Positions 1 to 64,000 of a DNA stretch of 64,000 bases are shown piece by piece. Under the pieces are notes generated by a model, which saw nothing but the letters and a program-made list of their open reading frames with translations, ran no database searches and was not told where the DNA came from. Numbering within the stretch: the first letter of the stretch is position 1; each line of letters begins with the position of its first letter. Source of the stretch: Actinobacteria bacterium HGW-Actinobacteria-7. GTDB lineage: Bacteria > Actinomycetota > Coriobacteriia > Anaerosomatales > PHET01. The stretch lies in NCBI GenBank assembly GCA_002841275.1, contig PHET01000002.1, positions 88,004-152,003 of the forward strand, given 5' to 3'. A program made the position numbers and the translations under genes.

Positions 1-33
1 AACTACACGATCGCTGTGGTAACTCCGTACTGC

Positions 34-1812
34 TTAAGGCAGACCCTTGAGGAGCAGATCAAAGCCATAAGACGGACCGTAACCGTACGCATCGACCGTA
101 GAGGTCACGAACGGGGACGGAGTCGAGATGAAGCTGGCCTTGTCGCCGTTCCAGTAGGAAGCGTCGCCGTGGCAGTCGATACAGACGGAGTCGAGGTTCT
201 CGGCGGTCTGTCCGCCAAGTCCACCTACGTCGGTACGCACTGCCGGAATGATCGAAGCAGCGTTCTTGTCCTCGGTAGCCCACAAGCCGAAGTTCCAGCC
301 CGGAGCGGTGGAGCCGGTGCCAGCACCGTCAGCATCGACGATGAAGCCACCGTTGGCCGTACGGGTCGCACCAGCAGCAACAGGGTTGCCCTGGAAGTCG
401 ATACCGTACAGTTCGTCCTTCAGCATGTTCGCGCCCAAGGTGCGGTGCGGGAAGCTGAAGCCGCCGTCAAGGCACTGTCCATTGATTGCAACAGAAGCGC
501 TCGACTTGAACCAAGTCTGTGAAGCATACGAGGTGAGATTAGCAACCGGCGCGGTGATCGTCGCCGTGTACGCGCCGCCAGAGTGGCAGACGTTACAGTT
601 GCTTGCGCCAGTGTGGCAGTTGCGACAGTGAGGACCGTCGTTGCTGTCAGTATCATCTACCCCATCGGACTCGATGGGCATCTGGCGTGCTCAATGGCGA
701 GGCTGTGCATCGTGGCTGTAGGCAATCACGTACGAGGTGCCATTCCACACTTCAGCCCTCTGCGTCGAAACGCCGCCGGTACCGTCGTGACAGTCAACGC
801 AGAACTCGGACAGGGCCAAGAAGCCGCCTTCGAGCTTGCCGTCGCCATCAGAATCGGCGACCTGCGGGGCGATCGGGTAGCTCTTGTCGTTGTCGTTGTT
901 CTGGCCGCCACCATAGGTGCCGTCCGCAGGTCCAAGAGGCTCATCCCAGTTGACCGCGTACTTGTTGACGCCGCCAGTCGCAGTTCCACCAACAGCAGCG
1001 ACAACGGTGTCAGCAACCGACTCCGCGTGCGGGTTCTTCAGGAGCAAGAAGCGACCCGACGGCCAGATCGGCTTGGACGCAACGGCGCCCGACGAGAACC
1101 ACTTGAGGTTGCCGTAGTTGGGGTCGATGCCCCACTCAGCAGGCGAGTTGAGCGTTCCGTCGGTGCTGGCAACCGAGACACCCGGGATATTGGGACCCGA
1201 GATGTAGCCAGCGGCGGAGGGCAGCAAGACCGCAGCGCCGGTACCCATGGAACGACCCGGGTTGGCGAACGTGGTCAGGATGCGTGCCGAGTTCCCGTGC
1301 GGGCTGTGACAGCTGAAACACGCGAAGCCGCCTTCACCGGCCGAGTAGGCGGGCTGCACGTCGGCCGGGGCGTTGCCCGTGAAGCCAAGCGTGTGGCCCG
1401 TACCGGGGCCGTTGGTACCGCTGGCAATGGCAACGGCATCATACTTGTCGCCGCCCGCAGAACCTGCAGCGTAAGCGTCGGTGCCAAACGTCGCCTCAAC
1501 GGACTGATACGCGTTGTCCATCATGACGTTGATCGTGGAGCCACCGCCACCGCCGTGACAGAAGTCACAGGCAGCCTCAGCGGTGTTCGCACGCAGCAAC
1601 TTGTAGCTACCAAAAGCATAGTGCGTTGAGTGACAGTCTTGGCACTTGTTAGTGGTAGTCGTGTAGCCACCGTGCGGACCGGAGAAGTATCCGGTCGCCT
1701 GCGTGTAGTCGCCAGTGCCCGTGGGATTGTTGTAGCCCTCTGCGAATGCCGAAGCAACCGAGAGCGCCACAATAGCCATCGCGACAAGCGCGACGGCGAT
1801 GAGCTTTCTCAT
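34..1812 (-). CDS. Secreted heptaheme c-type cytochrome with in-frame TGA (candidate selenoprotein)
   Basis: Read as one gene of 592 residues, with codon 374 a TGA at 693-691. The first part is 373 aa with a signal peptide (MRKLIAVALVAM...ASAFAEG) and four heme sites: CQDCH at about 57, CDFCH 82, CFSCH 165 and CVDCH 338. After the TGA the same frame stays open for 218 codons with three more sites: CRNCH 396, CNVCH 406 and CIDCH 544. The ATG inside the second part (681) has no Shine-Dalgarno, so a separate gene is unlikely. The start at 1812 is chosen because AAGGAGG lies 8 nt upstream; a longer start at 1857 would put 15 residues before the signal peptide. It is probably an exported electron-transfer protein. 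A nonsense mutation, for example of a Trp codon, is the alternative. Confidence 0.8.
661..693 (-). promoter_or_regulatory. SECIS-like hairpin after in-frame TGA
   Basis: On the minus strand the TGA is followed by 12 nt, then a perfect 7-bp stem CCCATCG/CGATGGG (678-672 with 667-661) closing the loop AGTC. The loop begins 19 nt after the TGA and carries a GU dinucleotide (RNA). Known bacterial SECIS elements place the apical loop about 16-37 nt after the UGA, with a G among its first two bases. The geometry is read directly from the sequence; the selenocysteine function is inferred. Confidence 0.5.
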
Positions 1813-1986
1813 CTGTATAGCCTCCTTGTTGATTGAGTAGATCGAGTTCCTCGTCATGTTGATTCACCCCCCTCCTGGGACAAGGTCTTCATTCACCGCG
1901 ATTGCGGTCAGAAGATGATGTGGGTTCATCCACCGAAGTACATGAACACAACATGAATCATAGTGAACGCATGTTTATAAGACAAC

Positions 1987-2015
1987 ATATTTCGTTATCT
2001 GATTCACTTATGCAA
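1987..2015 (-). promoter_or_regulatory. Candidate sigma-70 promoter for the heptaheme cytochrome
   Basis: On the minus strand TTGCAT (2015-2010) is separated by 17 nt from AAATAT (1992-1987), in the most AT-rich stretch of the neighbourhood. It would give a leader of about 170 nt before the ATG at 1812. The leader contains small hairpins such as ACCGC-GATT-GCGGT near 1898-1911. Confidence 0.35.
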
Positions 2016-2122
2016 ACACTCAGGAATTGCTATATGTGCAGGTCAGGGCATATTTCCGCGGCGTCTATCCACTCATTCGCTACTCGAAGTTCGTGTACCT
2101 ACTCACTAAGCCGCAGGTCAGA

Positions 2123-2164
2123 ATACCCCGACAGGCATGCAAAATACCCTGCAGGGCATGCAAT
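2123..2164. repeat. Imperfect 21-bp tandem repeat upstream of cytochrome promoter
   Basis: Two adjacent 21-nt copies (2123-2143 and 2144-2164) both begin ATACCC and share GGCATGCAA near the end, with 16 of 21 positions identical. The second copy contains the palindrome CCCTGCAGGG. The position, about 110-150 nt upstream of the candidate -35, would suit a regulator-binding site, but no known consensus is recognised. Confidence 0.4.
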
Positions 2165-2192
2165 TAGAGAAACACCACATGCAACGACAAAC

Positions 2193-2220
2193 GGGGCGCC
2201 CACGTCTCCGTGAGCGCCCC
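2193..2220 (-). terminator. Rho-independent terminator after the NHL gene
   Basis: The stem GGGGCGC/GCGCCCC continues into CACG/CGTG around a short loop. On the minus strand it is followed by GTTTGTCGTT, a weak T-rich tail. It lies about 25 nt past the stop of the NHL-repeat gene. Confidence 0.65.
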
Positions 2221-2246
2221 GCATAGGGATCTATATGGACTAGACG

Positions 2247-3767
2247 CTAGTCTGCATCGTCGAACTTGGCGCTGTCCTCGGTTTCAGCCACCTGGGCCTT
2301 CGGCGAACCCTCGGACTCAAGCGAGTACTGAGCGAGGAAACCCTCAAGCGTGATGGTCTTCTTCTTCTCGGACTTGAATGGCTCAGCCTGAACATCGTCA
2401 GCCACCAGGAACCTCAGGCGAGGCAGAAGCAGTCTCCCGAACCTTGAGGGCGTCGCGGCCTTGATCAGGCGCTGCTCGTTGGTCAGCTCGGTCGGCTCCT
2501 CGCCTTCCTCCGGCATATCGGGCTCCGGCTCATCAAGCGCGACAAGATACTCGCCGAAACTGACGCCCTCTTCCTTCACCTTTTCATACTTGTGGAAGAC
2601 CTCGGGCAGCACATGAATCTTCGCGTACACCGCGGCGAGCATTCGTAGATCGCCTTCGGCACGTGCAGCATCCAAGAGTTCCACTGTTGCGTAGACCCGA
2701 CGCCTGCCCATCAGCAGTGCGAGCAGCAGGAGCGGCAGTGCGGCCAGTACCCACCAGATCCACGGGTTGCGCGCGAAGTAGTTGTTGTCTCCCGGGGGTA
2801 GCAGACGCACGATCTGAACGCGATCGTTGTACGTATCAGTGATTGCGAAGTAGCTGTTACCCAGCGATGCGATACCGGTCGGCAGGTAGAAGCGGCCGTC
2901 CTGGGGACCCTGCAGGTCCTTGAAGCGGTAGGTTTCCTTGCCCGTCTTCACATCCACCACAATGATGTTGTGACGGAATCCATCGAGCACGAACGCGCGG
3001 CCGCGCTCATCGACCGTCACACCGGTGGGAAGACCGAAGACGGTCGCCGTGTCGTCCTGATAACGAGGCGGCTGGCCCAGCACCCACGATACCGTCGCCG
3101 TGACGTCACCCTTCAGTGCAACTCGCTGCAGACGCGTGTTGTTGGTGTCAGCGACGATGAAGGTTCCGTCATTGAGCGGAGCGGTGGCGCGAGGATAATC
3201 GAACTGGCCCTTGTCGGGACCACGCGTACCCACTTGACGCTGGAATTCGCCCTGGGTGCTGACGAGTGCCAGCGGGCCGAAGGTGGATACCAGCACGCCG
3301 CCGTCAAAGACGGTTGGGGACAGCGGGTTCAGAATCGGACGCTCCCACAGGAACTTACCCTGCAGGTCATAGCAGAGAAGACGGAGACGCGAGCGGTCGG
3401 TCACGTAGACGTGGTTCGATGCGGGGTCTCCGTCCACGCCCACCGGAGCGAGCATCTGACCCGGCTCAAGGCCACGAGCGCCCCAGACACGCAGGGTGTC
3501 ACCGTTGCGGTTGAACGCGATGATCTTCTGGTTGTCGCGCAAGGTGACCCAGAAGTTGCCGTTGGCATCGGCGCCGATGCCAACGGGCTTCATGACATTG
3601 GTATCACCGGCTTTGTAGATTGTGCGAACGTGAATCAAGCCATCCACGCGGGGCGCCTTGGCGTCCTCGGCCTGCTGCGCCCCACCGCTGAGGAACAGAT
3701 AGAAGCCACCGAGCCCGAGCAGCAGGAGCAGACCAGCAAGAAGCAAGATGAGTGTGCGACGATTCAT
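2247..3767 (-). CDS. NHL-repeat beta-propeller membrane protein
   Basis: This 506-aa protein has an N-terminal signal anchor (residues 5-27) and an outside propeller of NHL-type repeats at about 45-325 (for example VGIGADANGNFWV, PTGVTVDERGRAFVLD and PTGIASLGNSYFAITD). A second membrane segment follows at 335-354, then an acidic cytoplasmic tail of about 150 residues. NHL propellers bind proteins or ligands, and no catalytic motif is visible. It lies 33 nt after a TPR-anchor gene and downstream of two multiheme cytochrome genes, so a scaffold or assembly role in the electron-transfer complex is plausible but inferred. A terminator follows at 2193-2220. Confidence 0.8.
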   Translation of the reverse strand: MNRRTLILLLAGLLLLLGLGGFYLFLSGGAQQAEDAKAPRVDGLIHVRTIYKAGDTNVMKPVGIGADANGNFWVTLRDNQKIIAFNRNGDTLRVWGARGLEPGQMLAPVGVDGDPASNHVYVTDRSRLRLLCYDLQGKFLWERPILNPLSPTVFDGGVLVSTFGPLALVSTQGEFQRQVGTRGPDKGQFDYPRATAPLNDGTFIVADTNNTRLQRVALKGDVTATVSWVLGQPPRYQDDTATVFGLPTGVTVDERGRAFVLDGFRHNIIVVDVKTGKETYRFKDLQGPQDGRFYLPTGIASLGNSYFAITDTYNDRVQIVRLLPPGDNNYFARNPWIWWVLAALPLLLLALLMGRRRVYATVELLDAARAEGDLRMLAAVYAKIHVLPEVFHKYEKVKEEGVSFGEYLVALDEPEPDMPEEGEEPTELTNEQRLIKAATPSRFGRLLLPRLRFLVADDVQAEPFKSEKKKTITLEGFLAQYSLESEGSPKAQVAETEDSAKFDDAD

Positions 3768-3800
3768 TCCGGGTTCCTTAATCCGTGTCCTGTGCAGGCT

Positions 3801-4496
3801 CTACTGACCGTGAGGCGATTCGGCGGGGGCGGGGATAGGAGCGCCCAGCCGCTTCAGGCCGGCAATCGCATCCTCATTGCCTGGCAGGTACTTGAGCGCC
3901 TCAGTGTACTGGGCGATGGCGCGCTTCTTCTTGTCCGCCTTCTCAAGAATCTCGCCGTAGGTGACGCGCATGTCCGCCGCCGTAGGAATAATCTTGAGGC
4001 CCTTATCCATGGTCTTGATCGCCTCGTCGTACTTCTTCTGTTCAGCTTGGATCTGAGCGAGTAGGAAGTATGGTTCGGCCGCCTTGTACTCGGTCACAAC
4101 AAGCTCACGTTCCACCGCCTTGGTGGCAATGTCGAGCTTGTTGTCCTTGATCATCAGCTGCGCATAGCGGAGCTGAATGCCGGACTCCTTCGCACCATTT
4201 GCGATGGCCTTCTCGGCGTGAGATCGAGCGTCACCCTTGCGCCCCAAATCCCATTCGGTTTCGGCGAGCGTCATCAAGAGCGCCGCGTTCTTCGGGTTGC
4301 GCTTGAGGCCATCCAGCAACAACTGGTAGTCACGTTCGGTGTCGGTCTTGGGCTCGGTGTTGAAGAGCGTACCCGTGAGCAGCAGTCCGATGATAACCGC
4401 AAGCACAACGATGAACGTTCCGAGGAACGCCCACGTGAGTACGGTCGTGCGCCGATTCGCGCGTTTTACCTTAGGAAGCGAACTTGCATCTGCCAT
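3801..4496 (-). CDS. Membrane-anchored TPR protein
   Basis: The 231-aa protein starts at the ATG at 4496 (AAAGGATG lies 7-8 nt upstream), not at an upstream start that would add 13 residues. It has a basic cytoplasmic N-terminus, one membrane segment at about 19-42, and then roughly four tetratricopeptide repeats (for example PYFLLAQIQAEQKKYDEAIKTMDKGL and AIAQYTEALKYLPGNEDAI) with a Pro-rich end. TPR domains mediate protein-protein contacts. The gene is probably co-transcribed with the NHL gene and resembles anchors found in cytochrome c maturation or export clusters. No specific function can be assigned. Confidence 0.75.
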   Translation of the reverse strand: MADASSLPKVKRANRRTTVLTWAFLGTFIVVLAVIIGLLLTGTLFNTEPKTDTERDYQLLLDGLKRNPKNAALLMTLAETEWDLGRKGDARSHAEKAIANGAKESGIQLRYAQLMIKDNKLDIATKAVERELVVTEYKAAEPYFLLAQIQAEQKKYDEAIKTMDKGLKIIPTAADMRVTYGEILEKADKKKRAIAQYTEALKYLPGNEDAIAGLKRLGAPIPAPAESPHGQ

Positions 4497-4573
4497 GAAG
4501 AGACCATCCTTTGTCGGAGCTACCGAACCCCCCACTCGCCTGATAGTTCAGCGGTGAACGTACCTGAACGCAC

Positions 4574-4606
4574 GTGAGGATTCAAGCAAATCCACATTAT
4601 CCTCAC
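4574..4606. repeat. Inverted repeat between cytochrome and TPR genes
   Basis: The perfect 8-bp arms GTGAGGAT (4574-4581) and ATCCTCAC (4599-4606) are separated by 17 nt, starting 1 nt past the cytochrome stop. There is no T-tract. It could be a weak terminator, an mRNA-processing hairpin or an operator for the TPR-NHL pair. A GATAAT -10-like hexamer overlaps one arm on the minus strand. Confidence 0.4.
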
Positions 4607-4607
4607 C

Positions 4608-5777
4608 TTAAGGACCCGTTGGTGAGAGCATCACCTGATCGTGGCAACGTGCACAGAAGGGCTGCGAGTGACACCTGCACCCCGCGCCACCGTTTGTGGC
4701 CGTGGCGGATGTGCCGTGGATCGGGAACCACTCGGAGTACGTTCCATGCAGATTGGCGTCCTGATGACACCCGCAGGACTCGTACGAATGGGCCATCTCG
4801 TGGCACCGCACGCACAGTGCGGGATCCTTGGCTGAAAGACCCGCGTGCTGTCTGATGAACACACCAGCCGGGTGCGGCAGCTCGAGACCATGACAATCGA
4901 CACATTTCTTCTCGAGCTTGGCCGAATGACACCCTTTGCACGTGGGGAGCAGCGTGGTCTGCTTGTCAGAACCTGAAGCGACCGCCTTGTCCAGTGGCCC
5001 GTCCACATGGCAAACGTCGCAGTCCGACGCCGCGGTCCGGCCGTCATGACAGACAAGGCACCTGGACATCAAAGAACGCACCACGGGCGCCCGTCCGCGC
5101 GCGGCGGCAAGCGTGACCGTCTTGCCAGGGTCCGTATGCCCCGTGCCGCGATGACACAGCAGGCAGTCCATCCCTGCGTCGATCATCTCGGCATGGCTCA
5201 CCCGAAGACGGTTGATCTCAATCGGTTCTGTGGCGATAGCCTGGTGACATGACAGGCACCGAGAGGAGGACACGACGCCCTGGCGCGACGTGCCGCCAGA
5301 GATACGGACGACATCGATCGCACTCGCCTCCAGGGCACCTAGGAGGCCTCCGGCCGAGTGACAACCCCAGCACCCGGTCTGAGCATGTGCGCCGTTCTTC
5401 CACTGGCCCACAACATCGGTGATGGCGTGGCAGGAACCGCACGGCTTGGAGCCCGTGGCGGTATACGGTGCGAGGGCGATCAGCGGCAACGCGAGGAGCA
5501 GTACCAGCAACCACAAACGCATGAGGTACAGCCGCCGGGCCCGACGTGGATCGAATCCGAGCCTCCTGCGGGCGGCGGCCGCGTTCACGCCGTCCGCGAT
5601 GGCGAAGAATGCAAGCACTAGGAGCATGAAGCCCAATGCCACGACTGCGGCGATCAGCATCGATTCCCGCGGGTAGGCGCGAGGGTCCTCGGCGATCTTG
5701 GGCAGCTGAGTGGACAACGCTCGCCAGCCCGCCAGGATACGGTCCAGACCCTCCCACATGGTTTCCGAGAAACTCAC
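4608..5777 (-). CDS. Membrane multiheme c-type cytochrome (10 CXXCH plus two CXCH)
   Basis: The 389-aa protein has two membrane segments (about 40-63 and 84-104), followed by an outside domain full of heme sites from residue 113. There are ten canonical CXXCH motifs (CGSCH, CWGCH, CLSCH, CLLCH, CLVCH, CDVCH, CKGCH, CVDCH, CVRCH, CARCH). Two unusual CXCH motifs (CGCH and CRCH) lie near the C-terminus. It probably relays electrons between the membrane quinone pool or inner cytochromes and outer acceptors. Its start overlaps the stop of the next cytochrome gene by 4 nt, so the two are translationally coupled. It does not match a named family I recognise. Confidence 0.85.
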   Translation of the reverse strand: MSFSETMWEGLDRILAGWRALSTQLPKIAEDPRAYPRESMLIAAVVALGFMLLVLAFFAIADGVNAAAARRRLGFDPRRARRLYLMRLWLLVLLLALPLIALAPYTATGSKPCGSCHAITDVVGQWKNGAHAQTGCWGCHSAGGLLGALEASAIDVVRISGGTSRQGVVSSSRCLSCHQAIATEPIEINRLRVSHAEMIDAGMDCLLCHRGTGHTDPGKTVTLAAARGRAPVVRSLMSRCLVCHDGRTAASDCDVCHVDGPLDKAVASGSDKQTTLLPTCKGCHSAKLEKKCVDCHGLELPHPAGVFIRQHAGLSAKDPALCVRCHEMAHSYESCGCHQDANLHGTYSEWFPIHGTSATATNGGAGCRCHSQPFCARCHDQVMLSPTGP

Positions 5778-6772
5778 TGCCCATCACCATGCCCCATGCC
5801 CACACCCGGGAGATCCGGATGAGCGGATCGCAGGTGGCAGTCGTCACAACCGGCCTGAGCATGGCACCGTGCGCAGGCTTCCTTGCCCGCAGACGTGGCC
5901 AGCTGCCCATGGTCAGGGAGGAACGAAGGCGGGTGCGGCATGTCGATACCGTGGCAGGTGTCGCACCAAGTGGGCTCGTGACAGGTTGTGCACTTCTCAC
6001 GCGTCTTGCTGGTGAGTCCGTGACCGTGGACCACGGACCAGTCACTGGTGTGTGGCAAAGGCGTGCCGTGACATTCAACACAGAAGTCGGCTGCGTGACA
6101 CGTACTGCAGGTCTGCAGCTCGCCGAGCCCGTGGGTCGACTTCCACTCCGGACCGTGGGTCACGCGCCATGAAGTATCGGTATCACGCCTCTCCCGCTGG
6201 CTCTGCGTGGAATGGCACATCGTGCAACCGGACACCTCTTGGGCCGATGCTGTGTGGCAGGACATGCACGCGTCCATCTCAGGTAGGGCATATCGACGGT
6301 TCTCAACCACATGCCCAACCCCGCCATGGCACTCACTGCATGCCTTTTCGATGAAGTCGGCGTGCTGGACACGAATTCCGCGCGCGACACTCACTCCAGC
6401 GCGGATCCTGGAATGGCACTTCAGACACGCAGTGTCATCGACGGTGGTGACCTGTGGCACCACGCGAAACACCGAGCGCAGTGCACGGCGCTGCAGCGCT
6501 ATTCCGTCCGGCAATATGCCCAGACGCCCAGACGTCATGTGGCAGACGATGCACTTCACCGAAGGGTGGGCGCTGTCGACTGCGAGAGCCGCATACGGCT
6601 CCATGGTATGGCAGGAGGTGCACAGGTCGTGTGTTCGGGTGAGCGCTCCCAGACCGGCGGTCAGTGCAACCCATACAACGATGAAGACCAGTGAGATGGT
6701 CACTCCCCGCCCGACGGCACGGCGACGCCGCACAGCGCTTCGCCTCTCAACGCCTGGCAGTCCACGACTCAC
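5774..6772 (-). CDS. NapC/NirT-like dodecaheme membrane cytochrome
   Basis: The 332-aa protein has one N-terminal membrane anchor (about 24-44), and the first heme site CTSCH follows immediately at residue 51. That is the arrangement of NapC/NirT/NrfH quinol dehydrogenases (CTSCHTMEPY...HPSVKCIVCHM). It has twelve CXXCH motifs, far more than the four of NrfH, so it looks like a NapC-type head extended by a decorated multiheme wire. The likely role is taking electrons from menaquinol and passing them outward through the overlapping cytochrome gene downstream. It overlaps an O-antigen-ligase-like gene by 4 nt on its upstream side. Confidence 0.85.
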   Translation of the reverse strand: MSRGLPGVERRSAVRRRRAVGRGVTISLVFIVVWVALTAGLGALTRTHDLCTSCHTMEPYAALAVDSAHPSVKCIVCHMTSGRLGILPDGIALQRRALRSVFRVVPQVTTVDDTACLKCHSRIRAGVSVARGIRVQHADFIEKACSECHGGVGHVVENRRYALPEMDACMSCHTASAQEVSGCTMCHSTQSQRERRDTDTSWRVTHGPEWKSTHGLGELQTCSTCHAADFCVECHGTPLPHTSDWSVVHGHGLTSKTREKCTTCHEPTWCDTCHGIDMPHPPSFLPDHGQLATSAGKEACARCHAQAGCDDCHLRSAHPDLPGVGMGHGDGQ

Positions 6773-8505
6773 GGAGTAGGCCCTCTCTCGGCCGCCTCTT
6801 GCAGCCGTACCAGATCACGTTGCATAGATGCCGCTTCTTCGTTGCGATTCGCAGCGTAGAGTAGTTGTACAGCCTCCGCGCGGACTTCGATGCCTAGCGG
6901 GTAGAGTTCCACAGAACGAACATAAGCATCCGCGACCTCAGACGCTGGCCGATTCAGTCCGCGAAGCGTTCGCGCCCGTGCAAGCGCGAGATCGTAGGAG
7001 TCCGGCTCGAAGGACAACCCAACATCGATCGACCTCAGTGCGTCATCCAGGTTCGCACCGCCCAGGTACAACGCTGCGTCGGCCTCTGCGACACGGAACG
7101 TGTCAACGATTGGCACCAGACGTTCCGCAGCATGATGTTCACGAACGGCGACCTCCAACTGACCAGCCGCAAACTGTTCGAGCCCGCGAAAATAGTCGCC
7201 ATCGGCCACCAGATAGACGCCGCTGGCCAGCATTATGCAACCGCCAGCGAGCGTCAGGATCGCACGCGCCCACACCGGAAGTGCGGTGCCCGAATCCGAA
7301 CGATGGTCTCGCCCGCCTGACCCCACAACGCTGCGAGAGACCGCGATCCCCCCCAAAGTCCACGCGAGCACGCCGGTCTCGACGGTCGTGATACCGAACA
7401 CACCCTGGCCTGCCGCTGCGCACAGACCAACGAAAGCAACGAAGGCCACACCGTCCTTGGCCCGCGCTGCACGAGCGCCTCTGGTCACGGCCAGACCTAG
7501 GAGCGCGAGCAACAACAGCGCAGCCGGTATGCCAGACTCGGCAGCAACCTGCAGCAGTTCACTGTGGGCCTGATCGGCCCTCACATCGCCGTACTCCAGC
7601 GCCGCGCGCTGGAAGGGTTCGTAGCGAGGGAATTCGTAGAGGAACCGGCCTGGACCGACCCCTACGACCGGGTGGGCCGCAATCAGCCGGCCGCTTCCCC
7701 TCCAGATCTGCCACCTACTGGCGGCCGAACCGCTGGAAAGGCTCGACGGATCGAGCTTGGAGAGCGCGGCTGGCCCACCAAGGAGCGCCGCGCCGATGAG
7801 GGCCCCAGCCGCAACCGCCGAAAGGATTGCCCAGCTTCTGCGCGACCGAAGCACGAACGCCGCCGCCAGCACCGCCACGGCCAGTCCGAACCACGCTCCG
7901 CGCGAGCCACTCATCCCAACCCCCAGCGCGGCAAACGCGGCGGCGACGCCGAGCAGAACGCGCTTGCGCCCAGACGAGACGATTGCCGCCGCCAGCACGG
8001 TCGACGTCGCGATTGCCAGCCAACCACCAGCAAGAACCTGGTTGCCCATGGTTGAAGCGGGAACCGCGCCGAGCAGCCGCTGGAACACGATGACAACGCT
8101 GTGCACGCTCGCAACCGTAGCGAGCGGCCAGACCAGCGCGAAGACGTTGCGCCGGAATGCGATCACCCCGACGGCCCCCGCGCACAGATACAACGCCCCT
8201 GCGACAAGACCCTGGAAGCGTCCATGAACGCCGAAGACCGACGACGCCAGACCGCCCGTGATGGCGGCCACGAGATACGTCGCGGCCAGTGCGCCAGCGA
8301 GAATCGCCGGCACCCGCAGACCGGCGCTGATTCTTCGCCTGCCCAGCACAATCCCCGCGAGCGCCACCACACACCCCGCAACGAGGGCGCGCACTGGCTG
8401 GTATGGGTCCGCCGCGGCCGGCAGCATAATGAGGGAGAGACCAACGAACACGGTTCCTAACAGAAACTCCATCGTGCTAGGCTGGTCTAAGTTTGTTAAT
8501 CGCAT
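6769..8505 (-). CDS. O-antigen ligase-like membrane protein with TPR tail
   Basis: A roughly 578-aa polytopic protein with about ten or more membrane segments and a Wzy/WaaL-family core (SASRWQIWRGSGRLIAAHPVVGVGPGRF, then the outside loop ending HSELLQVAAESG). A last membrane segment is followed by a TPR-like domain of about 120 residues at the C-terminus. Family members polymerise or transfer undecaprenyl-linked glycans to lipid or protein outside the membrane. Starts TTG 8514, GTG 8508 and ATG 8505 are all possible and none has a good ribosome site; ATG is chosen. Its stop overlaps the NapC-like cytochrome start by 4 nt, tying a glycan transferase to cytochromes. Confidence 0.75.
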   Translation of the reverse strand: MRLTNLDQPSTMEFLLGTVFVGLSLIMLPAAADPYQPVRALVAGCVVALAGIVLGRRRISAGLRVPAILAGALAATYLVAAITGGLASSVFGVHGRFQGLVAGALYLCAGAVGVIAFRRNVFALVWPLATVASVHSVVIVFQRLLGAVPASTMGNQVLAGGWLAIATSTVLAAAIVSSGRKRVLLGVAAAFAALGVGMSGSRGAWFGLAVAVLAAAFVLRSRRSWAILSAVAAGALIGAALLGGPAALSKLDPSSLSSGSAASRWQIWRGSGRLIAAHPVVGVGPGRFLYEFPRYEPFQRAALEYGDVRADQAHSELLQVAAESGIPAALLLLALLGLAVTRGARAARAKDGVAFVAFVGLCAAAGQGVFGITTVETGVLAWTLGGIAVSRSVVGSGGRDHRSDSGTALPVWARAILTLAGGCIMLASGVYLVADGDYFRGLEQFAAGQLEVAVREHHAAERLVPIVDTFRVAEADAALYLGGANLDDALRSIDVGLSFEPDSYDLALARARTLRGLNRPASEVADAYVRSVELYPLGIEVRAEAVQLLYAANRNEEAASMQRDLVRLQEAAERGPTP

Positions 8506-8521
8506 CACAATCAACGATAAG
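8493..8521 (+). promoter_or_regulatory. Candidate promoter for lipoprotein gene
   Basis: TTGTTA (8493-8498), a 17-nt spacer and GATAAG (8516-8521) precede the GTG start at 8601 by about 80 nt. The element overlaps the 5' end of the divergent ligase-like gene. Confidence 0.35.
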
Positions 8522-8600
8522 ACCGGTCACACGCCTAGTCAAACTGTGGCCCTTGATCGCTGCGGGTCGTCCGTTACCGATATGCACTTGGAGGTCGAAC

Positions 8601-9233
8601 GTGAGTTCAGCACCGCATCGCACCGTCAGGCTCGCCGTCTTGGCGACATTCGTCTTCGCAGCGGCCCTTCTGGCTGGCTGCGGACTCTTGGGCGGATCGT
8701 CGACCCAGACCATCACTGACCCGGGGAACTCGTATCACTTCGATGTCCCGGCATCGTGGACCACCACCGTAACCTCGGGAATGATCACGATCTACGGTGG
8801 CAAGGAAATGCCCTCCGTGGATGCTGCCATCGACAAGGAGCCCTGGTATTTCATTCTGTCGGCCAAAGCGTCCGAGAGTGATCTGGCGACAGAACTGACT
8901 GGGCTCGCCGAAGCTCGAGCTGAATCGCGCAAGTGGACCAAGGTCACGATGGGCAAGCCCGTGGCGACCAAGCTCGGGAACACCAAGGCCTACGAGATGG
9001 ACCTGAAGGCCACCGATGAGACCAAGCGCAGCTTCGAGGGCAAGCTCCTGCTGGCCCGCCGAGGTGGCATCGACGTTCTGATCTTCGGATTCACCAAGCC
9101 GGGCGCGTTCAAGGGGTCGGGTTACGAAGACCTCAAGAAGGACTTCTTCTGGTTGGTCGGATCCGACGACGAGAAGACCGCGACACAGACCGCGCCGCCC
9201 ACAAAGGACGTCAGCAAGCCCACCAAGAAGTAG
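8601..9233 (+). CDS. Small secreted lipoprotein, unknown function
   Basis: The 210-aa protein starts at the GTG at 8601, with GGAGG 7 nt upstream; an earlier in-frame ATG at 8493 would bury the signal peptide. The signal sequence (LAVLATFVFAAALLAGC) ends in a lipobox, so the mature protein starts at a lipidated Cys. The body (NSYHFDVPASWTT..., ...KAYEMDLKATDE...) resembles PsbP/DUF1795-like small folds that begin with a Tyr-x-Phe-x-hydrophobic-Pro strand. No catalytic residues are evident. It is transcribed alone, away from the cytochrome operons, and ends at a strong terminator. Confidence 0.75.
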   Translation: MSSAPHRTVRLAVLATFVFAAALLAGCGLLGGSSTQTITDPGNSYHFDVPASWTTTVTSGMITIYGGKEMPSVDAAIDKEPWYFILSAKASESDLATELTGLAEARAESRKWTKVTMGKPVATKLGNTKAYEMDLKATDETKRSFEGKLLLARRGGIDVLIFGFTKPGAFKGSGYEDLKKDFFWLVGSDDEKTATQTAPPTKDVSKPTKK

Positions 9234-9257
9234 GCCGTGGACATCAATACCTGATGC

Positions 9258-9289
9258 AAAGGCCCCGAGGCAGCTGCCTCGGGGCCTTT
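9258..9289. terminator. Strong bidirectional terminator
   Basis: A perfect 32-bp palindrome: AAAGGCCCCGAGGCAG and its reverse complement, flanked by A and T runs on either side. It separates the convergent lipoprotein gene (plus) and the Rex-like gene (minus) and should serve both. Confidence 0.85.
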
Positions 9290-9313
9290 GATATTCCCGC
9301 GAATCTCAACGCC

Positions 9314-10012
9314 TCAGCGTGATTGCACGTCATTGATCGTGGGAAATGCTCCGCCTGCGCCCGCTGATTTCACCAGGTCAGGCATCGCACACTGACATGC
9401 AAGCGACTTCACGTCACAGGGCATACGCACGTGGATGATCTTCATGCCCTCAGGCTTGTCGAGCCGAATCTGAGGCGTGAGAAGCAGCACGCCGGTAATA
9501 CCGGCCTTGTCGAGCAACTCAAGAGTCAGGCCGACCCATGTTGGAGAACACGCCACCATCGCCACGGTGACGTCGAGCTCATTCTCGAACTGAGGAAGAT
9601 CAGTCAAATGCCGTACTTCGATACCGTGCACGAGCTTCCCTACGTCCCCCGGCAACTCAGAGTAGTAGGCCACGGGCCTCACACCGTACGCATCCGGCGG
9701 GAAGACGACCGCAAGAGCCTCAAGCATCTGGGCCGATCCTATGCGGATGATCGGATAGCTGTCCTCGAGCCCCAGAAACTGCTGTATGGCCCCAAACAGC
9801 GTGGTGATGTCGTATCCCGAACCCGGGCGACCGGCCGCGCTGACAAACGACAGGTCCCGGCGGACGGTTTCTTCTTTGATTCCCAACTGCTCGGCAAGCT
9901 CGCGCGAGGTCACCTTGGCTGCGGCCCCGGCGCGCACCACATCGCCCAACCAGCAGTGATACAACGCCAGACGGTATACAGACGCTTCAGAAACGGCAGC
10001 TGCTTCAGGCAC
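9314..10012 (-). CDS. Rex-like redox regulator with degenerate nucleotide site
   Basis: A roughly 232-aa protein with the Rex layout: an N-terminal winged helix (VSEASVYRLALYHCWL...SRELAEQLGIKEETVRRDLS), a GSGYD linker, then a Rossmann-like domain. The usual GXGXXG of Rex is replaced by IGSAQML, so NAD(H) binding may be lost. The C-terminus carries three cysteines in MPCDVKSLACQCAMPD that Rex does not normally have, a possible metal, Fe-S or thiol sensor. The start is placed at GTG 10012 because AAGGA lies 6 nt upstream; the ATG at 10018 touches it. Flanked by cytochrome genes, it probably regulates them and itself. Confidence 0.75.
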   Translation of the reverse strand: MPEAAAVSEASVYRLALYHCWLGDVVRAGAAAKVTSRELAEQLGIKEETVRRDLSFVSAAGRPGSGYDITTLFGAIQQFLGLEDSYPIIRIGSAQMLEALAVVFPPDAYGVRPVAYYSELPGDVGKLVHGIEVRHLTDLPQFENELDVTVAMVACSPTWVGLTLELLDKAGITGVLLLTPQIRLDKPEGMKIIHVRMPCDVKSLACQCAMPDLVKSAGAGGAFPTINDVQSR

Positions 10013-10035
10013 CAACATTCCTTGATCTCTGCGAA

Positions 10036-10075
10036 CGGTTCCGAACCGATGCTGCGACTATACCTTGGTGGTATA
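10036..10075. promoter_or_regulatory. Two palindromes in the promoter of the Rex-like gene
   Basis: TATACC-N5-GGTATA (10059-10075) and CGGTTC-N1-GAACCG (10036-10048) are both perfect. On the minus strand TATAGT within the first resembles a -10 element about 45 nt before the start. Neither matches the Rex operator consensus (TTGTGAA-N4-TTCACAA). An autoregulatory operator is an inference. Confidence 0.4.
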
Positions 10076-10177
10076 TGTCCCGCAGTGTGGTGTCACGAAA
10101 CCGAATACGTTAACAGAACCCCACTGACCCGAACGGCAAATGATATGCCACGGAAGACCACGCCCGGGAAACGGCGA

Positions 10178-11350
10178 CTACTTGCCGCCCCGAACGTGGC
10201 AACGTGCGCAGTATGTCGGGTCGTGGCACTTGAAGCAGGGGGAAGCGCCGGTCTGCTTGACCGCGCTGGGATGCTGCTTGCGCCAGGGGGTCTTTGTGTC
10301 GTACTCCCAGGTTATCGACTTCCCGTGGTGGCACTCATCGCAGAACTGATCGGCATCACCGTGGCAGGTCGCACAGACCTTGGGCTTGGTCTGACCGAGC
10401 TTCGGGTGAGTGTCTAGGAAATCAACCGGGTGAGGCATGGGTAGCCCATGGCAGTCCGAGCAGAACTTCTCGGAGTGGCAGGTATTGCACTCGTTGATGG
10501 CTTCAACCTTCTTGAGCTTAGCGCCGACGCCCTCCTCGGTACCCTGCGCGCGCCCCTCAGCAGCAGCCTGCTTCTTGCGCTCGGCCTCGTCGAATTCGAA
10601 GTTGGCTACGCGGCTCGCCTCTTCCGCACCCAATTTGGCGTGTCCCTTGGGGAAGAAGCCATTCTTGAGGTGACTGGCGGGCTTGAGCTCGAAGGCCGCC
10701 GAGTGGCACGCCTCACAGTCGCCGGGCGCCTTGATTCCACCTTCGGGCGTCTCACCCTGCGAGTGGCAGCGGAAACATGCGGTCATCGACATGAAGTTCT
10801 CGTGGGCGTGGTTAGGCTTCTTGGTCTTGGGATCCGAGAGAACCATCTTGAAGTCCTCTTTGTGCGCAATCCGGTTGTGGCAGATCGCGCAGGTGACCTC
10901 TGCCTCCTCATGCGACTTGTGGTTGATGAGTATGCCGCTCGATGGTGTGATCGTGCGCTTGTCGAGATTGTGGCACTGAGTGCACTGCCTCGATGCCATA
11001 GTGAGTCCGAGTTCGCTCTCACCGTTCAGTGGCAGCTCGAAGTTGTCGGTGAGTGTGAGATAGAGCTCGCCCAGGGCCTCGGCCTTGTGCAGCATGAAGG
11101 TGACCGGGCTGGCCCCAACCGGCATGTGGCAGGCCATACAGCTGATCTCGGCATGCGTCGAACGCTGATATGCCTTGATGGTGTCGTCCTGGACCTTGTG
11201 ACAGCCCTCGGCACAGAACCAGCGAGTCGAAGTGACGCCCAGAGTCGCAAGCAAGACCGCCGCAGCCACAAGTACCGCCACGAGCGTCCACAGAATGTAT
11301 CGTGGCCGCCGAATGGGGTCCTGGAAGCCTGCTAGTGAGATTCGCGGCAT
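10178..11350 (-). CDS. Membrane-anchored multiheme cytochrome (11 CXXCH plus one CX3CH)
   Basis: The 390-aa protein has one membrane anchor (about 19-40) followed at residue 46 by an unusual CAEGCH (CX3CH) site. Eleven CXXCH motifs follow (CMACH, CTQCH, CAICH, CFRCH, CEACH, CNTCH, CSDCH, CATCH, CDECH, CFKCH, CARCH). A charged Glu/Lys/Ala-rich spacer of about 50 residues without heme sites divides the protein. The first pair plus HMPVGASPVTF is NapC/NirT-like, suggesting quinol oxidation. It starts 9 nt after the next cytochrome gene, with AAGGA 6 nt before the ATG. It probably forms a conduit with that protein. Confidence 0.85.
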   Translation of the reverse strand: MPRISLAGFQDPIRRPRYILWTLVAVLVAAAVLLATLGVTSTRWFCAEGCHKVQDDTIKAYQRSTHAEISCMACHMPVGASPVTFMLHKAEALGELYLTLTDNFELPLNGESELGLTMASRQCTQCHNLDKRTITPSSGILINHKSHEEAEVTCAICHNRIAHKEDFKMVLSDPKTKKPNHAHENFMSMTACFRCHSQGETPEGGIKAPGDCEACHSAAFELKPASHLKNGFFPKGHAKLGAEEASRVANFEFDEAERKKQAAAEGRAQGTEEGVGAKLKKVEAINECNTCHSEKFCSDCHGLPMPHPVDFLDTHPKLGQTKPKVCATCHGDADQFCDECHHGKSITWEYDTKTPWRKQHPSAVKQTGASPCFKCHDPTYCARCHVRGGK

Positions 11351-11359
11351 GTCGTCCTT

Positions 11360-12838
11360 CTAGTAGTCAATTCCAACCCGGCTACCCTGTGTCACAGCGT
11401 GGCACATGAGACAGGTTCCGTCTCTATGATAATCGAAATACCGCAGCATCCTATTGAGTCGCGTGCCATGCGGGTCGTGACACGACGAGGTGCAGGTCAA
11501 CGGAGCCTCCGCGTTCACGTCGTAGTGAGCTCCGCGGACCGGGTGGTTCTTGTTCGCGACACTGTGCGTCCGCTCGTCGAAACCGGAACGGGAATGGCAC
11601 TGGAAACATAGTGAAGGATTGCGCTCTTGAAGCAAGGGGACATTGTTCGACCCGTGCGAAGTATGACAGCGGTCGCAGCGAACGGGGGCATGCGATGACG
11701 TGTCGTATAGTTCGCGCTTCTGCTCATGGCACTGGTAGCAGAAGTTGTTACCCGTTGCCGCGACCAGGTTCAGATACTGCGCCGCGTGTGGATCGTGGCA
11801 GCTCGTACACATGAACGTGCCGCCCACCGGATGGTGGCTGGGCCTCCTGAAGTCTTTCTCGGTACTGTCATGGCACTGGTAGCAGAGATCCGGCTGGACC
11901 GCGTTGAGTAGCGGTGTGTAGCGCGAACCATGAGGCTGGTGGCATCCGGTGCAATCACCATTGAGGAATGGTACGTGCTGGATGGCCATGGTCGATTTGA
12001 GTTCAACGGACGGGTGGCACCGAGTGCACAGCACGCGCTGTGAACTGACGAGCATCCCCTGGTAGTTGGATGCGTGTGGGTCGTGACACTCCAGACAACG
12101 ACCCTCCTTTGCGGGGGGATGTGTCTGCATCCGGTCAAGCTCACCGACCATCGGGTGGCAGGTGAAGCACAGGTCCTGGGGGGCCATCAGGAGTAGCGAT
12201 TTGTACTTTGAAGCGTGCGGGTTGTGGCAGTTGGTGCACCGTCCTGCGGCGAACGGCTCGTGCGGGAACTCGTCGCCGAGCTTCGCACCCATGCTGCCGT
12301 GACAGGTCCAGCACAGTTCGGTCTCGGGCATGATCAGACCGGAATCGGTGGCCTTGATCGACTTGGAGCTGCTGGTTGAAGGATCGGCGGTCGTCGAAGA
12401 CGAACCCACCTGGGCGGCGTCGCTTTCGGAAAGCGACAGCCACCAGCGAATCGGAGCCCACTGCAGGATTCTGCTGAAGCGCTGCATCAAATCGCTGCTG
12501 ACGGTGGCCGAAGTGACCGAGACCTTCTTGCCGTGCGGGACGTGGCACGTGGTGCACTGCTGCAGCGCGAAGGGGTCGTGCACCGCAGGTTCGCTGAAGT
12601 CGGGGATCAGGTCGGTATGGCACTCCAGACATTCGATATTGCGCGCAAGAAAGCGTGCCTGCTCGCGTCCGCCGGTCAGCCAGACCTGTGAGACCGTCGT
12701 GCAGCAGCACATCAGAAGCAAGAGCAGCAGAATGACTGCAATCAGTCCACGGCGCCTGCGCGCACGCCGCTCGTCCTGCTCCTCCTGGGCGTCGATGTCG
12801 AGGTCGTCTTCTTCGACGACGTCTCGATCGCTCACCAT
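11360..12838 (-). CDS. Membrane-anchored doubled-CXXCH multiheme cytochrome (15 sites)
   Basis: The 492-aa protein has an acidic cytoplasmic N-terminus, one membrane segment (about 31-50, containing MCCC), and then a long outside domain. It has fourteen CXXCH and one CTSSCH (CX3CH) motif. Most come in pairs spaced by a module ending CXXCH-x-PH (CTNCHNPHAS, CLECHDPHAS, CTGCHQPHGS, CTSCHDPHAA), the signature of doubled-CXXCH (paired_CXXCH_1) proteins. The Ser/Thr-rich spacer near residues 140-165 has no hemes. It is probably the first gene of a two-gene operon. The ATG has GGGAGG almost touching it; the GTG at 12835 may be the true start. Confidence 0.85.
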   Translation of the reverse strand: MVSDRDVVEEDDLDIDAQEEQDERRARRRRGLIAVILLLLLLMCCCTTVSQVWLTGGREQARFLARNIECLECHTDLIPDFSEPAVHDPFALQQCTTCHVPHGKKVSVTSATVSSDLMQRFSRILQWAPIRWWLSLSESDAAQVGSSSTTADPSTSSSKSIKATDSGLIMPETELCWTCHGSMGAKLGDEFPHEPFAAGRCTNCHNPHASKYKSLLLMAPQDLCFTCHPMVGELDRMQTHPPAKEGRCLECHDPHASNYQGMLVSSQRVLCTRCHPSVELKSTMAIQHVPFLNGDCTGCHQPHGSRYTPLLNAVQPDLCYQCHDSTEKDFRRPSHHPVGGTFMCTSCHDPHAAQYLNLVAATGNNFCYQCHEQKRELYDTSSHAPVRCDRCHTSHGSNNVPLLQERNPSLCFQCHSRSGFDERTHSVANKNHPVRGAHYDVNAEAPLTCTSSCHDPHGTRLNRMLRYFDYHRDGTCLMCHAVTQGSRVGIDY

Positions 12839-12924
12839 TCCTCCCTTGCCGCGTCTCCCCCGAAACCGCGCGCGCGGAATCCCGATATCCGCCTCACTGC
12901 CAGTAGTTCTCAGATGACTCTACC

Positions 12925-12940
12925 ATGCCCCCATGGGCAT
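12925..12940. promoter_or_regulatory. Palindrome upstream of the doubled-CXXCH gene
   Basis: ATGCCC-CCAT-GGGCAT is a perfect inverted repeat about 90 nt upstream of the start. It lies just downstream of a CATAAT hexamer (minus strand). A regulator site is possible. Confidence 0.3.
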
Positions 12941-13015
12941 ATGAATCGGCATTATGTGAAATGAAGATGAATGGCTCGCAATTGAGCGCCGACCGACCGA
13001 GGTGGAGGCGTGCGG

Positions 13016-13690
13016 TTAGCGCGCCTGCGGTGCCGTGCTCGTGTCGGTGTGGCTCCCTGTGGCCTCCGAGCGCTGGTCCAATCGCCGCAGACGAGTGCGG
13101 GCGCTCGCTAGGTCGGGCGCGTATTTGAGGGCCTTTCGATAACGTGCGCGAGCACCCTCGAAATCGTTCTTCCCCTCAAGTCCACGGCCCATGAGGTACT
13201 GGAGTTCACCGGCTTCAGGATGTAGTTTCACCGCGGGCCCAACGACCTTGCGAAGGTTGGCGTACTCTCCTCTCGCCAAGTAGTACTGTCCCAATGCAAT
13301 CGCGGCGAGCACGTGGTCCTTCCTGATTTCGAGGACACGGAGCAACGTGTCGCGTGACTGGATGTCCGCCCCCATGTCGCGATAGATCAGGGCACGAAAA
13401 TACAGGGTCGACATGCTTCTGGGGCGACGCTTCAGGATGATGTCGTACTGCTCGAGCGCCTCCGAGTATCGCTTTGCCTGCTGGTACGTCCAACCCAAAC
13501 GGAGCCGACTGTCAAAGTCGCTGGGGTTGTCCGCTACCGAATGCTTCAACCGCAGAATACGCGCCTCTTGGGCGGTCAGTGCGCTCGCCGGCTCGCGGGT
13601 CGTTTGCTGGCTGACGGCAACGCCGACAACCCCAGCGACGATAAGCACCGGCACCAGTATCGAGAGTATCAGCCAGTATCTTCGGTGCAA
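13016..13690 (-). CDS. Membrane-anchored TPR protein
   Basis: The 224-aa protein has a signal anchor (about 7-27), followed by roughly four TPR units (RLRLGWTYQQAKRYSEALEQYDIILKR, AAIALGQYYLARGEYANLRKVVG, LQYLMGRGLEGKNDFEGARARYRKAL) and a short polar tail. It is similar in layout to the TPR protein at 3801-4496. It lies 25 nt downstream of the ligase-TPR gene in the same direction, so the two are probably co-transcribed and may act together in envelope assembly. No enzymatic function is visible. Confidence 0.75.
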   Translation of the reverse strand: MHRRYWLILSILVPVLIVAGVVGVAVSQQTTREPASALTAQEARILRLKHSVADNPSDFDSRLRLGWTYQQAKRYSEALEQYDIILKRRPRSMSTLYFRALIYRDMGADIQSRDTLLRVLEIRKDHVLAAIALGQYYLARGEYANLRKVVGPAVKLHPEAGELQYLMGRGLEGKNDFEGARARYRKALKYAPDLASARTRLRRLDQRSEATGSHTDTSTAPQAR

Positions 13691-13715
13691 CGTCGCCCCC
13701 CGTGCGTTGCCCTGC

Positions 13716-15830
13716 CTATGGAGTGATCGTGGCGCTGACCTCGACGGTCGCGCTCGCCTCCATGCGCTTCAGCTCGTCTGCAACGCCCGGCAGGTTCTCA
13801 CTCTTGCGGAGCACTGCGATGGCCTTGTCGGTCTGACCCAGGCCCTGGTACGTGTTGGCAAGGAGTAGGACGACGTCCGGGTAATTGGGGTCCATCCGGG
13901 ACGCGAACGCGAGGTGCTGGATCGCCTCTTCGGACTTACCGGTCTCGATGAGTGCTCTAGCCAGCTGGTATCGGATCGCCGGGCCGTACGGTTCGATCTT
14001 GACCCCAAGGCGGCCATACTCGACGGCCTTGTCATAGTAGGTCGGATCGAAGACCGCCCCGGCAAGCGTGTACAAGTTGGTGATGAAGACGTAGTTATCG
14101 TACTCATTGGGCACGAAATCGATGGTGCTACGTAGGCTAGCCTCTGCTTTGTCAAAGAGGAGCTTGGCCTGGTCCATGGTCACGCCCTGTCCTTGCCTCG
14201 CCGCATCGACGGCGCTGAACAGTTCGTCAGTGTAGGCGAGCCCAACCTCGGCACGATACATGTCGTTATAGGGATTGAGCTCAACGGCCTTCTGCGCGAG
14301 CGCAGTCCTTTCCGCACCCTGCGCCGCGATGCGCGCCCGCAGGTAGTAGTTGTCGGCGCGCATGTAGACAACCTGGTAGGCGACACCGAAAAGTGAGAGC
14401 ACGACGAGACCGACCGCCAGCGGAATGCCCCACCTGGGTGCCTTCACCTCGTGCGTGACCGCAGTTGGCGCCAAGACGATCGCCATGCATACCCACAGCA
14501 AGAAGCTGGTCCCGGTAACGGACAGGCCGAACATCAGGTGCACCAGGTAGGCGGCGCAAGCAGTCCAGAAGCCGGCAAGCACTACCCGGTTGGGGCCACC
14601 GTCCCGATTGAACACCGCGGGGAATGAACGTGCTGCCGCCCATCCGAAGATGCCGTACAACAACGCCATACCCGGGATGCCGATACCCGCCATGAGCTGC
14701 AAGGGGTAGTTGTGGACGTTGTCGGCGACTGAAAGATAGCCCGCGTCCGCCACATACTGGATGGGCTTGTAGCGCGGGAACACCAGTCGGAACGTGTCAG
14801 CTCCGAAGCCGAACAAGGGACGTGCCTTGGTCGCACGCCAGGCCGCCGACCAGATCTCGAAACGTGTCTTCGAGCTGCCCTGATCGAACTGCAGGATCGA
14901 CGCGAAGCGGCGGCCGAAGTTCATGACCTCATTGGGATTGGAAAGGCTCTTGATGATGGCAGCGCCAGCCACAGCAGCGGTCGCTCCCGAGAAGACCCAG
15001 TCCTCGGTCTTCCACGAAGCACGCTGGTAGACGGCGAAGACAACAATGATCACCATTCCGGCGAGCCCACCAACCCACGCACTGCGTGAGAATGCCACAA
15101 CGGTGCACCACATATTGAGCAGGAATCCGAACCAGTAGACCCCGCGCAGAACCAGCTTCTCCTCGGCGAGAGCGAGGCCCAGCGAGATAAAGACCGAGAA
15201 CATGAGGAAGCCGGCGAGCAGGTCAGGGTTGCCGTAGGTCGAGAACGCCCGGTTGACCTCGAAGGGCAGTGCACCCCAGGTCAGCGGATCCAGGCCCAAG
15301 CTCTGCAAAACGCCGTACCCGGCAACAACGATTCCCGAGGCGAAGAGCGTCTGAGCGATCTTGCGGATGCGCGAGGGGCGGTCGGCGTACTGCAGGACCA
15401 GGAAGTAGATCACCGCGTAGTTGATAAGCGAGAGCAGGCCCTCGAAGCGGCGGTACTTGCCGAAGAAGGCGGTGGCGGGGTGAATCGAGAGGAACATCGA
15501 GATGGTGACCCAGCCCAGGAAGGCGAGGATGAGCCATTCGACGGGCGTGCGGCGGATCTTGCCACCGTTGACCAGCAGGTCCCAGCCCCATGCCGCAAGG
15601 GCTATCAGTGCAAAGACCCGCTGCATGAACACCTTGATGATGTCGAACTGGTCATAGCTCAAAGGCAGCGAGAACCCCAGGAAGGTGAGGTTGCTGATGA
15701 TGATAGGTGTGATGAAGATCATCGCAAGCAGTGACCACCACGCGATGGTGCCGTAGATGCTCAGCTTCTCTGACTGTGCCGCGACTACCGGCTTCGCAGC
15801 GGGGCCGGACGACTTCTTGCGCTTCGCCAT
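13716..15830 (-). CDS. O-antigen ligase/polymerase-like protein with TPR domain
   Basis: The 704-aa protein starts with a Lys-rich stretch (MAKRKKSSG) and has about twelve membrane segments. The Wzy_C core lies near 330-400 (SSKTRFEIWSAAWRATKARPLFGFGADTFRLVFPRY, then DNVHNYPLQLMAGIGIPG). From about residue 510 it carries an outside C-terminal TPR domain of about 190 residues. AGGAG lies 9 nt upstream of the ATG. Family role: transfer or polymerisation of undecaprenyl-linked oligosaccharides. The appended TPR distinguishes this group from classical WaaL and may bind protein substrates, which is inferred. Confidence 0.8.
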   Translation of the reverse strand: MAKRKKSSGPAAKPVVAAQSEKLSIYGTIAWWSLLAMIFITPIIISNLTFLGFSLPLSYDQFDIIKVFMQRVFALIALAAWGWDLLVNGGKIRRTPVEWLILAFLGWVTISMFLSIHPATAFFGKYRRFEGLLSLINYAVIYFLVLQYADRPSRIRKIAQTLFASGIVVAGYGVLQSLGLDPLTWGALPFEVNRAFSTYGNPDLLAGFLMFSVFISLGLALAEEKLVLRGVYWFGFLLNMWCTVVAFSRSAWVGGLAGMVIIVVFAVYQRASWKTEDWVFSGATAAVAGAAIIKSLSNPNEVMNFGRRFASILQFDQGSSKTRFEIWSAAWRATKARPLFGFGADTFRLVFPRYKPIQYVADAGYLSVADNVHNYPLQLMAGIGIPGMALLYGIFGWAAARSFPAVFNRDGGPNRVVLAGFWTACAAYLVHLMFGLSVTGTSFLLWVCMAIVLAPTAVTHEVKAPRWGIPLAVGLVVLSLFGVAYQVVYMRADNYYLRARIAAQGAERTALAQKAVELNPYNDMYRAEVGLAYTDELFSAVDAARQGQGVTMDQAKLLFDKAEASLRSTIDFVPNEYDNYVFITNLYTLAGAVFDPTYYDKAVEYGRLGVKIEPYGPAIRYQLARALIETGKSEEAIQHLAFASRMDPNYPDVVLLLANTYQGLGQTDKAIAVLRKSENLPGVADELKRMEASATVEVSATITP

Positions 15831-15980
15831 GCGGGGGAGCTCCTGTACTTGAGGTTGTCACGACACCGGGCGCGCTGATCGATCTCGCGGATACCGCGTG
15901 GCCGCCCGATTCACGCACACAGCATTGTGACGCAAACACGCTCCCCTGACACGCGGATGCACAAAGACACCAGAAGTGGC

Positions 15981-17372
15981 CTAGCGCGCTCCGCGACCGG
16001 TGAGCACCACTTTGAACGTCTCGGCAAGTATCTGCGCGTCCATCGCGAAGTTCTGGTGGAACATGTAGATGAGGTCGTACTTGAGCTTGCGCTCGGGGGT
16101 GGTGGCGTACCCGCCCGAGACCTGCGCGAGGCCCGTGACGCCCGGCTTGACCCGGAACCGCTCGCGGTAGCCGGGTATCTCGGCAAGGTAGGTCTGGACG
16201 AAGAAGTCACGTTCGGGGCGGGGGCCCACGAAGCTCATCTCTCCGCGCAGGATGTTGAAGAGCTGCGGCAGCTCGTCGATGCGGTAGTTGCGCAGGAAGC
16301 GGCCCACGCGGGTGATGCGCGGGTCGTCCTCCTCGGCGAGGACGGGTCCGGACAGCTTCTCGGCATCCTTGACCATGGTGCGTAGCTTGTAGACGTGGAA
16401 GGGCTTGAGATCGCGGCCCACGCGCTCCTGGCTGAACAGGACCGGGGCGCCGTCTGTGAGCACTATCGCGATGGCCGCGAGCAGCAGAAACGGGCTCACG
16501 AGAATGAGGACCACGAGTGCGATGACCAGGTCGATCGCGCGCTTGGCAACGCGGTAGTAGCGCGGGACGAACGACTCGGTGATCTTCATGAGCGGGATAT
16601 CGCCGATGAGTGCATCGACGCGGCCGATGAAGATCTCGTAGAGCTCGGGAACCACGTCGACGCGGACTTTGAGCTCGTCGGCGAGCACGAGTGATTCGAC
16701 CAGCTCGCGCAGTGCGATGGGACTCACCACGACCACGCGGTTCGCCTTCTGCTCGCGGGCGATGCGCGCGACGTCGTGCGCGGTGCCCAGCACGGGATAG
16801 CCCTCGACCGAGGTCGGGCACTCCTCCCCCGGGCTGGTGCTGGCATCGAGCAGGCCGCAGACGCGCCAGCCCCATTTGGCGCGGCGCTCCATCTCTTGAG
16901 CGAGCTCGATGGTCACAGGACCGGTGCCCACGAGCACCACGCGCTGTTCGGGCCAGTGGACGCCGCCCACACGCAGGAAGACCCAGCGCCAGCCAACGAG
17001 CAGCAGCAGAATGAACACGGGCCCGATCGCCAGGACCGAACGGGCGAAGGCGATGGTGCGCTGGCCGCCCAGGAAGGCGACTGCCAGCACGAGCAGCGTG
17101 CCCAGGAACACTGCCGAGAAGACCGAGCGCACCACGGTCCACAGCGTCTCGGTGCGCTCGGGATCGTAGAGGCCGTAGGCCCACGCGGCTACGAGGTAAG
17201 CCACCACGACGACGGGAGCGATGACGAGAAACGCCGCGAAGTTGCGCGCCGGTAGAGAGCCGGTAGCCAGCACTTCTTTGTAGAAGCGGACGTAGAACGC
17301 CAGCACGAAGCCCGCTGCGACGAAGAGCGCGTCGAGCACGACCGACAGGACGACGAAGCGGGTGCGTGACAT
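15981..17372 (-). CDS. Polyprenyl glycosylphosphotransferase (initiating enzyme)
   Basis: The 463-aa protein transfers a sugar-1-phosphate from a nucleotide sugar to undecaprenyl phosphate, starting a glycan repeat. It has four to five N-terminal membrane segments, a CoA-binding-like Rossmann domain (RVVLVGTGPVTIELAQ), a further membrane helix at about 280-305, and the catalytic bac_transf domain. Catalytic motifs: KRAIDLVIAL, FSQERVGRDLKPFHVYKLRTM, RIDELPQL with the Asp-Glu pair, and SFVGPRPERD. The ATG at 17372 is chosen because upstream codons lie inside the GT4 gene. It starts 4 nt after that gene. Confidence 0.9.
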   Translation of the reverse strand: MSRTRFVVLSVVLDALFVAAGFVLAFYVRFYKEVLATGSLPARNFAAFLVIAPVVVVAYLVAAWAYGLYDPERTETLWTVVRSVFSAVFLGTLLVLAVAFLGGQRTIAFARSVLAIGPVFILLLLVGWRWVFLRVGGVHWPEQRVVLVGTGPVTIELAQEMERRAKWGWRVCGLLDASTSPGEECPTSVEGYPVLGTAHDVARIAREQKANRVVVVSPIALRELVESLVLADELKVRVDVVPELYEIFIGRVDALIGDIPLMKITESFVPRYYRVAKRAIDLVIALVVLILVSPFLLLAAIAIVLTDGAPVLFSQERVGRDLKPFHVYKLRTMVKDAEKLSGPVLAEEDDPRITRVGRFLRNYRIDELPQLFNILRGEMSFVGPRPERDFFVQTYLAEIPGYRERFRVKPGVTGLAQVSGGYATTPERKLKYDLIYMFHQNFAMDAQILAETFKVVLTGRGAR

Positions 17373-17376
17373 CGCG

Positions 17377-18537
17377 CTACGCCCCCGTTCGGGCCGAGTG
17401 TCGCTCGATGGCTTCCTGGTACACGGCCAGAGCACTCGCCGCCATGCGCGGGATGGTGAAGTCGCGCAACGCGCGCTCTTGGGCCTGCGCGCCCAGGCGA
17501 GCACGCAACTCGTCGTCTGAAAGCAGCCTGCGGAGCGCGCCGGACAGCGCATCCACGTTGCCCACCGGAACGGTGAGACCGGTGACGCCGTCGAGGTTGG
17601 CATAGGGAACGCCGGTGGTCAGCTCGGTGGAAACCACCGGAGTGCCTGCGGAGTGCGCCTCGATCTGCACCAGACCGAAGGCTTCGCTGCGCGCAACGCT
17701 GGGCAGGCAGAAGACGTCGGCAGCGTGATACCAGGCCGCAAGCTCGGTGTCGTCAAGCGGATGGAGGAATGTGACGCGGCTCTCGATGCCGCGCGCTGTT
17801 GCGACCTCGCGCAGCTCGGACTCGAGCGGGCCTCGACCCACCATCACCAGATCCGCATCGATGCTCTCCATCGCCTTGACCAGCACATCAGCGCCCTTGT
17901 AGTACACGAGCCGTCCCACGAACAGCACTATCTTGCGACCGCGGTGGGCAGCGCGCAGTTCGACGGCACGAGAGATAGCTGCCGGATTGTGAGCGGTGCG
18001 ATCGACGTGCAGACCGTAATCGACGTGACGGCACTTATCCTTACGGGCCGCCAGATACGGGGAGTGCTCGATCATATTGGGCGAGCCGGCGATGATGAGG
18101 TCCGCGGCATCCAAGAAGCGCTCCATGAGCGGGCGATACGCCGCGAACGCCGCCTTCTGGCGGACGATGTCGCTGTGGTAGGAGACCACACAGGGCACGT
18201 CGGGTCGCGCGGTCAGCCATGCGATCTCACCCCAGGGATACGGGAAGTGGAAGTGGAAGACGTCCGGCGCGGGATCACGACGCGCTTCCTTGGCGAGCTC
18301 GCGGGCAAACCCCCACGAGATGGGCGTTGAGGAGAGCTCCGCCGCCCGGGGCAGTCTCACAACCTCCACCCCACCCATGGTCTCCTCGGCCCGCTCGTTG
18401 ACGGCGTTGCAGACCAGCGCGCGCACCTGCGCGTCTTCGTACTTGACCAGTCCCTCCGCGAGGTCGTGGAGGTGAGACTCCACGCCGCCAAGATGCGGTG
18501 CGTAGTACTTGTTGACCATCGTTACGCGCACGGGCAC
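17377..18537 (-). CDS. GT4-family glycosyltransferase
   Basis: The 386-aa GT-B fold enzyme is likely a cytoplasmic transferase that extends a lipid-linked glycan. The N-terminal domain opens VTMVNKYYAPHLGGVESHLHDLAEGL; the C-terminal donor domain has VLFVGRLVYYKGADVLVKAM and the EX7E-type motif EAFGLVQIEAHSAGTPVVST. Length and motifs fit a full-length family member. It sits between the phosphomannomutase and the initiating phosphotransferase genes, so it may add the second sugar. Sugar specificity cannot be read from the sequence. Confidence 0.88.
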   Translation of the reverse strand: MPVRVTMVNKYYAPHLGGVESHLHDLAEGLVKYEDAQVRALVCNAVNERAEETMGGVEVVRLPRAAELSSTPISWGFARELAKEARRDPAPDVFHFHFPYPWGEIAWLTARPDVPCVVSYHSDIVRQKAAFAAYRPLMERFLDAADLIIAGSPNMIEHSPYLAARKDKCRHVDYGLHVDRTAHNPAAISRAVELRAAHRGRKIVLFVGRLVYYKGADVLVKAMESIDADLVMVGRGPLESELREVATARGIESRVTFLHPLDDTELAAWYHAADVFCLPSVARSEAFGLVQIEAHSAGTPVVSTELTTGVPYANLDGVTGLTVPVGNVDALSGALRRLLSDDELRARLGAQAQERALRDFTIPRMAASALAVYQEAIERHSARTGA

Positions 18538-18563
18538 TCCTGGATTCGCACTCGGTAGCCGGA

Positions 18564-19955
18564 CTAGGGACCTTCGACCAGCGCGCGTCCGGCGGCCAGC
18601 AGGTCATCGACCACTCCTGCTGAAGGCGCCTCGGCGTAGATGCGTACCAACGGCTCGGTGCCGCTTGTGCGCATAAGCAACCATGCGTCGTCGGCAAGGA
18701 AGAACTTCACGCCGTCGAGGCGGGATATCTCATGCACCTCGATGCCGGCGAGTTCGGTCTGCGCGAACTGGGGTGAGCGAGCCAGGAAATCGGCCATGAC
18801 CTCAGGCGTGAGCCGCAGGTCGAGCCGCGAGTACTCCATGGGGCCGGTGAGCGCGAAGAGCTGCTCGACCAGGCCGCCCAGCGTCGCACTGCGCTGCGCC
18901 ATCATCTCGGCGAGCATGAGCGCCATGAGCAGGCCGTCGCGCTCACGAACGTGCGAGGGGATGCCGATGCCGCCGCTCTCTTCACCGCCGAGCAACACAC
19001 CGCCCTTGACCATCTCTTCGTAGATCCACTTGAAGCCCACCGGAGTGGTGATGGTCTCGAGCCCAAGGCGCTCGGTGAGGCGATCGACGATGACCGAGGT
19101 CGACACCGTCTTGACCACCTTGCCGGTGAGCTTCTTGTCCTCAACCAGGTGGCGGACCACGAGCGCGATGATCTTGTGGGGGCTGATGAACCGGCCCAGC
19201 GAGTCGATAGCACCGATGCGGTCCGCATCACCATCAGTCACGAATGCCGCATCGAAGCCGCCGTCGCGGACGGCCGTGGCCGCATCATCGGTCCAGGGCG
19301 GGATGGGCTCGGGGTGCAGACCGCCGAAGCCCGGATTGCGCGTGCCGTGGATCTCGACGACTTCCATGCCGAACTCGCGCAGGATCGTGGCGAGATAGTT
19401 CTGACCCGCTCCGTAGAGTGGGTCGACAATGACGCGCAGACCCGCGGCCTTGATCGCTTTCGCGTCCACCTTGCTGCGGAGGGTGTCGAGGTACGGTCCA
19501 ACAAGGTTGACGGTCTCGTACTCACCACGCGCCGTGGGTGGATCGGTCCACAACGCCTCCTCCACACGGGCAGTGAAGGCCACCGGTGAGGCGCCACCAT
19601 CCGCCATGCGGAGCTTGAAGCCCAGATACTCGGAGGGGTTGTGACTCGCGGTGAGCATGACGCCGCCAACGGCCTCGTCCTCGGTCGCAACCGACCAGCA
19701 CAGCGCCGGCGTGGGGAGATAGCTGTCTGACAGGCGCACCCGCAGCCCGTGTGTTGCGAGCACTTCGGCGGCCGCGGCAGCGAAACTGCCGGCCTCGAAG
19801 CGCGTGTCGTAGCCCACAATGATCAGTCCGCCGGGGTTATCTTCCGAGAAGACCCTGCCTGCAGCGTCCGCCACGCGCCTGAGCGAGTCGTAGGTGAACT
19901 CGGCGCCGATGACCGCACGCCAGCCGTCCGTACCGAACTTGATGTCAGCGCTCAT
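18564..19955 (-). CDS. Phosphoglucomutase/phosphomannomutase
   Basis: The 463-aa alpha-D-phosphohexomutase interconverts hexose 6- and 1-phosphates, supplying Glc-1-P or Man-1-P for the nucleotide sugars made here. Four landmark motifs are intact: the phosphoserine loop TASHNPSEYLGFK, the metal loop DGDADRIGA, the sugar loop GGEESGGIG and the phosphate loop RTSGTEPLVRIYAE. The ATG at 19955 has GGAGAG upstream. Both RmlA and RfbF need Glc-1-P, and GDP-perosamine needs Man-1-P, so substrate preference stays open. Confidence 0.92.
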   Translation of the reverse strand: MSADIKFGTDGWRAVIGAEFTYDSLRRVADAAGRVFSEDNPGGLIIVGYDTRFEAGSFAAAAAEVLATHGLRVRLSDSYLPTPALCWSVATEDEAVGGVMLTASHNPSEYLGFKLRMADGGASPVAFTARVEEALWTDPPTARGEYETVNLVGPYLDTLRSKVDAKAIKAAGLRVIVDPLYGAGQNYLATILREFGMEVVEIHGTRNPGFGGLHPEPIPPWTDDAATAVRDGGFDAAFVTDGDADRIGAIDSLGRFISPHKIIALVVRHLVEDKKLTGKVVKTVSTSVIVDRLTERLGLETITTPVGFKWIYEEMVKGGVLLGGEESGGIGIPSHVRERDGLLMALMLAEMMAQRSATLGGLVEQLFALTGPMEYSRLDLRLTPEVMADFLARSPQFAQTELAGIEVHEISRLDGVKFFLADDAWLLMRTSGTEPLVRIYAEAPSAGVVDDLLAAGRALVEGP

Positions 19956-20069
19956 GCTGCCGCTCTCCTGAACCAGGGGGACCCGCCTATGGTGACCAGC
20001 GTCAATCCTACCATCGAGAGATGACTTTAGGCTTATCCGGGAGGTGAACGGCCGCCAATGCTGCAGCCT

Positions 20070-20678
20070 CTATCCGCCCTCACCCCGGCGTGCCATCAGC
20101 TTGCGGTACAGCTCAAGATGCATCTTCACGCTGCGGCGCGTGCTTCCCTCGCCTGAAGGCTCGGTGACGATCCTGCCTGCATCGACTCCTGCCAGGACGA
20201 CCTCCAGGCGCGTCGCGTCGGTGTCCACCACGACCGCAGCCGCACTCTTCATGCCCACCTCGTCGAAGCGCCGCATCAGGGCGTCCATTGGGCGTCGTCG
20301 GCGAGTGCCTTGGGGGTCGGCAGCTACGGTATGGACGGTCTCTACCGAGGGGACCTTGCGCGCGGCCCAGCGAAGCAGGAGATCGGCTTCAAGCCCGGTT
20401 GAATGGGCAGCCACCGGCACATAGCGCTTCAGGTACTTGCGCAGGCGCGAGCGCGAACGCACGATGTTCCACTTGTCGAGGATGTAGGGGTCGACATGGG
20501 CACCCAGCGCGCGGGCCCGCTCACCCGCTGGGCTGTCCATCAGACACAAGAAGCGCACGTTGGCACCCAAGCGGATCAGCTCGGCCATGACATCGAACCA
20601 GCGGTCTTCAACCCCTCCGACATCATGTCGGGGGTTGGCGGATATGAACACAAAGGTGGAATCCGTCCAAGACCTCAT
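20070..20678 (-). CDS. Short glycosyltransferase-like protein (N-terminal GT-B domain only)
   Basis: The 202-aa protein begins like GT4 enzymes (FVFISANPRHDVGGVEDRWFDVMAELIRLGANVRFLCL) and keeps the acceptor domain, including SVETVHTVAADPQG. It then passes directly to a helix like the C-terminal end of such enzymes (VKMHLELYRKLMARRG). The donor-nucleotide domain of about 170 residues is missing. It follows rmlD by 7 nt as the last gene of the rhamnose operon. It may be a partner subunit, an inactive remnant produced by an internal deletion, or a small divergent enzyme. Confidence 0.6.
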   Translation of the reverse strand: MRSWTDSTFVFISANPRHDVGGVEDRWFDVMAELIRLGANVRFLCLMDSPAGERARALGAHVDPYILDKWNIVRSRSRLRKYLKRYVPVAAHSTGLEADLLLRWAARKVPSVETVHTVAADPQGTRRRRPMDALMRRFDEVGMKSAAAVVVDTDATRLEVVLAGVDAGRIVTEPSGEGSTRRSVKMHLELYRKLMARRGEGG

Positions 20679-20685
20679 AGGCTCG

Positions 20686-21585
20686 TCATGATAGCAGCGT
20701 GCGAGCCAGGCAGCGCGCGAGGGCGTCCTCCCACAGAGGCATCGTCACGCCCAGTACGGCGGCCTTGGAGCAGTCCAGCACCGAATTCGCAGGCCGGGCT
20801 GCCTTCATCTGGAAGTCACGCGCCGATACCGGCTCGACCACGACATCCTGCAGACCGGTCAGTCTCAGCGCTTCGCGCGCAAGCTCGAATCTCGAGCACG
20901 AGCCCCCACCCACAAGGTGGTAGATCCCGCTCGCCCCAGCGCCCGCGAGTCCCAGAATCCCTCGCGCAAGATCGACCGTGTAGGTGGGCGACCCGACCTC
21001 GTCGGTAACCACGGACAGCGATCCGCGCTCTCGCGCTGCGGCCACGATCTTGAGCGGGAAGTTCGCCCCGACCGGCGCGAACACCCACGCCGTACGAACC
21101 ACCAGGGCGTCAGGCATCTCATAGAAGACCGCGCGCTCCCCCGCGAGCTTTGATGCCCCGTAGACGGACACGGGGTTGGGCTGGTCGGTCTCGTCGTAGG
21201 CACCGCTCTTGGTGCCGTCGAAGACAAAATCGGTGGAGACGTGCACGAACGCCAAATCAGCGTCCCGCGCGGCCCGCGCAAGGTTGGCCGCCCCGGTCTC
21301 GTTGACGAGGAACGCGAGCTCTCTATCGTCCTCGGCGCGCTCCACGTTGGTGTACGCCGCCGCATTGACGAGCACTCCCCGCTCGCCGTCTCTCAGAGAT
21401 GCCGAGAAGCCCCTCACGGCCTCGCGAATCGCCGGCGGGCTCGTGATGTCGAACTCCGCCTCGGCGGGTGCTGCGCAGCGCATGCCCAGCTTCCCCAGGA
21501 CCTCCTGCAACGCCGTGCCCAGCATCCCGCTGGCACCGGCGACAAGCACGGCGAGCGAGTCGCTTCTGCTAGGAGCGCTCGTCAT
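20686..21585 (-). CDS. rmlD: dTDP-4-dehydrorhamnose reductase
   Basis: The 299-aa NADPH-dependent SDR enzyme is the last step to dTDP-L-rhamnose. Motifs: LVAGASGMLGTAL (dinucleotide loop), NAAAYTNVERAEDD, STDFVFDGTKSGAYDETDQPNPVSVYGASKLAGE with the YXXXK pair, and RTAWVFAPVGANF. The ATG at 21585 gives the normal family start and overlaps the end of rmlB by 17 nt, consistent with translational coupling. Confidence 0.95.
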   Translation of the reverse strand: MTSAPSRSDSLAVLVAGASGMLGTALQEVLGKLGMRCAAPAEAEFDITSPPAIREAVRGFSASLRDGERGVLVNAAAYTNVERAEDDRELAFLVNETGAANLARAARDADLAFVHVSTDFVFDGTKSGAYDETDQPNPVSVYGASKLAGERAVFYEMPDALVVRTAWVFAPVGANFPLKIVAAARERGSLSVVTDEVGSPTYTVDLARGILGLAGAGASGIYHLVGGGSCSRFELAREALRLTGLQDVVVEPVSARDFQMKAARPANSVLDCSKAAVLGVTMPLWEDALARCLARTLLS

Positions 21586-22591
21586 ACCAACGCTTCCGCC
21601 AGTCCGCGAACTCCTCGGTATGGTGCTTGATCTTGCTCCACCACCACTCGTTGTCGCGATACCAGCGAATGGTGTCACGGAGCCCATCGGCGAAGTCGAC
21701 CGCCGGCTGCCAGCCGAGCTGCTCGCGCGCCTTGGCGCAACTGATCGAGTAGCGGCGATCGTGGCCCGGGCGGTCGGTGACCTGCCGGACGGTGGTATCC
21801 CAGTCCAACCCCAGCTCGTCGAGGATGATCGTGGTGATCTCGCGGTTGGTGCGTTCGTTGCCGCCGCCGATGTTGTAGACCTCGCCCAACTGACCCAGGA
21901 GCAGCGCGGCCTCGATGCCATCTGCATGGTCATCGACGTGCAGCCAGTCGCGCACGTTGAGTCCGTCGCCGTACAGCGGCAGCTGGCCTCCCTCGAGCGC
22001 GTTGGTCACGAACAGCGGGATGAGCTTCTCGGGGTACTGATACGGGCCGTAGGTGTTGCTGCCACGTGTGACCAGCACCGGAGCGCCGTAGGTGGTGTGG
22101 TACGCGAGGACCTGCAGGTCGCCCCCGGCCTTGCTCGCCGAGTAGGGGCTGGAGGCCTGGATGCGGTCGGTCTCGCAGAAGGAACCCGTCTCGATCGAGC
22201 CGTACACCTCGTCGGTCGAGACTTGGAGCATGCGCCCTATGGAGCGTTCGCGCACCACCTCGAGCAGCGTGTGGGTGCCCAGGATGTCGGTCTGCAGAAA
22301 CGCCTCAGGCTCGGCGATGGAGCGGTCCACGTGGGTCTCGGCCGCGAAGTTGACGATCGCGTCGACGCCACCGGCCGCGTCGATCGCAGCATCAACCGCA
22401 GGCCGGTCTCCGATATCGCCACGCACGAACGAGTAGCGTGGGTCCTGGGCGACGGGCAGCAGATTGTCGAGGTTGCCCGCGTAGGTGAGCTTGTCGAAGC
22501 AGACGATCTCCCAATCCGCATGTTTGGCGAGCATGCGCCGAACGAACGCACTTCCGATGAAACCGGCACCACCGCAGACCAGGAGCCTCAT
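21569..22591 (-). CDS. rmlB: dTDP-glucose 4,6-dehydratase
   Basis: The 340-aa extended SDR converts dTDP-glucose to dTDP-4-keto-6-deoxyglucose. Motifs: CGGAGFIGSAFVRRML, NFAAETHVDRSI, STDEVYGSI with the catalytic Asp-Glu after Thr, YSASKAGGD with YXXXK, and RGSNTYGPYQYPEKLIPLF. The start overlaps the upstream rmlC stop by 4 nt (ATGA). Length and motifs are typical of RmlB. Confidence 0.96.
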   Translation of the reverse strand: MRLLVCGGAGFIGSAFVRRMLAKHADWEIVCFDKLTYAGNLDNLLPVAQDPRYSFVRGDIGDRPAVDAAIDAAGGVDAIVNFAAETHVDRSIAEPEAFLQTDILGTHTLLEVVRERSIGRMLQVSTDEVYGSIETGSFCETDRIQASSPYSASKAGGDLQVLAYHTTYGAPVLVTRGSNTYGPYQYPEKLIPLFVTNALEGGQLPLYGDGLNVRDWLHVDDHADGIEAALLLGQLGEVYNIGGGNERTNREITTIILDELGLDWDTTVRQVTDRPGHDRRYSISCAKAREQLGWQPAVDFADGLRDTIRWYRDNEWWWSKIKHHTEEFADWRKRWYDERS

Positions 22592-23043
22592 CCGTTCTTC
22601 ACGCTCCAGTCGTAGCCGATGGACGCGTCGTCGGCCGGCAGACGGTACTCGTCCGGGTCGTCGTAGTCGTAGACCTCTGTAGGGATGTTGATGATGTATG
22701 CGGGCTCGGTGCCTACTGGCGTGAATCCGTGGTAGACACCCTGCGGGATGACGATCATGCGCTGGCGCTGCCAACCGATCACGAACTCGTTGGTCTTTCC
22801 CTTTGTGGGCGAGCCGTCGCGGGAATCGTGCAGCACGACCTTCGCCATGCCGCCCACACAGACGAAGTGGTCGGTTTGCAGCTTGTGGTAGTGCCACGCC
22901 TTGACGACGCCCGGGTACACCATGGTCACGTAGACTTGGCCGAACTTCTGGAAATCGGGGTCGTCGCTGCGAAACATCTCCATGAGCAACCCGCGCTCGT
23001 CGGGCATGACCTTGAGGTCCTTGACCTTCACGCCGTCGATCAT
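22588..23043 (-). CDS. rmlC: dTDP-4-dehydrorhamnose 3,5-epimerase-family cupin
   Basis: The 151-aa cupin has the position and partner genes of RmlC, which epimerises C3 and C5 of the 4-keto sugar. Supporting signs are the DERGLLMEMFRSD start, a His-containing strand (KAWHYHKLQTDHF) and IPQGVYHGF. It is about 30 residues shorter than classical RmlC, and the usual LRGLHYQ motif is replaced, so it belongs to a divergent branch. Its stop overlaps rmlB by 4 nt and its start lies 10 nt after rmlA. A C3-only epimerase or related cupin is possible. Confidence 0.82.
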   Translation of the reverse strand: MIDGVKVKDLKVMPDERGLLMEMFRSDDPDFQKFGQVYVTMVYPGVVKAWHYHKLQTDHFVCVGGMAKVVLHDSRDGSPTKGKTNEFVIGWQRQRMIVIPQGVYHGFTPVGTEPAYIINIPTEVYDYDDPDEYRLPADDASIGYDWSVKNG

Positions 23044-23053
23044 GACACGCTCC

Positions 23054-23914
23054 TCACAGCTCGAGTAGGTACTGGTAGTACTCTGCTGATGTCCCTTGCG
23101 TTGCCCGCTCGACGGCAGCCCCGTCGATGAACCCCATCAGAAGTGCGATCTCCTCGAGACATGCGACCTTCTGGCCCTGCCGCTTCTCGATGGTCTGTAC
23201 GAAGGAACTCGCCTCCATGAGCGAATCGGGTGTACCTGTGTCGAGCCATGCCATGCCGCGGCTCATGAGCCGGACACTGAGGCTGCCATCTTGCAGGTAC
23301 AGGTTGTTGAGCTCGGTGATCTCGAGCTCGCCGCGCTGCGAGGGAGTGACCCGCTTGGCCATCTCGCAGACGCGCCCGTCGTAGAAGTACAGACCAGTGA
23401 CTGCGAAACTCGAACGGGGGTTGGCGGGCTTCTCCTCGATGGAAAGCACATTGCCATCTGCGTCAAAGTCGACGACGCCATAGCGTTCGGGATCGCGGAC
23501 CTTGTAGCCGAAGACGACCGCACCGCCCCGCATGGCGTCTGCTCGCGCACTGCGCAGCATGTCGATCAGACCGGTACCGTAGAAGATGTTGTCGCCCAGA
23601 ACCAGACACGCGGGGCTGCCGTCCAGGAACTCCTCGCCTATCAGGAATGCCTGCGCGAGGCCCCCCGGATTGGGCTGCACCGCATAGCTGAGCTTGATTC
23701 CCCACTGAGAACCGTCACCCAGTGACCGCTGGAAAGCGGGCCCGTCGGTCGGAGTCGTGATCACAAGAATCTCGCGGATTCCCGCAAGCATGAGCACCGA
23801 CAGCGGGTAGTAGATCATCGGCTTGTCGTAGACAGGGAGCAGCTGCTTGGACGTGCCCCGTGTGATCGGGTGCAGACGAGTGCCCGAGCCCCCTGCGAGA
23901 ATGATCCCCTTCAA
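23054..23914 (-). CDS. rmlA: Glucose-1-phosphate thymidylyltransferase
   Basis: The 286-aa enzyme makes dTDP-glucose from Glc-1-P and dTTP, the first step of the rhamnose operon. Motifs: [43 protein letters not shown], and [21 protein letters not shown]. No ATG or GTG fits, so TTG at 23914 is taken, with GGAGGT about 10 nt upstream, giving the standard family length. It is the first gene of the tight operon rmlA-C-B-D-GT. Confidence 0.95.
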
Positions 23915-24002
23915 ATCCCCGACTACCTCCCCCGGCTCCGACCCCACTCGGCGCAGATGATGCAGCAGTCCGTTGATTGTACGCTCGCGATGTGTTCCTA
24001 CT

Positions 24003-25094
24003 TTACCCCAGCAGCTCCCGGTACACCTCGACCGTTCGCTCTGCGGCTGCGGCCCACGTGAGTTCCTCCGCTCGCGCATGGCCTGCCTTGACCAGACGCC
24101 TGCGGGTCGCGGGCTTGTCCAGCACCTGCGCGATCGCATCCGCGAGGGCCGTGGCATCACCGGGATCAACGACGAGCGCAGCCTTCTTGCCCACGACCTC
24201 GGGTAGCGAGGCGGCGTTGGTTGTCACCACCGGCGTGCCCAGGGCCATAGCCTCGAGCGGCGGCAGCCCGAACCCCTCGTAGCGCGACGGGAACGCAAGC
24301 AGCTCCGCATGGGTGTAGAGCGCTCGCAGCTCATCGTCTGTGATCGAGCCAGTGAAAGAGACCCGCGAACGCACGTCCTCTGAGACGCCGGCGAGCTGGG
24401 CGTCGAGATAGCCGTCCTCGCCCGTTCCCGCCAGGACCAGCCGCAGATCGGCGCGCTCCGCAGCCAGCGCAGCAAACGCGCTGAGCAGCGTGGGTAGGTC
24501 CTTGTGCGGCCGAGTAGACCCCATCGACAGCACGTAGCTCGCCCCGGCGATCTCAGCGAGGCGACCTTCGAGTATAGCCACAGGCCCCGCGGCGAAGTCA
24601 TCCGCCCCCGCGAGCGTCACGCGGCCCTTGCTCGCAGCCGAGGGGAAGACCGAGGAGACCTGCTCGAGCGAGAACTCCGACAGCGTGACGATGCGGTCAG
24701 CCACATGCACCGCTCGCCGAACCGCATAGCGGTAGATCGCGCGTTTGGCACCCGAGGGCATCACACCCGGGACCAGCAGCGGCGTGAGGTCGTGCATGGT
24801 GACAACAAGCGGGTGCGTCGCCGGAAACGGCGTGGGAAAGTGCAGACAGTGCGTGAGGTCCGGCTTGACGCGCTGCAGCGTCTCCGAGAAGTGGTACGAA
24901 CCCGCAGGCGAGAACGGGTGGCCTTCGACGTGATGTCGTTCGCAATCACACAGGAGCTCGGGCACGGACTCGTTAGCCGCAAGGACCAGTACCGGCTCGA
25001 CTTCCGGATGTCGTGCCAGCGCGCCAGAGATCCCCACCGAGTACCGGCCCACGCCGGACCACGAGGCCATCCGAAGATCTAGCGCGATACGCAC
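24003..25094 (-). CDS. GT4-family glycosyltransferase
   Basis: The 363-aa GT-B enzyme is close to the mannosyl/rhamnosyl transferase group. The N-terminus [26 protein letters not shown] and the acceptor-domain THDLTPLL-like segment ([14 protein letters not shown]) are typical. The donor domain has [18 protein letters not shown] and [31 protein letters not shown]. It lies 88 nt upstream of rmlA in the same direction and may use dTDP-rhamnose, which is inferred from context. It starts 47 nt from a divergent glycosyltransferase gene. Confidence 0.9.
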
Positions 25095-25141
25095 AAGTGG
25101 CCCCCGGACCTCGTCGACAACCCATCACAACCTAGACTACC

Positions 25142-26408
25142 ATGCGGCTCATGGACTCCAGCCCTAAAACACCAGCGTTCGGCGTCAATCTGTTTGGCTA
25201 CCTGACCTCGAATCTGGGCTTGGGAGTCGCTGCGCGCAACACCGCGCAGATGCTGCTGGCCAACCACATCCCCACGCGCCTCGTGGACGTGAACCCCGGC
25301 GGAGGCATGCAGGGTAAGGACACCACCTTCGCCGAGCAGATTGCGGCAGCGCACGACGTCGAGCCGTACGCGGTCAACCTGTTCCACATCAACCCGGACC
25401 AGGTCCTCTACCTGCTGAACCCCTTCAGCGACACCGTAACGCTCCAGAATCGCGTCAACGCATGCGTACCGTTCTGGGAGCTGCCCCGACTGCCGGATTC
25501 CTGGGTCGAGCCGCTGCAGGCTATGGACGCGATCTTGGCACCAACACGATTCGTTGAAGCGGCTGTTCGCGACCGATTGCCATCTGCACGGCTCATCCGC
25601 TATCCGCAGGCGGTGCACGTTCCCAGCGACATCACGCCTGACCGTTCCGCATTTGCCTTGCCTGATGGCGCGCTCATCTTCGTGATGAGCTTCGACATGC
25701 GCAGTGACATCGAACGCAAGAACCCGTGGGCGGCCATCGAAGCCTTTCTGCAGGCATTTCCCGACCGAGGCGACGTGAGACTTGTGATCAAGGCCTCAAA
25801 CGTCGAGACCATCGCGGGTCTCGAGCGCAACGTGGCCCGCCTACGCGAGGTCGCCGCCGACCCACGAATCATCGTGCTGGACCGCCCTATGGGCTACCGG
25901 GAGATACTGACCCTCTACGCCTCATGCGACGTGCTGGTCTCGCTTCACCGAAGCGAGGGATTGGGGCTGAGCCTTCTCGAGGCTATGGCGCTCGGTAAGG
26001 CGGTCGTGGCCACGGGCTGGTCCGGAAACGTCGACTTCATGACTCCCGAGAACTCCATCCCCATCGGCTTCGATGAGGTCGAAGTGGTCTCGAGCACGCA
26101 GCCGGCCTACGCGGCCACCATGGCCGGACGCCAGTTCTGGGCCGAGCCCCGAGTGGCTGAAGCCGCCCAAGCGATGCGATCACTCGCCGAGAACCCCGAG
26201 CTGCGAATCCTACTTGGCATTCAGGCCGCCAAAGATGCTCATGCGCTCACCGAACAGTACGACCGTGGAGGCGCAATCGTCCCTTCACTGCGAGCGCTGG
26301 CAGCCGATGGCCCGGGGGCGGGTTCTGCGCGGATGGCGCGGCTGAGGCTGAGATACCCGTGGTACTACTCGCGCCGGGTAGTGCGGGCGGTACTGCACCG
26401 AGCGAAGA

Positions 26409-26425
<17 letters not shown>
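25142..26425 (+). CDS. Glycosyltransferase (GT4-like), plus strand
   Basis: The 427-aa protein opens FGVNLFGYLTSNLGLGVAARNTAQML, typical of a GT4-like group in polysaccharide loci. The donor domain shows MSFDMRSDIERKNPWAAIEAF, the motif HRSEGLGLSLLEAMALGKAVVATGWSGN, and a basic C-terminal tail (RLRYPWYYSRRVVRAVLHRAK) that could touch the membrane. It stands alone on the plus strand and overlaps the end of a gmd-like gene tail to tail by 17 bp. No ribosome site is evident before the ATG at 25142; the ATG at 25151 is an alternative. Confidence 0.85.
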
Positions 26426-28453
<2,028 letters not shown>

Positions 28454-29788
28454 TCATCGACCGGACTTCGCCTCAATTGCTTCCCGGAACGCCTCAACGT
28501 ACTGGCGGCCCACGCGTTCCCATGTGTAGCCCGAGATGGCCTCCTGGGAACGGGCCGCCATCGCCTTCATCGCCTCAGGATTGCGAAGGGACCTCTCAAC
28601 CGCGTCAGCGATCGACACGGGATTGAGCGGGTCGAACGTCAGCGCCTCGACTCCGAGCGTTTCAATCTGCTCGAGAAACGGCGGGATGTTCGAAAACCCG
28701 ACCGGGACCCCGGCCTTCCATGCGTCCATGGCTGGCCCGCAACCCGCCTCGTACAGTGACGCCGAGACCAACATGTTGGCGGACTGCGTGAGAGCATCCA
28801 CCTCGATGTCAGACACATAGCCGAGAGCAAGCACATCCGTGCCAAGGACGAGACCAGCGTCACGTAGGGCGTCTTGGATGGAACTGACATATCCGGCAGG
28901 CGCCTCGCGGCCGATCTCGTCGGTACCCATGCCCGTTATGACAAACTTCGGAGCATCCGGGCCCATACGTGACTTGAGCACCCCTGCCGCCTGCACGTAC
29001 GACTTCAAGTTCTTGTGGCGAGTGATGTTGGCAGGGTAGACAACGAACGGTGAGCCAGAGAGCCCGAAACGATCAAGCGCGGCCCGTCTTTGCTCTTCGC
29101 TCACTTCACGCACTGAGTAGGGAGCGAGATAGACGACGCGGACCTTGGGCTCAACGTCAGGAAACGCCGCCACGAGTTCATCTTTGATGAAGCGCGTCGA
29201 CGTAACCGCAATCTCGGCCCTCTCGCTCCAGAAGCGGAAATCACTGTCCCACTTGCGATAGTCAGCTGCAGAGAAGTTGTCCGGGAACCGGCGGTGGTTC
29301 AAATCGTGGAAAGTGCCGACAACGGCAGCGTCTGTCTCAAAGGGTTCGATCCACAGTGGAAGCGCGAGATACACCACATCGTAGGAGTTCAGACTAGCCA
29401 CCGCATCGCGCGGCATCGAGAACATCGACCAGTGCTTCTCTCCTTTGATACTCGCCCGCGCCTGGGTGAACGCGCCCGTGGCGAATCGGTGCAACGCCGG
29501 CCACTTCTTGAGCATATCCCGGCCTGCCCGCCAGGCAAGGCTCTTCTCGGCCTCTGTCTTGCCAGACTGTCTAGCGTGATGAACAACCGCAGAATCTCTT
29601 ACAGGAATAACCTCGACCGACATGCCATCGAAGTGCCTGTCGAGACCGTCAAGTTCAATCAGGGCCTCGTCGGCGAAGAAGCCAATCTCCGCGGAGGGTT
29701 CGGCGCTCAGGATCCCGTCAATCAACGCGTACGCGAAGCGCGAGATACCACCGGACGTCGCCATGTGGAGAACGACAGCAATGCGCAT
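28454..29788 (-). CDS. GT4-family glycosyltransferase
   Basis: The 444-aa GT-B enzyme has a longer acceptor domain than its neighbours. Motifs: MRIAVVLHMATSGGISRFAYALIDGI, VVGTFHDLNHRRFPDNFS, the donor domain VVYPANITRHKNLKSYVQAAGVL, and SASLYEAGCGPAMDAWKAGVPVGFSNIPPFLEQ, in which the usual second Glu region is replaced by AGCGPAMDAW. The WbaZ/mannosyltransferase branch seems closest. It sits between the acyltransferase and gmd in the perosamine operon, so it may transfer the sugar made there. Confidence 0.87.
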   Translation of the reverse strand: MRIAVVLHMATSGGISRFAYALIDGILSAEPSAEIGFFADEALIELDGLDRHFDGMSVEVIPVRDSAVVHHARQSGKTEAEKSLAWRAGRDMLKKWPALHRFATGAFTQARASIKGEKHWSMFSMPRDAVASLNSYDVVYLALPLWIEPFETDAAVVGTFHDLNHRRFPDNFSAADYRKWDSDFRFWSERAEIAVTSTRFIKDELVAAFPDVEPKVRVVYLAPYSVREVSEEQRRAALDRFGLSGSPFVVYPANITRHKNLKSYVQAAGVLKSRMGPDAPKFVITGMGTDEIGREAPAGYVSSIQDALRDAGLVLGTDVLALGYVSDIEVDALTQSANMLVSASLYEAGCGPAMDAWKAGVPVGFSNIPPFLEQIETLGVEALTFDPLNPVSIADAVERSLRNPEAMKAMAARSQEAISGYTWERVGRQYVEAFREAIEAKSGR

Positions 29789-29797
29789 GAAGGAGCC

Positions 29798-30463
29798 CTA
29801 GCTACGAGACGTGGACAACGGACGGGCCGGAATGCCGACAACGGTCACTCCGGGCTCAACGTTCTTAGTCACTACCGCACCCGCCCCAACGGTGGCTCCC
29901 CGGCCTACCGTCACTCGTGGAAGTACCACGGAGCCGGTTCCGAAGTAGCAATCATCTTCGATGGTGCACCAGCCGGATATGTGAACACCCGGACTCAGAA
30001 CGCAGTGGGTGCCGATAGTGACATCGTGACCCACCGTCACGCCCAGATTCAGTATCACGTGATCACCGACCACGATGTTGTTGGTGAGTATCGTGCCCGC
30101 TGTGATGACGGTGCCTACACCGACCGTCACGAATGGCGACATCACGACCGAGGGGTGGATGAGCGTGAGCGGCTCGATTCCATGCTGCTGCATCTCAGCG
30201 ACCTGCCGCTTGCGCGGAGCGATCTCCCCCGCGCCAGCGATTCCGTGTACGGGCTGGGAGCGATCGACCTGCATAATCGTGCCCAGAATGGGTGTGTCGT
30301 TGAGTATCTGGCCCGCATGGCTGTCGTCGCGATCAACGAAGCCCAGCAACTCGACTCCACCCGAATGGCCCAAATCACGCACGACATCTGCAATCTCTCT
30401 TGCGAATCCACCGGCGCCCATGATCACAAGCCGCTGTCCGGTTCGGTTCCTGGAGGGGGACAT
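29798..30463 (-). CDS. NeuD/PerB-family sugar N-acyltransferase
   Basis: The 221-aa protein has an N-terminal Rossmann-like NDP-sugar domain (LVIMGAGGFAREIADVVRDLG) and a left-handed beta-helix of hexapeptide repeats. The catalytic-base His lies in NLGVTVGHDVTIGTHCVLSPGVHISG. Relatives (PglD, PerB, NeuD) N-acetylate a 4-amino sugar using acetyl-CoA. With gmd and the aminotransferase it would produce an N-acyl-perosamine. Because a thiolase and hydroxyacyl-CoA dehydrogenase lie in the same operon, the acyl donor could be a 3-hydroxyacyl-CoA rather than acetyl-CoA, which is inferred. Confidence 0.85.
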   Translation of the reverse strand: MSPSRNRTGQRLVIMGAGGFAREIADVVRDLGHSGGVELLGFVDRDDSHAGQILNDTPILGTIMQVDRSQPVHGIAGAGEIAPRKRQVAEMQQHGIEPLTLIHPSVVMSPFVTVGVGTVITAGTILTNNIVVGDHVILNLGVTVGHDVTIGTHCVLSPGVHISGWCTIEDDCYFGTGSVVLPRVTVGRGATVGAGAVVTKNVEPGVTVVGIPARPLSTSRS

Positions 30464-30465
30464 TC

Positions 30466-31260
30466 CTAAGCCAATCTGACAGCTAGTGCCACGCCTGGAG
30501 TATTTGTCGCGTACTCAATGGACCGATAGGACGGGAATTGCACAATCGCATGTCGCCACACTCCCAACAAGTCCATCCAGCCGTGCGGATCATCGCCCGC
30601 TTCATTCTTGGTCTCGACGGAGTCTACGTACGAGGGATCGGGCGTGATGTCATCGAAGACAAGAACACCGCCGACCGACAGGTGGGGCAGTGTGTCCATC
30701 AGATCCTGGTATGCACCCAGCAGGGAGTGATCACCATCAACGAGCATCAGATCCAGAAGCTCAGGACGTCCGGGAGCCAGCCGATCCATTCGGCGCCGCC
30801 TAAGCCAGCCTGAGCTTGGATCCGAGAAGAACGCCGGGAGTGTCTGGTGGCTATTCCCGGACAGGAACACGGGCGAACCTGTGTAGCCGATGCCAGCAAG
30901 CTCAGACCGGACGTAGTCCGGGCCGGGATTCTCACTACCGGCATAACCTTTCAGCCACATATCGAAGCCGTATATCTGGACATCCTGAACAGCAGAAGCC
31001 ACCATCGACATCGAGAATCCTCGGCGTACCCCGATTTCCAAATAGGTCTCGGGCTTGAGTGTTTCTGCCAGCCAACGAATGAAACAGCGCGTCTCGAGCT
31101 TGCCATTCCGAACGAGCTCAAGAACCACCTCCGTCCAGTTGTGGTCAACCGTCAGCTGGTTCATGACCGTCTCAACACTTGCGAGGTTCTCGCTCGCGGC
31201 AACTAGACGAAAGAGCGCCTCGTCGTCAACGTCGCTCCAGTCGATGCTCCCTCTGTTCAC
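30466..31260 (-). CDS. Class I SAM-dependent methyltransferase
   Basis: The 264-aa protein has a Rossmann methyltransferase core: motif I YLEIGVRRGFSMSMVASAV, then LDLMLVDGDHSLLGAYQDLMDTLPHLSVGGVLVFDDI, characteristic of the Methyltransf_24 group. An N-terminal region of about 80 residues precedes the core. In a glycan operon the likely substrate is a sugar hydroxyl or an NDP-sugar, capping or decorating the perosamine unit; the position methylated is unknown. It starts 12 nt after the aminotransferase gene and ends 2 nt before the acyltransferase gene. Confidence 0.82.
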   Translation of the reverse strand: MNRGSIDWSDVDDEALFRLVAASENLASVETVMNQLTVDHNWTEVVLELVRNGKLETRCFIRWLAETLKPETYLEIGVRRGFSMSMVASAVQDVQIYGFDMWLKGYAGSENPGPDYVRSELAGIGYTGSPVFLSGNSHQTLPAFFSDPSSGWLRRRRMDRLAPGRPELLDLMLVDGDHSLLGAYQDLMDTLPHLSVGGVLVFDDITPDPSYVDSVETKNEAGDDPHGWMDLLGVWRHAIVQFPSYRSIEYATNTPGVALAVRLA

Positions 31261-31272
31261 GGTGATGCCTCT

Positions 31273-32367
31273 CTACGACAGTCTGTCTTCGGCAAAACGC
31301 TCAACCAGTCGGCAGATCGAGTCAACTTCGTCATCCGTTAGATCGGGGAAGGACGGGAGATTGACTCCTGCTGCGGCCACTCGCTCTGAGACCGGAAAGG
31401 CTTCGCCACGGTCGTACATCGGCAACGTATGCGCGGGGTAGAAGAACGGACGCGTCTCAACACCGTTGCTCCGGAGATGCAGCATCATCTCGTCACGCAG
31501 ACCGTTCTCAACGAGAATCGAAACCATCCAGTAGACGCTTGTGGCCCACGGCATCTCTGTCTGCAGGACAATGCCCCGCAACCCCCCTAGAGCGGCCTCA
31601 TAGCGCTTGGCAATCTCTCGCTTGCGCGAGATCGTGGACTGGATCCGCTCCAACTGAGCGCACCCAAGTGCTGCAGCGATATTCGTCATCCGATAGTTGA
31701 AGCCGACTACGTCGTGCCAGTATGTTCGCGTGGGCGAGACTCCCTGTCCCCTGAGGTGTCGGCAGACACCAGCGAAATGAGCATCGCTAGTGACAACCAT
31801 CCCGCCTTCCCCTGTGGTGATGATCTTGTTTCCGAAGAATGAATACGAACCCGCCAGTCCGAAGCAGCCTACCCTTCGGCCTCGGTATTCCGCGCCGTGA
31901 GCTTCGGCGGCGTCTTCAATAACCGGGATCCCGTGCGTCCTGCTAATCTCCATTATCGGATCCATGTCGGCCGGATGACCGTACAGGTGCACGACCATAA
32001 TCGCCTTCGTGTTGGCCGTAATCCGTTCCTCAATCAGTTCAGGATCCAAATTCCAGTAGTCCGGATGGCAATCGACGAACACCGGAGTCGCCCCCGTGTA
32101 GGCTATTGCGTTGACCGAGGCAACGTAGGTCAGAGTCGGCACAATCACCTCGTCACCGGGGCCCACACCGAGTGCGACGAGCACCAAATGCAGGGACACG
32201 GTACCGTTGCACGTGGCAATCCCATTCTGGGCTCCTACATACTCGGCAAACCCAGATTCGAAACGGTCGAGATACTCGCCCCTTGACGACACCCAAGTCG
32301 ACTCGACGGCATCAAGCACATACTTCTTCTCGTTCTCGCCAATGTGAGGCTGGTAGACAGGAATCAC
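31273..32367 (-). CDS. per: DegT/DnrJ/EryC1 sugar aminotransferase, probable GDP-perosamine synthase
   Basis: The 364-aa PLP-dependent enzyme adds an amino group at C4 of GDP-4-keto-6-deoxymannose. Motifs: MIPVYQPHIGENEKKYVLDAVESTWVSSRGEY, NGTVSLHLVLVALGVGPGDEVIVPTLTYVASVNAI, IEDAAEAHGAEY, and the PLP-lysine in SFFGNKIITTGEGGM. These fit PerA/RfbE enzymes closely. With gmd (27374-28363) and the PerB-like acyltransferase in the same operon, GDP-perosamine is the best-supported product. Other 4-keto sugars could be accepted. Confidence 0.88.
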   Translation of the reverse strand: MIPVYQPHIGENEKKYVLDAVESTWVSSRGEYLDRFESGFAEYVGAQNGIATCNGTVSLHLVLVALGVGPGDEVIVPTLTYVASVNAIAYTGATPVFVDCHPDYWNLDPELIEERITANTKAIMVVHLYGHPADMDPIMEISRTHGIPVIEDAAEAHGAEYRGRRVGCFGLAGSYSFFGNKIITTGEGGMVVTSDAHFAGVCRHLRGQGVSPTRTYWHDVVGFNYRMTNIAAALGCAQLERIQSTISRKREIAKRYEAALGGLRGIVLQTEMPWATSVYWMVSILVENGLRDEMMLHLRSNGVETRPFFYPAHTLPMYDRGEAFPVSERVAAAGVNLPSFPDLTDDEVDSICRLVERFAEDRLS

Positions 32368-33936
32368 TTAGGCCTCCGGACTTGAGCCAGGGGAAGTGCC
32401 TTTGAAGCGCTGCAGCAGCAAGGATACCAAACGGCGATCGCCGTCCTGGACCAATCCAAACACCCAGTATCCCATGGGGAACGTGAGAGCCGAGAGGATC
32501 ATGAGACCCATGGTCGCCCACAGGTTCACCGCGCCGAATCGCAGCGGCAACGCAACGACTGCCTGCAAGAGCCCAACCGCTGCCACTGGCAAGAAGATCT
32601 GAGCTCCCCGAAAACCGGACAGGCCCAGGACGCGTCTCTCAAGGAACCCCGTGAGCAGTGGAACCCCAATTGCGGCGCTCACAAGATAGGCCGCAGCGGC
32701 GCCGGCAACTCCATAGGGCCGGATCCAGAGAAGGAACAGACCGATGTCAGCGGCTGCGATCGCTAGAGTGAAGAACGCGTTGATTCCTGCCCGTCCCGAC
32801 CCGTTTGCAATCCCCCAAGGAATTGCGGACGCTCCCAGAATCGAATACGTCCCGACCAGTAGGACCATAGCCAGGGCGCTGTTTCGCGCTATCTCTGCTC
32901 CCATCCAGTACAGAAGGAATTTGTCGGCAAACACCGCCATTGGCACAGCAGTCATTACGACGAGAATGTACACAAGACGTGTTCCCTCGGAGTACAGCCG
33001 CCGAAGTGCATCATGATCGCCGCTTTCGAAAAGCGCCGACGACACCGGAAAGACGATGCTTGTTGCGGCAGCGACCAGACCTTGAATTCGCTGAGCCAGT
33101 CCGCCCGGCACAACGTAGTAGGTGACTGCGGCAACACCCAGGATAGACCCCAAGAGCAGCTTGTCCGCCTGATATAGCAGCACCACTCCCATTGACGAAA
33201 GCAGAAACGCAGTTCCAAAGGTCATCAGTTCCCGGAAGACCGCCCAACTGAACCGGGGCAGCACCCTTAGCGACGGGAGGACCCGGCGGGCCATCATGTA
33301 CATCACGGGAATCGCAATGATGTTCAGCACTAGCCCCGAGACAACAACCGCTAGAAGGCCCTCCCCCATTGCCAGCAGAATGAGTGTCAACGCTGTCGTG
33401 GCGGTGTTCAGAGCCATAGTTGCCTTTGATGCCACGTCAAAACGCTGGAGTGCCCGAGGGATTGAGCTCAAGACGCCGAGCACGAGCGACACCGTCAGGG
33501 CAGGCGCGGAAATATAGAACGCGATGCGGGCCGCACTGACATACTCAGGAGGAATCGAGAGCCATTTGGTGACCATGATCTCTGCCAGAGCGATTATGGC
33601 CAGGCCACCGACTAGGCCGATGGCGAGATAGAAGGCCAGAACCGTGCTAATGACCGTGTTGATGCCTTCCAAGTCCTCCTGAGCATAGAATGCTGCGATC
33701 TGGCGAGTCGCAGCCCCCCCAATCCCTAGGTCAAGGAATCCGAAGAACCCCAACGTGACGCCGACAATACTCAGAAGTCCGTATGCATCGTCGCCCAGCG
33801 TGCGCACAATATATGGCGAGGCGACGAGTGCCACAAGGATGGGCCACCCGAACTCCATCATTCCGTAGAAGGAGTTCTTCAGGGTCCGCCATGCAAGGCC
33901 CGGAGACCCGCCTGTGTTCCCGTGTTCGTTACTCAT
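32368..33936 (-). CDS. Wzx-like oligosaccharide flippase
   Basis: The 522-aa polytopic protein has about fourteen predicted membrane segments and the MATE/MurJ-related polysaccharide-synthase pattern (WPILVALVASPYIVRTLGDDAYGLLSIVGVTLGFFGFLDLGIGGAATRQIA). It is expected to move undecaprenyl-linked oligosaccharide from the inner to the outer face of the membrane. It abuts the aminotransferase gene with no spacer. It is one of two flippases in the window; the other is at 58814-60310. Confidence 0.9.
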   Translation of the reverse strand: MSNEHGNTGGSPGLAWRTLKNSFYGMMEFGWPILVALVASPYIVRTLGDDAYGLLSIVGVTLGFFGFLDLGIGGAATRQIAAFYAQEDLEGINTVISTVLAFYLAIGLVGGLAIIALAEIMVTKWLSIPPEYVSAARIAFYISAPALTVSLVLGVLSSIPRALQRFDVASKATMALNTATTALTLILLAMGEGLLAVVVSGLVLNIIAIPVMYMMARRVLPSLRVLPRFSWAVFRELMTFGTAFLLSSMGVVLLYQADKLLLGSILGVAAVTYYVVPGGLAQRIQGLVAAATSIVFPVSSALFESGDHDALRRLYSEGTRLVYILVVMTAVPMAVFADKFLLYWMGAEIARNSALAMVLLVGTYSILGASAIPWGIANGSGRAGINAFFTLAIAAADIGLFLLWIRPYGVAGAAAAYLVSAAIGVPLLTGFLERRVLGLSGFRGAQIFLPVAAVGLLQAVVALPLRFGAVNLWATMGLMILSALTFPMGYWVFGLVQDGDRRLVSLLLQRFKGTSPGSSPEA

Positions 33937-33939
33937 TCT

Positions 33940-35046
33940 CTAGCGCTCATAGACGTAGAAGCCTTGGCCTGACTTGCGGCCCAAGTGCCCATCGGCGATC
34001 TTCTTCCGGAGAAGGGGCCGGGGGGCGTACGTGTCATCACCCGTGCGTTCGGCAAGGTTTGTCATGATGTTCGCAACGACATCCAGACCGATCAGATCGG
34101 CCAGCGCAAGCGGACCCATCGGGTGATTGAGCCCCAGTCTTACCGCCTCATCGATTGCCTCCGCGTCAGCAACTCCCTCTTCGAGTTCACGAACTGCCTC
34201 GTTGAGCAACGGCATCAAAGCGCGGTTGACGGCAAATGCGGGAGTGGCCGCGACCCGAACGGGAACCTTGCCCAGTGACCGCGAGAACTCGTCAAGAAAC
34301 GCTGCCGTCTCGGGGCTTGTCCGTCCCCCAATTGCAGTCTCGACCAGCCTCATGCGGTTGGCCGGGTTGAAGAAGTGCAGCACACCAAAGTTCTGTGGGC
34401 GCTGAAGCGCGTTCGCCAGATCGTCAATCGATAGCCCCGATGTATTGGTCGCCAGAATCGCGTCAGACCTCATGTGCGCCTCGGCCTGTGCCAACGCAAC
34501 CTTCTTGGGCTCCATCTCCTCAACTACGGCCTCAATCACCACGTCACACGAAGAAAGCTCCGCATACCCGACTGCGACGCCTAGGCGACACTCCGCCTGG
34601 CGTACTTGTTCCTCATCCATGACTCGCCCGAGGCGGTCGAGCACCTTGGCCTTCGCCGCAGCCAGTCCATCTTCGGAGCGGCCACACAACACAACTCTAT
34701 GACCGCGCGCGAGCAGTAGTTCCGCCAGACCACGACCCATGACTCCCGTGCCAAGGATGCCGACAACTTCAAGGTCCACCTCCGTGTGCCGGCCGAAGCG
34801 AAGGGTCTCCCCCACATTGATTGCGTAGTCCAGCTTCACAATCGAGCCGACACCGTCCGCTCCTCGCACAAGCGCGCACCAGTAAGGAACGTCCTCATGT
34901 CCCACGCTGGGCACGGCGACTTCTGTTGTCGCGAGCACTTCCGCCGAGACTGGCGTAACCCGGACGAGCGGAACGTGGCACCACGTACAGGCGTCGAGTT
35001 CATAGGCATAATCGCGATTGCATGTTGGGCAGCTCCAGTGGTTCAC
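33940..35046 (-). CDS. DUF35 zinc-ribbon/OB protein fused to 3-hydroxyacyl-CoA dehydrogenase
   Basis: The 368-aa protein begins with a zinc ribbon (Cys 6, 9, 20, 23) and a short OB-like segment (PYWCALVRGADGVGSIVKLDYAINVGETLRF), the DUF35 arrangement. A complete 3-hydroxyacyl-CoA dehydrogenase follows, with the NAD loop VGILGTGVMGRGLAELLLARGH, the catalytic His in GVLHFFNPANRMRLVE, and the C-terminal domain (NHPMGPLALADLIGLDV, LGRKSGQGFYVYE). It should reduce a 3-ketoacyl-CoA to the 3-hydroxyacyl-CoA. It overlaps the thiolase gene by 4 nt. DUF35 proteins elsewhere dock on thiolases, so product channelling is likely. The fusion is unusual for a glycan operon. Confidence 0.85.
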   Translation of the reverse strand: MNHWSCPTCNRDYAYELDACTWCHVPLVRVTPVSAEVLATTEVAVPSVGHEDVPYWCALVRGADGVGSIVKLDYAINVGETLRFGRHTEVDLEVVGILGTGVMGRGLAELLLARGHRVVLCGRSEDGLAAAKAKVLDRLGRVMDEEQVRQAECRLGVAVGYAELSSCDVVIEAVVEEMEPKKVALAQAEAHMRSDAILATNTSGLSIDDLANALQRPQNFGVLHFFNPANRMRLVETAIGGRTSPETAAFLDEFSRSLGKVPVRVAATPAFAVNRALMPLLNEAVRELEEGVADAEAIDEAVRLGLNHPMGPLALADLIGLDVVANIMTNLAERTGDDTYAPRPLLRKKIADGHLGRKSGQGFYVYER

Positions 35047-36194
35047 GTCGCACCGCCCAAGACGTGCACCGAGCAGGTTCCGCCCACTCCACCTACGTTG
35101 TGGGCAACACCGACGCTAGCACCTTCGACCTGCCGAGATCCCGCCTCGCCGCGGAGCTGAAGTACCGACTCATAGATCTGACCGACTCCGGTTGCGCCAA
35201 TCGCGTGCCCACCCGCCTTGAGCCCGCCACTGGCGTTTACAGGAATGCGACCTCCGATAGAAGTCTGTCCGTCCCGGACGAGCATCGTCGCTTGGCCCCT
35301 GTCGGCCAGTGCGAGATCCTCCATCGCCACAAGTTCTGCGATCGTGAAGCAGTCGTGAACTTCCGCGAAATCAATGTCACGCGAATCGATGTGTGCTTCC
35401 GCATAGGCTGCTTCTGCTGCGGCACGTGCCGCCGGAAACGAGGTGCATGTGCTGCGCTGGGCAAGCGATATCACATCGGACGCTACGGCCGACCCGAGAA
35501 TCGGGACGCTGCGACTGTCCGCACGTCGAGAACTGATGATCACGGCAGCTGCTCCGTCAGAAACCGGGCAGCAATCGAACAAGCGCAATGGAGAGGCCAC
35601 CGGGGGGCCGGCGTCAATGTCGGCCTGGCATACCTCTTTGAGGTGAAAGTGCGCCTTGGGGTTGAGATTGGCGTTGGCGTGGTTCTTGAGGCTGATGAGT
35701 TCGAGGTCGCGTGGCGTGGTTCCGTACTCCGCAAAGTGACTTTGGGCCACCAGAGCGTAGTTCGCCGGGAAGTTCAGACCCGCGATCTGATCGAGTACGA
35801 CATCACCTGCCATGCCTATGTTGCGCGTGAGCTCCATGCCAACGACGTTGCTCATACGTTCGACACCGACCACAAGTATGTTGTCATAGCGAGAGAGGGC
35901 AAGAACGGCTTGGTGGACCGCAACGCCACCGGAAGCGCATGCGGCCTCCGTGCGCCAACTTGGCAGGTTCAATCCCGGCAGCAGGCCAGCCACAACCGAG
36001 TTCAGGTGGAGCTGGCTCTCGTTTGGACCACCAAGGAAGTTGCCGACTATCACGGCACCGATGTCGCAAGGGTCCAATCGGGCGTCCGACAAAGCCTCGA
36101 TGATGGCTTCTTGCGCGAGCTGAGGAATTGTCTTCGAGGTGGGACCGAAGCGAGTCTTGCCCGCGCCCAGTACGTATGCGCATGGCTTCGGCAT
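35043..36194 (-). CDS. SCP-x-type thiolase
   Basis: The 383-aa thiolase-fold enzyme probably condenses two acyl-CoAs (for example to acetoacetyl-CoA). It has the nucleophile Cys in EAACASGGVAVHQAVLAL, HDCFTIAELVAMEDL in place of the NEAF motif (a mark of the SCP-x/DUF35-partner branch), and GGLKAGGHAIGATGVGQIYE with the catalytic His. The C-terminal region is GGVGGTCSVHVLGG. It is the first gene of the perosamine operon, separated by 241 nt from the upstream membrane protein gene. That gap carries a TTGTTA-N15-TATTCT promoter-like pair near 36246-36272 and no gene. Partner of the DUF35-dehydrogenase. Confidence 0.85.
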   Translation of the reverse strand: MPKPCAYVLGAGKTRFGPTSKTIPQLAQEAIIEALSDARLDPCDIGAVIVGNFLGGPNESQLHLNSVVAGLLPGLNLPSWRTEAACASGGVAVHQAVLALSRYDNILVVGVERMSNVVGMELTRNIGMAGDVVLDQIAGLNFPANYALVAQSHFAEYGTTPRDLELISLKNHANANLNPKAHFHLKEVCQADIDAGPPVASPLRLFDCCPVSDGAAAVIISSRRADSRSVPILGSAVASDVISLAQRSTCTSFPAARAAAEAAYAEAHIDSRDIDFAEVHDCFTIAELVAMEDLALADRGQATMLVRDGQTSIGGRIPVNASGGLKAGGHAIGATGVGQIYESVLQLRGEAGSRQVEGASVGVAHNVGGVGGTCSVHVLGGAT

Positions 36195-36435
36195 AGCGAA
36201 CCTCTCAACTCAGTGATCCAGCGAACAGTCCGTTCGTGCACATGTTAGACAGAATACGACAAAGTCCTTCGTAACAAACGCCGGCCCGCATCGGCGGGAA
36301 GATTCCGATTCTCACACGAATCTGCTGACGACCTGTTCCAGCAACAGGAGTTATCTCGGGATTCCTCGGGGCCAAGAGACTTCCGACCGGCGCTCTGCTG
36401 GGGTCGACCAGCTAAGCGGACATTCAATTGCCGCC

Positions 36436-38214
36436 CTATCGGATGAACTGGTAGAAGGCATAGCGGCCGTCAGGGCTCACAATGGGCGCACTCCCACCGA
36501 CAGACGCGGCAATTGAGGCCTCGGTGACCTTTCCTCCGTCGTCGTAGCCCCATCTGTCGACTGCGATTCCGGCGAAGCTCCGAGCTTGCAGCGCCGTAGT
36601 CATCGCCGCGACTGGCGCCTTGCTGATCTGCGCCTGCCACTGGGCATCAGCTCGGCCCATGAAGGCGCCTGCACTCCAGCGGAGATTCTCGGAGTGCAGG
36701 TACATTCGGAGTTCATCGTACCCTCCAGTTCGTCCGACTGGAGCGCCTTCCGGGAACTGCACGTACGGCAGCTGGAAGATGCTGGACTCGTTAGGCACCA
36801 CAGATTCGATCCGTTCTACAAACACCCGATCGCTTTCGAAGACCGCTCTGTTCTTCGCATAGTCCGGAACCATCGCGGGGCTTGTCTGATCGAGAAAGCC
36901 AAGCAGCAACACAGCGGCGAAGCACGCAACGACAATCCCCCTACGTACGCCGGCTGAACCAAGGCCGCTACTGGCTATTCGCCGAGCGAGAGTATCGGCC
37001 ACCCAGGCTGCGGCGCAGAGGCTCAAGAAGCCCAGGTAGACCGTTATCCGCTCATAGGCGCGAATCTGAGGGAATCCCAAGTAGGCGATGATCTCACCAA
37101 CTCCACCTACCGTGGCGAGGAGGAACGAGCCCAACGCCATGATTGCAAGCTTGCTGGGTACCCCGTCAGGCACATGAGGTGGGCCACGCAACGGAGAGGC
37201 TACCGCCCAGAACAACAGCACGAAGAAGCCCATCACACCGACCAGCCCCAGCGACGAGTCGTCAGCGATTCCTCTGTACTTCTCGGTGATTCCAGCCAGC
37301 GACGACAGGTAGAGGGACTTGATACTGGCGAACGCTGCGAGGCGGTGGTTGGTCATCGGAAAGACCAGCTCGGTCATGCGAAGCGCATAGAGATCAGAGT
37401 CCGATGGGACTCGCTGCTGCGCGATGCTGTTGTGCCCGGCCCTCTGCCAGTAGATGAAGCTGGGGACGTACTGCATCGCAAGCACGGCTACGATTGCCGC
37501 GCACACAACGAATGCGGGGTACAGACCACGCAGCCCACCATTGGCGAATGCTCGGAGCAGCCCCGCGAGAAGCATCAGAACGAAGCAGAAGAACGCGTAG
37601 TAGACACCGGATGTCCCGACTATGACGGCGGCAATCCAGCCCCATACGGGGACGCCGAGAAGTCGGCGATTCCACCAGCCTTCCAGAGACTCCGCCTGTC
37701 CCGCTCCGAACCCTACCTCTGCCACAAGTGCGACGGCGAGGGGGACAGCGAAGTACGCCGCGAGGTAGAGATGGAATGAGATGCGTGACTGGTGATACGG
37801 CAGGAGGGCGTAGAGCAGCCCGAAGACGAAGGACGATGCGCGACTGAAGCCGAGGCGCCGAATGGCCCAAGTCGCAGAGAGCGCAATCAGTGGATAGCTC
37901 AGTAAGGCGAACAGATTCAGCACGAGCACGTAGTTGTTCGTAAACAGAGAGAGAAGCCAAAACTCAAGCACAAAGATGCCGTCAGCCGCCGGGAAGTCGT
38001 AGAACTCAAAGACGCCAGGTGCACCCAGATTGGGATTCACGTAGAACTGGCCGTGGTCCACGATCCCCTTTGCCAGGACGGAATGGAGTATTCCGTCGGC
38101 CGAGTACGTAACAGGCACCGTGGACATGTTGCCAACAAGGCCGAGCACCACCAGCCCCAACAGTGTTGCGACAATCGCCACTGAAACATAGAGTGCCCCA
38201 GCGCGGCGGTTCAC
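36436..38214 (-). CDS. GT-C-like polytopic membrane glycosyltransferase, paralogue A
   Basis: The 592-aa protein has about eleven membrane segments and a C-terminal outside domain. After the first membrane helix comes a loop with acidic residues (VTYSADGILHSVLAKGIVDHGQFY), as in GT-C enzymes that use polyprenyl-phosphate sugars. It shares many blocks with the protein at 45781-47604 (LGFSR...YALLPYH, GVYYAFF, PQIRAYERI, QLPYVQFPEG, GRADAQWQ). It overlaps gtrA by 4 nt, giving the order GtrB-GtrA-GT-C expected for a periplasmic side-chain glycosylation system. Specificity is unknown. Confidence 0.75.
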   Translation of the reverse strand: MNRRAGALYVSVAIVATLLGLVVLGLVGNMSTVPVTYSADGILHSVLAKGIVDHGQFYVNPNLGAPGVFEFYDFPAADGIFVLEFWLLSLFTNNYVLVLNLFALLSYPLIALSATWAIRRLGFSRASSFVFGLLYALLPYHQSRISFHLYLAAYFAVPLAVALVAEVGFGAGQAESLEGWWNRRLLGVPVWGWIAAVIVGTSGVYYAFFCFVLMLLAGLLRAFANGGLRGLYPAFVVCAAIVAVLAMQYVPSFIYWQRAGHNSIAQQRVPSDSDLYALRMTELVFPMTNHRLAAFASIKSLYLSSLAGITEKYRGIADDSSLGLVGVMGFFVLLFWAVASPLRGPPHVPDGVPSKLAIMALGSFLLATVGGVGEIIAYLGFPQIRAYERITVYLGFLSLCAAAWVADTLARRIASSGLGSAGVRRGIVVACFAAVLLLGFLDQTSPAMVPDYAKNRAVFESDRVFVERIESVVPNESSIFQLPYVQFPEGAPVGRTGGYDELRMYLHSENLRWSAGAFMGRADAQWQAQISKAPVAAMTTALQARSFAGIAVDRWGYDDGGKVTEASIAASVGGSAPIVSPDGRYAFYQFIR

Positions 38215-38738
38215 GAGAGACCCCCGTCCGTGGTGACCCGGTCAGCTCCGTCATCGCCAACAGCGTGTGGGGCCGCGCCTCTCCCCACTATCAGCGTCTC
38301 GTCCAGCACCTCTCCCACCTCGAGCGGGACTCGAAACGTGAAGTACCTGTGACCCACGTAGCTGAAGATGGTGGTGAAGAAGATCGTGATCATCTGGGCA
38401 AGCGAAGGTGAGATGTGCGCGACAGAAACCGCGAGCCAAAGCAGCAGAGTACTTAGGCCCTGCGCTGGCAGGTAGATGAGGTAGGCCCGACCTGTCTGGC
38501 GCCAGAAGTCGCCCTTTGAATGAAACACGAAGTGCTTCATTGTCGCGGTACTCTGCACAACAGCACAGACCCATACCGCCCAGAACAAAGCCAGATAGTG
38601 CCTGTGGCCGATGACCATCAGCAGCCCATTGAAGAGCAGAACCGAAAACGCCGTGTTCCAGACTCCCACGATCAGGAAGCGAAGCTTCTCCCCATGCGCA
38701 TCGTAGACTCCCCGAAGTCTCTCGACGGCGCTGCTCAC
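38211..38738 (-). CDS. gtrA: GtrA-family membrane protein
   Basis: The 175-aa protein has four membrane segments of the GtrA/DPMS family: RFLIVGVWNTAFSVLLFNGLLM, a Lys-His-Phe-Val-Phe motif (TMKHFVFHSKGDFW), and TIFSYVGHRYFTFR. GtrA proteins are thought to flip polyprenyl-phosphate-linked single sugars. It overlaps both neighbours by 4 nt: the GT2 gene upstream and the GT-C gene downstream. The C-terminal extension of about 35 residues is Asp/Gly-rich and not part of the family core. Confidence 0.9.
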   Translation of the reverse strand: MSSAVERLRGVYDAHGEKLRFLIVGVWNTAFSVLLFNGLLMVIGHRHYLALFWAVWVCAVVQSTATMKHFVFHSKGDFWRQTGRAYLIYLPAQGLSTLLLWLAVSVAHISPSLAQMITIFFTTIFSYVGHRYFTFRVPLEVGEVLDETLIVGRGAAPHAVGDDGADRVTTDGGLS

Positions 38739-39721
38739 AGCCCGATCTTCTCTCGGACCACGAAATTGGGACGCTCCTTGACCTCCTCATAGATGAGACC
38801 GATGTACTCAGCCACCACACCAAGCATGGTGAACAGGAAGCCGAACATCAGCAGCATGACGCCCATAATCGTCCCGAATCCGGCGAAAGGCACCCCGTGG
38901 GCCACCGCCTTGTAGACCTCCCACAGAAGCAGCACGAATGAGAACGCTGAGACTGCTAGGCCAGTCCATGTGATCAACCTCAGGGGGACATTCGAATAGG
39001 ACAGGATCGAGCGAACGGCCAGCTCGATCATGCGTAACGTGCCTGCTTTGGAGTCTCCTGCGAAACGCTCGGGACGCTCGTGTTCCACACCGATGGAGGC
39101 GAAGCCGGTCCAGAAGACCATGCCTCGCAGGAATCGATTGTGCTCACCCATCTCGTTGATTGTCGAGTACACGCGACGATCAATGAGGCGGAAGTCACTC
39201 GCATTGCGCGGGAACGTGCCGCCAGTGAGCTTATTGATCAGCCAGTAGAACGCCTGAGAGTTGAAACGGCGCAGCGCACTCGTTCCCACGCGACGCGTGA
39301 TCACCTGATAGACATTCTCGTAGCCCGCGGCCCACTTCACCAAGAACTCGTGAATCAACTCAGGGGGATCCTGTAGATCCGCGCACATGAAGACAGCCGC
39401 GTCGCCGCTCGCGAAAGACACGCCAGCGGTCAGACCGCCGTCTGTCTGAAAGTTGCGAGAGAGCCGCACCGATTTGAAGCGTGGATCGGATGCACACACA
39501 TCAGAGATCTTCTGCCACGTGAGATCAGCCGAACCGTTCTCGACGAGTATGACCTCGAAGTCGTAGCTCGGCTCATTGTCAAAGACGATCCTCAGACGTC
39601 TCGCAAGCTCCTCGATATTGCCCTCTTCATTGTAGGCAGGTACTACGATCGAGACGAGCTTTCGGTCCGCCGGCGTCGATGACATTGGTGTGTCTCCACG
39701 GGATATGAGCTGCTCAGACAT
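38735..39721 (-). CDS. GtrB/DPM1-like GT2 polyprenyl-phosphate glycosyltransferase
   Basis: The 328-aa protein has a GT2 catalytic domain (VSIVVPAYNEEGNIEELARRL, LVENGSAD, FMCADLQDPPELI with the DXD-like motif) followed by two C-terminal membrane helices, the layout of GtrB/DPM1. It should charge undecaprenyl phosphate with one sugar. The ATG at 39721 is chosen because GGAAGG lies 7 nt upstream and it follows the transketolase stop by 2 nt. With GtrA and GT-C downstream it makes a complete three-part glycan-decoration module. Confidence 0.9.
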   Translation of the reverse strand: MSEQLISRGDTPMSSTPADRKLVSIVVPAYNEEGNIEELARRLRIVFDNEPSYDFEVILVENGSADLTWQKISDVCASDPRFKSVRLSRNFQTDGGLTAGVSFASGDAAVFMCADLQDPPELIHEFLVKWAAGYENVYQVITRRVGTSALRRFNSQAFYWLINKLTGGTFPRNASDFRLIDRRVYSTINEMGEHNRFLRGMVFWTGFASIGVEHERPERFAGDSKAGTLRMIELAVRSILSYSNVPLRLITWTGLAVSAFSFVLLLWEVYKAVAHGVPFAGFGTIMGVMLLMFGFLFTMLGVVAEYIGLIYEEVKERPNFVVREKIGL

Positions 39722-39723
39722 GG

Positions 39724-40647
39724 CTAGGCCTTCCCGCCCACAAGTGACAAGACCGTTTTCGCGACAGAGTGCGGGTCGAGACCCGAACGCTCGCTCAGAT
39801 AGGCACAGGAGCCAGCCATCGGTGCAGGCTCGTCGGCAAGAGCGACACGTACGCAAACAGCGGCTCGCAACGGCGCGATGACCTCGAGCACCGCCGAGTA
39901 CAGTCCCCCGACAGGGCCATGCTCTTCAATAGTGACGACCAGCGGCGTGTCTGTCGCGGCACGAGTAAGCGCCTCAACATCGACGGGCTTGACCGTAGGC
40001 ATCGAAAGCACGCGCGCATGGACACCCCGGCTCTCGAGCTCACTCGCAGCCTCAAGCGCGATACGCAGCGCAGCGCCGGTCGACACCAACGTCGCATCGG
40101 CCCCTTCACGCACGGTCACAGCACGCCCGAATTCCAGCTGCGGCGGGCTACTGTGGAGCACTGGGTCGCCCGCCTTTCCAAGCCGCACATACACCGGCCC
40201 GGAGCGATCGACAGCTGCGGTCGCGGCCCACGCGGCCTCAACAGGATCGGCTGGCGCCAGAACGGACATACCCGGCAGCGCGCTCATGACGGCGATATCT
40301 TCGACGCCATGATGCGTGTAGCCCTGCGAGCCGTAGACCATGCCACCCCCCACTGAAACCACTTTCACGTCGAGGCCGTGATAGCAGACGTCGTTGCGGA
40401 TCTGCTCAAGGCAACGCATGACTGGGAAGTTCGCAATCGAGTAGACGAACGGCACCTTGCCCGAGAGTGCCAAGCCGGCGGCTACGCCGATCATGTTCTG
40501 CTCGGCCACACCGGCGTTGACGAATCGCTGGGGAAACGCATCGGCGAAACGCTCGAGAACCGAGAAGCCAAGATCTCCCGTGAGCAACCAGATGCGCTCA
40601 TCTGCCTCGGCCAGAGCACAGAGCTGCTCAACGAAGGCGGTCCTCAC
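39724..40647 (-). CDS. Transketolase C-terminal subunit
   Basis: The 307-aa protein covers the pyrimidine-binding and C-terminal domains of a two-gene transketolase. It carries the catalytic Glu in FVNAGVAEQNMIGVAAGLALSG, GGGMVYGSQGYTHHGVEDIAVM, and the C-terminal regulatory fold (DATLVSTGAALRIALEAASEL). It overlaps the N-terminal subunit gene by 4 nt. Because the pair lies inside an rfbFGH operon, it probably acts on a sugar nucleotide rather than in the pentose phosphate route, perhaps adding a two-carbon ketol unit. That assignment is inferred. Confidence 0.88.
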   Translation of the reverse strand: MRTAFVEQLCALAEADERIWLLTGDLGFSVLERFADAFPQRFVNAGVAEQNMIGVAAGLALSGKVPFVYSIANFPVMRCLEQIRNDVCYHGLDVKVVSVGGGMVYGSQGYTHHGVEDIAVMSALPGMSVLAPADPVEAAWAATAAVDRSGPVYVRLGKAGDPVLHSSPPQLEFGRAVTVREGADATLVSTGAALRIALEAASELESRGVHARVLSMPTVKPVDVEALTRAATDTPLVVTIEEHGPVGGLYSAVLEVIAPLRAAVCVRVALADEPAPMAGSCAYLSERSGLDPHSVAKTVLSLVGGKA

Positions 40648-41465
40648 GAGTCCACCCCCAATTCAGCGAGCGCCTGAGCGAGTTGCTCGGCGTTGGGCGA
40701 TCGATAGTGCCACTCGATCTTGCCTTCCATGTACGACACGCCCTTGCCCTTTATGGTGTCGGCGATGATGGCCCTGGGTTTGCCAGCGACGGTTGCATCC
40801 CGAGCCAGAGCCGTACGTAGCTGATTGCAGTCATGACCATCGACAGTCATGACATCCCAACCGAACGCCTCGAGTTTCGCAGCCAGCGGCTCGAGACGCA
40901 TCACATCTTCGGACTCGCCGAAGCCCTGAAGCCCGTTTCGGTCGACGATCATCACAAGTCCGTCGAGTTCGTGGGTGGTCGCGAACAGCATCGCCTCCCA
41001 GTTGGAACCCTCGTCCAGCTCACCGTCGCCCACAAGCACGAACGTACGGTAGTCGACCCCGCCGCGCTTTGCCGCCAGCGCCATTCCCGTCCCAATAGGA
41101 AGCCCGTGACCGAGAGACCCGGTTGAGACCTCGACGCCGGGCACCTTGTGACTCGCGTGTCCCATGAGCATGGAACCATCACAGCAGTACTGAGCGAGCA
41201 GTTCGGTCTCAAAGAAGCCGACCTCGGCAAGAACGGCGTAGAGGATCGCCGCGCCATGCCCCTTGCTCAGGATGAAACGATCCCGGTCGGACCAACTCGG
41301 ATCCCCGACGTCGTAGCGCAAGATGTCCGCGTAGAGCACGGCGAGTATGTCGCCCATGCTCAGGCACGTGCCGATGTGTGAGGCGTTTGCCGCCGCCACC
41401 ATGCGCAGGGCGTCGGCACGAATGTCGCGCGCCAGGGTGGCGGCTTCGAACTGCGTCGGGCTCAC
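40644..41465 (-). CDS. Transketolase N-terminal subunit
   Basis: The 273-aa thiamine-diphosphate-binding half has SKGHGAAILYAVLAEVGFF, GSLGHGLPIGTGMALAAK, and the ThDP/metal signature GDGELDEGSNWEAM ending in IVDRNGLQG. The two subunits together are about the length of a single-chain transketolase minus a linker. Its start overlaps the upstream epimerase gene and its end overlaps the C-terminal subunit gene, each by 4 nt. Split transketolases of this type recur in surface-polysaccharide and secondary-metabolite loci. Confidence 0.9.
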   Translation of the reverse strand: MSPTQFEAATLARDIRADALRMVAAANASHIGTCLSMGDILAVLYADILRYDVGDPSWSDRDRFILSKGHGAAILYAVLAEVGFFETELLAQYCCDGSMLMGHASHKVPGVEVSTGSLGHGLPIGTGMALAAKRGGVDYRTFVLVGDGELDEGSNWEAMLFATTHELDGLVMIVDRNGLQGFGESEDVMRLEPLAAKLEAFGWDVMTVDGHDCNQLRTALARDATVAGKPRAIIADTIKGKGVSYMEGKIEWHYRSPNAEQLAQALAELGVDS

Positions 41466-42388
41466 TGGCCGACCTCGATGGATCGAAAGTAGTCCACGGT
41501 CTTCGCAATTCCTTCCGCAAGAGCAGTTCGCGGCTCCCAGCCAATGGCTTGCCGGATACGGCTGATATCGGCCTGAAGGTACATCACTTGATCGGGGCGA
41601 TACGCAACAGCTCCGAAATCGAGCGCTGTGTCCGGAACTATGTGATCGCGAATGAGCTCACAGATCTCACGCACGGAGTGTACCTGACCCGACCCGAGCA
41701 CGAACGACCCTGAGGCTGTTGGGCTGACGCCAAGCATCGCGACCGCCTCTGCCGCATCATCGACGTACAGGTAGTCGCACATCTGGCCCCCGGGACTGAG
41801 GCGCGGCGTCTGCCCTCTGAGGAGCTGAAGCGCAACCGCCGGGATGAGATGGTTGCGGTCGTCTGCAGGCCCGTACGTGGCAATGAGTCTGATCCATACG
41901 TGGCGCATTCCCGCCAACTCAGCCAGTTTGGAGGTGAGCAAGCCGCATGAGAGCTTGGCCACGCCGTACGCGGTCACGGGCCGAACTGGGAGATCCTCAG
42001 TGAGGGCCACGTCATACGGACCGTACTCGGCCTGCGAGCCCACCCCGATGAACGCGGTGCACCCCGCATCCCTCACTATGCGGAAGAAATCGAGCGTGCC
42101 GGTGACGTTCGTGGTGATCTGGGCGTCAGAGTGGCGATGCTCCGCCGTCACACCCATCCATCCGAGGTGCACAGCGACGTCAGGGCGAAACTCCGCTATC
42201 TCCTCGGCGCAAGCGCTCAAATCCTCGAGCCCCGCGTAGGCGAGTGTGACGCTATCGAGCGCGCCCTCGAGGCGGTAGAGGTCGCTTTGCGGACGTACGA
42301 TCGCAAGTACGTCGTGACCACCCCCGAGGAGCAGATTGGTCAGACTGGCACCAAGATGCCCGGAGGCGCCCGTTACTACAAAGCGCAT
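41462..42388 (-). CDS. NAD-dependent epimerase/dehydratase-family SDR
   Basis: The 308-aa extended SDR has MRFVVTGASGHLGASLTNLLLGG, GVGSQAEYG, YGVAKLSCGLL with the YXXXK pair, and YLYVDDAAEAV. In CDP-3,6-dideoxyhexose clusters an SDR at this place reduces the 4-keto group (abequose/paratose synthase type) or epimerises the sugar. Here it sits between rfbH and the transketolase pair, so it may reduce either the plain dideoxy ketosugar or its branched product. It follows rfbH by 49 nt. Confidence 0.85.
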   Translation of the reverse strand: MRFVVTGASGHLGASLTNLLLGGGHDVLAIVRPQSDLYRLEGALDSVTLAYAGLEDLSACAEEIAEFRPDVAVHLGWMGVTAEHRHSDAQITTNVTGTLDFFRIVRDAGCTAFIGVGSQAEYGPYDVALTEDLPVRPVTAYGVAKLSCGLLTSKLAELAGMRHVWIRLIATYGPADDRNHLIPAVALQLLRGQTPRLSPGGQMCDYLYVDDAAEAVAMLGVSPTASGSFVLGSGQVHSVREICELIRDHIVPDTALDFGAVAYRPDQVMYLQADISRIRQAIGWEPRTALAEGIAKTVDYFRSIEVGQ

Positions 42389-42437
42389 TCTATGACCCCA
42401 TCGATGTCCATGGCGGATAGCCCTTCAGTTGGTCTGA

Positions 42438-43778
42438 CTATCGGCCGCAAGCCGCGGCCAAGACACGTGCCATGTACTGCAGCATCTCCGGTGTCATCCC
42501 TGGGTACACGCCGATCCAGAAGGCGTCACGCATGATGCGATCCGTATTGGCGAGATCGCCTATCACACGGAATCCCTCACCCGATGCACGCATCCGGTCA
42601 AAGACCGGCTGGCGCACGATGTTGCCTGCAAACAGCATGCGAGTCTGGATCTTGGCGCTCTCCATCGCCGCCACCAGTTCATCGCGCTTGATGCCGGTGC
42701 CTTCGCGTACCGTCATGAGGTAGCCAAACCACGAGGGGTCCGAGCCTTCGGTGGCCTCGGGCATGACCAACACATCCTCGAGCGATCGAAGAGCTTCTCG
42801 GAGATACGCGTAGTTTCGACGGCGCGCGGCTGTGAACTCGGGCAACTTCTCCAGCTGAGCAACCCCGATAGCCGCCTGCATGTCCGTTGCTTTGAGGTTG
42901 TAGCCGAACTCGGAGTACACGTACTTGTGATCGTATCCCAACGGCAGGGTGCCGAACTGCTGCGAGAATCGTTTGCCGCAGGCGTTGTCCTTGCCTGACG
43001 GGCAGATACAGTCCCTACCCCAGTCGCGCATAGACAACATGATCGTGGCGAGCTCGTCGTTGTCGGTGTAGACAGCACCACCCTCGCCCATGGTCATGTG
43101 ATGTGGCGGGTAGAAGCTCGAAGTCCCAATATCACCAAACGTGCCGGTCCTTCTACCGCGATACTCCCCTCCCAGCGCATCACAGTTGTCCTCTATCAGC
43201 CACAGCTGATTGGCGTCACAGAACGCACGCACTGCGTCGATGTCGAACGGGTTGCCCAGCGTGTGGGCGAGCATGACGGCCTTGCTTCGGGGCGACAGAG
43301 CGGCCTGCAGCTGTGATGCGTCGATGTTGTAGGTGCCAAGCTCGACATCCACGAAGACGGGCACCGCACCATACTGGACAATCGGAGCGATAGTGGTGGG
43401 GAAACCCGCAGCTACGGTGATGACCTCGTCGCCCGGGCGCACCGCGCGCTCGCCAAGGCGATCGCTGGTCAGAGCCGCCAGTGCCAAGAGGTTCGCACTG
43501 GAGCCCGAGTTCACCAGAAGCGCGTGCTTGATGTCCAGATAACGGGCAATTCCCGCCTCGAAGTCTCGCGAATAGCGACCGTACGTGAGCCAGAAGTCCA
43601 GCGATGAATCAACCAGATTCACAAGTTCTCGCTCGTCGAACACCCTGCTGGCGTAGGGAACGCGAGATGAGCCCGGTTCAAACGCTTGGACACCACCAAA
43701 CGCCACCGACTGGTACTCCCTGACCTTCTCTAGTATCTCAGCACGAAGCCGGGCGGCTTCCTCAACAGTCCCGCTCAT
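42438..43778 (-). CDS. rfbH: CDP-4-keto-6-deoxyglucose 3-dehydrase (E1)
   Basis: The 446-aa PMP-dependent, iron-sulfur enzyme removes the C3 hydroxyl of CDP-4-keto-6-deoxyglucose together with an E3 reductase. It has the E1 hallmark: the PLP lysine of related aminotransferases is replaced by His in SSFYPPHHMTMGEGGAVY. The cysteine region for the [2Fe-2S] cluster (DWGRDCICPSGKDNACGKRF) is intact. No E3 (RfbI) gene is visible in the window, so a general ferredoxin reductase may serve. It lies 9 nt after rfbG. Confidence 0.95.
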   Translation of the reverse strand: MSGTVEEAARLRAEILEKVREYQSVAFGGVQAFEPGSSRVPYASRVFDERELVNLVDSSLDFWLTYGRYSRDFEAGIARYLDIKHALLVNSGSSANLLALAALTSDRLGERAVRPGDEVITVAAGFPTTIAPIVQYGAVPVFVDVELGTYNIDASQLQAALSPRSKAVMLAHTLGNPFDIDAVRAFCDANQLWLIEDNCDALGGEYRGRRTGTFGDIGTSSFYPPHHMTMGEGGAVYTDNDELATIMLSMRDWGRDCICPSGKDNACGKRFSQQFGTLPLGYDHKYVYSEFGYNLKATDMQAAIGVAQLEKLPEFTAARRRNYAYLREALRSLEDVLVMPEATEGSDPSWFGYLMTVREGTGIKRDELVAAMESAKIQTRMLFAGNIVRQPVFDRMRASGEGFRVIGDLANTDRIMRDAFWIGVYPGMTPEMLQYMARVLAAACGR

Positions 43779-43787
43779 GAACCCTCC

Positions 43788-44897
43788 TCACGCCCACGCA
43801 GCGCCCGCAGAACGGGCGGCGGAGACATACGCATCCAGGTCATCAATGCTTGCCGCTGCGACTGCGGCGTGATTCTCATGCCACGCACCATACCAGCGGG
43901 CCGTGCGATCAAGCGTGGTTTCAACATCCCAGTGCGGCTGCCATCCGAGCCGGGCATGAGCCTTCGAGCAATCGAGTCTGAGCAGATTCGCCTCATGCGG
44001 CTGGTCACTCAACTCAGGCGACTCCCAAGAACCTGAACCCCACGCCGCGACCAGCCCATCGACAAGCGTTCCAACACTCACGCTTCCAGTGGCCTGCGGT
44101 CCGAAGTTCCACCCTTCCGCATAGGCTTCGCCACCCTGCTCCCACAGATGTTGCGCAAGCAGCAGGTAGCCCGATAGCGGCTCGAGCACATGTTGCCACG
44201 GGCGCACCGCATCGGGGTTGCGCACCACGATCGGGTCCCCCGCGGTCAAGGCGCGAATACTGTCCGGCACAATACGATCGGCAGCCCAATCGCCACCGCC
44301 AATGACGTTGCCCGCCCGCGCGCTTGCCACCCGCACATCAGAGCCCATTCCGAAGAAGGAGCGCCGATAGGCTGCTGTGACGATCTCAGCGCAGCCCTTT
44401 GATGCGCTGTATGGATCGAAACCACCCATCGCGTCATCCTCGCGGTAGGCGTGCTCGCTCTCGCGATTCTCATAGCACTTGTCGCTCGTCACGTTCAGCG
44501 CGACCCGCACTGAGCCCGCCGCCCGAACCGCCTCGAAGAAATGGGCTGTCCCCATCACATTGGTGGCAAGTGTCTCCACGGGCTGTTCGTAGGACAGCCG
44601 CACAAGAGGCTGAGCGGCCAGATGAAATGCAAACTCCGGATCGGCATCAACCATCGCGCCGAGAAGAGCACCGCGGTCGCGAACATCGCCGATGATGTGA
44701 CGCTCAAGTCGACTCTCGACGCCGGCCAATTCGAACAGCGAGGGGTTCGTGGGCGGCTCCAAGGCGAAACCCGTCACCCGTGCGCCCATCTCGGTCAGCC
44801 AGAGCGAAAGCCACGCGCCCTTGAAGCCTGTGTGGCCCGTCACGAACACGCGCCGATTCCGATAGACCCCGCCAAAGAGGTCCCCCATTGCCGGCAT
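43788..44897 (-). CDS. rfbG: CDP-glucose 4,6-dehydratase
   Basis: A roughly 369-aa extended SDR makes CDP-4-keto-6-deoxyglucose. Motifs: RRVFVTGHTGFKGAWLSLWL, FHLAAQPLVRLSYEQPVET, NVTSDKCYENRE and DPYSASKGCAEI with YXXXK, all typical of RfbG. The start is uncertain: ATG at 44897 lies 5 nt after the rfbF stop, GTG at 44918 overlaps rfbF, and ATG at 44888 is also possible. GGAGGG lies about 13 nt before 44897. Confidence 0.94.
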   Translation of the reverse strand: MPAMGDLFGGVYRNRRVFVTGHTGFKGAWLSLWLTEMGARVTGFALEPPTNPSLFELAGVESRLERHIIGDVRDRGALLGAMVDADPEFAFHLAAQPLVRLSYEQPVETLATNVMGTAHFFEAVRAAGSVRVALNVTSDKCYENRESEHAYREDDAMGGFDPYSASKGCAEIVTAAYRRSFFGMGSDVRVASARAGNVIGGGDWAADRIVPDSIRALTAGDPIVVRNPDAVRPWQHVLEPLSGYLLLAQHLWEQGGEAYAEGWNFGPQATGSVSVGTLVDGLVAAWGSGSWESPELSDQPHEANLLRLDCSKAHARLGWQPHWDVETTLDRTARWYGAWHENHAAVAAASIDDLDAYVSAARSAGAAWA

Positions 44898-44902
44898 TCC
44901 GG

Positions 44903-45673
44903 TCACCAGACCCTCCACGGTGCGGTACCAGAATCCCAGAGTTCCTCCAGATACTTCTTGTCTCTCAGCGTATCCATCGGCTGCCAGAATCCGCGATGTT
45001 TGAACGCGCCCAGTTGCCCGGAATCAGCCAGCGCTTCAAGCGGCTCGCGCTCAAGGATGGTGGCGTCGTCGGCGAGAAGGTCGAAGATCGCGGGCTCCAT
45101 CACGAAGAATCCACCGTTGATCCAGTCGCCATCTCCGAGCGGCTTCTCACGAAAGCAGCCGATCCGGTCGTTACCATCCAGCTCAAGTGCGCCGAACCGC
45201 CCTAAGGGCTGCACCGCGGTCAACGTCGCGCTCAAGCCCGAGGCACGATGAGACTCGACCAGTTTCGAAATATCGATGTCCGCGACACCGTCGCCGTACG
45301 TGAGCAAGAAGGGTTCATCGCCTACGTATTGTTGAATCCGCTTGACGCGTCCGCCGGTCATCGAGTCAGCCCCGGTATCGACCACTGTGACGTGCCACGG
45401 CTCATTCGCATCCTGGTGAACCTCGGCCTGATGCGAACGCATGTCAAAGGTCACATCACAGTTATGGAGCCAGTAGTTGTGGAAGTACTCCTTGATCATG
45501 TATCCCTTGTAGCCCGCACAGATGATGAAGTCATTGAATCCGTAGTGGCTGTAGGTCTTCATGATGTGCCACAGAATGGGCTTCTCGCCGATCTCAGCCA
45601 TCGGCTTGGGGCGCGTTGCGGTCTCCTCGGAAATCCGAGTGCCCAGACCACCGGCGAGTATGACTACCTTCAC
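44903..45673 (-). CDS. rfbF: Glucose-1-phosphate cytidylyltransferase
   Basis: The 256-aa enzyme makes CDP-glucose from Glc-1-P and CTP, entering the CDP-dideoxyhexose pathway. Motifs: VVILAGGLGTRISEETATRPKPMAEIG, HIMKTYSHYGFNDFIICAGYKGYMIKEYF, TYGDGVADIDI and GFWQPMDTLRDKKYLEELW. The GTG at 45673 is chosen because GGAAGG lies 8 nt upstream; an upstream ATG would add 17 residues that do not fit the family. First gene of the operon that runs through the GT-C gene at 36436. Confidence 0.95.
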   Translation of the reverse strand: MKVVILAGGLGTRISEETATRPKPMAEIGEKPILWHIMKTYSHYGFNDFIICAGYKGYMIKEYFHNYWLHNCDVTFDMRSHQAEVHQDANEPWHVTVVDTGADSMTGGRVKRIQQYVGDEPFLLTYGDGVADIDISKLVESHRASGLSATLTAVQPLGRFGALELDGNDRIGCFREKPLGDGDWINGGFFVMEPAIFDLLADDATILEREPLEALADSGQLGAFKHRGFWQPMDTLRDKKYLEELWDSGTAPWRVW

Positions 45674-45780
45674 GTTGCGGTCCTTCCCGTCACGGTCTAC
45701 TGTGGCGCTCTTCCTGACCTTCATCTTTCGCCCCCCAGCATACCTGACAGCAACATGATGCTGACCGATTCCGGACGCTC

Positions 45781-47604
45781 CTAGAGCCTCCAGACGGCGA
45801 AGACCCCATCACCGCTGCGCACGAGCGGCTGGCCGAGAAGATCATTGAGCGATTCACGCATCGCCGTCCCCTGGTCCTCATAGCCATTGAGCTGTACCCA
45901 CACAGCACTGAAGCCACGCGACCGAGCCTCGGCGACAAGAGCGGCCGGGGCGAGTCCAGCAGTGCGCTTCTGCCACGCATCGTCCGCGCGCCCTTTCATG
46001 GCCCCGTAGCTCCAACGAAGACCCTCCGCGTGCAGGTATCCCCGAAGTGGATCGTAGTCCTGCATCCCAAAGGACGATCCACCGGGTTCGGGGAACGGCA
46101 TATACGGCAGTTGGAGCACCGCGGCGCCTTTGGGGAGCGACTCACTCAGCCGCTTCGCGAACGCGTCGTCAGAGCGATAGACCGCCACCTGCTCCTGGGG
46201 TACAGCCAGGGTGGACGGGGTCTGATCGGCTACGACGAGGGCCGTCAACACTACAAGCGCACCCGCGAACAGCACCTTCGCAACGCGTCCAGAACTCCGC
46301 GACAGAGCACGCTGCGCGAGTGCCGCCAAGGCAACGAGCGAGAAGAACGCGATGAACACGCTTATGCGGTTGTATCCGCGAATCTGGGGCAACACCACGG
46401 CAATCATGGCGCCGAATCCACCCACGGTTGCGAGCAGCAGCGCACACAGGTTGAGAAAGCCGGCTGTTTCGACGAGTCCGATCGTGCCTGAATCGTCCCC
46501 TGGGCTGGGCCTTGCGGGCCTCCGCCCAAACACGAACACAAGCATCGATATGAGGAAGCCCATCGCACCTAGAACCCCGAGCGCCGCCATGTTCGCTTCG
46601 TTGTCCAGATACGGTCCCATCTGACGAAGCCCCTCGCGATACATCGCCTTGATCCTCGCAAACACCGCAATGCGGTGATCATCAATCGGGAGGAAGAGCT
46701 GCGTGATCTTGAGACCGTAAACTTCCGCCCCTCCAGGACTCCGAGACAACCCGGCCGGGTTGGGGCCCTCCTGGGATACTCGGACGAAGTTGGGAGCCAC
46801 CTGCGCTACGGCCACCAGCGCCATCAGCAGCGCGAGCGCGAGTCCGGCGAGCGCGATTCGCCTCTCCTTGTTCAGGATGGCCGCACGCACGGATGCGAAT
46901 ACGATGAACGCAGCACCGAAGAACGCGTAGTAGACCCCGGTCCCCGCCCCGAACACGCAGATGGCGAGTGCGGCAATCGAGCGTCGCGAACGCAGCATCC
47001 AGGGCCGCGCTCCTTGGCCATCGGCCACCCCGAGCAGCGGAACGTGCTCCGAGAACATCCAAAACGCCACAAGAGCAAGCAGCGGAACGGACCAGTACAG
47101 GGAGAGAAACAGGTGCGCCTCGCCCCGCATCCAATGGTACGGGAGCAATGCATAGATGAGCGCGCCGCACACGGCTATGAGCCGAGAGAAGCCCAGCCGT
47201 CTGAAGACGACCGCGGTAGCGAGGCCCGCCATCGGGTACCCAAGCAGATAGAAGACGTTGATGGCCCTTGCCCAGTCCAAGCCCAACAACCCCAGCAGGC
47301 GAAAGACGACAAGCGACAGGGTGTCCGCTCCGGGCATCTCGTACAGATTCATCACACCGGGCGCTCCGAGTGACGGGTTGGTCAACCACCAACCATTCTG
47401 AAGCAAGCCCTTGACGATGGCGGCGCTCAGCAGTGAATCCGAGCTGTACATGAGCGGAACCGACCACCCAGACTGCCACGGCCGCACCAGCATGAGGATC
47501 GCAACCAGCGGCAACAACGCTGCTGCGATGTACGTGGCAAGGCTTCGAAACGCCGCGGAGTTGCTGCCGCCGACCTGCCTGCGAGTTGCGTCCGCGATAC
47601 TCAC
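45781..47604 (-). CDS. GT-C-like polytopic membrane glycosyltransferase, paralogue B
   Basis: The 607-aa protein has about eleven membrane segments and the same block order as the protein at 36436-38214 (SLGAPGVMNLYEMPGAD, LGFSRLIAVCGALIYALLPYH, GVYYAFF, DHRIAVFARIKAMY, PQIRGYNRISVF, QLPYMPFPEP, GRADDAWQ). Both likely transfer a sugar from a polyprenyl carrier on the outer face. It precedes rfbF by 107 nt and is divergent from the gene at 47698. Identification as GT-C rests on topology and context only. Confidence 0.72.
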   Translation of the reverse strand: MSIADATRRQVGGSNSAAFRSLATYIAAALLPLVAILMLVRPWQSGWSVPLMYSSDSLLSAAIVKGLLQNGWWLTNPSLGAPGVMNLYEMPGADTLSLVVFRLLGLLGLDWARAINVFYLLGYPMAGLATAVVFRRLGFSRLIAVCGALIYALLPYHWMRGEAHLFLSLYWSVPLLALVAFWMFSEHVPLLGVADGQGARPWMLRSRRSIAALAICVFGAGTGVYYAFFGAAFIVFASVRAAILNKERRIALAGLALALLMALVAVAQVAPNFVRVSQEGPNPAGLSRSPGGAEVYGLKITQLFLPIDDHRIAVFARIKAMYREGLRQMGPYLDNEANMAALGVLGAMGFLISMLVFVFGRRPARPSPGDDSGTIGLVETAGFLNLCALLLATVGGFGAMIAVVLPQIRGYNRISVFIAFFSLVALAALAQRALSRSSGRVAKVLFAGALVVLTALVVADQTPSTLAVPQEQVAVYRSDDAFAKRLSESLPKGAAVLQLPYMPFPEPGGSSFGMQDYDPLRGYLHAEGLRWSYGAMKGRADDAWQKRTAGLAPAALVAEARSRGFSAVWVQLNGYEDQGTAMRESLNDLLGQPLVRSGDGVFAVWRL

Positions 47605-47697
47605 TCCAACATGCTCCTGCCCTGGGTACCGAAGTGCTCACGTTCAAAGTAGCCGATAGTCGCTTTCCCGAACACTGCCGTAGGGGTATCGGCGTCC

Positions 47698-49632
47698 TTG
47701 CCCGACTCTCGGCTTGTCACCTACACTTCTGGCGTGCAAGCAACCCCCCGCTTTCATCGCTTTGAGAAGCCCGCTGCCGCGGCCGCGGCGGTGCTCTTCG
47801 TGGTCGTTTTGCTTGCGCCGACCTTCCACCTCGGCTTCATCTTCGATGATGCGCACAACGCCGCGGAAACCGGATCCGCCCTTAGCGCAGTGGGGGAAAC
47901 ACTCGGAAGCGAAATACGGGGAGACTGGGCTGACTGGGCACACGTTGGCCGGTTCTTCCCCTTGTCCGAGTACATCAGGGTGCTCTTCTGGGCAGTCGAC
48001 GGCAGGCTGTGGCTCTATCGCCTGGGGATACTGTGCCTGGTGCTGGCGAATGCCGGTCTGTTCTCGCTACTGGTACGCAAGCTGACAGGCTCAGGTGGTC
48101 TGGCCATCTTGGGGTTTCTGCTGGCGCCGGCACTCTTCCAGGTACGTTACTTTCACGACCCGATCATGAGCTATGCCGGGCTACTACAGGCTGTGACCTT
48201 CTTCACGTTCCTTTCACTCATCGCGCTTCTGTCATGGCTCACAGACCGACGGCCATACCAGCTCGCCTTGAGCCTCGCCGCCTATGGTGCTTCACTCCTT
48301 ACCTACGAGATCGGGCTGCCGTTCTTCCTCCTGCACGCATTGCTCATCTGGGGATTCCCTCGGACCAGATCCTTCCGTGAAGTTGTGCGGATGGCATGGC
48401 CTTTCGCCGCAATGGCCGCAGGATGTGCCCTGGTGCCCGTGTTGTTCCGGCTCTCGGGAAACGTCGCCCTGAGCGGGAACGCGTCGGCCGGGGCGTGGAC
48501 TCCGCACCTGCAGTTCGGCGCCGTATTGACCGCGCTCTCCAAACAGACCCTAGGTGCGCTCCCGCTCAGCTACTACGCGTCGCGCGCGGTCGGCACCCGA
48601 CTCGGCCTCACCAACGGGTTCCTGTTGGGGACACCGGCTCAGTACCTCGCACTATTCCCAGCTGCAGTCGTCTCCCTCATCGCGCTCGCGGGACTTGTGA
48701 CTCATGTCGCCATACGCTGGGCCGCTTCGAGCAGCTCGGACTCCCATATGACGCCCGCGGCCTCGCCCTCGCTGGTGCTGTTGCTTGGCGCTGGCCTCTG
48801 GATTCTGCCTGGCGCACTGATTTCGCTGTCTCCGGTGAGGCAGGCGGAGTTGTACTGGGGGGTCTCCTACCTACCGGTCTACGTCTCGTACTTTGGCGTG
48901 GCATTGGTGGTATTGGGGGTCGTCCAAGCGATACTGAGACGCTGGCCGCAACGGACGCATGCCTTGATCGTTGTGCTGACACTGTGTATAGGCGGCCTCG
49001 CGGCACTGTGGTACGGAAACGCCACTACGGCTACTGAGGTGCTTGACCGTGAATGGCACTATCCACGCTCCGCGATCACTGATGCGGCGTCCGCACGGCT
49101 GTTTCAGGGCGTTGCACCGGAGGCCGTGTATGTCACCTCCGGAGACAGGTTCTGGGACATCCCGATCTTCTTCGCGAGCCTTTCCCCGAACGTGCCCGCA
49201 CGCGTCCAACATCTGGGGGCCGTCGCTTCCGGAGTCGAGAATCTCTCTGGTGATCGTTCGACACGGGCCGGTGCGACAACCATCGCCGTTCAACCGGAGC
49301 AAGACGTCTACTTCATCGACTACGACGGGCGGTCAGACGGCTCAGGGTATGCGCTCGTCACCAAGATCGCCACGCTGACGGTCCAACCAGGCGGAGGGTT
49401 CCGCATCGAAGGTCAACCGATCGCCTACTTCAGGTCGGCACCAACCGGCCAGCCCACGTGGTCCCGAAAGGCGAGCCAGCTTCTGCCCGCCGAGAAGCCG
49501 CTGAAGACTTCACGGCAACTGGGGCTGCCCACGACCGGCCGCTCTTCTTCCACTGCGGCCGGAACTCTGATTCGCTACTCCCAAGGTCAGGTCTTCGACG
49601 GACAGTGGAAGCCTACCGCGACACGGCGCTAG
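47698..49632 (+). CDS. Polytopic membrane protein, GT-C-like, unknown specificity
   Basis: The 644-aa protein has about twelve membrane segments and an outside C-terminal domain of about 190 residues. The first outside loop, LGFIFDDAHNAAETGSAL, contains paired Asp residues at the position of the catalytic acid in GT-C mannosyl/arabinosyl transferases. A long periplasmic tail with little Cys or His follows. The TTG at 47698 and the GTG at 47734 are both possible starts and neither has a clear ribosome site. It is not closely similar to the paralogue pair on the minus strand. Confidence 0.65.
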   Translation: MPDSRLVTYTSGVQATPRFHRFEKPAAAAAAVLFVVVLLAPTFHLGFIFDDAHNAAETGSALSAVGETLGSEIRGDWADWAHVGRFFPLSEYIRVLFWAVDGRLWLYRLGILCLVLANAGLFSLLVRKLTGSGGLAILGFLLAPALFQVRYFHDPIMSYAGLLQAVTFFTFLSLIALLSWLTDRRPYQLALSLAAYGASLLTYEIGLPFFLLHALLIWGFPRTRSFREVVRMAWPFAAMAAGCALVPVLFRLSGNVALSGNASAGAWTPHLQFGAVLTALSKQTLGALPLSYYASRAVGTRLGLTNGFLLGTPAQYLALFPAAVVSLIALAGLVTHVAIRWAASSSSDSHMTPAASPSLVLLLGAGLWILPGALISLSPVRQAELYWGVSYLPVYVSYFGVALVVLGVVQAILRRWPQRTHALIVVLTLCIGGLAALWYGNATTATEVLDREWHYPRSAITDAASARLFQGVAPEAVYVTSGDRFWDIPIFFASLSPNVPARVQHLGAVASGVENLSGDRSTRAGATTIAVQPEQDVYFIDYDGRSDGSGYALVTKIATLTVQPGGGFRIEGQPIAYFRSAPTGQPTWSRKASQLLPAEKPLKTSRQLGLPTTGRSSSTAAGTLIRYSQGQVFDGQWKPTATRR

Positions 49633-49797
49633 GCTGCTCACTCACACTTCGTCCTAGCACTGACCGTGTTTGGCATAGCGCGGGACGCCATCCGCAATCC
49701 GAATCGCAGCAGGCTGCCCGACAACGATACAATGCTCGACGAGCAGCGCCCCACGGTGCACTCGACGCGATAGTCCGGAGAGAAGGGGCGCCGAACA

Positions 49798-51825
49798 TTG
49801 GCGAAGAAGAAGAAGCGAACCGCGCCACCTAGTCAGCCCCGCGCGAGCGCCGCGCACTCCAGAGGGGATGCCGAGCTTGTAGGCATCGTCGCCATCGCAC
49901 TTGCCGCGCTCTCCCCGTTCGCCTTCGTATCCCAAAGCGCCTACTTCGTGGACACCACTCGATGGGTTGCGATGCTCCTGGCAGGTGCGGCCTGCCTGTG
50001 GGCTTGGGCGCGACCGGGTGCGCTCTCCGGCTCCTCAAACACCACTCTCTGGCTCGATCGCGCGATCGGCGCCTTCGCCGTGGTGGTCATCGCCTCGGCA
50101 GCATTGTCCGCACACCCGGCGCAGGCTTTCACTTATGGCGCAGAGCGCAACTACCTAGGGGCACCGAGCTGGCTTGCGATGCTACTGGTGTTCTTCACGG
50201 CGTCGCGGGTGCGATTGACTCGAAGGGTTCATATCGCGCTGCGGTTTGCGCTCATCGCAAGTCTCCCATTTGCCGTCTGGGGCCTGACTCAGGGGCTGCA
50301 GCACCAAATGATTACTGGTGGGTTCATGAACACGGATCAGTTTGGACCCGTGATGCTTATGTGCGTACCGCTGGCGGTGGTCGAGTTCCGCGCAGCTCGT
50401 GGAAAGCCGATTGAATCAGCACTCTGGGCTGCCTCGGCCCTCTTGCTCTTGGTGTCTGCGGTCGTTGGCGACTCCAGCTCTGCGGTGGTCGCCGGGGCAG
50501 CCGTCCTCGTATGCGTGACTTTCCTTCTGACGCCAGACCTGCTGCATATAGACGGCGCTCGAAACCGACGCGTTGCGGTCATTGCCGGCGGATCAGCCCT
50601 CACCTTGGGTGCCTTGCTGGTGTCGGTGGGTCTGTTCGCTCCCAGCGCGCTTCCTGGCCAGGTTGGTGCGTGGTTCGAACAAGCGCTTCACAGCCGGAGC
50701 GTGTTTGCACGCGTCGAGTTCTGGCGCACCTCATGGGCGATCTTCAAGGACCACCCGATTCTGGGCGTCGGGCCCGATGGCTTCCATGTGGCATCGCAGG
50801 GATACCTAACCCGAACCTTGATGGAATTTGCGGCGGACAGAACCGCCGGGGGCTTCGGTATCCTCATTCGCGAACCGCATTCGATACCTGCCTTGGTTCT
50901 GGCACAGTTCGGGATCTTGGGAGCAATCGCAAGCAGCGCGCTCGCAGCCACGTGGGGACTCGCCTTCACGCGCCGCAAAGCCGAGGAACCTCGGGCGGCA
51001 TCGGTACGAACCGCGTATGCGCTCAGCTTCGGTATCTGGCTACTGATGCAGTTGTTCGTACCGTTCTCCACAACCTTTGGCATTCTGCCCGCCGCGGTTC
51101 TGGGGCTCGCCGTCGCTCCTGCGCCCTCTTCCCGCGGCTCAGAAGCCCCCAGGCGCAGCCAGTTTGCCGAGGCATTCTCGCGGCTTTGGAACCTCCGAAG
51201 CGTGGCCGTGAGCACAGCTGTGCTCGGCACTCTCGCCGCTTCGTGGCTTGGCGTCTCATCACTTGCGGGAGAATCGAACCTCAAGAAGTTGGATGCCGGC
51301 CTGAGTCCAAGTCAATCAGTTGCGGTACTCGAGACGGCAATAGGTTGGCAGCCAACCCGTCCCTACTTGCGGTATCAACTGCTGCGCCAGCAGGGCTTCG
51401 ACGCGATGTACGCGGGCAAGCAGGCAATGCAGCAGTATGAGAATGACGTCGACGCCGCTGGCGACGGCGTGCTCGGAGTGGGCGTATACACCGCCAAACT
51501 GAGTCAGATCGCGCTGGACTATTCACAGTTGTCTGGAGACACGCAAGCGGCATCATGGGCTGATGCGCATATGAAGAGAGCTCTCCAGTTGTCACCCAAT
51601 CATGTCGATGTCGTCCTCGAGGCTATCCATACATCTGTACTCCAGGGCGACGCCGGTGCTGCACGGAAGTACCTCGCGCTGGCCACGGAGCTCCGCATCC
51701 GGACGGATCGGTCACGACTCTACCAGCAACAGACCGAGCGCTTGCTCGGCAACACCGCTACAGCGGATTCGCTGGCCGACATAGTCAAGCTCCACACGCC
51801 TGAGCTCGCCGATCTTCTGAGATGA
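49798..51825 (+). CDS. O-antigen ligase/polymerase-like protein with TPR-like C-terminus
   Basis: The 675-aa protein starts at TTG 49798, with AAGGGG about 11 nt upstream, opening with the Lys-rich MAKKKKRTAPPS, much like the ligase at 13716-15830. It has about twelve membrane segments, the Wzy_C core SRSVFARVEFWRTSWAIFKDHPILGVGPDGFHV, a loop with EPHSIPALVLAQFG, then a soluble helical domain from about 490 (KLDAGLSPSQSVAVLETAI, ALQLSPNHVDVVLEAI) that looks TPR-like. It is likely a glycan polymerase or a ligase to lipid or protein. Confidence 0.78.
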   Translation: MAKKKKRTAPPSQPRASAAHSRGDAELVGIVAIALAALSPFAFVSQSAYFVDTTRWVAMLLAGAACLWAWARPGALSGSSNTTLWLDRAIGAFAVVVIASAALSAHPAQAFTYGAERNYLGAPSWLAMLLVFFTASRVRLTRRVHIALRFALIASLPFAVWGLTQGLQHQMITGGFMNTDQFGPVMLMCVPLAVVEFRAARGKPIESALWAASALLLLVSAVVGDSSSAVVAGAAVLVCVTFLLTPDLLHIDGARNRRVAVIAGGSALTLGALLVSVGLFAPSALPGQVGAWFEQALHSRSVFARVEFWRTSWAIFKDHPILGVGPDGFHVASQGYLTRTLMEFAADRTAGGFGILIREPHSIPALVLAQFGILGAIASSALAATWGLAFTRRKAEEPRAASVRTAYALSFGIWLLMQLFVPFSTTFGILPAAVLGLAVAPAPSSRGSEAPRRSQFAEAFSRLWNLRSVAVSTAVLGTLAASWLGVSSLAGESNLKKLDAGLSPSQSVAVLETAIGWQPTRPYLRYQLLRQQGFDAMYAGKQAMQQYENDVDAAGDGVLGVGVYTAKLSQIALDYSQLSGDTQAASWADAHMKRALQLSPNHVDVVLEAIHTSVLQGDAGAARKYLALATELRIRTDRSRLYQQQTERLLGNTATADSLADIVKLHTPELADLLR

Positions 51826-51937
51826 TGCGGGCGGGGGGCGGTGTGTGGCGATAGTCTCGGGGCTTGAGCTTCGCGCGCACTTCCCTCGAGGTCTGTGCTT
51901 CAATAGTGCCGCAAGGTAGCTTCACACTGCAGGGGGG

Positions 51938-53167
51938 TTGAGTCACATCGTTCACATCGATGATCGTCTAGCCATAGACGGCGGAAGCCCCGTGCGCTCT
52001 CGTGTACTACCGCCTTGGCCATACTTCGGAGAGGACGAGGCGGAGGCGGCAGCCGAGGTTCTGCGCACTGGTCGAGTCAACTACTGGACGGGCACACTGG
52101 GTCGCGAGTTTGAAATCGCATTCGCCAAGTTCGTCGGGCGCAAACACGCGATTGCTCTGAGCAACGGCACGGCCGCGCTGGAACTCGCGCTCTGGTCAGT
52201 CGGAATCGGCCCCGGTGACGAGGTCATCGTACCAGCGAGAACCTTCATCGCCACAGCAAGCTCAGTTGCCATGCGTGGCGGCACACCCGTGTGCGCAGAT
52301 ATCGACAGTGCCAGTCAGAACGTCACTGCGGCGACCATCGATGCTGCACTCTCACCTCGCACCAAGGCGATCATCGTTGTTCACCTCGCTGGGTGGCCGT
52401 GCGACATGCAACCCATCAACGAACTCGCCGCTTCCCATGGCATTCCTGTGATCGAAGACTGTGCACAGGCCTTGGGAGCGGCATACTACGGCCGGCCAGC
52501 TGGCTCACTGGGCCAACTCGCTGCGTTCTCATTTTGCCAGGACAAGATCATGACCACCGGCGGCGAGGGGGGCATGCTCGTCACAGATGATTCCGAGCTG
52601 TTCGAACTGGCTTGGTCGCTGAAAGACCATGGGAAGTCATACGCCAAGACTCATAGCGAGACTCAGATTCCCGGCGTGGGATTCCGCTGGATGCACGACC
52701 GGTTCGGCACCAATATGCGCATGACAGAGATGCAATCGGCAATCGGCCTCAAGGCTCTGACCAAGGTGCCCGGCTGGGTCAGCCGCAGACGCGCTCATGC
52801 GAATGCGCTCGATGATGCGTTTGTTGGGCTGCCCGGAGTCGCGATTACCCGACCCCCTACCGGGTTCGAGCACGCATACTACAAATACTATTTGCGTGTG
52901 CGCGTCGACGAACTCTCTGCTGGCTGGAGCCGTGATCGCATCCTCAAGGCCGTCGAAGCCGAGGGCATTCCATGCTTCTCAGGCGCTTGCCCAGAGATCT
53001 ACCTGGAACAAGCCTTCGACGGCATCCGGCCAGCGGAGCGTCTACCGGTGGCTCAGGAGATCGGTGAGACGTCACTGATGCTCTTGGTGCATCCGACGCT
53101 CACAGAACAAGACATTGACGATACAATTGCAGCTGTACGCAAGGTGCTAGGAGCAGCTACCTCATGA
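51938..53167 (+). CDS. pglE: DegT/DnrJ/EryC1 aminotransferase, probable UDP-4-keto-sugar aminotransferase
   Basis: The 409-aa PLP enzyme probably makes UDP-4-amino-4,6-dideoxy-GlcNAc. Motifs: WPYFGEDEAEAAAEVLRTGRVNYWTG, SNGTAALELALWSVGIGPGDEVIVPARTFIATASSVAMRGG, IEDCAQALGAAYYGR, and the PLP-lysine in SFCQDKIMTTGGEGGM. The only long-frame start is TTG at 51938, with a G-run close to it. Its stop overlaps the start of the PglF-like gene by 4 nt. Function is assigned from this pairing and from the PglD- and PglC-like genes just beyond. Confidence 0.83.
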   Translation: MSHIVHIDDRLAIDGGSPVRSRVLPPWPYFGEDEAEAAAEVLRTGRVNYWTGTLGREFEIAFAKFVGRKHAIALSNGTAALELALWSVGIGPGDEVIVPARTFIATASSVAMRGGTPVCADIDSASQNVTAATIDAALSPRTKAIIVVHLAGWPCDMQPINELAASHGIPVIEDCAQALGAAYYGRPAGSLGQLAAFSFCQDKIMTTGGEGGMLVTDDSELFELAWSLKDHGKSYAKTHSETQIPGVGFRWMHDRFGTNMRMTEMQSAIGLKALTKVPGWVSRRRAHANALDDAFVGLPGVAITRPPTGFEHAYYKYYLRVRVDELSAGWSRDRILKAVEAEGIPCFSGACPEIYLEQAFDGIRPAERLPVAQEIGETSLMLLVHPTLTEQDIDDTIAAVRKVLGAATS

Positions 53168-55023
53168 CCATCAAGGCACCCGTGTCGAACAAGACGCCCG
53201 TACGAGTGCGCATGCAGGGGCTGGTCCTGCTCGGGATCGATCTGGCAATCATCGCGCTGTCCGCAATGCTCGCGTACTGGGTTCGTTTCGAGGGCTCGGT
53301 ACCCCCTCAGTTCCGCAGCACAATCCTCCCCGTGGTTATCGTTGCCGCGACTGGCTACGCAATCGCCTTCTGGGTTTCGAGCCTGTACAAGCAGGTGTGG
53401 CGTTACGTGGGCGTCGACATGATTCTCCGCTTGCTGGTTGCGGTGTCCGTGGTCACCGGTCTGCTCGTCTTCATCGATCTCACCTTCGTTCGAGGTGAAC
53501 CCACTCCGGGCACAAGATATGCGCCCCTAGGCAGCATCGCAGCGCTCGGCGCGTTCGTCTTTATTGGCGCAGCGGCTTTGCGCGCCTTCGGTCGTTTTGT
53601 CGCCTACGCACAGGCGCTTGGGCCGGTGGCAGGCAAGCGACGAATAGTCATTGCCGGCGCCGGGGACGCAGGCTCACTGCTGCTGCGTGACATTGAGAAC
53701 CAACCCGAACTCGGCATGCGCGCCATCGGCTTCGTTGATGACGACCGGAACACCTGGGGACGCTTCATACGTGGCACGCGCGTCCTGGGACCAATCACGC
53801 ACCTCCGCCAGCTCGTTGAGAGTGGCATGATCGACGAGGTCTTCGTTGCGATGCCTGGCGCGGACAAGGACCAACGACGTCAGATTGTCGACCTCTGCGC
53901 CAGCTTGGGTGTTCCAACTCGAATCATGCAGACGCTTGCCGCTCGACCTGATAAGGTCGGCCTCGCCGACATGCGACAGGTCCACGTGGAAGACCTTCTG
54001 GGGCGCGAACCGGTCCCCGTTGACGTCCACGCAATTCGAGAGACAGTCACAGGGCAGGTCGTGGCCGTCACGGGCGCGGCAGGGTCGATTGGCTCCGAGC
54101 TTTGCAGGCAACTCATTGGGCTTGAGCCCAAGAGCCTTCTACTGATCGATGTCGATGAGAGCCGACTCTATGAGCTGTTGCTGGAGATGCAGAGGACGAA
54201 CCCCGCAATTCCCGAGGTAATCATCTGCGACATCCGAGACCCCCAGAAACTTACAAGCCGGCTCAGGCAGCATCGGCCGTCTCTTCTGCTACACGCCGCC
54301 GCATACAAACACGTCCCACTTATGGAGATGGAGCCCGACGAGGCGATCAAGACCAATATCCATGGCACACGCAATCTCATTCGTGCATGCGAAGACGCGG
54401 GCGTCGGCCGCTTCGTGCTCATCTCAACAGACAAGGCAGTCCGCCCGTCGAGTGTCATGGGCACGACGAAGGCTGTCGCCGAGCTGTTAACGCTACAGGC
54501 AGCCGCACGTGGACAGATGAAGGCGACAGTCGTCCGGTTTGGAAACGTGCTCGGTAGTCGGGGTAGCGTAGTGCCCCTATTCGAGGAACAGCTCGCTCGT
54601 GGCGGCCCCTTGAGGGTGACGCACGCGGAGGCGACACGATACTTCATGACCATCCCCGAGGCCGCCCGCTTGGTACTTCAAGCGCAGGCGATCAGCGGAG
54701 GCGGAGAGGTCTACGTCCTGGAGATGGGCGAGCCAGTGAAGATTCTCGATTTGGCCCGCAAAATGATTGCGCTGAGCGGCATTGACTCCGAGATTGAGAT
54801 CACGGGCCTGCGCCCGGCGGAGAAATTGCACGAACAGCTCGTACACTCGAACCAGAACCTACTGCCCACAGGCTGTCCGAAGATTCAGCGACTTGATTCT
54901 TTGTCGGTTCAACGTCCGGACTTCGACACAGTGATTGACAATCTCGTTGAGGCAGCGCGGCCCGGCGATGCGGCCCAAGCGGTCGTTGCACTTCAAGGAG
55001 TCAAGGGTTGGTTCACTTGCTAG
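53164..55023 (+). CDS. pglF: UDP-GlcNAc 4,6-dehydratase, membrane type (PglF/CapD/WbpM family)
   Basis: The 619-aa protein has four N-terminal membrane helices (about 18-155), a CoA-binding-like Rossmann domain (RIVIAGAGDAGSLLLRDIE), and a catalytic SDR domain from about 295. The SDR domain shows VAVTGAAGSIGSELCRQLI, HAAAYKHVPLMEMEPDEAIKTN, STDKAVRPSSVMGTTKAVAE (the TDK and MGXTK catalytic motifs of this family) and RFGNVLGSRGSVVPLFEEQL. It makes UDP-2-acetamido-2,6-dideoxy-4-hexulose, the first step to bacillosamine. It ends 11 nt from the convergent PglD-like gene. Confidence 0.9.
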   Translation: MTIKAPVSNKTPVRVRMQGLVLLGIDLAIIALSAMLAYWVRFEGSVPPQFRSTILPVVIVAATGYAIAFWVSSLYKQVWRYVGVDMILRLLVAVSVVTGLLVFIDLTFVRGEPTPGTRYAPLGSIAALGAFVFIGAAALRAFGRFVAYAQALGPVAGKRRIVIAGAGDAGSLLLRDIENQPELGMRAIGFVDDDRNTWGRFIRGTRVLGPITHLRQLVESGMIDEVFVAMPGADKDQRRQIVDLCASLGVPTRIMQTLAARPDKVGLADMRQVHVEDLLGREPVPVDVHAIRETVTGQVVAVTGAAGSIGSELCRQLIGLEPKSLLLIDVDESRLYELLLEMQRTNPAIPEVIICDIRDPQKLTSRLRQHRPSLLLHAAAYKHVPLMEMEPDEAIKTNIHGTRNLIRACEDAGVGRFVLISTDKAVRPSSVMGTTKAVAELLTLQAAARGQMKATVVRFGNVLGSRGSVVPLFEEQLARGGPLRVTHAEATRYFMTIPEAARLVLQAQAISGGGEVYVLEMGEPVKILDLARKMIALSGIDSEIEITGLRPAEKLHEQLVHSNQNLLPTGCPKIQRLDSLSVQRPDFDTVIDNLVEAARPGDAAQAVVALQGVKGWFTC

Positions 55024-55034
55024 GCATCAACTTG

Positions 55035-55637
55035 TCAGGAAGACGGGCGTGCCGGAACTCCCGTCACTGTGGTGCTGTCACCGACGTCTCGCGTCACAAC
55101 CGCGCCTGACCCACAAACAGCCCAGTCGCCGACGCGTGTGCTCGGAAGCACAACCGTCGCTGTCCCACATAGCGCGCCAGTCCCTACTGACGAAAGACCA
55201 CCAAGCTGCACAGAAGCCGCCAAATGAGAATGCGGCCCAACTACCACATCGTGGGCAACATAGACTCCAACGTTGATAAGGCAGTTATCGCCAACAGATG
55301 CACCGGCGCTAATCACGGCATTCTGCATGACCAGTGTTCCGCTGCCCAGGCGAGCCCACGTGCTCACACAAGCCGAAGGATGCACGAACGACGGCAGCGT
55401 CACTACCCCCGAGAACTCCTGGAAGAATCTCATGCGCAGTCCTGTATCACCGACTGCAATTACGGCCGCATCACATCGTACTGTCGAGGGGTCATGAACG
55501 ATTGGAATCCCGTATAGCCCGTGCAACCCTTCTGGCACGCGCTCATCGTAGAACCCGACCGCATCGTGCTGAAGCGCTCGCAAGAGATCCACGACTTCCT
55601 TTGAGAACCCCCCCGCACCAATGACAAGCACACGCAT
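55035..55637 (-). CDS. pglD: PglD-like UDP-sugar N-acetyltransferase
   Basis: The 200-aa protein matches PglD in size: an N-terminal Rossmann-like domain (RVLVIGAGGFSKEVVDLLRAL), then hexapeptide repeats of a left-handed beta-helix with the catalytic-base His in NVGVYVAHDVVVGPHSHLAAS. It should N-acetylate UDP-4-amino-4,6-dideoxy-GlcNAc to UDP-N,N'-diacetylbacillosamine. It lies 9 nt after the PglC-like gene in the same direction. It is a second acyltransferase of this family, distinct from that at 29798-30463. Confidence 0.86.
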   Translation of the reverse strand: MRVLVIGAGGFSKEVVDLLRALQHDAVGFYDERVPEGLHGLYGIPIVHDPSTVRCDAAVIAVGDTGLRMRFFQEFSGVVTLPSFVHPSACVSTWARLGSGTLVMQNAVISAGASVGDNCLINVGVYVAHDVVVGPHSHLAASVQLGGLSSVGTGALCGTATVVLPSTRVGDWAVCGSGAVVTRDVGDSTTVTGVPARPSS

Positions 55638-55646
55638 GATGCCTAC

Positions 55647-56246
55647 TCACTCATCCAAATCAGGGTTGATACCGTCGGGTCCGTATACCCCGTCCCTACG
55701 TACTAGAGCCGGCAGGGTGCGAAACACTATCCGTGTATCCAGCATGACTGACAAATGCTCGACGTACCAGACATCCAGCTCGATGCGTTTCGACCAGGCA
55801 AGTGAGTTTCGTCCGTTAATCTGAGCCCAGCCGGTGATACCTGGGCGCACAAGCAAGCGGCGGCGCTGAAAGTCGGTATAGCGCTCAACTTGGTCTCTGA
55901 GGGTGGGGCGAGGGCCCACAATCGACATTTCGCCTACCAAAACGTTGATGAGCTGCGGGAGTTCATCGAGGCTCATTGCGCGCAGCGCGCGTCCAACCAG
56001 GGTGATTCGAGCGGCATCCCCGACTGGGTCAGCCTCGGAGGCCGTTCGAGGCGGACGCATTGTGCGGTATTTCAGAATCGTGAAAGGACGTCCTGCGAGG
56101 CCGATCCGTTCTTGCCTAAACAGAATCGGCGCGCCAGAGGATATGAAGATGGCAAGAGCAATGAACACCAAGAGCGGTGCCAACACAACAAGTAGCACGG
56201 TCGCCATGGCAATATCGCAAGCACGCTTCCATCTCGGGGTCTTCAC
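55647..56246 (-). CDS. pglC: PglC-like monotopic phosphoglycosyl transferase
   Basis: The 199-aa protein is the minimal bac_transf domain with one N-terminal re-entrant helix (KRACDIAMATVLLVVLAPLLVFIALAIF). Catalytic motifs: FRQERIGLAGRPFTILKYRTM, SLDELPQLINVLVGEMSIVGPRP with the Asp-Glu pair, and RPGITGWAQINGRNSLAWSKRIELDVWYV. It should move bacillosamine-1-phosphate to undecaprenyl phosphate. It differs from the longer enzyme at 15981-17372, so the locus has two initiation routes. Its start overlaps the GT4 gene by 4 nt. Confidence 0.93.
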   Translation of the reverse strand: MKTPRWKRACDIAMATVLLVVLAPLLVFIALAIFISSGAPILFRQERIGLAGRPFTILKYRTMRPPRTASEADPVGDAARITLVGRALRAMSLDELPQLINVLVGEMSIVGPRPTLRDQVERYTDFQRRRLLVRPGITGWAQINGRNSLAWSKRIELDVWYVEHLSVMLDTRIVFRTLPALVRRDGVYGPDGINPDLDE

Positions 56247-57493
56247 GGGTTCGCCCTGCGCCTTCCAGACCGATAGGTTTCAATCGCCCGCTTGAGCAGA
56301 TCTTCGAGTTCGGTAGCCAAGTTATCTCGGTCGAAGCGTTCTGTGGCCAGACAGGTAGCCGCCGAACGCGCTCCCACCAGCCAAACGTCGTCGCGCACCA
56401 GCTGGACCAATCTCGAGGCGGCCGCCGGAATGTCATGAGCGTCCAATTCGGCGCCCGCGCCCGCGCCCACGGCGACATCGGTCTGGTCGCCCGGGTGGTT
56501 GCTCACTATAGGGCGTCCCGCCCCCAGAGAGTCGAAGAACTTGTTGGTCAGCACGTTCTCCCACAGGCACGTCTCGTCTCTGATGAGCGAGAGCGTGACT
56601 GTGGCCGCCCCGAGCCAGCTGGGAACGTCTGCCTTGGGAATAGCGCCGACGATGAAGAGATTCACGTCCAGAACGCCGAGAGCGGAGGCTAGTTCGGACA
56701 CAAGCCGCATCTCGCGACCGTCGCCTACGATGGCGAATCTCACTTCACCGTCGATTGGCAGAGTCTCAGCTGCCAATCGTACAAGGTAGTCCGTTCCGTT
56801 CACTAGGCCGAGGGCCCCTACATACACCGCCAATGGACGATCTCCGAGCCACGTGAGCGACTCGCGGAGCGCATTCCCACGTTGCTCCGATTCTTTGAGC
56901 AGACCGGCGTCACACCCATGCGGGATCACACTGACGCTCGACTCCGGGTACCCCAGAGCCACTATCCAGCTCTTCATTCCAGGTGCCACCGTCACAATGT
57001 GCTCGGCGTTTCTGTAGGCGTACCTCTCTAGCTTGAGAGCAACCCACTTCAGAAAGGTGTTCCTGAGTACTCCAAGCTCGATTGGAACCCTCGGCCACAG
57101 GTCTCGGACTTCGAAGACCATGGGCACTCTCAGGCGGTGCGCCGCGCGCACCGCTGGTAGGGCAATCGTAAGCGGCGTGCTTGTCGCGTATACCAGGTCT
57201 CCTCCTACCGAAATCGCACGGCTTCCTGCGCGCCACGCGAAGGAGATAAACGCAACAACACGCCGGCTGTAGCTCATGCGATTGTCATAGTGGACCGGCG
57301 TCCAATGGACCGTTACGCCATCCTCGCGGGACACCCGCCAATGCGCGCCCGCTTCCGCAGTGCCCGCGCGATCAGACGTGATGATGTGGACGTCGTGACC
57401 CCGAGCTGCGAGTCTGCGCGCCATCTCATATGATCTCGTTCCACCGCTCATTTCGGGAGTCGCAAAGTACTGGTGCAAATAGAGGATCTTCAT
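56243..57493 (-). CDS. WbuB-like GT4 glycosyltransferase
   Basis: The 416-aa GT-B enzyme has KILYLHQYFATPEMSGGTRSYEMARRLAARGHDVHIITS, FEVRDLWPRVPIELGVLRN, VYVGALGLVNGTDYLVRLA and NVLTNKFFDSLGAGRPIVSN. These blocks are typical of WbuB-type enzymes that add a sugar to a lipid-linked amino sugar. The ATG at 57493 is chosen because GGAGAG lies 8 nt upstream; an earlier start would extend into the ligase gene. It overlaps both neighbours by 4 nt. It may add the second sugar after PglC. Confidence 0.9.
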   Translation of the reverse strand: MKILYLHQYFATPEMSGGTRSYEMARRLAARGHDVHIITSDRAGTAEAGAHWRVSREDGVTVHWTPVHYDNRMSYSRRVVAFISFAWRAGSRAISVGGDLVYATSTPLTIALPAVRAAHRLRVPMVFEVRDLWPRVPIELGVLRNTFLKWVALKLERYAYRNAEHIVTVAPGMKSWIVALGYPESSVSVIPHGCDAGLLKESEQRGNALRESLTWLGDRPLAVYVGALGLVNGTDYLVRLAAETLPIDGEVRFAIVGDGREMRLVSELASALGVLDVNLFIVGAIPKADVPSWLGAATVTLSLIRDETCLWENVLTNKFFDSLGAGRPIVSNHPGDQTDVAVGAGAGAELDAHDIPAAASRLVQLVRDDVWLVGARSAATCLATERFDRDNLATELEDLLKRAIETYRSGRRRANP

Positions 57494-58827
57494 GCTCGGC
57501 TCTCTCCACTGCTCAACACACCATGGTCCGAAGCTACAGAACCCGAGCTTCGAGCTGCGGCGCACTCTGAGCCCGAGACCGTGGCCGCCAGAACTGCTGC
57601 TATGGCAGCAAATGCATACAGAGGCTGGTTCGTGGTGAGATCACCGGAGAACAATGCGTTCACCAGACTCAGCAGCAGACCCCCAAATACGAAGTCCCCC
57701 ACCGAGTCTCTCAATCCTCCCATGGCCCGAGTAGCGAGACGGATGGCCTGGATTACCAGCGCCATCAGGAGAACTACGGGGACGATCCCATTCTCGGAAG
57801 CCAACTCAGCGAAGACATTGTGGGGATAGCGCAGATTGGAGACACCGGCGAAACCGCCGGTCCCCCTGCCCAGAATCGGGCTGGACTTGAAGAGCCTCCA
57901 AGACCCCTCCAGGAATCTCAGCCTAACGAGTACTGACGTACCCGGATTGCTGGAGAAGACCATCAGTATTCGTTGAGTCGCTTGGCTAGGCGAGACGACT
58001 GCAAGTCCCGCCAGCCCGACCCCGACGCCCGCCAGCCCCACGACTACTGCGCCCACGGTGATCCTCTTCTGAACCATGTACATACCGACGGTGGCTACTG
58101 CGGCGATAATCAGGCCCAAGAGTGGACCGCGAGATCCCGTGGCGATGAGTACCCACGTGCACACCCCTGCAAGCGCCACGAGTACAGCTCGATAGCTGGA
58201 TCGGTTGAAGGCAAAGGTGCAAAGACCGACGACTGAAAGCGAAGCTGCTCGGGCGATTGTAAGCGTCTCCGCCCCCAACCCCGCGAAGCGCTGCGCACCT
58301 GAAGCAAGCGAGATCGCGGCGGCCGCACACGATAGGACAATCCCAATCGCCACGACAGCCGCAGCGAATCTGGCCACCTCGCGTGAATCGCGCATCAGGA
58401 TGGGGGGTACTAGGAACGCCGTCACTCCTAGAGTGCCCAATCGCGCGACCTTCTCAATCGCATAATCGGGCATGCTCGAGAAGGCAGCGCCCGCAGCAAC
58501 CACAATCACGAGACCAGCGAACAGCAGCGTTGTGATCGGAATCTCAGGCAGCCCAGAGTCGAGCACCCGCCAGAGCGCCACCGCGAGAAGCGCCACCGCA
58601 AGCACCGCCGCAATCCGTACTTCACCCACCTCGACCATGCCTGCCATGATGAACACACCGAAGACTGCGCCTGCTGAGAACTGCGTCAACAAGATCAGCA
58701 ACGGCGTAAACGCCATGACTACAAGCAATGACTCAAGTGACCAGTTGGACGCCAGTGCCAACATCGCCACAACAAGCAACATGCTGAACACGGGGCCCCA
58801 CGTGCTCGCGAGACTACGAGAGCCCAT
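57490..58827 (-). CDS. O-antigen polymerase/ligase-family membrane protein
   Basis: The 445-aa protein has about eleven to twelve membrane segments and the Wzy_C core VLVRLRFLEGSWRLFKSSPILGRGTGGFAGVSNLRYPHNVFAELASENG. Unlike the three other ligase-like proteins here, it has no TPR tail, so it is the best candidate for the Wzy polymerase of this operon. The ATG at 58827 has GGAAGG about 9 nt upstream and overlaps the flippase gene by 14 nt. It overlaps the GT4 gene by 4 nt. Confidence 0.82.
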   Translation of the reverse strand: MGSRSLASTWGPVFSMLLVVAMLALASNWSLESLLVVMAFTPLLILLTQFSAGAVFGVFIMAGMVEVGEVRIAAVLAVALLAVALWRVLDSGLPEIPITTLLFAGLVIVVAAGAAFSSMPDYAIEKVARLGTLGVTAFLVPPILMRDSREVARFAAAVVAIGIVLSCAAAAISLASGAQRFAGLGAETLTIARAASLSVVGLCTFAFNRSSYRAVLVALAGVCTWVLIATGSRGPLLGLIIAAVATVGMYMVQKRITVGAVVVGLAGVGVGLAGLAVVSPSQATQRILMVFSSNPGTSVLVRLRFLEGSWRLFKSSPILGRGTGGFAGVSNLRYPHNVFAELASENGIVPVVLLMALVIQAIRLATRAMGGLRDSVGDFVFGGLLLSLVNALFSGDLTTNQPLYAFAAIAAVLAATVSGSECAAARSSGSVASDHGVLSSGESRA

Positions 58828-60310
58828 GGGGTGCCACCTTCCGCGGCGCAAACGGCCTTGGCAGTCCCAAAGCAGACGGCGCGACCTGCGCGGCCGCCAG
58901 TGCAGCGACCATACCCAGACCAATCCATGCGGCAAGCCTCAAAGCCAGCAACGGCGCGCCGTTGCCCGACGCCGGGAGGAGCATCCCCAGTGCGACGCAC
59001 AGAAGCGTAACCGTGGCGCCAAGAGCGCACAGTCGCACGACTGCGACGCGCGGGTGATGCCGGCGAACTACAACTGCGGTAAGGATGGCTGCGCCGACCC
59101 AACGCCCGGCCACGAAGGCCCACGCGAGCGCCATGGGGCCGTAGGAAGCGCCCAGCACAGACCCCGCCAGGACGACTCCGAAGTCCACGAGTGATGCGAT
59201 TCCAGTAATCGGACTCCTGATGGTGCTGTCGGCAATGCTCGCCATGAGCGTCCAAGCCACTACCGGCGGCAGCGCGAGCGAGATAACTCGCACAACGGAA
59301 AACGCCGGAATGAATTCTGCGCCGAGCCAGGCGCGTACCAAGTCCTCCGTGCCAGCGAGCGCAAGGGGTGTACCAATGAGACCCACCGCGAGCATCACGT
59401 AAACAAGCGCGGAAGTCATCCGCTTCAACGTTTCGCGTTGTCCCAGGGCGCCCATCTCGGACATTCGCGGAAGAAGCACGACGCCGATTGGTCCAACCGC
59501 TGCGGCCGCAAGTTGGATAATTGCCATCCCGGCGAGCAGGTAGCTCGCGCCCAACGTGGAACCAGAGCGACTGGCAATCAATGCGCCCACTGTCATGGAT
59601 AGCGCTGGCAGAACGACTGCGGGGATCCTGGGCGGTGAGTAAACCAGCAGACTTCGGATAGCTACGGCGAACAGGTGTCTAGACGGCCACTGGGCACCGG
59701 ATAGAAGTCTCACCAGACACGCTACACCAAACACAACCATGAACACCCCGGTGGCACCCAACACCGTCGAGATCGTCCACGCTCTGGGAGCTGCGACCAA
59801 GATCAGAAGCGGGCCCAGGGTGGTGCCAATCGTAGTAGTGATGTTGGCCACATGCTGTCTGAAGCGCGCGCGATACATCCCATAGACCAACGCACTCACT
59901 GCAATCCCACAACAGTAGAGCCAAATCGCCTGCGTCAGAACGGGATCGAATCTACCGAGTACTAGCCTACCAATACCATCGGGCCACGCAATCACAAGCG
60001 CCGTTCCCAAGGCCATGACAGTCGCTCCAGCGGCCACCGCACTCCAGAGCAGGGCCGCTCGGGCACGTTCGTTCAACTCGCTCGCCACCAAGTGCACGAT
60101 GCCTGCGGCTGAGCCGAGGCACAGGATTGGCATCGCCACGGCGGCGAGTCGCTTTGCCAAGCTGTAGGGCTCGAACGCGGCAACAGCCCCACGACGTGCC
60201 AGCACGTAGGAGATTGCGAGTGCCCCGACGAGGTTCAGTCCGCTGGTCAGCACAGTTGAACCCAGATCCCAGCGAATTCCGGCGCGGATGGCGCCACCTC
60301 GTGCCGCCAT
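58814..60310 (-). CDS. Wzx-like flippase/polysaccharide export membrane protein
   Basis: The 498-aa protein has about fourteen membrane segments and an N-terminus typical of the group (GAIRAGIRWDLGSTVLTSGLNLVGALAISYVLARRG). It should flip the undecaprenyl-linked repeat made by PglC and the GT4 enzyme. The ATG at 60310 is chosen because it overlaps the upstream stop as TGATG; an upstream GTG lies inside the Wzz-like gene. Sequence is more Ala/Val-rich and less conserved than the flippase at 32368. Confidence 0.85.
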   Translation of the reverse strand: MAARGGAIRAGIRWDLGSTVLTSGLNLVGALAISYVLARRGAVAAFEPYSLAKRLAAVAMPILCLGSAAGIVHLVASELNERARAALLWSAVAAGATVMALGTALVIAWPDGIGRLVLGRFDPVLTQAIWLYCCGIAVSALVYGMYRARFRQHVANITTTIGTTLGPLLILVAAPRAWTISTVLGATGVFMVVFGVACLVRLLSGAQWPSRHLFAVAIRSLLVYSPPRIPAVVLPALSMTVGALIASRSGSTLGASYLLAGMAIIQLAAAAVGPIGVVLLPRMSEMGALGQRETLKRMTSALVYVMLAVGLIGTPLALAGTEDLVRAWLGAEFIPAFSVVRVISLALPPVVAWTLMASIADSTIRSPITGIASLVDFGVVLAGSVLGASYGPMALAWAFVAGRWVGAAILTAVVVRRHHPRVAVVRLCALGATVTLLCVALGMLLPASGNGAPLLALRLAAWIGLGMVAALAAAQVAPSALGLPRPFAPRKVAPHGLS

Positions 60311-61812
60311 CACCCCTCCGCGGTACTGGCTTGGCTTCGAGGATCCCGCCCTCGATGTGAGAGGCCCGAAGCGGGAGTGAGCATGACGCACACTCGGGGC
60401 ACGTGTCGCTCTGCCGCGCCGCTGACTGCCTCAGCAAGTTCGTCTTCCGTCGCGCGTCCCATACGCAAGATGTAGATGGCTGCTGAGGCGTTCTGCAGCA
60501 GCTGATCCAGCTGATGAGGCTGGAGATTCCCGCCAGCGGACAGGACAAGACAGTCCATGTGCTCCGCCAATGACGCCATAGCCAGTGGTAGCGCCTTGGA
60601 CGCAATCAGGTCCTCGGGATACGCCCCTCCCTGACCGAGATGAACAACATCCAATCCAGCAACACTGGTTGACGAAGCCAGATCCTCTATCCCAGCTCGG
60701 TCGGCGAGCACCTCTGCCAATCCGGGGCCAGCGGGATGCTGCAGCTCGCGCTCCAGCCGCTGGCTCGGCTCATGAAGCAAGACGACCCTTACGCGCCTCC
60801 CGGCGGCCGCCAAGGAGCGAGCGACTTCGAATGCGATGTCCTCTGCTTCGCAGCTGGTCCCCACACCAGTCACCACCACGCGCGCAGCCTCTGCGGCTGC
60901 TCCATTGCGAACCAACCAAGAGCGCAATACGCCGGTAGCCTCATCTAGGATCTTCGGGACCCGGCCGTGACTGGACGGCAATACTTCCACATCCGCGCCG
61001 AGCCCCATAACGACTTCGCTGGCGCGCTCGCGCGAGCGAACAGCGGAGTCCGACCGAGCGCCGATCATGGCAATACCAATCCCCAGAACGAGACCCACGG
61101 CCGCGCCGGCAAGTCCGCGACCCTCATGCGCGCCCAGTAGAGATGGCGTGACTGCCTTCGTCTCGTAGCTGGCCTGCAGCGTGCCCACCAGCTCGAGAGT
61201 CGTAATCTGCTCAAGCCACTCTGTTGTTGTCTCGAGCTGACGCTCCAATTCTCCGAGCTCGGCTGATGACACTCCAAGCCGCTGGGCGGCGGCCATTTGG
61301 CCCTCGACCGCCTGACGCTTCTCACTCAACGTCGTCACAAACGACTCAAGACGCTGACGCTCTGTGCCTTGGGCCCATGCGACGAACGCTTCCGCCACTG
61401 CTCGCGACAGGGTTCGCGCAAGTTCAGGGTCATCTTCATCGACGGAGACGGTGATGACCTTCGTGAGCGGATCCACTTCGAACAGAGTGTGCTCAAGAAC
61501 GTCTGAGGGGTTCAAAGAGAGATCAAGTGTGCTAATCGCCGAATTGACCAGTTCTCCGATCGGCGCAACCTCAATCTGGGCTGCGGACTCCCAGGTGGCA
61601 ATAGCAGGAACGGGGTACACACCAGACTGTGCCACCCAGTTGCCGGCATCTCGTTGAGACACCAGCACCAGAGTCTGCCCCGTGTATTGCGGGCGCCCGC
61701 TAACCGACAGAATGTACGCAACACCTGCACCGATCACGGCGCACAACAGCACAATCCAGACACGACGCAGGAACGCTGGCGCATACAATCGCATATCGGC
61801 CGTCCAAGACAT
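60310..61812 (-). CDS. Wzz-like chain-length protein with degenerate BY-kinase domain
   Basis: The 500-aa protein has a Wzz domain with membrane helices at about 17-37 and 232-250 framing an outside coiled-coil region (150-210). A cytoplasmic P-loop-like domain follows. Where bacterial tyrosine kinases have a Walker A GXXXXGK(S/T), this one reads VTGVGTSCEAEDIAFEVARSL. The Walker A' DXD is replaced by VVLLHEPSQR, and no C-terminal Tyr cluster is present. The domain is therefore probably inactive, acting structurally or by binding. AGGGGG lies upstream of the ATG. First gene of the operon that ends with pglD. Confidence 0.82.
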   Translation of the reverse strand: MSWTADMRLYAPAFLRRVWIVLLCAVIGAGVAYILSVSGRPQYTGQTLVLVSQRDAGNWVAQSGVYPVPAIATWESAAQIEVAPIGELVNSAISTLDLSLNPSDVLEHTLFEVDPLTKVITVSVDEDDPELARTLSRAVAEAFVAWAQGTERQRLESFVTTLSEKRQAVEGQMAAAQRLGVSSAELGELERQLETTTEWLEQITTLELVGTLQASYETKAVTPSLLGAHEGRGLAGAAVGLVLGIGIAMIGARSDSAVRSRERASEVVMGLGADVEVLPSSHGRVPKILDEATGVLRSWLVRNGAAAEAARVVVTGVGTSCEAEDIAFEVARSLAAAGRRVRVVLLHEPSQRLERELQHPAGPGLAEVLADRAGIEDLASSTSVAGLDVVHLGQGGAYPEDLIASKALPLAMASLAEHMDCLVLSAGGNLQPHQLDQLLQNASAAIYILRMGRATEDELAEAVSGAAERHVPRVCVMLTPASGLSHRGRDPRSQASTAEG

Positions 61813-61832
61813 CGAGCTTTCCCCCTTGAACT

Positions 61833-61865
61833 TCTATCATGCTTGACCCTGCAGCAGTCTATCAT
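61833..61865. repeat. Direct repeat in leader of Wzz-like operon
   Basis: The octamer TCTATCAT occurs at 61833-61840 and 61858-61865, a 25-nt period, 20-55 nt upstream of the ATG at 61812. It might be a regulator site; nothing supports a specific one. Confidence 0.2.
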
Positions 61866-61933
61866 CATCCCCGCAGCTGAGAGGCCCTCGAATGCGGCTC
61901 GGATGATTCCAGTCCCAATCCATTCCAGTCGAC

Positions 61934-62839
61934 CTAGACACGTGCCGCCCGAGGCCGCAGGTGACGTTGCAGCATGCGGTCCGCCTGCAGTACCACATAG
62001 GCCAGAACCGTCGTCCCTGCGAGAAACCCCGCTACGTGAAACATCGTATTCGAATCCTGTGGGTGAAGCAGCGGTTGAAGCAGCGGATAGTGGACGATGA
62101 AGACCGGAAACGACAGGTTTGCGGCTCCAGACCACGCTCGAGCAGCTCCCCCGGTGATTCCAGCGCAACACATCCTGATCCTGCGCAAACGCGATGCTCC
62201 GAGAACCGCCCAAGCACCAATGCCAAACTCGAACACCCGACACAGAGGAAACCAGTCGATTGCGCGCGCATCTGGCAAGACTCGTCCGACCACTACTCTG
62301 GATACGATCGAAACAACAGCAAGACCGACGAGTGTCCAGCGGGGGTTCCTCTTGAGCAAAACCGAGATGGCCGGAAACAGCGCATACATCGCCACGATCA
62401 CTCCGACGAACCATCCCATGGGAAGCAGATAGTCAGCCCAGGGGTGGCCCGTGAACACGAGAAGCCCTGAGAAGTCGAGAGCGAGTGTCAACGCGCTCCG
62501 CCCCCCCAGAGCTGAAGTACCGGACAGCAACACTGAAACCAGGATTCCAAGCCAATACGTAGGGTAGATCCTGGTGGCGCGCCTCCACATGAAGCCGGCG
62601 CCCAGACGGGGCCGCCCGCCATAGGCGTACTCCAGAGATGCTCCGCTCAGCACAAGCATCAGGGTCACGCCCAGCCCACCGATAGTCACATAGTAGAAAC
62701 CTCGAATACCGAAGGCGTCCCCAGCAGGGAGCCCAAGCGTCTGGAAGATATGGGCCAGCACTACGAGTGAAACGCCGATGACGCGTACGATATCGAAGAG
62801 AACCACCCTGTCGCGCGTACCCACGCACCCACCTCTCAT
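61934..62839 (-). CDS. Acyltransferase-3 (OafA/YrhL-type) membrane protein
   Basis: A roughly 301-aa protein with about nine to ten membrane helices of the acyltransferase-3 family, which O-acetylates cell-surface glycans. Helix 1 carries the family His (FDIVRVIGVSLVVLAHIF), followed by the Arg-containing loop FMWRRATRIYPTYWLGI and a C-terminal SFPVFIVHYPLLQPLL. The family's usual Asp-Gly before the Arg in helix 1 is not kept (VLFDIVRVIG). The ATG at 62839 is chosen; GTG at 62824 is also plausible. It lies 121 nt upstream of the Wzz-like gene. Confidence 0.82.
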   Translation of the reverse strand: MRGGCVGTRDRVVLFDIVRVIGVSLVVLAHIFQTLGLPAGDAFGIRGFYYVTIGGLGVTLMLVLSGASLEYAYGGRPRLGAGFMWRRATRIYPTYWLGILVSVLLSGTSALGGRSALTLALDFSGLLVFTGHPWADYLLPMGWFVGVIVAMYALFPAISVLLKRNPRWTLVGLAVVSIVSRVVVGRVLPDARAIDWFPLCRVFEFGIGAWAVLGASRLRRIRMCCAGITGGAARAWSGAANLSFPVFIVHYPLLQPLLHPQDSNTMFHVAGFLAGTTVLAYVVLQADRMLQRHLRPRAARV

Positions 62840-64000
62840 GAAGCATCCGGGCCTCGGCTCGGAAGATACACCAAGTGCCGCGCCCAAGTACGACAGCGCC
62901 CCTCCATTGCGAAAGGGCGCTGCGTTGAACGCATTACTTGAGCACGGTCATTCCTACTGTGGACTCGGCACAACACCACCCGACGCCCTAGGGGCAGACT
63001 CATTCCCCGACGTATCGACGGCAGTGACCCGGTAGTAGTAGGTCGGACGGCAGTGACCCGGTAGTAGTAGGTCGTGCCGTTGGTGAGTCCGCTGTCAATG
63101 TACGACGCACTCGGCACGTGGAAGCAGCTGATGTACTCGAACGGCCCGGCCACGTCGGTCGCACGGTACAGCTTGTAGCCGGCGAGATCGATCCCCGCAG
63201 ACGGTGACCACGCGACGGACACACGACCCGTCTCGTCCCCCGCAAGATCGGCGACGGTGATGGTCCCCGGCGTCGGAGGTGCGGTGATGTCCGGACCAGT
63301 CGTCACATCGAAGCAATCGATGTCCAGAAGGGTGCGTCCGGATATGGGGTTTGGCGTACTGACCCACTGGACCCTGATGGTGTGCGGACCATCCGGCAGC
63401 GTCCCCGAAGAATACACTGGCGCCGTGTAGCTCGCGCTCACTGAGTACAGGTCGACCCTCGTGGAGAACGCGTTGTCGATGAAGACATCCATGTAGCCAC
63501 GGTTGAAGTAGTACATCGCGTCTACCTTGATGCTGATCCCCGTACCGGTGAAGTCCATGCTCGCACTACCCGAACTCTCGAGGGCACGCATGGTTCCGCC
63601 GGAGTACGCTGAGCCGCTGTAGCTCTTCCAGTTGCCCACCCAGGTGATGGCAGGATTCGCCACGCCGCCCACGGTGTCTTCGATGCGCACCGTGTTGGCG
63701 GGGGTCGGCGGAAGGACCGGACTCGCCTGCATCGGCTCGGTGTAGTCGCTCATGTTGCCAACGGCATCGTACGCACGAACCTTGAAGCGGTAGCAGCTTC
63801 CGTTCGCCAGACCAAGTCGCGTGAACGCCGTGGTGTTCACATCTGCAATCTTGATCCAGGCGCCCACGAACGTGTCCTGCATCCAGACCTCGTAGCCGGT
63901 CACACCGAAGGCGTCAGTCGATGCAGTCCAGGAAACCGTCGCAGCCGAGTCCCCGGAAAGGACCGAGAAACCCCCTGGGACCGTCGGCGGCACGAGGTCG
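62836..64000 (-). CDS. Fibronectin-III surface protein, 5'-truncated by window, frameshifted near its end
   Basis: The reading frame enters from the right edge, so the true start is not seen. Visible domains are an Fn3 (PPTVPGGFSVLSGDSAATVSWTAS...), a beta-rich module of about 150 residues (VRIEDTVGG...PHTIRVQWVS) and a second Fn3 (SVAWSPSAGIDLAGYKLYRATDVAGPF...TNGTTYYYRVTAV). A perfect 29-bp duplication (63017-63074) then shifts the frame, replacing the normal ending with about 55 unrelated residues. Removing one copy restores TAVDTSGNESAPRASGG and a TAG at 62954, ahead of a terminator. Probably an exported, glycan-binding surface protein. Confidence 0.8.
   Translation of the reverse strand, partial: DLVPPTVPGGFSVLSGDSAATVSWTASTDAFGVTGYEVWMQDTFVGAWIKIADVNTTAFTRLGLANGSCYRFKVRAYDAVGNMSDYTEPMQASPVLPPTPANTVRIEDTVGGVANPAITWVGNWKSYSGSAYSGGTMRALESSGSASMDFTGTGISIKVDAMYYFNRGYMDVFIDNAFSTRVDLYSVSASYTAPVYSSGTLPDGPHTIRVQWVSTPNPISGRTLLDIDCFDVTTGPDITAPPTPGTITVADLAGDETGRVSVAWSPSAGIDLAGYKLYRATDVAGPFEYISCFHVPSASYIDSGLTNGTTYYYRVTAVRPTTTGSLPSIRRGMSLPLGRRVVLCRVHSRNDRAQVMRSTQRPFAMEGRCRTWARHLVYLPSRGPDAS
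62894..62922 (-). terminator. Probable terminator of the Fn3 gene
   Basis: The stem CAGCGCCC/GGGCGCTG encloses a 13-nt loop. It lies about 32 nt past the restored stop codon (62954) but inside the frameshifted reading frame, which supports the view that the shorter, unshifted ending is the original one. Confidence 0.5.
63017..63074. repeat. Perfect 29-bp tandem duplication inside the Fn3 gene
   Basis: Copies 63017-63045 and 63046-63074 are identical. Since 29 is not a multiple of 3, the duplication shifts the frame of the minus-strand gene. It duplicates the coding for YYYRVTAV. Confidence 0.95.

Follow-up and report, generated by a model that had tools for sequence, protein, structure and literature searches.

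The question raised by this locus, which lies on the minus strand of the 64-kb stretch of DNA that was analysed (hereafter the window), is whether the single TGA codon inside a multiheme cytochrome gene ends the protein or encodes selenocysteine (Sec). A first-pass annotation had described a seven-heme cytochrome split by an in-frame TGA at 693-691, and both the reading frame and the CXXCH count bear this out: from 1812 to 34 (minus strand) the frame is open except for this one codon, with four CXXCH motifs upstream of it, and downstream there follow 218 codons with three CXXCH motifs and then TAA. The remark that the internal ATG has no ribosome site was also correct, as no Shine-Dalgarno-like sequence is seen by eye before the ATG at 681; such a stretch does precede both candidate starts of the gene, ATG 1812 and ATG 1857 (by eye). 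The features of the gene are as follows.

34..1812, minus strand: gene for a seven-heme cytochrome with one TGA predicted to be read through; 592 residues with Sec374, TAA stop at 34-36, full-length homologues
1741..1812, minus strand: predicted signal peptide, residues 1-24, cleavage placed by eye after AFA
1630..1644, minus strand: CXXCH heme site 1 (C57), from sequence and alignment
1555..1569, minus strand: CXXCH heme site 2 (C82), from sequence and alignment
1306..1320, minus strand: CXXCH heme site 3 (C165), from sequence and alignment
787..801, minus strand: CXXCH heme site 4 (C338), the last one before the TGA, from sequence and alignment
712..714, minus strand: His367 of an HD motif, seven residues ahead of Sec374 and a candidate for the distal ligand of a heme, present in 87 of the 87 listed homologues covering the site
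691..693, minus strand: in-frame TGA, predicted Sec374 in an RHU motif, codon shared by 24 loci
661..678, minus strand: SECIS-like hairpin, stem 678-672 / 667-661, loop AGTC at 671-668
613..627, minus strand: CXXCH heme site 5 (C396), the first one after the TGA, from sequence and alignment
583..597, minus strand: CXXCH heme site 6 (C406), from sequence and alignment
472..474, minus strand: Cys447, the sole other non-heme Cys/Sec residue, present in 87 of 87 listed homologues and 22 of 22 aligned members
169..183, minus strand: CXXCH heme site 7 (C544), from sequence and alignment

Since TGA is also the terminator of 16 of the 41 other mechanically listed open reading frames of at least 250 aa in the window, the genetic code overall looks unchanged, and a recoded genetic code was ruled out on this ground. 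Across two Actinomycetota lineages, 21 genomes carry this TGA at the identical codon in a total of 24 loci, all of which read RH-TGA-(A/S/G)R; this speaks against a base-call error in one assembly, and assembly error was ruled out as an explanation. In the order of the window's organism the gene family was found in 16 of 69 genomes (E <= 1e-40), 15 of which carry one TGA at this codon; in the sixteenth (G135) the contig runs out before the site is reached. A phylum-wide search, in which 396 genomes were drawn and 13 gave a match at E <= 1e-30, detected the same TGA outside the class in six genomes (nine loci), and the named relatives in this second lineage include Candidatus Aquicultor.

Homologous proteins were taken from three protein-database searches, each of which scored only about 8,000 candidates sharing most words; the best 120 of 147, the best 120 of 144 and 89 of 89 matches gave 210 different proteins, including P0002 and P0054 of the window's own genome and some from genomes that also contributed to the 24 loci. 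It should be noted that 121 of these 210 listed homologues end one residue before the TGA site, at ...RH, as is expected where gene finders stop at a TGA; the codon itself was seen behind those shortened proteins for which the DNA was examined. Two further listed proteins do not reach the site. Among the 87 that cover it, the residue at the Sec position is Cys in 67, Tyr in five, Arg and Ser in three each, His and Asp in two each, and Leu, Gly, Phe, Thr and Ala in one each, and it is Trp in none. An alignment of homologues had been proposed for distinguishing Sec from a nonsense change, and with Cys in 67 and Trp in 0 of the 87 listed homologues it favours Sec. The presence of Tyr, Arg, Ser, His, Asp and other residues in some homologues indicates that a selenolate or thiolate is not required in every member of the family.

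The hairpin that follows the TGA was found exactly as the first-pass annotation gave it, a perfect 7-bp stem with an AGTC loop that starts 19 nt past the codon. Taken by itself it is not striking: the 61-nt single-sequence fold has a z of -0.40, a 7-bp stem arises in about 2% of cases when this gene is recoded synonymously, and over 12 sequences the corresponding fractions are modest (0.02 to 0.83). As single-sequence folding was uninformative and the recoding result modest, a joint test was relied on, comprising 21 sequences in four hairpin classes (the 24 loci less the near-duplicates L030, L033, and L092). In this test 148 of 154 pair positions, which were picked on the same sequences as were tested, are occupied by standard pairs, as compared to a mean of 94.7 and a maximum of 109 in 5,000 draws in which the codons of the same genes were redrawn synonymously. 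The stem thus covaries across homologues, which had been named as a check on the Sec reading. The loop starts 19 nt after the TGA in this gene and six others, 22 nt after it in five sequences, 23 nt after it in eight second-lineage sequences, where the stem has a bulged base, and 18 nt after it in one odd form. Compensatory changes are seen in each of the three main classes; 3 of 64 pair positions are unpaired in class C, the hairpins of L038 and L064 need a bulge or contain mismatches, and the single-sequence class (L035) is not significant by itself (602 of 5,000 draws). As a control, nine loci of the Cys form were scored at the same pair positions. The three from the organism's order form at most four of seven class-A pairs and at most three of seven class-B pairs. 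Of the six from outside the order, L083, L084, and L085 form 6 of 8 class-C pairs (recoding mean 5.2), and L085 and L086 form 6 of 7 class-A pairs (recoding mean 4.0), so the control is clean inside the order and separates less well outside it, where Cys loci lie near or above the recoding means. The class-C pairing of L083, L084, and L085 could possibly be a remnant left after a change from Sec to Cys, or chance. The distance and loop of the hairpins in this family appear to fit the bSECISearch rules for bacterial SECIS elements, and the classes would provide several natural SECIS elements within a single gene family.

A search of the genome for selA, selB, selD and tRNA-Sec had likewise been proposed, and all four are present. 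The assembly (2.53 Mb in 38 contigs, listed as 100% complete) contains selA (595.8 bits), selB (317.1 bits, above the cut-off), selD (371.7 bits), which bears an in-frame TGA of its own, and a tRNA-Sec (69.3 bits) to which ARAGORN assigns the anticodon TCA. The selB gene extends beyond contig C34, and the end of C2 carries its C-terminal part; these contig ends overlap by 79 bases within selB, and the tRNA-Sec is located nearby on C2. It appears that selD, selA, selB, and the tRNA-Sec form a single cluster split by an assembly gap (L099, L100). The TGA of selD (L018, C34:29881-30807) stands in the context AG-TGA-AAKWG and is followed by a hairpin, the apical part of which (GUCC-GGA-GGAU) is close to the AUCC-GGA-GGAU of the second-lineage cytochromes. 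Second SelB-like elongation factors scoring about 200 bits (the selB cut-off being 242) were also observed, at C18:60645-61523 (L002) in this genome, on G522:C42 and on G441:C5, with G441 having two. Among the 21 genomes with the TGA form, selB was found in 19 (14 of 15 in the order and five of six in the second lineage), the two genomes in which it was not found being G111 (82% complete) and G723 (77% complete). Across the order, selB occurs in 51 of 69 genomes and in 37 of the 54 other than the TGA-form genomes, so that its presence discriminates little.

Interchange of Sec and Cys on a tree is the usual mark of Sec/Cys pairs. In a tree of 99 rows (19 Sec, 62 Cys, and 18 other) the Sec label requires at least seven changes, four of which are forced by branches with an SH-aLRT of at least 95 as obtained with a quick method. 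It was built without the Sec loci L030, L033, L040, L064, and L087, without homologues shorter than 540 aa and without proteins that end at the TGA, and L043 forms a long branch in it. The genome of the window itself holds both the Sec form and, on contig C17, a Cys paralogue:

C17:29431-31656: Cys paralogue P0054 (L065), 744 aa, no stop

Cys paralogues are also present in two other genomes of the order, G111 and G079. No NHL protein, TPR protein or partner cytochrome was found near the paralogue in the surrounding 19.5 kb. Natural Sec, Cys, and Tyr versions of the protein, two of them (Sec and Cys) in one genome, would provide a ready comparison for the effect of selenium near a heme.

We consider, with a probability of about 0.9, that the product of the gene is a cytochrome with seven c-type heme motifs, predicted to be exported, and that the in-frame TGA would be translated as Sec under the direction of the predicted hairpin. 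Sec decoding of the in-frame TGA is very likely on this comparative evidence, namely the shared TGA, homologues with Cys and not Trp, the covarying hairpin, the Sec genes, and the interchange of Sec and Cys. The UGA would be read by the tRNA-Sec, which SelB would carry and the hairpin would hold in place, and the full-length protein would be exported, with heme attached at all seven CXXCH sites. If the TGA were instead a true stop the product would be a four-heme cytochrome, and the 218 codons behind it a remnant or a second gene starting from ATG 681. This would agree with the 121 of 210 listed database proteins that stop at this point and with the regular use of TGA as a terminator in the rest of the window, but the downstream frame with its three CXXCH motifs, ending in TAA or TAG, is present in 19 of the 21 loci in which it was examined (the 24 without L030, L033, and L064), the two exceptions being L087, which is apparently frameshifted, and L040, which is cut by a contig end. 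It also diverges like the upstream part: in ten pairwise comparisons of these loci with this gene, identity is 55-70% before the TGA and 53-64% after it, and on both sides third codon positions differ by 0.43-0.58 vs. 0.21-0.35 for first and second positions. Furthermore, homologues without the TGA read straight through, neither TAA nor TAG was seen at the codon in the 24 loci, and ATG 681 lacks a ribosome site. Termination at the TGA is thus highly improbable, and a split gene or pseudogene was rejected given the conservation of the frame past the TGA and the lack of a ribosome site at ATG 681. Leaky reading of the UGA by a near-cognate tRNA such as that for Trp, which would need no selenium and would yield a regulated mixture of four- and seven-heme proteins, would likewise keep the downstream frame conserved, and a hairpin can favour readthrough in general. 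Against this stand the residues at the site in the 87 listed homologues (Cys in 67, Trp in none), the full Sec apparatus in the genome and the apparent fit of the hairpin distance and loop to the bacterial SECIS rules; we regard such readthrough as a very improbable explanation, and suppression by Trp in particular was rejected because none of the 87 listed homologues covering the site has Trp there.

The predicted Sec cytochrome lies downstream of, and in the same direction as, genes for an NHL-repeat protein, a TPR protein, and two NapC/NirT-like cytochromes.

2247..3767, minus strand: NHL-repeat protein, conserved neighbour (PF01436; synteny)
3801..4535, minus strand: TPR protein, weakly CcmH/CycH-like (40.5 bits, cut-off 42; synteny)
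4608..5777, minus strand: multiheme cytochrome, Cytochrome_C7 / NapC-NirT-like, conserved neighbour (profile match; synteny)
5774..6772, minus strand: multiheme cytochrome, NapC-NirT-like, conserved neighbour (NrfH model, 31.7 bits, below the cut-off; synteny)
6769..8514, minus strand: O-antigen-ligase-like protein (Wzy_C), adjacent in some of the genomes (profile match; neighbourhood comparison)

This order of genes is kept in all nine of the other Coriobacteriia stretches compared (L102-L109 and L113), which stand for nine of the 14 remaining genomes of the order that have the TGA form, and in one of three second-lineage stretches (L111). The O-antigen-ligase-like gene precedes the cluster in six of the nine Coriobacteriia stretches, and a TIGR04190 radical SAM protein, ubiE, and a deaminase lie downstream in seven of the nine, L113 ending too early. 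The TIGR04190 protein, of the B12-binding/radical SAM type and located downstream of the gene at L067 7937-9769, was also observed downstream of the Cys paralogue in G079 and G111. The conserved cluster points to extracellular electron transfer. The predicted Sec cytochrome would act at the outer end of an electron-transfer chain, as its terminal carrier, with the two NapC/NirT-like cytochromes of the same cluster forming the start of the chain, and Sec decoding would link selenium supply to a gene cluster resembling those of extracellular electron transfer. One paper reports multiheme cytochrome counts of 18 and 17 for two isolates of the order and names thiosulfate, sulfur or Fe(III) as their electron acceptors (PMC9686372); a term search of its accessible text returned no word starting with "seleno".

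As to what the Sec residue may do, 22 aligned members share seven CXXCH motifs and only six other conserved His residues (47, 64, 140, 172, 367, and 456), which may leave one of the hemes with a ligand site that is open or unusual. A tentative possibility, which we hold to be less probable than its absence but the likeliest of the specific roles graded here, is that Sec374 is a redox-active selenolate beside a heme. Positioned seven residues past His367, it would pass electrons from the heme with the open site to a two-electron acceptor or, alternatively, would shield that site from oxidation; the Cys of the sister forms may do the same job less well. A peroxide-protecting role may also be envisaged. 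It should be noted that His373 precedes Sec in all 24 loci but precedes Cys in just 29 of 67 homologues. This residue may be tied to the chemistry of Sec or, in the Sec forms, may supply the seventh ligand that is missing, and if His373 is itself the seventh distal ligand the argument for an open heme site would fall.

Direct ligation of the seventh heme by Sec374 would account for the shortage of conserved His in the 22 aligned members, and Cys, Tyr, and His, which are possible heme ligands, occupy the site in 74 of the 87 listed non-Sec forms. The occurrence of Arg, Ser, Asp, Leu, Gly, Phe, Thr, and Ala at the site does not fit such a role, His373 is present in all 24 Sec loci, and Cys447, found in 87 of 87 listed homologues, would be a better candidate for the seventh ligand, so that we think axial ligation by Sec improbable. 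Slightly less doubtful, though still unlikely, is a selenylsulfide between Sec374 and Cys447 acting as a redox switch of the heme chain; positions 374 and 447 are the only non-heme Cys/Sec residues of this protein, but Cys447 is kept in 87 of 87 listed homologues, even those without Cys at 374, and the two residues thus do not co-vary. The AlphaFold2 models were poor (mean pLDDT of 53 with 72 rows and 42 with 60 rows), a Foldseek comparison of the better, but still poor, model (mean pLDDT 53) with the PDB gave nothing at E <= 0.001, and sequence and profile searches of solved structures yielded no significant match. Beyond the redox-active selenolate, one could imagine an extracellular wire of cytochromes in Actinomycetota of which the protein is the subunit or the cap, with one selenolate per seven hemes and the selenium bound to or stacked on a heme, an arrangement that we put forward as improbable. 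It would, if true, amount to a selenium-tuned outlet of an electron-transfer chain and a natural selenocysteine-heme site.

The first-pass annotation had suggested that Sec near hemes would be a new cofactor arrangement for a cytochrome. The Sec reading is supported, but the claim of a new arrangement was too strong, since ExtKL, a multiheme cytochrome, is already listed as a selenoprotein and MccSep bears the name of one. The accessible part of a 2026 inventory records 119 prokaryotic selenoprotein families or subfamilies, which include ExtKL (NF040886), an octaheme cytochrome (TIGR04315) and NF041027, a CXXCH-containing barrel protein (PMC13188914). In Geobacter, according to the available text, ExtKL is a five-heme selenoprotein candidate that is more abundant with Fe(III) (PMC5877670). 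Like ExtKL (model NF040886, cyt_C_like_Sec), as far as it is described in these sources, the protein studied here is of the multiheme c-type, has one predicted Sec and is encoded together with other multiheme cytochromes; unlike ExtKL, for which five hemes are given, it has seven heme motifs, and NF040886 (cut-off 250 bits) gave no listed match in five family proteins at E <= 0.1 or in 60 at E <= 0.001. The octaheme tetrathionate reductase family cytochrome (TIGR04315) is likewise listed in the accessible inventory text as a multiheme protein with a Sec member (PMC13188914), but it has eight hemes as compared to seven CXXCH motifs here, and its model gave no listed match in the same numbers of family proteins at the same thresholds (5 at E <= 0.1 and 60 at E <= 0.001). 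NF041027 was not among the listed matches to this protein or to the 60 relatives scanned. The PDB entries 9wt8, 9wt9, 9wta, 9wtb, and 9wtc bear the molecule name "Multiheme cytochrome c selenoprotein (MccSep)", one of them with U325A, a mutant which indicates that proteins of this kind have already been handled experimentally. Judged by these molecule names MccSep is similar in being a multiheme cytochrome c named a selenoprotein, but its match to family member P0037 (12.8 bits, E = 0.47, 51 residues) is not significant, and it was not among the matches to full-length P0001 or to three family profiles; no paper on MccSep was found in the open literature.

In Geoalkalibacter, one locus is reported to combine two NHL proteins with an OmcE homologue and a putative quinol cytochrome (PMC12016550). 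Like the genes of the OmcE/OmcS nanowires, the gene studied here encodes a multiheme cytochrome with predicted export and lies next to genes for NapC/NirT-like cytochromes and an NHL protein; it differs from them in having seven heme motifs. Weak profile hits to 7tfs, which we take to be OmcE (E = 0.56, at the motif FCxxCHDGAxG), and to 9yuq (E = 0.51) are not significant. Sec-containing multiheme cytochromes are thus a known kind, and the present family, which matches none of the ExtKL, TIGR04315, and NF041027 models and matches MccSep at only E = 0.47, would be a new family within the sources readable to us. No description of it was found in the open literature, by which we do not claim its absence from print, and searching the main text of deep-Sep by term gave no hit for cytochromes. 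As 121 of the 210 listed homologues are stored as proteins ending at the TGA, what is likely a seven-heme electron carrier of Actinomycetota has so far appeared as no more than its four-heme part. The recurrence of the TGA and of the predicted hairpin in relatives from two bacterial groups suggests that a family of selenium-containing, exported electron carriers has been overlooked. The sole NF040886 match in the window's genome is at C1:137341-138153 (L101), where it scores 47.5 bits and lies in a 535-aa frame without a stop.
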